This document shows, piece after piece, positions 1 to 24,475 of a stretch of DNA of 24,475 nt. The position numbers were made by a program, and so were the translations under genes. The stretch spans positions 1-24,475 of IMG/VR virus record IMGVR_UViG_3300025806_000219; one strand, written 5' to 3'. Numbering within the stretch: the stretch's first letter is position 1; every line of letters starts with the position of its first letter. The stretch is from a virus. The notes under the pieces were generated by a model. The model did not search any database. It was not told the DNA's origin and worked only from the letters and a program-made list of their open reading frames with translations.

Positions 1-151
1 TCTCGCAGTTGGCAAACACTACAGCGATGATGCCATATTCGTCCCAAACAGCCCAACGTTTCTCAAAATACGTTTTATTGCTTGGGTTAACGTAAAGTGC
101 TTTAACGTTACTGTATGTCCTATTATATCCAAAATCAATTACCATTTTCAT
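1..151 (-). CDS. Partial phage protein of unknown function (C-terminus outside window)
   Basis: Reading leftward from ATG at 151-149, an open frame of 50 codons runs off the left edge without a stop. It begins MKMVIDFGYNRTYSNVKALY and continues with an aromatic-rich stretch (KRWAVWDEYG, then AVVFANCE). The start overlaps the stop of the upstream minus-strand gene as ATGA (151-148), the usual sign of translational coupling, so both probably share the promoter at 584-611. The conserved-looking pattern (NVKALYVNPS, RWAVWDEYG) resembles small hypothetical proteins I associate with many podoviruses, but I know no function. It is too short and incomplete to assign a fold. The gene is real on grounds of overlap and composition; the function is unknown. 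Confidence 0.75.
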   Translation of the reverse strand, partial: MKMVIDFGYNRTYSNVKALYVNPSNKTYFEKRWAVWDEYGIIAVVFANCE

Positions 152-540
152 AGTGATACCCTTATGCTTGTTTTAAATGCTGCCATTAATAGTGCTGTTT
201 TTGAGTTACTATACTTTGTTTCGTTTGCGTATACAAAGGATTCGTATTTATACGGGTTGTACGTTATAGGTGCCATAGGCTCTGTCACGGGCGTATTGAA
301 CGGCATCCAATATCCCACTAGACCCGCGTGAACATTCTTTTTGCGCTCCCGTAGGACACGCTGGCGTCCCGCTTGCGATACCCTAGGGGATACGTCTTGT
401 AACACCACGCCGCGCTCGTGGGCTATTACACGGCCCTTGTGCGGCCCGTCTAGCGCCCGTACTGAAAACAGTTTACGATGCAAATTAAAATACACGTAGA
501 CACGTTGTCCGGTAGGTTTTCCGTTTCGTTTGTTTTTCAT
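148..540 (-). CDS. Conserved phage hypothetical protein, 130 aa
   Basis: The open frame extends upstream to 636, but the start is placed at ATG 540-538. That codon has AAAAGGG (556-550) nine bases upstream, and the extension would translate a (CA)8 repeat and the promoter. The 130-aa product begins MKNKRNGKPTGQRVYVYFNL and is strongly basic. Its N-terminal half has a pattern (YVYFNLHRKLFSVRALDG, later RQRVLRERKKNVHAG) that I recognise as a small family found in many tailed phages, with no established function. It is the first gene of a leftward operon and overlaps the next gene by ATGA. Position beside the putative origin suggests an early or accessory role, but that is inference. Confidence 0.85.
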   Translation of the reverse strand: MKNKRNGKPTGQRVYVYFNLHRKLFSVRALDGPHKGRVIAHERGVVLQDVSPRVSQAGRQRVLRERKKNVHAGLVGYWMPFNTPVTEPMAPITYNPYKYESFVYANETKYSNSKTALLMAAFKTSIRVSL

Positions 541-549
541 GCTGTTTAA

Positions 550-556
550 CCCTTTT
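550..556 (-). promoter_or_regulatory. Ribosome binding site of the 130-aa minus-strand gene
   Basis: Minus-strand AAAAGGG lies nine bases before the ATG at 540. It decides that start against the longer open frame. Confidence 0.7.
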
Positions 557-571
557 GTGTGTGTGTGTGTG
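556..571. repeat. (TG)8 / (CA)8 dinucleotide repeat in the leftward leader
   Basis: Eight uninterrupted TG units on the plus strand, (CA)8 in the leftward transcript, lie between the -10 element (584-589) and the Shine-Dalgarno site (550-556). They fall in the untranslated leader of the 130-aa gene. Repeat-length change would alter leader length, not reading frame, under the chosen start. Confidence 0.9.
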
Positions 572-583
572 TTTACGGTTCTC

Positions 584-611
584 ATTATCCATAAGGCAGC
601 CACCGTGTCAA
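584..611 (-). promoter_or_regulatory. Leftward sigma70-type promoter
   Basis: Minus strand TTGACA (611-606, perfect -35), a 16-bp spacer, and GATAAT (589-584, five of six to consensus -10). Transcription would begin near 577 and give a leader of about 37 bases before the ATG at 540. It is the only near-consensus leftward promoter I find upstream of the minus-strand genes. Confidence 0.75.
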
Positions 612-835
612 CTGTATTTGTGTGAACTATTAACAATTAAATACCTGTATTTTATGCGGACAGTGTGCTTGTGATTGTGTACCGCCTACCTTTTATTATG
701 CGCGCATGTGCGAATAGCACACTATCCCCATGGTTGTCTATAGTAAATAATACCTTGCACTGATAGGTGTACCAGTGTAGCGCATAGGGGACCATAGGGG
801 CCCGCCTAGGCTCACACATTCCCTATGGTGTCAAT

Positions 836-847
836 GGTAATATTACC
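836..847. repeat. 12-bp perfect palindrome GGTAATATTACC
   Basis: Perfect dyad in the non-coding region, about 110 bp before the first DnaA box. It could be a dimeric-protein operator. No partner gene is identifiable in the window. Confidence 0.6.
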
Positions 848-956
848 TTGTAATGGATAGCCCCCTATGGCAACCCGTGACGCCATAGGGGCCATAGGGG
901 CCATAGCCTTGGACTATCGTGGGCTAGGAATAGTGTGGGAAAACCCTATGGTATCC

Positions 957-1084
957 TGTGGATAACTGCGGAATGGTAACCTGTGGATAACCATAGGGAT
1001 TGTGGATGAATCTGTGGATAACCTGTGGATAAGTCCGGGTTTTGTGGGTAACCTGTGGGTAACCTGTGGATAACCTGTGGATAA
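957..1084. repeat. Array of nine DnaA-box-like sites (candidate origin)
   Basis: TGTGGATAA, the reverse complement of the DnaA box TTATCCACA, occurs perfectly at 957-965, 982-990, 1013-1021, 1024-1032, 1065-1073 and 1076-1084. One-mismatch forms lie at 1001-1009 (TGTGGATGA), 1043-1051 and 1054-1062 (TGTGGGTAA). All nine have the same orientation. Start-to-start steps are 25, 19, 12, 11, 19, 11, 11 and 11 bp, so the later copies are 11-bp units (core plus CC) close to one helical turn. The 11-bp period is not a multiple of three, which argues against a coding origin. Known biology: such boxes bind the host initiator DnaA. Use as a phage origin is inference. Confidence 0.8.
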
Positions 1085-1144
1085 GGGGCCGGGGGGGCCA
1101 AGCCGCAGCGTTATTGTTACTGTAGCCCCTCTGGTTTACGAGAA

Positions 1145-1177
1145 GGTAAAAAGTCACTTTTTCTATATAATAAAAAA
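1145..1177. other. AT-rich stretch beside DnaA boxes (possible unwinding element)
   Basis: About 33 bases dominated by A and T runs (including TATATAATAAAAAA) begin some 60 bp after the last DnaA box. AT-rich DNA in this position acts as the unwinding element in DnaA-type origins. Here this is an inference from composition and position only. Confidence 0.4.
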
Positions 1178-1216
1178 CCCCTTTAGCCCTTTGATACCAA
1201 AGGTTACAGCAGTGTA

Positions 1217-1250
1217 ACTAAAGGTAACAAAAGGGATACTAAGGGTAACA
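1217..1250. repeat. 13-bp direct repeats 21 bp apart (operator or iteron candidates)
   Basis: ACTAARGGTAACA occurs at 1217-1229 and 1238-1250 (12 of 13 identical), two helical turns apart. The core GGTAAC also appears at 975-980, 1047-1052 and 1058-1063. The pair ends 46 bp before the -35 element of the rightward promoter, so it could bind an activator or repressor. A 21-bp period also matches the usual spacing of plasmid iterons. No cognate protein is identified. Confidence 0.5.
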
Positions 1251-1296
1251 CTAACAGTGAGGTTTCTAGGGGGCCATAGGCCTAGGCAGAAAACAC

Positions 1297-1325
1297 TTGA
1301 CAGAACTTAAAAACTCTGTTATACT
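1297..1325 (+). promoter_or_regulatory. Rightward sigma70 promoter for the packaging/structural genes
   Basis: TTGACA (1297-1302), 17-bp spacer, TATACT (1320-1325): perfect -35, five of six at -10, and ideal spacing. Transcription would start near 1332 and give a leader of about 130 bases before the small terminase candidate. The leader is AT-rich, then carries tandem CCTTAGGT (1384-1391, 1393-1400), the palindrome TAGGTACCTA (1396-1405) and a small hairpin (1420-1439). Confidence 0.8.
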
Positions 1326-1419
1326 AAACCATAAGTTAAAGAGAAAGAATATTTAGAAATTACTAAATTATCTTTTAAAAATACCTTAGGTGCCTTAGGT
1401 ACCTATAGCATTAGGATAA

Positions 1420-1439
1420 CCCCGCTCAAACCTACGGGG
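1420..1439 (+). promoter_or_regulatory. Leader hairpin just before the small terminase ribosome site
   Basis: CCCCG (1420-1424) and CGGGG (1435-1439) form a 5-bp GC-rich stem with a 10-base loop, ending four bases before AGGGAG (1444-1449). There is no following T-run, so it is not a terminator. It could affect translation start or message stability. Weak evidence. Confidence 0.3.
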
Positions 1440-1461
1440 CCTTAGGGAGTATGTGTATTTT

Positions 1462-1839
1462 ATGGATGTTGTTAAAAAAACGGGCAGGCCTAAGAAAACT
1501 GAGGCGCAAAAGAAATTACCCGCTAAACCAAGAACTGATCGAAGCATCATGGAAGCGTACAGGCAGCGCCTGTTAAACAGCCCTTCTAGCGAAAAAGTTA
1601 TAAGTAAAGTGTTTCAAACTGCGTTAGATGATGACCACGCCCATCAAGCAGCGTGTATGAAAATGATAATGGACAGAGTTCTGCCTACCTCTGGTTTTTC
1701 AGAGGCTGTTTCAGGCGGCACTCAGAAAAGCGCAATACAGATAAACATATCTGGTGTTCCCGGTGTGGAGCTATCAGCCCCCAAGGAGCCCCTTGAAGGG
1801 GCCTTTAAAACTATAGACGAGGACTCCAAAGATGATTAA
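1462..1839 (+). CDS. Putative terminase small subunit, 125 aa
   Basis: The position directly before the large terminase operon, the length and the basic N-terminus (MDVVKKTGRPKKTEAQKK) fit a DNA-packaging recognition subunit. The middle part (residues about 28-85) is predicted helical, with AYRQRLLNSP and AACMKMIMDRVLP, a pattern seen in small-terminase-like proteins of marine podoviruses. The C-terminus is acidic. ATG 1462 is preferred over the in-frame GTG at 1453, because AGGGAG (1444-1449) is only three bases from the GTG but 12 from the ATG. The role would be to bind the phage DNA and load the large terminase. Assignment rests mainly on context, and another DNA-binding function remains possible. 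Confidence 0.6.
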   Translation: MDVVKKTGRPKKTEAQKKLPAKPRTDRSIMEAYRQRLLNSPSSEKVISKVFQTALDDDHAHQAACMKMIMDRVLPTSGFSEAVSGGTQKSAIQINISGVPGVELSAPKEPLEGAFKTIDEDSKDD

Positions 1840-1918
1840 AAAATGCAGCTATGGCACAACTAAACCGCCTAAGCCTACAACTAAGCCCAAAAAGAAAAAA
1901 AAGTTAAAGGGTTACTAG
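1832..1918 (+). CDS. Tiny lysine/proline-rich protein, 28 aa
   Basis: ATG 1832 overlaps the end of the small terminase candidate (stop at 1837-1839) and has GAGGA (1819-1823) eight bases upstream. The product starts MIKKCSYGTTKPPKPTTK and ends in a run of lysines plus LKGY; about 40% of residues are Lys. Its stop TAG (1916-1918) overlaps the GTG start of the next gene. Very basic short peptides of this kind may bind nucleic acid, but no function is known. The good ribosome site and stop/start chaining on both sides favour a real gene. The short length leaves doubt. Confidence 0.55.
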   Translation: MIKKCSYGTTKPPKPTTKPKKKKKLKGY

Positions 1919-2085
1919 TGAAAGGCGTAAAACACTACAAAAAAAATGGAACTTTACACACTGGTGGGACGCATAAGATGCCCAACGGTGAATTGCATTC
2001 TGGCAAAACACACGGCAAGACAAGCGTAAAGTTGTTTCATTTTAAAGACTTGTCAGAGACTGCTAAAAAGAACGCAAAAAAATAA
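1918..2085 (+). CDS. Small conserved phage protein, 55 aa
   Basis: A GTG start at 1918 overlaps the previous stop (TAGTG) and has AAAGGG (1906-1911) six bases upstream. The stop TAA (2083-2085) overlaps the ATG of the large terminase (TAATG). The product contains KMPNGELHSGKTHGKTS followed by LFHFKDLSETAKK, a combination I recognise from small hypothetical proteins that recur in environmental phage genomes. It is basic and rich in Gly, His and Lys, without a metal-binding pattern that I can identify. Function is unknown. Its fixed place between the terminase genes suggests a packaging or virion link. Translation of the terminase probably depends on this upstream reading, because the terminase has only a weak ribosome site of its own. 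Confidence 0.8.
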   Translation: MKGVKHYKKNGTLHTGGTHKMPNGELHSGKTHGKTSVKLFHFKDLSETAKKNAKK

Positions 2086-3335
2086 TGGAATTAGACATAA
2101 AGCTGTTGCCTTGGCAACAAGAAGTCTGGGAAGACCCTACACGCTTTAAGGTAATAGCGGCAGGCCGTAGGTGTGGTAAGTCTAGGTACGCAGCTTACAG
2201 GTTAATGGTAGAAGCCCTAAGCAGCACTAGGGGAGAGTTCTGGTACTGTGCCCCTACGCAAGCACAGGCCCGTGACATTATGTGGAAAAGCCTCTTAGAA
2301 ATTGGAGGTGATCTTGTAGAAAAAGCACACATAAACAACCTCCAAATAACCCTAGTCAACGGCTCTATGATTTCGTTAAAGGGGGGTGACAGGCCTGACA
2401 CCATGCGAGGTGTGTCCCTAAAGTTTCTTGTTATGGACGAAATAGCGCAAATTAAACCAGACGTATGGCAAGAGATTCTACGACCAGCGTTAGCTGACCT
2501 TAAAGGTGAAGCAGTGTTTATAGGTACACCTGAGGGTCGTAATCACTTTTATGACCTCTATAACTATGCAGACTCAGAAAAAGACCCTGATTGGGCAGCT
2601 TGGCATTTTACAAGTTTTGACAACCCAATCCTAGACCCCAAAGAAATAGAAGCAGCCAGACGCTCTATGAGTACCTATGCTTTTAACAAAGAATTTAAGG
2701 CATCCTTTAGTGCTCAAGGTTCTGAGATATTTAAAGAAACATGGATAAAGTTTGACGATGAAGCCCCTAGTGGCGGTGACTACTACATTGCCATAGATTT
2801 AGCAGGCTTTGAAACTTTAGGTAAAAAGAAAAAAAGCCGACTTGATGACACAGCTATAAGTATAGTAAACGTAGGTCAAGATGGTCATTGGTGGATTAAA
2901 GACATTATTAATGGGCGCTGGGACTTAAAAGAAACGGCAGAAGTTATCTTTAAAGCCGTTAAAAAGTACAGGCCCATAGCCGTAGGCATAGAAAGAGGGA
3001 TAGCTCAACAGGCCGTACTGAGCCCCCTAAGCGATCTTATGCGTAGAGAGAATAGGTACTTTAACGTACAGACCCTTACGCATGGTAACCAAAAGAAATC
3101 TGACCGAATTATCTGGGCTCTACAAGGTCGAATGGAACACGGTAGGGTATCTTTAGCAGAGGGCGATTGGAACGCTAAGTTTCTAGATCAGTTGTTTCAG
3201 TTCCCCTCGCATTTAGTAAAAGATGACCTAATAGATTCTCTTAGCTACATTGACCAGTTAGCCACTGTACCTTATTGGAATTTAGAAGAATTAGACGATG
3301 AATACGAATCCCTAGACATAACCTCAGGATATTAA
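2085..3335 (+). CDS. Terminase large subunit (packaging ATPase/nuclease), 416 aa
   Basis: The motor that pumps phage DNA into the procapsid and cuts the concatemer. The N-terminal ATPase domain shows Walker A GRRCGKS (residues 27-33), a CAPT segment (55-58), and Walker B FLVMDE (114-119) with the catalytic Glu. The C-terminal RNase-H-like nuclease has the first acidic residue in IAIDLAG (D238), a following DDTAISIV strand, and the acidic cluster KDDLIDSLSY (D380, D381, D384). The length is typical of compact large terminases. It starts inside the stop of the 55-aa gene (TAATG) with only a weak ribosome site, so it is probably coupled. The portal gene follows after three bases. All key residues are present. 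Confidence 0.97.
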   Translation: MELDIKLLPWQQEVWEDPTRFKVIAAGRRCGKSRYAAYRLMVEALSSTRGEFWYCAPTQAQARDIMWKSLLEIGGDLVEKAHINNLQITLVNGSMISLKGGDRPDTMRGVSLKFLVMDEIAQIKPDVWQEILRPALADLKGEAVFIGTPEGRNHFYDLYNYADSEKDPDWAAWHFTSFDNPILDPKEIEAARRSMSTYAFNKEFKASFSAQGSEIFKETWIKFDDEAPSGGDYYIAIDLAGFETLGKKKKSRLDDTAISIVNVGQDGHWWIKDIINGRWDLKETAEVIFKAVKKYRPIAVGIERGIAQQAVLSPLSDLMRRENRYFNVQTLTHGNQKKSDRIIWALQGRMEHGRVSLAEGDWNAKFLDQLFQFPSHLVKDDLIDSLSYIDQLATVPYWNLEELDDEYESLDITSGY

Positions 3336-3338
3336 ATT

Positions 3339-5543
3339 ATGGATGTTGAAATAATAGAAGAAAACTCCGAACTAGACTCTCGTATGTTACAAGGGGATAG
3401 CTCTCTTAAAGGGTACGTTATTAACTTGTGCCAAGAATGGCAAGAGTACGTAGAGTCTAATCACTTTAGTCAGTGGGATGAGTTTTACAGAATTTGGCGA
3501 GGTATTTGGGCCGAGTCAGATAAAACTAGACTTATGGAAAGGTCTCGCATAGTTACGCCAGCATCTCAACAAGCCGTAGAATCTGCTGTTTGTGAAATAG
3601 AAGAGGCTACTTTTGGTCAAGGCTATTACTTTGACATAAGAAATGATAACTTAGAGCTTACTAAGTTAAAGGCTAACCAAACCCCTATGGCTCCTATGGC
3701 CCCTATGGCTCCAGAAGGCCCCCAAATGCCTCCTATGGGCAATCCTCAACCTATGGCCCCTATGGGTCAACCCCCTATGCCACAACAGCCTCAACAGGCC
3801 TCTAAGAGCTTAGAAGACATAATTAAAGATGATATGTCTTATTTAAGACGCCAACTAGAAGAAGATATGAGAAAACAGAGGGTTAGGGCCTCTACCGCTG
3901 AAGTCCTTATTAATGCTGCGGTCTGGGGCACAGGCATAGCTGAGGTTGTAATAGGGGAAGAAAACGAAGTTACCCCCGCTTCTGAAGAGGTTATGGGCGG
4001 GGAAATGCAGGCTTATGGTGTTAATATAACGCCTAGGACTGTAGTTAAAATGAAACCTGTCTTAATAAAAAACTTTAGAATAGACCCTGTGGCTACCTCT
4101 GTTAAAGATGCCCACGGAGTAGCCATACAAGAATACGTCCCTATGCACAGCGTTAAGGCTTTACAACGGTCAGGTGTCTATATCAAAGGCGCTATAGGCT
4201 CTGCTAGTGTAGACACAGATTTAGAGCCTAATCCTGATATTGACGTAGACCCTAACACAGACGGAAAAGTAGAGCTTTTAAAATATTTTGGATTAGTCCC
4301 TAAGTCTATGTTAACTTTAGCTCAAAAAGCACAAGAAAACAATGCAGAAGAATTAGATTCTTTGTCTGACGCTCTAGACTCTCAAGATGACATGGACGAT
4401 ATAGAAGATGAAGGAGAGCTTGTCGAAGCCATTGTTATTATAGCTAACGGAGAGTTTCTTTTAAAAGCAGAAGAAAACCCCTACATGATGAAAGATAGGC
4501 CTATTGTGGCTTTTCAGTGGGACATAGTTCCGGGCTTGTTTTACGGACGGGGCGTAGTAGAAAAAGCCTATAACTCTCAAAAAGCCTTAGACGCAGAAAT
4601 TAGAGCCAGAATAGACGCCTTAGCACTCACTATACACCCTATGTTAGCTATGGATTCTACCAAAATCCCCAGAGGCCACAAGCCTCAAATAGTTCCCGGA
4701 AAGATGATTTTGACCAACGGTAACCCCGCTGAGACACTTATGCCTTTCAAATTTGGTGATGTAAGTCAAATTTCCTTTGCCCAAGCTGGTGAACTTCAAA
4801 AGATGGTTCAACAGGCCACAGGTTCTGTGGATTCTTCAGGCATAGGCGGGGCTATTAACGGGGAAGCCACAGCAGCAGGCATAAGTATGTCGCTAGGGGC
4901 TATTATTAAAAGACAAAAAAGAACTCTAATTAATTTCCAAGAAAACTTTTGGATACCCTTTGTAGAAAAATGTGCTTGGCGTCTTATGCAATTTAGCCCA
5001 GAGCTTTACCCAATTAAAGATTATTCTTTTGTAGCCACAAGTACCCTAGGTATTATGGCAAGGGAATATCAAGTATCACAGCTTGTTCAGCTTCTGCAAA
5101 CCATGAGCCCCGAAAGCCCTATGTACCCAAAACTTGTAGAATCTATTGTAGAGTCTATGAATATTTCTAATCGAGATGAATTAGTGGAAATACTGCAAAA
5201 GGCTTCAGAGCCTAATCCTGAAGCACAAGAAATGCAAAAACAACATCATCAAATGGAAATGGATAATCAAGCGGCAGTGACTGATTACGCCAAAGCTCAG
5301 GCAGAGGAAAGCAGAGCTAGAGCTTCTAAGTACATTGGAGAAGCGCAGTTAGCTCCTCAAGAACTAGAGATTAAAAAGATTGACGCTATAACTAAAAATC
5401 TTCAACCGGGGGCTGATGACGATAACGAGTTTTCTAAGAGAATTAAAGTTGCAGAAGTTGCCTTACGCGAAAGAGATTTAGACATTAGAGAAAAACAAGT
5501 TCCTGTACAAAATCAACCACAACCTCCCGGAGGTACTATATAA
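3339..5543 (+). CDS. Portal protein, 734 aa
   Basis: The dodecameric head vertex through which DNA enters and leaves. It is recognised by position after the large terminase, by length, and by portal-like blocks: an N-terminal helical wing (EWQEYVESNHFSQWDEFYRI) and the core YGRGVVEKAYNSQKALDAEI with RARIDALALTIHPM, seen in podovirus portals of marine phages and P22-type viruses. Residues 116-153 form a proline/methionine-rich insertion with PMA triplets (tandem repeat 3684-3710), probably a flexible loop. The C-terminal 130 residues are rich in Gln, Glu and Lys and likely coiled-coil, ending QPPGGTI. AGGA (3326-3329) precedes the ATG by nine bases. The last codons double as the strong GGAGG site of the next gene, whose ATG overlaps the stop. 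Confidence 0.93.
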   Translation: MDVEIIEENSELDSRMLQGDSSLKGYVINLCQEWQEYVESNHFSQWDEFYRIWRGIWAESDKTRLMERSRIVTPASQQAVESAVCEIEEATFGQGYYFDIRNDNLELTKLKANQTPMAPMAPMAPEGPQMPPMGNPQPMAPMGQPPMPQQPQQASKSLEDIIKDDMSYLRRQLEEDMRKQRVRASTAEVLINAAVWGTGIAEVVIGEENEVTPASEEVMGGEMQAYGVNITPRTVVKMKPVLIKNFRIDPVATSVKDAHGVAIQEYVPMHSVKALQRSGVYIKGAIGSASVDTDLEPNPDIDVDPNTDGKVELLKYFGLVPKSMLTLAQKAQENNAEELDSLSDALDSQDDMDDIEDEGELVEAIVIIANGEFLLKAEENPYMMKDRPIVAFQWDIVPGLFYGRGVVEKAYNSQKALDAEIRARIDALALTIHPMLAMDSTKIPRGHKPQIVPGKMILTNGNPAETLMPFKFGDVSQISFAQAGELQKMVQQATGSVDSSGIGGAINGEATAAGISMSLGAIIKRQKRTLINFQENFWIPFVEKCAWRLMQFSPELYPIKDYSFVATSTLGIMAREYQVSQLVQLLQTMSPESPMYPKLVESIVESMNISNRDELVEILQKASEPNPEAQEMQKQHHQMEMDNQAAVTDYAKAQAEESRARASKYIGEAQLAPQELEIKKIDAITKNLQPGADDDNEFSKRIKVAEVALRERDLDIREKQVPVQNQPQPPGGTI
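3684..3710 (+). repeat. 9-bp tandem repeat encoding Pro-Met-Ala in portal
   Basis: Three copies of a CCT-ATG-GCY unit encode PMAPMAPMA at the start of the portal's Pro/Met-rich insertion. The CCTATGG core is also a motif of the non-coding region, but here it follows from codon choice. Confidence 0.8.
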
Positions 5544-5695
5544 TGATGTTAGCTGGAGATTTAAACAAAATTTACACCGAAGTTAATAGAGTAACAGGGG
5601 CTCTTTTAGAGCGAATAGAGGCCTTAGAAGAGAGGGTTAGGATACTAGAATTACCAAAACCGTCAAAACCTCAAAAAAAGGTTGACAAAAGCTAA
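5543..5695 (+). CDS. Small coiled-coil protein, 50 aa
   Basis: ATG 5543 overlaps the portal stop (TAATG), and a full GGAGG (5529-5533) sits nine bases upstream inside the portal coding sequence, so expression is well supported. The product has a heptad-like stretch, VTGALLERIEALEERVRILE (residues about 17-36), then a basic proline/lysine tail ending KKVDKS. This suggests an oligomerising helix with a basic end. Function is unknown; a head-assembly or portal-associated role is suggested only by position. The promoter for the following genes lies in its last codons. A second ATG immediately follows the first and cannot be distinguished from it. Confidence 0.75.
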   Translation: MMLAGDLNKIYTEVNRVTGALLERIEALEERVRILELPKPSKPQKKVDKS

Positions 5696-5710
5696 AATCT
5701 ATGGTACTAT
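5682..5710 (+). promoter_or_regulatory. Internal promoter for the capsid gene cluster
   Basis: TTGACA (5682-5687), 17-bp spacer, TACTAT (5705-5710, four of six). The -35 is perfect and lies in the 3' end of the 50-aa gene. Transcription from about 5717 would leave a short leader before ATG 5745. It fits a separate strong transcript for scaffold and coat protein ending at the terminator near 8132. Confidence 0.65.
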
Positions 5711-5744
5711 AGGTCTATAAGCAAGAAAATAAGAGGTAGCATAC

Positions 5745-6005
5745 ATGGACGATACTCCCGAAGAACTAGAAAAGTATTTTTCAACGTACAAAGAGTTTTT
5801 TCTTACAGAGGGATGGAAAGTTTTAGAGGGTGAACTTTTAGAAACCGCTAAAACTATAGACTCTGTACAAGACTGTCCCGATTCTTCTGATTTGTTTTAT
5901 CGAAAAGGGCAGTTAAACATACTTACTTTTCTTTTAAATTTAGAAGAAAGCCTCCTTAAAGCCGAAGATTTGGTAGAAGAGGCTTACAATGAAAGTATTG
6001 AATGA
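5745..6005 (+). CDS. Acidic phage hypothetical protein, 86 aa
   Basis: The ATG follows AGAGGT (5732-5737) at seven bases and the promoter at 5682-5710. The product is acidic and helical: KEFFLTEGWKVLEGELLE, then an FYRKGQLNILTFLLNLEES segment. The combination FLTEGW plus RKGQL with a LLNLEE helix is one I associate with a small family found beside structural genes in many podoviruses and myoviruses, without assigned function. Cysteine is single, and there is no signal peptide. It overlaps the next gene by 17 bases. Position at the head of the scaffold/coat unit suggests a part in head assembly, which is inference. Confidence 0.8.
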   Translation: MDDTPEELEKYFSTYKEFFLTEGWKVLEGELLETAKTIDSVQDCPDSSDLFYRKGQLNILTFLLNLEESLLKAEDLVEEAYNESIE

Positions 6006-6237
6006 TTTTAAGTGCCCAGCAGGGCATGAAATAGAACTTTTAGTGCCTAGAGAAACATCCGTAGTTGAATGTAAAGTCTGCGGCCTCCTAAGCACAAAAG
6101 TAAGAGCAGTACCCCGGTTCATGTTAGAAAGCTCCTCAGGTTCTTTTCCGGGAGCAACACTAAAATGGGCTAAGGATAGAGAAAAGCGACTCAAAGCAGA
6201 GCAGCGTGAGGTTGCCCGACACGGGGAACAATCTTAA
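5989..6237 (+). CDS. Zinc-ribbon-like phage protein, 82 aa
   Basis: The N-terminal half contains KCPAGHE (C9, H13) and VECKVCG (C28, C31), a CxxxH/CxxC arrangement fitting a small zinc ribbon. The first knuckle has His in place of a second Cys. The second half has SGSFPGATLKWAKDREKRLK, a basic helix preceded by an FPGA turn that is typical of short phage proteins placed before scaffold genes. The role is unknown; zinc ribbons of this size usually bind nucleic acid or a partner protein. The start lies within the previous gene (17-base overlap), so translation is probably coupled. A 46-base gap with no obvious promoter precedes the scaffold. Confidence 0.8.
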   Translation: MKVLNDFKCPAGHEIELLVPRETSVVECKVCGLLSTKVRAVPRFMLESSSGSFPGATLKWAKDREKRLKAEQREVARHGEQS

Positions 6238-6283
6238 CATCAAATGTATTCCATAATGGCCTAAGGTCACGGAGAAAAGTTAA

Positions 6284-7099
6284 ATGAGCGCAGAAATCTT
6301 GGATCAAGAAGAAGACCTAGTAGAAGTTCAACAAAATACCGAAGAAACCTTAGAACAATCAGCCCCAGACCCCTTGGAAGAACTGAGTGTTCAAGACACG
6401 GTAGAGCCTCCCGAATATGAGTTACCTGAGAAGTATAGAGGTAAGTCTATTCAAGACGTTGTAGAAATGCACCAAAGTGCTGAGAGCATGATTGGTAAGC
6501 AGAGCTCCGAGGTTGGGGAATTAAGGCAGTTTGTAGACGGCTACATTAAAGGACAACTTAATAATGACCCACAGGCCGTTGAGGAAGCTGAAGAAGAAGA
6601 AACAGATTTCTTTGAAGACCCTCAGAAAGCCATAAACAAAGCGATAGAAAATCACCCCTCAGTGATAGCAGCAGAGCGTCAAGCAAGAACTGCTCAAACT
6701 CAATCTGCAATGGCACAACTTCAAGAGAAGCATAGTGACATGGCTGAGATTGCAGCCGACCCTGCATTTACAAAGTGGGTTCAATCGTCTAAAGTACGCC
6801 AAGAGCTGTACGAAAGAGCCGATAAGAACTACGACACAGACAGTGCTGACGAGTTGTTTAGTAACTTTAAAGCACAAAGAGCTGTAGCCGTACAAACCAT
6901 AAATGCAGAAAGGCAGTCTAGGAGCAGTCAAGTTAAGGCTGCCTCGACAGGCAGTGCTCAAGGAAGCGCAAACACTAGGGTAGGTGGTAAAGTATATCGT
7001 AGATCAGACCTCATTAAACTTATGGTTAGCGACCCTTCTCGTTACGAAGCTCTTTCAGACGAAATTTTAAGAGCATACAGCGAAGGGAGGGTTAAATAA
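6284..7099 (+). CDS. Capsid scaffolding protein, 271 aa
   Basis: Directs assembly of coat protein into a procapsid and is later lost. The evidence is position immediately before the coat gene, strongly acidic N-terminus (residues 1-45), then a segment found in many podovirus scaffolds (ELPEKYRGKSIQDVVEMHQS, followed by a helix with SSEVGELRQF), long charged coiled-coil stretches, and a basic C-terminal region with KVYRRSDLIKLMVSDPSRYE that could contact the coat subunit. GGAG (6271-6274) lies nine bases before the ATG. No protease domain is visible, so it does not look like a protease-scaffold fusion. The role is inferred from composition and context. Confidence 0.88.
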   Translation: MSAEILDQEEDLVEVQQNTEETLEQSAPDPLEELSVQDTVEPPEYELPEKYRGKSIQDVVEMHQSAESMIGKQSSEVGELRQFVDGYIKGQLNNDPQAVEEAEEEETDFFEDPQKAINKAIENHPSVIAAERQARTAQTQSAMAQLQEKHSDMAEIAADPAFTKWVQSSKVRQELYERADKNYDTDSADELFSNFKAQRAVAVQTINAERQSRSSQVKAASTGSAQGSANTRVGGKVYRRSDLIKLMVSDPSRYEALSDEILRAYSEGRVK

Positions 7100-7126
7100 C
7101 CCCCTATTCTCTAAGGAGAAATTAAA

Positions 7127-8086
7127 ATGGCTACATTTGAACCCGTTACACCACAGGTAACCGCTGCCAAAGCGTCAGGATTTATTCCTGAAATTTGGTC
7201 AGACGAAATTAAGGCTAGTTACACCAATAACCTTGTCCTTGCGTCTAAAGTTAAAACAATGTCAATGAAGGGCAAAAAGGGTGACACAATTCATATCCCT
7301 ATCCCTGATCGTGGCACAGCTTCAGCTAAAGTTGCAGAAACCGCTGTAACGCTGATTGCAGGCCAAACAAGCGATTTGCAAATCAACATTGACCAGCACT
7401 TTGAGTATTCCCGCATGATTGAAGACATTGCAGGGACTCAGGCTCTTAGCTCTTTGCGTTCTTTTTACACAGAAGACGCTGGCTTTGCAATGGCTAAGAA
7501 TGTTGACACCTCGTTGTTTAATTTAGGCGTAGGCCTTAAAGCGGGTAACGCTCTTAGCCTTGACCCAACAGATAAGGCTAACTGGGTAAGCCCTCAGGCG
7601 TTTAAAGTAGGAGCGGCTGGAGCTTTGTCTGCTTACAACGGAACAACAGCATCCCTTGCTTTTGATGACGTTTCTTTGCGTGACGGTCTCCAAACGCTTG
7701 ACGATGCAAACGTACCAATGACTGGTCGTTTCTTTGTTATTCCGCCTGCTCTTGTAAACCAAATTCGCGGCTTAACTCGTTTTAGTTCTAGCGACTTTGT
7801 TAACTTTAAGCAGACCTCAACGGGTGAAATTGGTAACCTGTACGGTGTACCTATCTTTGTGTCTACTAACGTGCCTTCTGTTGCAAATACAGGAACAGGT
7901 ACTCCTAGTGAGCGCATGACTCTCTTGGCTCACAAAGACGCTTACGTTCTTGCCGAGCAAGTAGGTATCCGCACACAGACTCAGTACAAGCAGGAATTTC
8001 TGTCTACACTGATGACTGCTGACCGCCTGTACGGGCGTCAAGTGTATCGTGCCGAAGCGGCTGTCGTAATCGCAGTAGCTCCTTAA
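7127..8086 (+). CDS. Major capsid (coat) protein, 319 aa
   Basis: Forms the icosahedral shell. The features are those of the roughly 320-aa coat proteins of marine podoviruses: an N-terminal arm with GFIPEIWSDEIKASY, then SMKGKKGDTIHIPIPDRGTA (extended loop with GDTI), HFEYSRMIEDIAGTQAL with SLRSFYTEDAGFAMAKNVD (spine-helix-like), and a C-terminal RLYGRQVYRAEAAVVIAVAP. The HK97 fold is assumed from the family. A strong AAGGAG site (7109 onward) precedes the ATG, codon use is more regular than in neighbours, and a terminator follows 20 bases after the stop, all consistent with high expression. It lies directly after its scaffold. Confidence 0.95.
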   Translation: MATFEPVTPQVTAAKASGFIPEIWSDEIKASYTNNLVLASKVKTMSMKGKKGDTIHIPIPDRGTASAKVAETAVTLIAGQTSDLQINIDQHFEYSRMIEDIAGTQALSSLRSFYTEDAGFAMAKNVDTSLFNLGVGLKAGNALSLDPTDKANWVSPQAFKVGAAGALSAYNGTTASLAFDDVSLRDGLQTLDDANVPMTGRFFVIPPALVNQIRGLTRFSSSDFVNFKQTSTGEIGNLYGVPIFVSTNVPSVANTGTGTPSERMTLLAHKDAYVLAEQVGIRTQTQYKQEFLSTLMTADRLYGRQVYRAEAAVVIAVAP

Positions 8087-8106
8087 TTAAGAGCTTCTGA
8101 CACACT

Positions 8107-8142
8107 AGGCCCCTAGGATTTCTTAGGGGCCTTACTTATTTT
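8107..8142 (+). terminator. Rho-independent terminator after the coat gene
   Basis: AGGCCCCTA (8107-8115) pairs perfectly with TAGGGGCCT (8124-8132). With one G-U and one G-C pair the stem extends inward to 11 bp with a four-base loop. It is followed by a modest T-rich tail (TTACTTATTTT). It closes the scaffold/coat unit and probably lets some transcripts through to the fibre gene. Confidence 0.8.
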
Positions 8143-8154
8143 AGGAGTTTTTGT

Positions 8155-10074
8155 ATGACAACGCTAGTTACTAAAAACAGTTCAACGGCTTTAGCAGCGC
8201 CTGCCGATGGCAGCCTATCTTTAGGTGAGTTGGCTGTAAATGTTGCTGACAAAAAACTCTATGTAGGGGATTCTGCTGGAGACCCCTCTCTCTTAGGTTT
8301 TGGTCGATCTCCCTCCGATGTATTTTTAGACAAACCAGAAGGCGAACCCATAGTAATGACTTGGGTTGGCAACAGTAATGTTGGCGGCTTTATGACAAAA
8401 GAGCCTGACGTTCCTTTAGTTTATAATCCCAATGTGTATGTTTGGCAAGCACTTGCAAGCGACACACTCGTAACTGACATAAAGTGGCGCGTAGTAGACC
8501 ACAGCTCTACGCCCTATGGTAACCCTCGTCCAATAGGGGAAGATTCTTCTGGCGTTAATGACGGGCTAAGAATGGTTGGGTACTGTGGAGGCCAAAGAGG
8601 TTCCCCCGCAATCGCTGCCGCTGATGCTATGCAAAAAATGTACGGGGGTATTGTTTTTTTAATTATGACTTATCAGAGTGGAGCACCAAGTGCTTTAGTT
8701 CATCCCGGCCTTTCCGATGGAAAAGGAGATGTCCTTGCCAATACTGATTCCTTGTACGATATTAGTGGCTCAATAACTCAAAATAACAATATGTGGTTTT
8801 GGCACTCAACAGCAGTTAACAACGCTCTTACGTCTATACGCGCAGGGTCTCCTGAGACTACTACTGACGGACTCACTACTCCAGTAATCCCCGCATATTC
8901 CAATATAACTTATGTTGACTTTGTAGGCGATACCTTGGGACAAGGAGACGCTCTTTACACATCCAGCCTTTCTGGTTCTGTTTGGACAAACAAAGAAGCT
9001 GAAGATAATTATGTAGCCAACATGACAGCTTTTGTACGTGCTGCCGAAGGGACTACGCTAGACCCTAGCCGTACTAGCCCCACTACTAACGGCAATGTAG
9101 TTGCAATTTCGGGAGGAGGTTGGGCTAAAAACCAATACACTCACTGGTTCTCTATGGATATGCCAGCGGGTTCTCAGTTATCGGCTGGTGTAGGGCAAGC
9201 GTGGCTAGATTTTGACGGACTTGCTTTATACTCTAGAGTAGCCTCTAATTTATACCGAAGCATTGCAGTTCCTGACGGACAGGTAACACCGTATGTCACG
9301 GGAAGTTCAGGAGATAGGGTACAGAATGTTTATGGCACAGAGGACGGTATTCATCCTAATACAGTTTCTAATATAGCCATAGGAAAATATGCTACTCAAG
9401 TTTGTGTTGAAACTCCTAATTCTGCTCCAAGGTCTGTAGACACAACCCTAAACGCTTTTACTGAAAATGTAGATGGGGCTGGTTTTAATCTAACTGGAGT
9501 AGGCGATCTGGGGGCTACAGGTACGTCTACTCTTACTAATTTAATAGCTACCGGTACATCTAAACTTACTGCTGCGTCAGGAACAATTAACAACACTGCC
9601 TATACGACAACAGATCAAGCCTTTGTTTTTGCTGACTCTCTAGGGAATTTAAGCCAAGGCCCAAGATCAACTACGGGGGTTATGCAAAACTCAATAACAA
9701 CTGTTAATGACGGTGTGACAGATGTGTTTACCATTTTAATGGCTACGACAGACACCGAAATGTGGGCAGGCACAATAACGATTGAGTCCCGTGGGCCTTA
9801 CTTAGGGGCTTCCAACGAATATGGAAGCGTAGTCCACTACAACGTGTGTGTTTCTGTTCTTAGGTTAGGTGGATTTCCTGATGTAATCTCTTCAACTATA
9901 AGCGACCCTTACGGAGGCCCAAGTACAGCAACAACCCTTGTTCCTCATGCTACTTTACAAGTAGCCACCGGAGTAGCAACTCAGTTAGTTTTTCAATTGA
10001 AAGGCGGCAGCTCAACCGCTGGCACTGTTAATCATAGAGTAACATTCACGTACAACGATATTTCAACGATTTAA
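8155..10074 (+). CDS. Tail fibre/spike with SGNH-esterase-like domain, 639 aa
   Basis: Likely receptor-binding protein that removes acyl groups from host surface glycans. Residues 1-50 match the short virion-attachment domain of many fibres (LSLGELAVNVADKKLYVGDS). The central part shows SGNH hydrolase-like blocks: WVGNSNVGG (nucleophile Ser 74, resembling GQSN of sialate O-acetylesterase-type enzymes), LGQGDAL (263-267, comparable to the QGE-D block) and DGIHPN (D397, H400, the catalytic Asp/His block). After residue 420 a beta-rich C-terminus follows, with repeated TGTSTLTNLIATGTSKLTAA and a sandwich-like end, probably for trimerisation or binding. AGGAG precedes the ATG by seven bases. It is unusual in lying straight after the coat gene, away from the tail genes. 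Enzyme class is an inference from motifs. Confidence 0.75.
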   Translation: MTTLVTKNSSTALAAPADGSLSLGELAVNVADKKLYVGDSAGDPSLLGFGRSPSDVFLDKPEGEPIVMTWVGNSNVGGFMTKEPDVPLVYNPNVYVWQALASDTLVTDIKWRVVDHSSTPYGNPRPIGEDSSGVNDGLRMVGYCGGQRGSPAIAAADAMQKMYGGIVFLIMTYQSGAPSALVHPGLSDGKGDVLANTDSLYDISGSITQNNNMWFWHSTAVNNALTSIRAGSPETTTDGLTTPVIPAYSNITYVDFVGDTLGQGDALYTSSLSGSVWTNKEAEDNYVANMTAFVRAAEGTTLDPSRTSPTTNGNVVAISGGGWAKNQYTHWFSMDMPAGSQLSAGVGQAWLDFDGLALYSRVASNLYRSIAVPDGQVTPYVTGSSGDRVQNVYGTEDGIHPNTVSNIAIGKYATQVCVETPNSAPRSVDTTLNAFTENVDGAGFNLTGVGDLGATGTSTLTNLIATGTSKLTAASGTINNTAYTTTDQAFVFADSLGNLSQGPRSTTGVMQNSITTVNDGVTDVFTILMATTDTEMWAGTITIESRGPYLGASNEYGSVVHYNVCVSVLRLGGFPDVISSTISDPYGGPSTATTLVPHATLQVATGVATQLVFQLKGGSSTAGTVNHRVTFTYNDISTI

Positions 10075-10087
10075 AGGGAGCAACGCC

Positions 10088-10348
10088 TTGAGTAAAACAA
10101 CGCCATCAAAAGGTAAAGCTAAAGTTAAGATAACGTCTAGCGGTAAAAAAGTTAGTTACGGGCAAGCTGGTAAAGCTAAGGGCGGGGGTGCCAGAGTTAA
10201 ACCCGGAACGTCTAAAGGTGATTCTTATTGCGCCAGAAGCCTTGGGATAAAAAGGGGCTTGTCTAAAGACAAAGCAAATGACCCTAACACGCCTAACAAT
10301 CTGTCACGCAAACGCTGGAAGTGTTCTGGCGCCAAATCAACGAGGTAA
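10088..10348 (+). CDS. Small basic phage protein, 86 aa (TTG start)
   Basis: No ATG fits. TTG at 10088 has AGGGAG (10075-10080) seven bases upstream and follows the fibre stop closely. The product is very basic, beginning MSKTTPSKGKAKVKITSSGK, with a C-terminal block DSYCARSLGIKRG, then DPNTPNNLSRKRWKCSGAKS. That block is shared by a widespread small phage protein family, possibly the one catalogued as DUF6321; the number is from memory. Two cysteines lie in the block. Function is unknown, and the position beside holin genes is common. Its stop overlaps the ribosome site of the holin gene. Confidence 0.8.
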   Translation: MSKTTPSKGKAKVKITSSGKKVSYGQAGKAKGGGARVKPGTSKGDSYCARSLGIKRGLSKDKANDPNTPNNLSRKRWKCSGAKSTR

Positions 10349-10352
10349 GTAG

Positions 10353-10763
10353 ATGAGCATCGCAACAGCCATTGTCGGGACTCTAGTACAACCAGTGTCT
10401 GACCTCCTGTCTGAGTTTATCGTAGACAAAGACAAGCAGGCAGAAATATCGTACAAGATAGCTACGATGGCGGAGCAGAACGCACACGCGCAAGTGTTAG
10501 CACAGCTAGAGATTAACAAAGCTGAGGCTTCTAGCGAATCCCTCTTTAAAGGGGGCTGGCGTCCCGCCTGTGGTTGGCTAACTGTATTTGCACTAGGTAT
10601 TAACTATGTAGTTATACCGATGGGAGGGCCGATTATAGAGGCTTACACACCTATAAACATGGAACCCCTTGACATGACGGTAATGCTTCCTCTGCTAATG
10701 GGTATGCTAGGCCTTACGGGCGCAAGAACACTAGAGAAAACCAAAGGGGTGGCAGCGCGATAA
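10353..10763 (+). CDS. Holin, three-TM type, 136 aa
   Basis: Forms pores in the inner membrane that trigger lysis. The N-terminal half is an amphipathic/coiled region (DKDKQAEISYKIATMAEQ). The C-terminal half holds GGWRPACGWLTVFALGIN with the following VVIPMG (about residues 66-92, hydrophobic), a short linker with MEPLDMTV, and a second hydrophobic stretch MLPLLMGMLGLTGARTLEK (about 110-128). The GGWRP-x-x-GW signature and the GLTGARTLEK end are typical of the GTA-type three-TM holin family (PF11351, from memory). GAGG lies seven bases before the ATG. The following 72-aa gene is a second small membrane protein, so the two may act as a holin pair. Confidence 0.85.
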   Translation: MSIATAIVGTLVQPVSDLLSEFIVDKDKQAEISYKIATMAEQNAHAQVLAQLEINKAEASSESLFKGGWRPACGWLTVFALGINYVVIPMGGPIIEAYTPINMEPLDMTVMLPLLMGMLGLTGARTLEKTKGVAAR

Positions 10764-10777
10764 GCGTTAACTTGTTT

Positions 10778-10996
10778 ATGTCTACTAGTCAATTACATAA
10801 AACTGTTGAAATTGCAGTGGGGAGCTCTCAACCAGTAGTTTACGGAGTTGCTGCTGGTACTATTTTTGGTCTACAGTTTAACGAGTGGATTATGATAGGG
10901 TCTGCTGTTTTACTTATTTTAAATTTAGGTTTATCAGTTAGTCGCATTATTACACTTTTTACAGCAAGAAATAAAAAAACCGATAAAGGGGATTAA
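10778..10996 (+). CDS. Small two-TM membrane protein, possible second holin, 72 aa
   Basis: A TTG at 10772 is in frame, but ATG 10778 is the simpler choice; neither has a strong ribosome site. The protein has two hydrophobic segments (about residues 19-34 and 37-61, the latter WIMIGSAVLLILNLGLSVSR) separated by FNE, and a basic, charged tail (ARNKKTDKGD). This is the general plan of class II holins or small antiholins. The position between the first holin and a lipoprotein supports a lysis-cassette role. No family-level match is claimed. Alternatives are a superinfection-exclusion or pinholin-like peptide. It ends one base before the next ATG. Confidence 0.65.
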   Translation: MSTSQLHKTVEIAVGSSQPVVYGVAAGTIFGLQFNEWIMIGSAVLLILNLGLSVSRIITLFTARNKKTDKGD

Positions 10997-10997
10997 T

Positions 10998-11618
10998 ATG
11001 AAATATATAGTAGCAATATGTTTTTGTGTAGCACTAATAGGTTGTGGAAGCCAAGCCCGTAAAGATTATTACAATGCAGTAGGAACTGCAAGCACAGCTC
11101 AAAGTAACACTCAAATAGCGAGGTTTCAAGCCCTTAGCCAATTAGCAGCGGCTAACAAAAATGACTCAGGCGCAGCAGTTGCAGCAGTTATGGCAATTGC
11201 AATGATGCGGGAAGATACAGTAAGACCTCAGTATGTAGAAAGCGAAGCTCTTTCCTACACAAAAGCTCTAGCAGCACCGCTTACAGGCGTAGCCGCATTA
11301 TTAATACAAGCTGACCTTAGCAACAAAACTAATAAGCAAAATAACGAAACAGCCCGAGCTCAGATTAACGCAAACAGCGCAGAGCAACAGGGTTTATTTG
11401 ATGCTTTTAGTTCTGATGATGGAAGCTCTGATACAACAGATTTAGCAATTAGTGGTATTATTGACGTTAGCACCACGGCCCTTGGAACAGTAGAGACCGT
11501 TGTTAAAAACAATAACGGCTTAATAGAAGACCTTTCAAATACGCTGCAACCAATCGTACCTGTAGAAATTGTACCTGTTATCGAAATTACACCTGTAATT
11601 AATTCTTCTACACAATAA
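10998..11618 (+). CDS. Phage lipoprotein of unknown function, 206 aa
   Basis: Residues 1-16 are a lipoprotein signal peptide: MKY, a hydrophobic core IVAICFCVAL and lipobox LIGC, with Cys16 the predicted lipidated residue. Gly at +2 predicts outer-membrane sorting. The mature part is alanine/asparagine-rich and helical (AVAAVMAIAMM; ALAAPLTGVAALLIQADLSN could insert in a membrane), followed by an acidic low-complexity stretch (FSSDDGSSDTTD) and a proline/valine-rich tail with PVEIVPVIEITPVI. It resembles lipoproteins placed after holins in other podoviruses. The proline-rich end could reach through peptidoglycan, so an outer-membrane spanin-like role is possible but not shown. GGGGA precedes the ATG. 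Confidence 0.7.
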   Translation: MKYIVAICFCVALIGCGSQARKDYYNAVGTASTAQSNTQIARFQALSQLAAANKNDSGAAVAAVMAIAMMREDTVRPQYVESEALSYTKALAAPLTGVAALLIQADLSNKTNKQNNETARAQINANSAEQQGLFDAFSSDDGSSDTTDLAISGIIDVSTTALGTVETVVKNNNGLIEDLSNTLQPIVPVEIVPVIEITPVINSSTQ

Positions 11619-11633
11619 CGTAAGGAATTTTAA

Positions 11634-14600
11634 ATGGCAACTAACCTGAATCAATTAGGAAACAGTTTTTTTAAAGATGTTGATGATTCTGGTTTTAATA
11701 CAGGCTCTGCTGGGGTAAATCCTGAACGTCCTGTTCAAAATACCCCTGTTTCTGTTACTCCTGAAGGTACTAGCTCTCCCTTAGCAGATTATGTTTCTAC
11801 GGGTTCTGTTTCACAACCTACAGAAACATATAGAGCAAACCCAGTTTATGGGGGCGGGACTTATGCCGTAGGAGAGGGGCCGTTACTTAGTGCCTCTCAG
11901 TCCCCTGAAATTGACAACAGCGAGGTGTGGTGGAGATACAGAAATCTTCCTATTTTTCAACAACCGGGATGGAAAGCACAGGGCCGCTCGTCAAATCAAA
12001 ATCGTTCGTATGTTAACACTATTACAGGGCAGACTTTAAGTGCTCAGGGCGCTTACGAAGAGTACGCTAAATCACCAAGGGGTATAGAAAATGCCGCCTA
12101 TAAAGCAAAAGAAAAAAAAGACAAAGAAGAATACACAGCATACCGAACCAGTACGCCCTATGGCGATTTTAGTAACTTTAATCAAAAGCAACTAAACGAG
12201 GCTTTGTCAGACCCTGAGTGGGGCTCAACAATAAGAGATATAATTAATGACCCTAGGGGTACCCCTAAAAGTTTAATGGCTTATCAAAATAGCGTGACGT
12301 ATCCGCAGCTAAATCAAGCAGCTACCCTTCCTTTAAAAGTACAACGATATGACAATAGGGGTGCCTTGTCTCCTTTGGCTAATTCTGGTTTAGACGCCCA
12401 AGGTGTAAGAGACTTAAACTCAGGGCTAAACAGCTTAACCCCAGAGCAATGGAATTATATTAGCGAATTACCTCCTGAGAATAACTTAGAAGGTATTTCT
12501 CCTGAGTTGTCCTCTTTTGCTGGGTCAGGTTTAAGTGCTCAAGACATAACTGACTTAAACACAGGATTAAACGACTTAACTTACAATGACACCACTGATT
12601 TTATTAGAGAATCTTCTGACATTTTTTGGTCTCCTGAAAGAGGAGGGGCCAGAGCTCAACAACTAGAAAAGTTATTATCAACTTCCCGCTTTCAACAGGC
12701 TTATACAGAGGGTTTACGGGCTGATCCAAATACAAACCCGCAAGAGTTTTTTAATAGTATTCACACTATGTTTTATTACTCTCCCGAAGAGTTTGCTCTG
12801 TGGAGAAACAACCCCGATAACATAGACATGGCTATACGCTTTCATGCTATGGCAGCAACAGGAGAGTTTGGCCCCGCTAATAAAAGCGGAGATGAAGAAT
12901 GGGATTCAAAAAAACACCAGCAGTTTGCGGATACTTTAGGTTTTAAACTTAGTCAAGATTTGGGCTGGGGAGAAGACGGTAAACAAGACGGCTCAATGAT
13001 AGCCACTAATTATGACGGCAAAATAAGCAAGGACGTAAACAACCCTAAGTCTGGGGGTGACTTTTGGAAAATAGGTACTCCTGAAAAAATTACAGATGGA
13101 GTTCGTAATTGGGTAGTAGATAACCCTGTCGAATCTGCAATTATTGTTGCAGCACTAGCTTTTGCTCCCCAAGTTATTGGAACATTAAGCGCTGCTGGGA
13201 CAACAGGCACAGGCCTTACTGGTGTGGTTCTTTCTGCTGGTGTTGCTCCTGCGTTTGCCCCTATGGCAGCAGCGGGTTTGTATGCAGCAGGGACTCAATT
13301 AGCTACGGGTCTAGCTTCTGGTGAAGACCTTGACGCTGATCTTCTTTTAAACGCTGTTAAAACAGGAGCTATTTCAGCATTAACTTTTGGTGCGGTACAG
13401 TGGGGTGCTGGTGAGCTTAGTTCTTTAACTAACGGTGCAATATCTGTTGAGGCAGGATATAGAATAACTGGAGTAGCTTTAGAAACGGCTAAAAACGGAG
13501 GGGACGTTGTATCAGCAGTAATTCAAGCAGGGCTAGCAGAAGGCGTTAATTTAGCTAGGGGAGCTGCTACAAACTTTGTAGGAGGATTAAGCCTAGCAAG
13601 TGCAGAAACAACTGATATGCCAGAGGGATTTGGGCCTGCTGCTGGTATGCCTACCATGACAGAAGAAATAGCTTCTGTAGGGGCAGGGCTTCCGACATCA
13701 ACTTTAGAAGACTTAGATATTTTTACAGACTATTCTCCTGATTCCCCTGTCTTGCCTAGTTCACCCGCTGTGTTTGATGACCCGAAACAACAGCTAATAG
13801 TAGATTTAGGAAACGGAACATCTGGTTACTCTACTCCCGATGGTTTTGTAGAGTTACCTCCTAGCAACACTACGCTAGACGATTTGGATATTTTTAGCGA
13901 CACTACAGATACCATTGATCTTCCCGCGCCAATAGAAACTAGAGATTACAGCGGATCAATAAACGCTGAAGACACTAGCAATATGTCTTACGATGAATTT
14001 GAGTCTTTTTCAGATAAGTTGGCTGACTCTGGTTTTCCTCTTACGGACACGGATGGAGAATACTTAGCCCCAGACGAAAACTATACGTTAAAGAATGGGG
14101 ATGAGTATTGGACTAGAACAACTGAAGTACAACCCGAAACCAGTTTTAATGAGACAGCAAACGAAAACTTTACTGGAGACCAAGGCACTCAGGGCCAAGG
14201 CACTCAAGGCCAAGGCACTCAGGGCCAAGGCACTCAGGGCCAAGGCACTCAGGGCCAAGGCACTCAGGGCCAAGGCACTCAGGGCCAAGGCACTCAGGGC
14301 CAAGGCACTGGAGGCCAAGGCACTGGAGGCCAAGGCACTGGAGGCCAAGGCACTGGGGGCGTATCTAACGCTGATTGGCAGCAAACTCTTGATGGAATAG
14401 AGGACGCAGGGCTTCCCACAGTAGACTCTACAGGCAATCCTTTGAAAAACGATGGAACAGTATACGACCTTAACAGTGACAACCAATGGGTTAAAATGGG
14501 GCCGACAGGGGGCCAAGGTTTAACTTATGCAGATGGCACCCCTATGGAACTGTCCCCAATTACAGTAGGTTCCGGTACTCCCACAGAAGCCAATAGTTTG

Positions 14601-15473
14601 TTTACCGTAGATGGGTCAGGAAATCAAGACTCCACGGGACTATACGCACAAAATGGTAAAGGGCAGTATAGTGCTGCCCCCCTAAATACCTCAGGGGGCA
14701 CTACTACCTATCCTTCTGGCACTAGTCCGAAAGCTACACAGCCTGTTACTCTTAGGATTGATGGTAAAGACACTGTAACTATAGGGGGATTCCAGCAAAC
14801 TGTTAAACCTGATACTAAAATAGTAGCGTGGTTCCTAAACGAAATGGGTAATCCTAATGCTTTAGAGGAAGTTATTGTTACTGCAAGTAAACCGGAAGGG
14901 CTTGAATTTAGATTCCCAGACGGTTCTAATCTGTGGACAATTTCTTCTTTAGCTGATTGGATAGACATGACTTACGAAGGACAAATTCCTAAAGACGTTG
15001 TTTGGGACGATAACGCGCCAACGCAGGAAGACGATGAAGAAACAGAGCCTACTTTAGAGGAAGTTAAAGTTACTGCCGATAGTATTACTCCTGAAGACCC
15101 TCAAAACATTCCTATTAACATACCTACGCCTACCCTCACAAACCCTGAGCTTAACCCCAATGGTCAACCTATGGACAATATTGTTGTCACAGCGCCTACC
15201 GTTCCCCCCACAACACCTGACCCTATAACAGTTACAACCCCTGTTGTTAACACTATAATTAACGGATTAGACGGTACAGACGGTACAGACGGTAGTTCGG
15301 GTGGACGAGGTGAAACAGGGGCCCGTGGCCCTGCTTCTGCTGACTCAGGATGGGATACAGAAAACGTCCCCCTTATGAAACGAATTAGACTTAGCTACCC
15401 TAGTCCAGCAGAACAACAACGTATGTTTCAAGCATTAAGAGCAAGACAACAACAGTCGGGGAAAAGTAAATGA
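11634..15473 (+). CDS. Large modular repeat protein, putative virion protein, 1279 aa
   Basis: No family recognised. In order: residues about 1-480 are soluble and contain a near-duplicate helical segment (SGLDAQGVRDLNSGLNSLTP and SGLSAQDITDLNTGLNDLTY). Residues 497-680 are Gly/Ala-rich and hydrophobic (AIIVAALAFAPQVIG onward), likely membrane-inserting. An acidic region carries twin LEDLDIF/LDDLDIF motifs. A module of about 40 residues occurs on both sides of a 12-copy pentapeptide array (residues 850-909). Beyond residue 970 there are TonB-box-like segments (EEVIVTA, EEVKVTA, DNIVVTA). A short collagen-like stretch (DGTDGTDG, GRGETGARGPA) precedes a basic end with RIRLSYPSPAEQQRMFQAL. Context before the adaptor gene suggests a virion or ejected protein. 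AAGGA precedes the ATG, and the stop overlaps the next start (ATGA). Confidence 0.85.
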   Translation: MATNLNQLGNSFFKDVDDSGFNTGSAGVNPERPVQNTPVSVTPEGTSSPLADYVSTGSVSQPTETYRANPVYGGGTYAVGEGPLLSASQSPEIDNSEVWWRYRNLPIFQQPGWKAQGRSSNQNRSYVNTITGQTLSAQGAYEEYAKSPRGIENAAYKAKEKKDKEEYTAYRTSTPYGDFSNFNQKQLNEALSDPEWGSTIRDIINDPRGTPKSLMAYQNSVTYPQLNQAATLPLKVQRYDNRGALSPLANSGLDAQGVRDLNSGLNSLTPEQWNYISELPPENNLEGISPELSSFAGSGLSAQDITDLNTGLNDLTYNDTTDFIRESSDIFWSPERGGARAQQLEKLLSTSRFQQAYTEGLRADPNTNPQEFFNSIHTMFYYSPEEFALWRNNPDNIDMAIRFHAMAATGEFGPANKSGDEEWDSKKHQQFADTLGFKLSQDLGWGEDGKQDGSMIATNYDGKISKDVNNPKSGGDFWKIGTPEKITDGVRNWVVDNPVESAIIVAALAFAPQVIGTLSAAGTTGTGLTGVVLSAGVAPAFAPMAAAGLYAAGTQLATGLASGEDLDADLLLNAVKTGAISALTFGAVQWGAGELSSLTNGAISVEAGYRITGVALETAKNGGDVVSAVIQAGLAEGVNLARGAATNFVGGLSLASAETTDMPEGFGPAAGMPTMTEEIASVGAGLPTSTLEDLDIFTDYSPDSPVLPSSPAVFDDPKQQLIVDLGNGTSGYSTPDGFVELPPSNTTLDDLDIFSDTTDTIDLPAPIETRDYSGSINAEDTSNMSYDEFESFSDKLADSGFPLTDTDGEYLAPDENYTLKNGDEYWTRTTEVQPETSFNETANENFTGDQGTQGQGTQGQGTQGQGTQGQGTQGQGTQGQGTQGQGTQGQGTGGQGTGGQGTGGQGTGGVSNADWQQTLDGIEDAGLPTVDSTGNPLKNDGTVYDLNSDNQWVKMGPTGGQGLTYADGTPMELSPITVGSGTPTEANSLFTVDGSGNQDSTGLYAQNGKGQYSAAPLNTSGGTTTYPSGTSPKATQPVTLRIDGKDTVTIGGFQQTVKPDTKIVAWFLNEMGNPNALEEVIVTASKPEGLEFRFPDGSNLWTISSLADWIDMTYEGQIPKDVVWDDNAPTQEDDEETEPTLEEVKVTADSITPEDPQNIPINIPTPTLTNPELNPNGQPMDNIVVTAPTVPPTTPDPITVTTPVVNTIINGLDGTDGTDGSSGGRGETGARGPASADSGWDTENVPLMKRIRLSYPSPAEQQRMFQALRARQQQSGKSK
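14181..14360 (+). repeat. 12-copy, 15-bp tandem repeat
   Basis: Exact 15-bp units without gaps: eight of type CAAGGCACTCAGGGC (the second copy has CAAGGC at its end) encoding QGTQG, then four of type CAAGGCACTGGRGGC encoding QGTGG. The period preserves the frame. The block change from TQ to TG after copy eight suggests two rounds of expansion. Low-complexity Gln/Gly/Thr probably forms a flexible or beta-aggregating spacer. Confidence 0.95.
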
Positions 15474-16195
15474 CCTATTTAGATTTAATTAATCAAGTGC
15501 TTATCCGACTTAGAGAAAATCAAGTGGACGGCATTACGTTTGACTCGTCACCGTATTACTCTGTTATTGGGTCTTTTGTAAATGACGCAAAAACTATAGT
15601 AGAGGATGCTTGGGATTGGGGGGCTCTTAGGACTACCCGTACCACTGTTGTTCCTCAGGGTCAATCTATAGTAATGATAAGCGATTCCCAAGAAAATTCT
15701 TTTAGGATACAAAGCGTATTAAACACTTTAACGGGTAAGTATTTAACACCTATTCCTTTGTCTTCTATACAAAATATCTACAAAAACAACGCACAGTCTC
15801 CTGTAACTAGCGGTGTCGCATCTTCTTACGGTTTTTATGAAAACTATTGGGACACTACTGACGAGAGCAACACTAATAACGGCAATCAACAGGTTAGACT
15901 AGCAGCTCCAGCTAACACAGAGACTACGTTAACTTTTCAATGTACTTCGGGACAGGGTTTTCTTACAGCAGCCACTCAACGCATGAAAGTTCCTGCTGCC
16001 CCTGTGTATCTATTAGCTACAGCCTTAGCCGTTAGAGAACGAGGAGAAACAAACGCTCTTTCTACTTCAGAGCTTACTGTTATAGCTAATAACGCATTGT
16101 CTGATGCAATAGCTTTGGACACCGCTCGTTTCCCTGAGGAACTCTATTGGTATACTCCTAGCAATATGAGTGAAAGCAACTGGAGCACTTCTTAA
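15470..16195 (+). CDS. Head-tail adaptor, P22 gp4-like, 241 aa
   Basis: Binds the portal after packaging and starts tail assembly. The N-terminus MTYLDLINQVLIRLRENQVD, the following VNDAKTIVEDAWDWGALRTT, and the late helix VYLLATALAVRERGETN are the characteristic pattern of gp4-type adaptor (tail-tube-A-like) proteins in podoviruses of this gene order. The C-terminus ends with a PEELYWYTPSN segment that varies in the family. The start overlaps the stop of the 1279-aa gene (ATGA), and its stop overlaps the next start (TAATG). The paired gp10-like gene immediately after supports the assignment. The gp4-like lysozyme activity is not suggested by any motif I see. Confidence 0.8.
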   Translation: MTYLDLINQVLIRLRENQVDGITFDSSPYYSVIGSFVNDAKTIVEDAWDWGALRTTRTTVVPQGQSIVMISDSQENSFRIQSVLNTLTGKYLTPIPLSSIQNIYKNNAQSPVTSGVASSYGFYENYWDTTDESNTNNGNQQVRLAAPANTETTLTFQCTSGQGFLTAATQRMKVPAAPVYLLATALAVRERGETNALSTSELTVIANNALSDAIALDTARFPEELYWYTPSNMSESNWSTS

Positions 16196-17829
16196 TGGCG
16201 GTACAATCTGTAACATCAATACCTATTCCTAGCCCCGGATACTTTGGTTTAAATACAACAGATTCCCCTGTTAATATGTCTACTGCCTTTGCAGCTATTG
16301 CAGACAACGCAGTAATAGATAATTTTGGTCGCATAGGCTCTAGGCAGGGTTTTCAAAATAACACAGATAATCCTTCAACAACTTACGGAAACTATGCCTG
16401 CGAAAGAGTTTTTGAGTTTATAGATTTAGTAGGCAATTCTTATGTTTTAAGCTCATCTGGCGGTAACATTTTTAAAAATGATATAACAGCAAGAGCGGCT
16501 ACAGCGTTAACCCTCCCAACGAGTTACACTATAGGCGTTACAGAGAACAACTGGCAGTTAGTTAGCCTAGGGGATAGGGCTTACTTAATTCAGAAAGGGA
16601 AACTTCCCCTAGAGTTTGCCCCAGCGACTAGTTCCTCTGCTCTAGTTGAAATACTAACTTCTGGAGGCTCTTGGCCTTCAGGGGCTACAGGGTACCCTTC
16701 TTGCGCTACTACAGGTTTTGGGCGATTATTTGTAGGGGGTTTTGATTCAAACAAAAGCCTTATAGTATACTCTACTTTAGAAGACGGGTCAAGGTTACAG
16801 TGGGATGGGGCTATAGACGTTAGAGAATATTGGCCTAACGGTACAGACGTTATTACGGCTATTGAAGTTCAAAACGATTTTTTAATTGTATTTGGGGAGC
16901 GTAGTATACTTGTTTACGGTACTACAAATACTGACCCTAGTGTATATAGTTTAGCTCTAACGGACACCGTGTCAGGCATAGGCTGTATAGCTAGAGATTC
17001 TACACAAGTTATAGGCACAGACTTAATATTTTTAGATTCTTCAGGCCTTAGATCGTTGGGTCGTACTATACAAGAAAAATCTTTACCTATTGGAAGCCTG
17101 TCTCTTACTGTTGAAACAGACATAGAAAAAGCAATTGCGCGTACCTCTGGTGAGAATATAACGTCTTTTTTTAGTCCAGAATATTCTTTTTATGCTTTAA
17201 CTTTTGGAGACAATGCTCTTACCTACGTTTTTGATACTAAAATACCTTTAGACAACAGGGCTTTTAGAGCTACTCTTTGGCCTAGCCGCCTTGTTAGGTG
17301 TGGCTTTAGGTCTGTTCAGGGTGAAACGTACATAGGTGGGATAGGCGGCTTATATAAATATTCAGATAACTTTGACAGAGCTCTCGTTGATTTTACGGTA
17401 GTTCCTTCAAACGGTCAGTACACTTACTTTAGTACGGCTCAGGCTTTTGTAGTAAATTTTAGATATTGGACACATCCACAGTCTTTTGGTGCCCCTGACA
17501 GAATTAAATTTCTAAAAGACATTGATGTAGTAATTTCAGGAGGCATAGGTTCTGAGCTTTTTTTAAAATGGATTTTTAATTATTCAGAGTCTCCTGCCCA
17601 GTTACGATTAAATCAAGCTGGTGAGAAACTGTACGAGTACGCAGCATCCGACAGCGAATACAATACTTCTACTCAGTACGGGAGCACAGGAGACTTAATT
17701 GCCTCAAGAGATTTTAAACTATGGGGGAGCGGAAGAGTTGTTGCTTTTGGTTTTGAAGCAGCTATAACTACAAATCATTTTAGCGTACAGGAATTAAATA
17801 TACAGGCACTTTTAGGGAGAATAATCTAA
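16195..17829 (+). CDS. Tail hub/stabilisation protein, P22 gp10-like, 544 aa
   Basis: Forms the lower tail tube (nozzle) that closes the channel after packaging. The sequence shows repeated beta-propeller-like strands: NNWQLVSLGDRAYLIQ, FGRLFVGG, the conserved VQNDFLIVFGERSILVYG, then DTVSGIGCIARDSTQ, LIFLDSSGLRSLGRTIQEKS and ETYIGGIGGLYKYSD. This block order is characteristic of packaged-DNA-stabilisation (gp10-type) proteins in marine podoviruses. The length is usual for the group. The start overlaps the adaptor stop by one base, and the stop overlaps the next start, so translation is chained. It is the largest clear tail component; no tape-measure or tail-tube gene is present, which fits a short tail. 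Confidence 0.85.
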   Translation: MAVQSVTSIPIPSPGYFGLNTTDSPVNMSTAFAAIADNAVIDNFGRIGSRQGFQNNTDNPSTTYGNYACERVFEFIDLVGNSYVLSSSGGNIFKNDITARAATALTLPTSYTIGVTENNWQLVSLGDRAYLIQKGKLPLEFAPATSSSALVEILTSGGSWPSGATGYPSCATTGFGRLFVGGFDSNKSLIVYSTLEDGSRLQWDGAIDVREYWPNGTDVITAIEVQNDFLIVFGERSILVYGTTNTDPSVYSLALTDTVSGIGCIARDSTQVIGTDLIFLDSSGLRSLGRTIQEKSLPIGSLSLTVETDIEKAIARTSGENITSFFSPEYSFYALTFGDNALTYVFDTKIPLDNRAFRATLWPSRLVRCGFRSVQGETYIGGIGGLYKYSDNFDRALVDFTVVPSNGQYTYFSTAQAFVVNFRYWTHPQSFGAPDRIKFLKDIDVVISGGIGSELFLKWIFNYSESPAQLRLNQAGEKLYEYAASDSEYNTSTQYGSTGDLIASRDFKLWGSGRVVAFGFEAAITTNHFSVQELNIQALLGRII

Positions 17830-18065
17830 TGTCTACATATAACTATCAATCATCTTTTTTCTCAAGTAAAGATGCTCTTGCCCCCGGAAATCCTTTAAAA
17901 CTGGTTACTGGTCAAGATTTTGAAGAGCAATTTATTAGTATTGACCCAGCTATAAAGGCTCGTATATCTAGCGTAGACGGGGCATACACAGGTACGCTCA
18001 CAGGAGTAAACTTGACGCTTTCAGGTTCTTTGTCCGTTAACACCATTGACGGAGGTACATTCTAA
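17829..18065 (+). CDS. Small virion structural protein, 78 aa
   Basis: TAATG overlaps on both sides place it in a tightly coupled chain, with GGGAGA before the ATG. The N-terminal half has SSFFSSKDALAPGNPLKLVTGQDFEEQF, and the C-terminal half is a beta-like repeat (GTLTGVNLTLSGSLSVNTID). The pattern KDAL-x-x-GNPLKL followed by a T/S-rich end resembles small proteins that recur after gp10-like genes in marine podoviruses, often annotated as structural. It may cap the tail or anchor a fibre through the TLTG beta segment, but that is inference. A GGAGG in its last codons serves the next gene. Confidence 0.75.
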   Translation: MSTYNYQSSFFSSKDALAPGNPLKLVTGQDFEEQFISIDPAIKARISSVDGAYTGTLTGVNLTLSGSLSVNTIDGGTF

Positions 18066-18910
18066 TGGCTAGTTTTTTTGAAAACCTGTTACCGGGAGCA
18101 GTAGGAGCTTATGGTCTTTACGATCAATACGATTCTTTAAACAAAACAAAACAAGAGGCTCGGGATACTCTTGATTCAATACAAACCTCAGTTGAAAGCG
18201 GCACTACGTTTCAACCCTATGGAGTAACAAGTAATTTAGGTAGTGCGTCTAGCGGAGTGCAAAGTAACGGAGAATACGGGACTAGCTATACCCTTAGCCC
18301 AGAGGCTAAAGCAATACAAGACGAAATGTTTAAAGGGGGTAGAGGTTTACTGCAAGGAACTTTAGACGGATCTGCCTCTAGGCAAGACGATGTATACAAC
18401 AGAATGCAGCAATCTATGGCTCCTGAACAACAACGCCAACGCGCCATGATGGAGCAAAGATTGCGCCAACAAGGGCGAGGAGGCATGACTAGCCAAATGT
18501 ATGGCGGGACACCTGAGCAATTAGCCTACGAAAAAGCTCTCCAAGAACAAGCTAGTTCAAATTGGTTAGGGGCTGGCGAGTTTGCTAACCAAGAACTAAA
18601 TAGCGAGTTTGAAAGAGGCTTAGGGATGATGCAGCAGGGTTATATACCTCAAGACTACTTATACAACCTAGGTCAGCAAAACATTCAAATGAACCAATTA
18701 AATGACGCAAGAAACGCACAACGTCAAGGAATGCTTGCAGAAATGGGCTTAGGCGGGTTAACTATTCAAAATAATATTGAAAATTTAAAAGGTAAAGCCC
18801 TTGCAGATTTTGCTCAATCTCAATCAGCTAATCTAGGTGCGTTAGGTAACTTTGCAGATTCATCTTTAACAACGGCTTGGAACACGTTGTTTGGCAATAA
18901 CAATACTTAA
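18065..18910 (+). CDS. Putative internal virion (ejection) protein, 281 aa
   Basis: A hydrophobic N-terminus (FFENLLPGAVGAYGLYDQYD) is followed by a soluble region rich in Gln, Met and Arg: QSMAPEQQRQRAMMEQRLRQ, then GMTSQMYGGTPEQLAYEKAL and repeated QQGYIPQDYLYNLGQQNIQM. This composition, and the Ala/Gln-rich helical C-terminus (ALADFAQSQSANLGALGNFA), match the smallest of the ejection proteins in podoviruses with this gene order. Such proteins sit inside the head and are released into the cell envelope to extend the tail channel. GGAGG (18051-18055) is nine bases before the ATG, which overlaps the previous stop. The role is inferred from position and composition. Confidence 0.7.
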   Translation: MASFFENLLPGAVGAYGLYDQYDSLNKTKQEARDTLDSIQTSVESGTTFQPYGVTSNLGSASSGVQSNGEYGTSYTLSPEAKAIQDEMFKGGRGLLQGTLDGSASRQDDVYNRMQQSMAPEQQRQRAMMEQRLRQQGRGGMTSQMYGGTPEQLAYEKALQEQASSNWLGAGEFANQELNSEFERGLGMMQQGYIPQDYLYNLGQQNIQMNQLNDARNAQRQGMLAEMGLGGLTIQNNIENLKGKALADFAQSQSANLGALGNFADSSLTTAWNTLFGNNNT

Positions 18911-18924
18911 AAGGAAAGTTTAAA

Positions 18925-20046
18925 ATGGCTACATACTTACCCGGAATGTTTAAACAACTAAATGACAGCATTAGTCAGTCTCCCTTGGCTGCCAAAGACG
19001 ATCAGCGTGTTGCAGGGATGCCAGCAGGCAACTTAGACAACGTAAACCCGTTTATGCGTATGGCTGCTCAGGGGGTAGGTAACCTTGTGGGCACTGACCC
19101 TGCTTTGCTACAGACTTCAAGGCAAAAAGCTCAGATTAGCAACAAGCAGGCAGCAGACGCCCTTGGCTCTAAAAACCCTAACGCTTTAATATCCGCTGCA
19201 CAACTTATGATGCAACAGGGGAGGACAGCAGAGGCACAGCAGCTTATGCAGAGAGCTCAGGCTATGAAGCAATCTCAAAATAACCTGTTGGACGAGAAAA
19301 ACCAAGAGATACAGCAAGGACTTCAAGAAACAAAAGACCAACAGACAAAAAGAAAAGCCCTTTCTTTGTCAATACAAAACCAACACCCTACATGGTCTAG
19401 TATGCTAAAAACTGGCGATGTGCCAGCACAGGCTTACTACGACTATTTGGCTGAAAAAACAGAAGCAGAGGACGCAGCAGACATAGAGTCTGAGGCTGCT
19501 GCTGCTGAGGCAGCGCGGGAAGCACTTAAGCCAGCAGAGTGGTCTGCACCCATAATAAAAATGTATGGGGAAAGCCTTGACGCTCGGAGTGACGCTCTTA
19601 GCGTAGGTAACCTCGCTTCTAGTGTTATGGCTGAAATAGACGCCATACCTGACGAGCAACTTGAGAGCCTTGCAGGAGGGGGCGGCCTTCAAAGCACTGC
19701 GGCAGTGGAGTTTTATAAAAGCGTAGGACAGGAAAACAAAATAAAAACGCTACGACAAAGAGCAACACGGGTTATTAACAGCGCTGTAATGGACGCACTC
19801 CCTACGGGAACAGCCTCTGACGCAGACGTAGCGTTAGCTAGACAAGGTTTTCCTGATGATACCGCATCCTTATCAGAGATATACACTTTTATGGCAGCAG
19901 TAGGTAGGATAGCTAAAGCTGACGCCCAGTATGAAAAAGCTAAAAGTACGTACATGGATAAACACAACACCATAGCAGGTTTTGCTTCTCATTGGATAAA
20001 AGAGAGTGGCGCAGAAGTAAAAACAACAACGTTAGCAAATTTCTAA
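18925..20046 (+). CDS. Putative internal virion protein, 373 aa
   Basis: No enzyme motif is visible. Residues about 80-150 are Gln-rich and helical (LISAAQLMMQQGRTAEAQQL, likely coiled-coil). Residues about 170-200 form an acidic/alanine-rich helix (EAEDAADIESEAAAAEAA). The C-terminal third has LPTGTASDADVALARQGFPD, then IYTFMAAVGRIAKADAQYEK and GFASHWIKESGAE. This is a pattern I associate with internal or ejection proteins of marine podoviruses, where an ALARQGFP-type segment is conserved. AAGGA lies upstream of the ATG. As the second of four consecutive large proteins after the tail genes, it probably contributes to DNA ejection. The specific function is unknown. Confidence 0.7.
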   Translation: MATYLPGMFKQLNDSISQSPLAAKDDQRVAGMPAGNLDNVNPFMRMAAQGVGNLVGTDPALLQTSRQKAQISNKQAADALGSKNPNALISAAQLMMQQGRTAEAQQLMQRAQAMKQSQNNLLDEKNQEIQQGLQETKDQQTKRKALSLSIQNQHPTWSSMLKTGDVPAQAYYDYLAEKTEAEDAADIESEAAAAEAAREALKPAEWSAPIIKMYGESLDARSDALSVGNLASSVMAEIDAIPDEQLESLAGGGGLQSTAAVEFYKSVGQENKIKTLRQRATRVINSAVMDALPTGTASDADVALARQGFPDDTASLSEIYTFMAAVGRIAKADAQYEKAKSTYMDKHNTIAGFASHWIKESGAEVKTTTLANF

Positions 20047-20061
20047 CTGAGGAATATTAGT

Positions 20062-22179
20062 ATGTCAGAAACAAGAACAGTCGTTCTCCCCGATGGTTTT
20101 GAAATATCAGAAGTACCTATGGACATGACAAAAGATCAGCTTTTTGAAAGACTATCTGAATCTGATAGGTACGATGCTCAAACGCTTAACTCTTGGAGGA
20201 ACCTTGACCCAAAAACTAATCAGCCTATCAATAACTCTGTAGGGGCTCCTGAGACCCCTGTGGGGGCTCCTGAGACCCCTATGGCCCCTGAGCAGGGTGG
20301 TATCGTATCTAATCTTTTTGGCGAGTACGCGCCTGCTCTTAGGACTACAGGGAACGCAATTGCAAATAATCTTGACATTCCGGGAGGCATAAGTGGGTCT
20401 ATTGCTGGGGCAAAACTGTTCGCTCCTTTGGGGCCTGCTGGCTTTATAGGTGGAGGGATAGTAGGGGGCGCTCTGGGTACGGGTGTTGGTAGTGCTATGT
20501 CTGACTTTTTTATGGAAGACGATGTTGATTATGGTCAGGCGGGTAAAGAAATGCTTATTAGCGCTGGCATAGACGCTGCTACTTTGGGTTTAGCCACTAG
20601 GTTTAAGACACTCGGAAAAATAATGGGTTACAAAGCTGAGGATTTAGCTACTTTATGGGGGAAACTAGAACCCTCTGAGGCCTTTTCAGTAGGAGACCCA
20701 GATTCTCTTATTCAAACTCAAAAGATTTTAGAAGAAGCTGGGGGTTCTTTAACTGCATTCCAAACAGGAAAAGCAGGGACGTTTAGGCTGTTTGCACAAA
20801 ATATCTCTGAACTTGGCGTAATCTCAGGGAGTGCAGCTACAAAGATAGCAGAAAAAAACTCTAATATTTTAGCTGATAACTTTCAAACAATGATAAATAA
20901 CGCATTAGAAGGCGTAGTTGACACTACAGAGTCTATAGGCTCCTCTATTCTAGGTGTTGTTGAAGCAGGTAAAGATGCAGCCAGTAAAATTTACGGCAAA
21001 GGCTTAGATGAAGTTGCAGTAGCAGCGGGTAAAAAACTAGTGCCTGTTACTCCGATAATGGAAGTCCTTTCTAATTTTAGAGCTAAGGGCATAGTAGACT
21101 ACGGTAATAACTTAAATTCAGATACCTTAAAAGTTATTACTAATTGGGAAAAAGCACTCCAAAACTTACCCACAATGGATGTTAGAAGTCTTTTGGCTAT
21201 GGAGAAACAACTAAAAGACGAAATACAGCAGTTAGCTCAATTTGGCACAGGTCAAAATAAAAAAGCGGCTGAACAACTTTATACTTTATCTGCTTCTATT
21301 AGGCAAGTTAGTGAAAAACTATTTGAAAATGTTGACCCGGCTATATCAGCAAAATACAGGAAATTAAATACGGAATATGGGGAAGCTATGCAAGGTTTAG
21401 TTCCTCCTTTGAATGCAAGTACCGTAGCAAGGGCAAATAAAGGAGATTATGATGCTATTTCTAGGGCCTTAAAAGGTAAAAACCCAAACGTTATTGAAGA
21501 ATTTATGAAATCTATAGACGTTGCCTACCAGCAGGCTACCTTAGCGGGAATAGACATGAGTGACAACCTTGGGCTTGCAACAGCAAAACAAGCTAAAGGG
21601 GTTGTAAGGGCAGGGTTTCTTAAAAATATTTTTGGTGAAATTACTCCTCAGAATTTTGATTCTAAGAGCTTTGCAAACTTAGCTAAACACTATGAAATAC
21701 CAACTAACCGAAGAGCCGCAATGGCTATTTTAGGTGACGATTACCCTAGGTTTAAGGCGTTACTTAACGCTGCTGCTGAAAGCACTGCTACCAAAACAGG
21801 AGGATTCGGAAGCCTTGTTCTTAGGTCTAAAGAGGCTGGAGTTCTTTCAGGGTCAGTGCAAATAGGAACGGCTTTAGCTGGTAGCGTAATAGGTAGTGCG
21901 TTTATTTTAGGGGGGCCTGTTTTACTGGGTAAAATAGTTAGAAACCCCGACTCTTTAAAAGCTCTTTTGCTACAAGAGAAAAAGATTTCTGCCATGTCAA
22001 AAATTAAACAGATGGACCCAGTAAGGGCACAGCTTATAAACAAAGCGGTTACTACGGGTTTTGAAGCGGTTATGGACACCTTTTCTCCTGCTGACGCTGC
22101 TGAGATAAGAGAGTCTATGAGAAAAGCAGCAATGGCACCCATGCCTATGAATCCTGCTTTTTATAACGGAGGCCCTTAA
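20062..22179 (+). CDS. Putative internal virion/ejection protein, 705 aa
   Basis: Starts with a short domain, VVLPDGFEISEVPMDMTKDQ LFERL (residues 7-31), resembling the LPDG-x-x-I-x-x-VP-x-x-x-T-x-x-x-L motif at the front of many internal virion proteins. A Pro-rich linker with two 7-aa repeats (VGAPETP twice, then MAPE) follows, then a glycine-zipper membrane stretch (GPAGFIGGGIVGGALGTGVG, about residues 131-150), long helices (DVRSLLAMEKQLKDEIQQLA), and a second hydrophobic segment near the C-terminus (GTALAGSVIGSAFILGGPVL). The ending MAPMPMNPAFYNGGP is Pro/Met-rich. Membrane-active segments in a large soluble protein fit a component of the trans-envelope channel. GAGGA precedes the ATG. 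Its last codons contain the GGAGG of the next gene. Confidence 0.75.
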   Translation: MSETRTVVLPDGFEISEVPMDMTKDQLFERLSESDRYDAQTLNSWRNLDPKTNQPINNSVGAPETPVGAPETPMAPEQGGIVSNLFGEYAPALRTTGNAIANNLDIPGGISGSIAGAKLFAPLGPAGFIGGGIVGGALGTGVGSAMSDFFMEDDVDYGQAGKEMLISAGIDAATLGLATRFKTLGKIMGYKAEDLATLWGKLEPSEAFSVGDPDSLIQTQKILEEAGGSLTAFQTGKAGTFRLFAQNISELGVISGSAATKIAEKNSNILADNFQTMINNALEGVVDTTESIGSSILGVVEAGKDAASKIYGKGLDEVAVAAGKKLVPVTPIMEVLSNFRAKGIVDYGNNLNSDTLKVITNWEKALQNLPTMDVRSLLAMEKQLKDEIQQLAQFGTGQNKKAAEQLYTLSASIRQVSEKLFENVDPAISAKYRKLNTEYGEAMQGLVPPLNASTVARANKGDYDAISRALKGKNPNVIEEFMKSIDVAYQQATLAGIDMSDNLGLATAKQAKGVVRAGFLKNIFGEITPQNFDSKSFANLAKHYEIPTNRRAAMAILGDDYPRFKALLNAAAESTATKTGGFGSLVLRSKEAGVLSGSVQIGTALAGSVIGSAFILGGPVLLGKIVRNPDSLKALLLQEKKISAMSKIKQMDPVRAQLINKAVTTGFEAVMDTFSPADAAEIRESMRKAAMAPMPMNPAFYNGGP
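20239..20280 (+). repeat. 21-bp tandem duplication in the linker of the 705-aa protein
   Basis: Two adjacent 21-bp units (20239-20259, 20260-20280) differ at one base and encode VGAPETP twice. A degenerate continuation encodes MAPE. A recent in-frame duplication in a flexible linker. Confidence 0.9.
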
Positions 22180-22181
22180 CT

Positions 22182-24475
22182 ATGGGAGCTTGGGAAGAGG
22201 TTGTACAAAAAACTGAGAATACTTGGCAAGCGTTTCAAAAAAAATACAACGAAATTGAGCAAAGAAGGCTATTAATTCCAAGAACGGCATCCGAAAGGCT
22301 ATCTCTAGGTGGTGTGGGGCGTCCAGAAGACGCGCAAATGGCTTGGGATAATTCTATTTCAAGAAACGTACCGCAAGTTGCTGAAAGCATAGGAGAAGGC
22401 TACAACAGGGTTCAGAGAGCTATAGCTGACCCCTCAAGAAGCGCAACGGAGGCTACGGCAGTTGCTTTAGCTGAAGCGGGGTCAGTGATTCCTAAGGTAG
22501 TCGGAGGCGCTGTAGACGTTGGTTTAGATTTTGTTATGCCCGGTACGGCTGTAGGCGAGTTTGTTGAAGACAAAGCTGCCAAAGGCTTTGAATATCTGCT
22601 TAACACCGACACAGGACAAGAGTTAGAAAAGGCTTACGAGGAACTGCCCAAAGCTGACCAAGATCGTTTAGCTACTGTAGGTAGCCTAGCGGAAGCAGGG
22701 CTTACGGCTGTTGGGGCAGGGCCTGTTATAAGAGCTATAAAAAGACCTAAGAACGAGGGTTTTAATGATGATGGCCTAATGGCTGCGTCCACAAATAATT
22801 ACATTAACGATTATTACTCTCCTATCCTAAAAGAAGCGGGGGAAGACCGAACTATTTTTGAGATAATTAGTGAAGACCCCCGACTAGCTAAAGCTATTAT
22901 GAAAGCCGCACCCTATGTGGCAGACGCTGGGCTGGGCTCTGTAAAAGCAATAACAGACCCCACAAAAGCTGTAGGTGCCGTTAAAAAAGTAATAGGCTTA
23001 TCTGAGACAGGCTTTGGCGCTATAAAAGAGCAGTTTAAAAACCTTCTTTTTTCTGACAGACGAGCATTGTTTGCAACAACAGGCGTTACAGCGGCATTTC
23101 AAAAAGAAGCCGCAAAACTTTTAGGTATCGCTGCAAAACACGAAAAACTAAGTGCAGAACGAGCAGCCAAGAATAAGAAAATAAAAGCAGAAAATGTTAC
23201 AAGAGAAGCAGAGGGGAAAAAACCGTTACCTCTTTTAAAAGCCCCGCCTAAAATTAAAGAAGAGCAAAGAGCGGCTGACAAGGCAGGGGCCCTTGGTATT
23301 TTACAACTGCATGTTGCGGCACAGTTTGGTAAAGTAATACCAGAGGGAAGCGCCTTAGCTAAATTCAGGGACACTGTTTTTATAAAGCCATACGAATCTT
23401 ATGAGCCCGGAAGGTTAACCGCTTGGTTTAAAGAGGCCTCCTCTACGAACAACCCTAGAGGAAAAACTAAAGAAATAAACAAAGAAAGGAAAAAACAAGG
23501 CTTAAAGCCTCTGCCTTTGCCCAATAATAAAAAAACCCCCATTAGCAATAAACTAGCTGTAGCTTTTGAAAGCCTAATAGATGAAGCTCACAAAATTACT
23601 AACCATGGTAAGCCTGTTCAAATAGTGATGAAAAGACCTCAAAATCAAGTATCTGGTAATCATTATGGAGATGCGTTTGGAACAAATAATTTTAATCACC
23701 AAGTAATTGAAGATGTTTTTAAAGACAACGGATATAAGCCTTTTAAAACAGACGCAGAGCTACAGCGTGTTTTACAGGCCGCTATTGATAAGAGAGTCAA
23801 CGAATACTATGGGAAAGCCCTTAGAGAAGACCCAGAGTACCAAAAAATAATTAATGCAAGAAAAGATCAGGCATCAGAGTACAACAAAAGAAGGCCTGCG
23901 GGGCAGACAAAGAAAGTTGTAAAAGAAAGCTGGGCAGATTTTAAAAAGCAGTTCCCTGACAGAGTAAAAGACTTTAAGATGAGCAATAAAGGAACGCAGC
24001 CCCCTAACAACGCTAGTATTATTGTAAAGGACGGGCAAATATTTTTAAGCTCTGCTCGGCCCGGTTCGGCTATTGTAGAAGGGGGCATACGCTCTACGCA
24101 TCACGTTAATAAGTCAGGGCGCGTCCACGCTGTTTTAAGTGATGAGCATGATTTCTTAGAAAATATACCAGTGCTGAACAGCCCTAAAGCAGTGGGGGAA
24201 AACAGCGTTATTGCTGTTACTCCTGCTATGTCTAGGAATTACTTAAAACAGTTGGACGAGACAACAGGAGAAGCCCAGAGAAACGCAGACAAAGTAAGTG
24301 ATAGGGTTCAGGCCTCTGTCTCTTCTCCTTTTACTGCCCGAGAAGCGTTAGAGGGGATGCTTGCAGTCGAGCCGACTGATGCAGCTAAACAAGCGTTTGC
24401 TACACAGCAGAAAGGAGCCACTGCGGTTGCGGGTGCAGGAGGACTTTTTGCAGCGTTGAATGCAGGGGGTAGTAC
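22182..24475 (+). CDS. Large internal virion protein, C-terminus beyond the window, >764 aa
   Basis: From ATG 22182 the frame stays open to the last base (764 codons). GGAGG (22168-22172) lies nine bases upstream, within the end of the previous gene. N-terminal residues 1-60 are charged (EEVVQKTENTWQAFQKKYNE). Then come alanine/glycine-rich hydrophobic stretches (AVALAEAGSVIPKVVGGAVD; LAEAGLTAVGAGPVIRAI), long basic helices (about 290-345), and a distinct later part with GKPVQIVMKRPQNQ, SIIVKDGQIFLSSARPGS, a vicinal His pair (H640, H641) and LSDEHDFLEN. The visible end enters another hydrophobic segment (AVAGAGGLFAALNAGG). Fourth of four ejection-type genes and the largest seen. The His/Asp-rich part could be an enzymatic domain delivered into the host, but I recognise no family. 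Confidence 0.8.
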   Translation, partial: MGAWEEVVQKTENTWQAFQKKYNEIEQRRLLIPRTASERLSLGGVGRPEDAQMAWDNSISRNVPQVAESIGEGYNRVQRAIADPSRSATEATAVALAEAGSVIPKVVGGAVDVGLDFVMPGTAVGEFVEDKAAKGFEYLLNTDTGQELEKAYEELPKADQDRLATVGSLAEAGLTAVGAGPVIRAIKRPKNEGFNDDGLMAASTNNYINDYYSPILKEAGEDRTIFEIISEDPRLAKAIMKAAPYVADAGLGSVKAITDPTKAVGAVKKVIGLSETGFGAIKEQFKNLLFSDRRALFATTGVTAAFQKEAAKLLGIAAKHEKLSAERAAKNKKIKAENVTREAEGKKPLPLLKAPPKIKEEQRAADKAGALGILQLHVAAQFGKVIPEGSALAKFRDTVFIKPYESYEPGRLTAWFKEASSTNNPRGKTKEINKERKKQGLKPLPLPNNKKTPISNKLAVAFESLIDEAHKITNHGKPVQIVMKRPQNQVSGNHYGDAFGTNNFNHQVIEDVFKDNGYKPFKTDAELQRVLQAAIDKRVNEYYGKALREDPEYQKIINARKDQASEYNKRRPAGQTKKVVKESWADFKKQFPDRVKDFKMSNKGTQPPNNASIIVKDGQIFLSSARPGSAIVEGGIRSTHHVNKSGRVHAVLSDEHDFLENIPVLNSPKAVGENSVIAVTPAMSRNYLKQLDETTGEAQRNADKVSDRVQASVSSPFTAREALEGMLAVEPTDAAKQAFATQQKGATAVAGAGGLFAALNAGGS

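Follow-up and report, generated by a model that had tools for sequence, protein, structure and literature searches.

DnaA-box array upstream of the terminase genes in an IMG/VR phage fragment, and its recurrence and replacement at the same junction in relatives

The window (the whole stretch of DNA analyzed, a 24,475-bp IMG/VR fragment) contained a 920-bp noncoding stretch between a leftward gene (148-540) and the rightward terminase genes, and the rightward genes of the window encoded terminase, portal, capsid, and tail proteins. The features recognized at this divergent junction and on its two sides were as follows:

148..540, minus strand: leftward gene, PHROG 586 (phrog_586), on the far side of the divergent junction
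584..611, minus strand: candidate leftward promoter of sigma-70 type, TTGACA-16-GATAAT (recognized by consensus match alone)
780..1000, no strand assigned: second short-repeat family CCATAGGGG / CCCTATGG, overlapping the left half of the array
957..1084, plus strand: DnaA-box array, TGTGGATAA being the TTATCCACA DnaA box read on the minus strand
957, 982, 1013, 1024, 1065, and 1076, plus strand: exact TGTGGATAA words (search with at most one mismatch)
1001, plus strand: one-mismatch word TGTGGATGA (same search)
1043 and 1054, plus strand: two copies of one-mismatch word TGTGGGTAA (same search)
1085..1098, plus strand: G-rich tract GGGGCCGGGGGGGC directly 3' of the array, with similar tracts at the equivalent place in most relatives
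1110..1180, plus strand: counterpart of the GTAGTACCC..AGATACAAAA element conserved in relatives, with a divergent sequence in the window; the AT-rich stretch begins here
1297..1325, plus strand: sigma-70-type promoter TTGACA-17-TATACT before the terminase operon (11/12 matches)
1462..1839, plus strand: gene between the array and terL, putative small terminase subunit (terS) as judged by position and basic N-terminus
2085..3335, plus strand: terminase large subunit gene (terL), many of whose best isolate matches were T5-like phages

The putative small terminase gene (1462..1839) had no PHROG match, and no relatives of it were found in cellular genomes; a search for tRNA genes for host assignment also found none. 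Inside the PHROG 586 gene, the segment 314-457 displayed about 70-74% DNA identity to a mycobacteriophage gene (e.g., that of Larenn), which was surprising for a marine phage. Far to the right, a nearly perfect 15-bp tandem repeat (14180-14354, 11.7 copies) encoded GQGTQ units within a 1279-aa protein that had a collagen-like stretch near its end.

The array was composed of nine plus-strand words (six exact and three one-mismatch) at 957-1084, and the count, coordinates, and common direction given by an earlier note on this DNA were all correct. The gaps between successive boxes were 16, 10, 3, 2, 10, 2, 2, and 2 bp (2-3 bp at five of the eight), and thus the array was phased in part only: the 11-bp period claimed by the earlier note held for the starts of the final four boxes (two of them one-mismatch words). 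All six exact boxes of the window fell within this one noncoding site. Dinucleotide shuffles yielded a mean of 0.013 exact words (maximum 2 in 5000 shuffles) for 541-1460 and a mean of 0.16 (maximum 2 in 200 shuffles) for the whole window, compared to the six observed, and the array thereby represented a cluster of multiple consensus boxes (TTATCCACA / TTWTNCACA) beyond chance. Among viral contigs, at least 120 harbored a close TGTGGATAA pair, with spacing peaks at 11-13, 20-23, and 32-34 bp and with 14-19 bp almost empty, while the reversed-word control gave 66 contigs whose spacings were mostly multiples of 3, as in coding repeats. Chance or base composition as the source of the array was ruled out by the shuffles together with the reversed-word control.

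The box excess, the 2-3-bp gaps, the flanks resembling those of oriC box R1, and the pair spacing among viral contigs made it likely that the array 957-1084 would serve as a binding platform for host DnaA. The family flank consensus was A(A/G)CC-TGTGGATAA-C, and the counterparts in Escherichia coli oriC, read in the same sense, were CCC-TGTGGATAA-CAAG at R1 and CTAC-TGTGGATAA-CTC at R4. The preferred spacing of paired boxes for E. coli DnaA is 2 or 3 bp, with binding greatly reduced by 1 additional bp (PMC11317965). The earlier note had taken TGTGGATAA as a DnaA site outright; the word itself, its flanks, the spacing typical of high-affinity boxes, and the recurrence in relatives are all consistent with this assignment, which stands as a probable one read from sequence. 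The DnaA consensus was assumed for the host, and so was its possession of sigma-54 or CtrA.

The relatives were gathered by terminase, resulting in 80 loci in which leftward gene(s) come first, followed by a noncoding region and then by terS and terL, and lineage counts were taken over 24 independent lineages. In the 30 kb of terS-upstream sequence, these lineages had 22 exact boxes, compared to none in the remaining 242 kb; at least two exact boxes were present in 6/24 lineages, a single box in one more, and none in 17/24. An unbiased count of repeated 9-mers gave TGTGGATAA as the most recurrent word (6/17 clusters), the next unrelated word reaching 2. The search for the same array at the same place in relatives, as proposed in the earlier note, therefore showed independent recurrence of the word upstream of terS. 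The array was kept in two near-identical relatives; between the window and relative L008, there were two differences across the 128-bp array (none within the six exact boxes), compared to 71 across the preceding 412 bp and 12 across the following 376 bp. Box orientation varied between lineages, and relative L065 had recently gained a 71-bp insertion that brought three boxes (two exact and one one-mismatch) and that was absent from five close relatives. Taken together, the constraint on the array, the exclusive placement, the recurrence, the change of orientation, and the gain in L065 indicate that the DnaA boxes are under selection yet exchangeable. Three components were constant in most lineages, namely a G-rich tract, a TACAAAA element / GTAGTACCC.CC.AGATACAAAA-like element, and, ahead of terS, a sigma-70 promoter (TTGAC..TATAAT promoters were present in most relatives); the window region 1085-1180 (G-rich tract, GTAGTACCC..AGATACAAAA, and AT-rich sequence, conserved in most relatives) is a candidate for the genome end, a packaging site, or the true origin.

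The comparison was also applied to sites of other host regulators at the same place. TGGCA(C/T)N5TTGC is the -24/-12 consensus of sigma-54 promoters, and the 24 lineages had 35 such sites in the terS-upstream regions versus three elsewhere; the canonical 5-bp gap gave 35 sites, versus at most one when the gap was 2-4 or 6-9 bp, and the sites kept their -24/-12 elements while the spacer varied. Over 59 loci, TGGCAYN5TTGC occurred 91 times in the terS-upstream regions versus five times in 474 kb elsewhere. Arrays of five to eight sigma-54-like sites were found in L047, L051, L043/L044, L053/L054/L064, and L019/L021/L022, mostly facing the leftward genes, for which they could simply be promoters. 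DnaA boxes and sigma-54 arrays occurred together in two lineages, and neither was present in about half of the 24 lineages. TTAA-N7-TTAA is the CtrA consensus, and one lineage only (L014:4961-5041) had seven overlapping TTAA-N7-TTAA sites with an 11-bp period where the window had DnaA boxes; the same locus encoded a DNA methyltransferase (PHROG 757). CtrA sites as a family-wide feature were ruled out, the 7-bp gap occurring nine times outside L014 versus eight times for a 6-bp gap. The repeat words in the terS-upstream zone differed among relatives. L033 had two copies of CACTGTATATCTATCCAGTA, which closely resembles the gammaproteobacterial LexA box, at about -1568 and -1537 from terL, and further unexplained repeat words TGTCAACACTTGACA, TTGAACTTCGAGTAT, CCTACGTGGCGTA, and GCCTGTGGTGTG were found in the terS-upstream zone of L025, L050, L016, and L020.

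Arrays of exact boxes were also present in isolated phages of unrelated groups, and in the SP6-like, T7-like, and T5-like ones nearly all of the boxes fell within the two terminal repeats. The counts were as follows: (i) six at 19-198, six at 45566-45745, and one elsewhere in the 45839-bp genome of SP6-like ZK1; (ii) four at each end and none elsewhere in T7-like A7; (iii) five per end plus one elsewhere in phiEap-1; (iv) five within each terminal repeat plus one outside the repeats in T5-like Spc35; and (v) all five within 150 bp of the ends in Vibrio phage BD1. The terminal repeat of T7 had no exact DnaA box, and SIO1 had neither an exact DnaA box nor a sigma-54 site. The terminal repeat of Berlinvirus P483 had its array in the segment that in T7 carries the CCTAAAG repeats. 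An array of this kind had been called unexpected in podoviruses of the T7 kind, which was wrong, because SP6-like and T7-like isolates carried arrays inside their terminal repeats. The same tandem DnaA-box sequence was additionally found in KT264804, MH572269, PQ006258, and PQ006418 (4.4-5.6-kb records of Gokushovirus, Microviridae, and 'bajarodmic virus'), and box arrays thus extended beyond tailed phages. From these comparisons, the window array probably lies at or beside a genome end. Contig starts gathered 0.5-3 kb before terL, but they shared no sequence and marked no single position, and the mapping of a genome end from contig starts was dropped because the hypervariable zone alone could explain the clustering.

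The explanation tentatively favored here is that the array belongs to an exchangeable docking strip for host proteins at the packaging end, which would act as a block and/or a sponge and not as an indispensable origin. The array stands in a fast-changing noncoding zone that separates the leftward replication genes from the rightward packaging/structural genes and that most likely lies at an end of the linear genome or next to it. This zone would accommodate host proteins that bind tightly, namely DnaA in some lineages (which would bind closely spaced boxes cooperatively), sigma-54 RNA polymerase in others, and CtrA in one. The resulting host-protein complex on phage DNA may, at the incoming or processed end, block DNA entry, exonuclease, or junction-crossing transcription, and/or it may act as a sponge by withdrawing the regulator from the host. 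The docking strip was preferred because an essential origin would ill fit the absence of boxes, the sigma-54 swaps, and the arrays in T7-like phages bearing their own RNA polymerase. The docking strip may not be universal, since at most one exact box was present in 18/24 lineages and about half had neither array type. A wider generalization, in which unrelated phage families keep a strip, swapped between close relatives and matched to the host, for a host master DNA-binding protein (DnaA, sigma-54, or CtrA) at or beside the packaging end and thereby control genome entry or regulator withdrawal, is conceivable and at present rather doubtful.

Titration of DnaA alone, which the earlier note had also raised, is unlikely to account for the array. 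In such a case, replicating phage genomes would titrate host DnaA, halt new rounds of host replication, and alter the DnaA regulon (nucleotide synthesis/repair genes). The E. coli locus datA, composed of two consensus and four one-mismatch boxes, titrates DnaA (PMC5835720), and the array exceeded it in box number; the sigma-54 and CtrA arrays of relatives would then be sponges for other regulators. However, the location of a sponge is free in principle, yet the sites were restricted to a single junction and, among the isolates, to the terminal repeats.

A DnaA-dependent origin, the other use proposed in the earlier note, is likewise improbable. Host DnaA on the array would melt the AT-rich stretch to the right and let the phage T7-type primase-helicase load, and this DnaA start would replace the promoter-primed start for which T7 uses its own RNA polymerase. 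The layout (boxes, GC-rich tract, and AT-rich stretch) agreed with such a function, and the longest relative carried a SIO1-type module of DNA polymerase, T7-type primase-helicase, gp2.5-like SSB, endonuclease I, Cas4-type exonuclease, ThyX, and class II ribonucleotide reductase. No phage RNA polymerase homologue was detected by tblastn (with a working positive control) in the available sequence of the relatives, and this left room for a DnaA-assisted start because the longest relative showed no such gene in its sequenced part. GC skew changed sign at the junction in relatives, but this flip was seen with and without boxes and followed gene direction. Conservation among phages sharing the replication module, as would be expected of an oriC-type site, failed with only 6/24 lineages having at least two exact boxes, and, by the earlier note's own terms for refutation, the relatives spoke against the origin reading, most of those with the same gene order being boxless (17/24 lineages, plus one with a single box). 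Moreover, boxes appeared and disappeared among near relatives, flipped orientation, and were swapped for sigma-54 or CtrA-type arrays, and T7-like isolates with their own RNA polymerase carried arrays too. An essential DnaA-driven origin was thus poorly supported, being weakened by the boxless relatives and the box turnover and perhaps by the box-independent skew flip, and it was disfavored because an essential initiator site should not be missing from the majority of relatives with the same module or be sigma-54-swapped.

Still less probable is a genome-entry signal of the kind proposed for T5, in which a bound host protein would pause or anchor the incoming DNA. The injection-stop region of T5 has been described as carrying repeats, palindromes, and DnaA boxes (PMC13250531), the window terL resembled T5-like terL, and boxes were found in T5-like, SP6-like, and T7-like terminal repeats, but the role of DnaA in the T5 stop is itself a proposal. 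An incidental DnaA word within terminal short repeats that act in concatemer processing or in packaging is very improbable: T7 has CCTAAAG repeats at the place occupied by DnaA words in P483 and phiEap-1, and the words differ among relatives, but the exact 9-mer with DnaA-type spacing and flanks recurred in unrelated phages and the sigma-54 sites retained their -24/-12 elements despite the varying spacer. Neither the origin nor pure packaging repeats are as likely as the docking strip.

DnaA-box clusters and DnaA titration were already known, and the DnaA boxes of the T5 repeat have been discussed in print. Among openly accessible papers, none was found on such arrays in podovirus terminal repeats or on the interchange of DnaA, sigma-54, and CtrA arrays at a single phage locus. 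Should the arrays indeed be bound by DnaA, sigma-54, or CtrA, a short noncoding strip would reveal which host regulator is engaged, which would help with phages that have been seen in metagenomes alone, and the DnaA boxes of the T5 injection stop would widen into a pattern testable in ordinary T7-like and SP6-like laboratory phages.

The window and its relatives were finally compared with four known systems. Roseophage SIO1 and the marine podovirus module shared gene order with the relatives of the window (ThyX, primase-helicase, DNA polymerase, Cas4-type exonuclease, endonuclease I, and class II RNR), while the structural genes of the window were not SIO1-like. The double DnaA boxes, datA, and oriC of E. 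coli shared with the window array the exact box, the flanks, and the 2-3-bp spacing; the window array differed from datA/oriC in having nine same-direction boxes, with no IHF site or 13-mer repeats identified. The terminal repeats of T7-like Berlinvirus/phiEap-1 and of SP6-like Klebsiella and Proteus phages carried noncoding, same-strand, multi-box CCTGTGGATAAC arrays like that of the window, but these phages have a phage RNA polymerase (encoded or by classification), another gene order, and enterobacterial hosts. T5 is a 110-kb siphovirus with 8-10-kb repeats, whereas the window phage is represented by a fragment; the T5 injection-stop region (first-step-transfer DNA, terminal repeat) and the window array nevertheless shared a noncoding, repeat-rich character and paired DnaA boxes (near one end in T5 and probably so in the window phage), and the two phages had a related terL.

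Follow-up and report, generated by a model that had tools for sequence, protein, structure and literature searches.

A probable receptor-binding tail protein with a SASA-derived domain and a changed oxyanion signature, encoded behind the coat gene of a phage

Tail esterases of the SASA type are an established kind of phage protein. A review attributes to the Vi phages an acetyl esterase domain that is linked to a tail-fibre gene and has the acetyl groups on the Vi capsule as its target (PMC6630733). The podovirus G7C carries on its tail the deacetylase gp63.1, the activity of which is essential for infection (PMC10743462), and which has been called an SGNH protein (PMC13123978); Klebsiella prophages often encode tail proteins with SGNH domains, two of which were active esterases (PMC13123978), and SASA matches have been tabulated for Acinetobacter phage fibres (PMC11058221). 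The oxyanion hole of SASA enzymes is provided by a Gln beside the catalytic Ser, which is held by the (H)QGE sequence of block III (PMC9487903). The Gln and the (H)QGE are described as universal in SASA and as delineating the family, and their substitution has been reported to abolish activity (PMC9487903).

The present analysis concerns a stretch of viral DNA of 24,475 nucleotides (IMG/VR record IMGVR_UViG_3300025806_000219, positions 1-24,475; hereafter the window) and, within it, the 639-aa product of one open reading frame. An earlier note had described this product as a tail fibre with a candidate glycan deacetylase. The relevant features are as follows.

7127 to 8086, + strand: major capsid protein gene, upstream neighbour (phrog_267, E=3e-46)
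8107 to 8132, + strand: terminator-like hairpin 3' of the coat gene, within the flanking DNA that is conserved around the cassette
8155 to 10074, + strand: gene of the probable receptor-binding tail protein, 639 aa (from the list of open reading frames)
8155 to 8289, + strand: N-terminal module, residues 1-45, taken as the virion attachment part (53-65% identity with L005, L006 and L030)
8326 to 9429, + strand: SASA/SGNH-derived core, residues 58-425 (residues 57-180 by homology, the remainder inferred)
8368 to 8379, + strand: block I GNSN, residues 72-75, with the nucleophile Ser74 at 8374-8376 and Asn73 in place of the SASA oxyanion Gln
8680 to 8691, + strand: block II GAPS, residues 176-179, Gly176 being aligned to the block II Gly of relatives
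8902 to 8949, + strand: candidate block III, residues 250-265, NITYVDFVGDTLGQGD, without QGE; an uncertain assignment, the best place for three of four relatives at chance level
9343 to 9360, + strand: block V DGIHPN, residues 397-402, with Asp397 and His400 (EDGIH against EDGVH in L229)
9430 to 10071, + strand: residues 426-639, the C-terminal part, for which a low-confidence model has strands and which is perhaps beta-rich
10353 to 10763, + strand: holin gene, downstream neighbour (PF11351, E=5e-17; phrog_3427, E=4e-28)

The whole protein has no match in Pfam, PHROGs or NCBIfam, and PADLOC and Rfam gave no matches either. A route to its relatives was provided by the capsid protein: this has at least 599 relatives, and the top 80 of them led to the contigs L005 and L006 (capsid proteins 83 and 87% identical, respectively). 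The product of the gene 3' of the capsid gene in L005 resembles the 639-aa protein in its first residues, in the core, with 31% identity, and at its end, with 36% over the 66 columns of residues 574-637.

The gene sits between the coat and holin genes, just as the earlier note had placed it. That note had also remarked that it lies away from the tail genes; the location is not peculiar, as relatives show similar arrangements. The gene that bears the N-terminal module starts less than about 200 bases after the capsid gene in L005, L006, L007, L043, L082 and L171, and in others of the related contigs it starts about half a kb to several kb later. The holin gene is also found downstream in L005 and L006; in L229 the coat gene is followed by small genes and then by those for the SASA protein, the holin and the endolysin, and in L233 by the gene of the SASA protein and then by connector genes.

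The gene is exchanged at its borders between close relatives. The DNA is 92% identical to that of L006 up to 8152, the ATG being at 8155, and 86% identical again from 10089, the stop codon ending at 10074. In 60-column blocks of this alignment, 60 of 60 columns agree before the start, followed by 37, 43 and 30 (the first of these blocks holds the ATG); the corresponding numbers for L005 are 56 and then 37, 32 and 23. The homology with L005 likewise stops at 8152 and resumes at 10350, and an 86-aa gene at 10088-10348 has no counterpart in L005 and is present in L006. By eye, the hairpin at 8107-8132 is identical in L006 and has one change in L005.

The protein found in the same slot of L006 has the same N-terminal module and the same genome position, and it is also an SGNH-type hydrolase. 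It matches Lipase_GDSL_2, however, belongs to a different SGNH branch (GDSN, GGND and DGVH), is 825 aa long, and its core has no significant similarity to that of the 639-aa protein (E=0.22). The C-terminus of this L006 protein (1307-3784) matches phrog_8780, a minor tail protein, with E=1e-11.

A profile of the N-terminal module matches 118 ORFs, own copies included, or 101 after merging 17 that share their last 200 residues with another; this number is not a frequency, as 80 loci were fetched with the module itself and some overlap. The module itself has a weak match to Mtd_N (E=0.007), below the cut-off of Pfam. Among 16 hand-picked module proteins, the 639-aa protein included, Pfam finds an S74 fibre chaperone in ten and a GDSL domain in one. 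Fifteen of the 16 have copies among the 118, the remaining one being that of L171, and all are encoded after a capsid gene, some of them not immediately. L122, where a text match gives GQSN and DGNH, reads as an S74-type fibre and was not counted as SGNH. The combination of a common N-terminal module with exchangeable distal domains is that of phage receptor-binding proteins. The conservation of the module and the exchangeable slot together support such a role, and we can say with good confidence that the 639-aa product is probably a receptor-binding protein; its location in the virion we infer.

Some further observations were made in the window and in related contigs. The holin gene at 10353-10763, a GTA_holin_3TM (PF11351), is adjacent to a second holin-like gene at 10772-10996 with weak matches (phrog_920, E=5e-4; T7-type holin PF10746, E=0.026, below the cut-off), and the two are followed by a gene at 10998-11618 for a protein with a lipoprotein-like start. 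A 15-bp repeat at 14180-14354 (11.7 copies, 96% matches) encodes repeats of the GQGTQ type within the 1279-aa ORF at 11634-15473, and L005 may have an array of this type too, as suggested by ORFs on its reverse strand. Nine sites resembling DnaA boxes (TTATCCACA) are located within 128 bp (957-1084), upstream of the large terminase gene (2085) and all on the minus strand, six of them exact and three with one mismatch. The whole window has 14 such sites against 5.4 expected, a number reached by none of 100 shuffles, and the array is possibly an origin dependent on the host DnaA or a DnaA-titrating array in the phage. Finally, L171, a related contig of phage-like character that is listed with a Planctomycetaceae MAG, has at 13409-14134 a 241-aa ORF resembling a class 3 lipase, with GHSLGG seen by eye.

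Turning to the descent of the core, a spaced DNA pattern for KPxGE...G[QN]SN matched 10 stretches: four belong to the own lineage or to the L005 contig, four are SASA-like (L228, L229, L230 and L233) and two are chance matches (L227 and L234). L229 and L233, the two on which Pfam was run, score 37.5 and 37.0 bits for PF03629, respectively (cut-off 24.8), and L228 and L230 are by eye near-copies of L229. The proteins of L005, L229/L230 and L233 have KPxGExI...G[QN]SN and the block II region in common with the 639-aa protein, and in L005 the agreement extends to the N-terminal module, the C-terminal residues and the genome neighbourhood. When L005, L229 and L233 are combined in a profile that excludes the 639-aa protein and is run against 4793 ORFs, that protein is matched at E=5e-10 over residues 57-180; beyond the members of the profile and two Rhodobacter phage tail spikes, the next match has E=1.7. 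With an eight-member profile, the protein is found at E=1e-7 over residues 59-178, the next match being at 0.08, and BLASTP with the core gives 1e-6 for L005, 1e-5 for L229 and 3e-4 for L233.

The two tail spikes, RcapMu gp56 and RcWaterboi gp54, are matched by the profile of the relatives with E about 1e-10. They differ from the 639-aa protein in having canonical GQSN and QGE, and their genes lie among tail genes. RcapMu gp56 joins the same profile and then matches 21 phage records, a number that counts itself and its close copies; 17 of the records are from Salmonella phages, among them Vi01, Vi II-E1 and Vi06. It is annotated as DUF303, the former name of SASA, an equivalence also seen in the Vi06 record. 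Vi01, Vi II-E1 and Vi06 thus resemble our protein in carrying SASA (PF03629/DUF303) tail or adhesion proteins, linked to it via L233/L229 and RcapMu gp56. They keep GQSN and QGE, whereas the 639-aa protein has GNSN, lacks QGE and has a different N-terminus, and a direct search with its core matches none of the three.

Other searches delimit how far this relationship can be followed. Neither the Pfam scan nor a looser search gives a PF03629 match for the 639-aa protein, and its closest relative, that of L005, matches no Pfam family. The core alone finds no relative among 50,697 phage records, and the whole protein finds there the N-terminal module only, among the matches listed (40 of 530). Peptide-pattern scans of IMG/VR with the core or the whole protein return identical or near-identical copies only, that with the C-terminal part returns own copies and the contig of L005, and that with the core of L005 returns only itself. 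No confirmed relative was found in bacterial genomes; the count of none among 294 genomes of the phylum of G002 had no positive control and is uninformative. Comparison of the 639-aa protein, L005 and their pair with bacterial SASA alignments gave no significant match, nor did profile comparison of the pair with the L006 protein (the value given above) or with G7C gp63.1 (E=0.16), to which no sequence similarity is detectable. Sequence searches of solved structures gave chance matches only. Between residues 173 and 425, the alignment with relatives is no better than with shuffles (198 as good among 1919 scored, of 2000 made), and the 639-aa protein has insertions between blocks II and III as well as beyond residue ~300. 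Judged from the profile matches, residues 57-180 very probably descend from the SASA branch of the SGNH esterases; the protein does derive from a known functional class, but it has diverged and its catalytic signature is altered.

The motifs that the earlier note had read are largely where it put them. GNSN is found at residues 72-75, with Ser74 at nucleotides 8374-8376, and DGIHPN at residues 397-402 (nucleotides 9343-9360); GQGD is present as well, at residues 262-265 (8938-8949) rather than at 264-265. They also follow the order of the SGNH blocks, the ordered trio G.SN, QG[DE] and D..H being reached by 6 of 5000 shuffles of the core. G.SN alone occurs in 1019 of these shuffles and D..H alone in 1441, so that a single motif carries little weight by itself, in contrast to the ordered set. 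Ser74 is aligned with the Ser of the PF03629 relatives within the significant stretch, as expected for block I of SGNH enzymes, and Gly176 with their block II Gly at its edge. The D..H of block V is located near the C-terminal end of the domain and is assigned through L229, where EDGIH is matched by EDGVH, followed by a common IG and Q (8 of 5000 shuffles do equally well). Block V of L233 has its best place overlapping this one at chance level (872 of 3000 shuffles), while those of L005 and RcapMu have theirs elsewhere, with chance-level scores.

The main departure from the family concerns the oxyanion hole. GQSN is present in all 10 phage relatives inspected and QGE in nine; L229, L230 and L233 have both, and L005 is the exception with QSE. 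These 10 correspond to about eight independent proteins, as the near-duplicates L230 and RcWaterboi gp54 are counted, although they were left out of the profile, and L228 is not included. In a simple text match, bacterial SASA ORFs have GQSN in 20 of 20 cases and QGE in 16 of 20, the profile that selected them having been built from G[QE]SN proteins. The 639-aa protein has GNSN, with Asn73 at the Gln position, has no QGE, and so departs from SASA in both block I and block III; the block II Trp of the relatives is absent as well. Residue 73 is encoded by AAC, two base changes away from a Gln codon, and is identical in three other assembled contigs (L001, L002 and L003, the last over 607 residues), which makes a sequencing slip unlikely; the sole protein difference among these copies is S275Y in L002. 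Ser74, Gly176, Asp397 and His400 are retained. The proposed fit to GQSN, QGE and DxxH therefore stands for the Ser and the D..H, within a SASA-descended domain, and fails for the Gln and the QGE. In the literature surveyed by title and opening of the abstract, no tail protein of the SASA or SGNH type is described whose oxyanion hole has been altered; the survey did not query this wording itself and does not prove absence.

Retained Ser, Gly, Asp and His together with altered oxyanion residues fit two readings: the active site has been rebuilt, or the enzyme is turning into a lectin. We favour the former, in which the protein would be an exchangeable receptor-binding tail protein. Its conserved N-terminus of ~45 residues would plug into the virion, as suggested by the conservation across phages, the SASA-type SGNH domain (~57-425) would contact an acetylated host surface glycan, and the C-terminal part would close the fibre. 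Ser74 with Asp397/His400 would most likely still strip O-acetyl groups at adsorption, as the tail esterases of the Vi phages and G7C do, through an oxyanion hole rebuilt with Asn73 at the SASA Gln position and without the QGE block. Taken as a whole, we consider the chances of this picture evenly balanced. Whether catalysis as such is retained is about an even call, and deacetylation by the 639-aa protein is plausible. The earlier note had proposed such removal of acetyl groups, from capsule or O-antigen, and for surface glycans it is documented in other phage tail proteins (PMC6630733, PMC10743462); what weakens it here is that the protein's own SASA oxyanion parts are changed. More tentatively, and at slightly less than even weight, SASA deacetylation via a new oxyanion hole (Asn73, no QGE lock) may occur in a lineage that alternates SASA (the 639-aa protein, L005), GDSL (L006) and other fibres in the slot behind the coat gene.

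The second possibility is that the protein is a pseudo-enzyme, namely a SASA domain that has lost its oxyanion hole and now acts only as a lectin-like, glycan-binding receptor-binding domain. The alteration of both oxyanion parts, in contrast to the phage relatives, points in this direction, as do the loss of the block II Trp, the insertions between the blocks and the fact that L005 is drifting as well, with QSE for QGE. On the other hand, Ser74, Gly176, Asp397 and His400 persist even though the second half has diverged beyond alignment, and this survival of the catalytic positions suggests selection on catalysis. We regard the loss of activity as possible, if rather doubtful.

It is also worth considering whether GQGD can serve as QGE, as the earlier note had proposed, which would make the protein a fully canonical SASA deacetylase. 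The ordered motifs and the homology to PF03629 proteins are in line with this. However, GNSN does not contain the Gln that forms the oxyanion hole (PMC9487903), and the ungapped alignment sets LGQGD, not QGD, opposite QGESD, with a match at chance level. Apart from QGD at 263-265, the protein contains no Q[GS][ED]. In the block III search, three of the four relatives peak individually at residue 249 and none beats chance; the pooled scores are matched by 778 of 5000 shuffles with four relatives and by 345 of 5000 with three, and a shorter, 12-residue version has its best place at residue 272 rather than at GQGD (814 of 5000 shuffles). The reading of GQGD as a functional block is thus not borne out, and a canonical deacetylase is improbable.

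A single-sequence model of the protein has a mean pLDDT of 30.7, too low to judge the fold or the triad, and a model of the core from a four-sequence alignment reaches a mean pLDDT of 39.1 and a pTM of 0.49, a confidence at which the Ser74-His400 geometry cannot be judged. The core model has alternating strands and helices, with a strand at residues 256-260, at a confidence too low for use. Foldseek with this model gave no match at E<=0.001 in PDB or BFVD, which is uninformative and not counter-evidence, and VIA gave a best Z of 3.7, with no SGNH hydrolase recognised in the listed rows, which is equally uninformative. As to the attachment domain and beta-rich end proposed earlier, the first ~45 residues do form a module common to related phages, whereas the beta-rich end comes from a very low-confidence model only. 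We finally consider it very improbable that the motifs are coincidental in a fibre protein with no relation to SGNH enzymes, as the missing curated-family match, the unalignable second half and the unusable structure models might suggest, in view of the profile match over an empty background, the alignment of residues 57-180 with PF03629 proteins and the match of block V to L229 close to the end of the core.

The range of acetylated surface glycans open to a phage is determined in part by SASA-type tail esterases. A natural variant in which the nucleophile and the Asp/His pair are kept and the 'universal' residues of the family are lost would represent either an alternative way of building the oxyanion hole or the beginning of a change from enzyme to lectin. 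The lineage, having the same flanks and different SGNH branches in one slot, constitutes a clean natural series for the exchange of receptor-binding enzymes.
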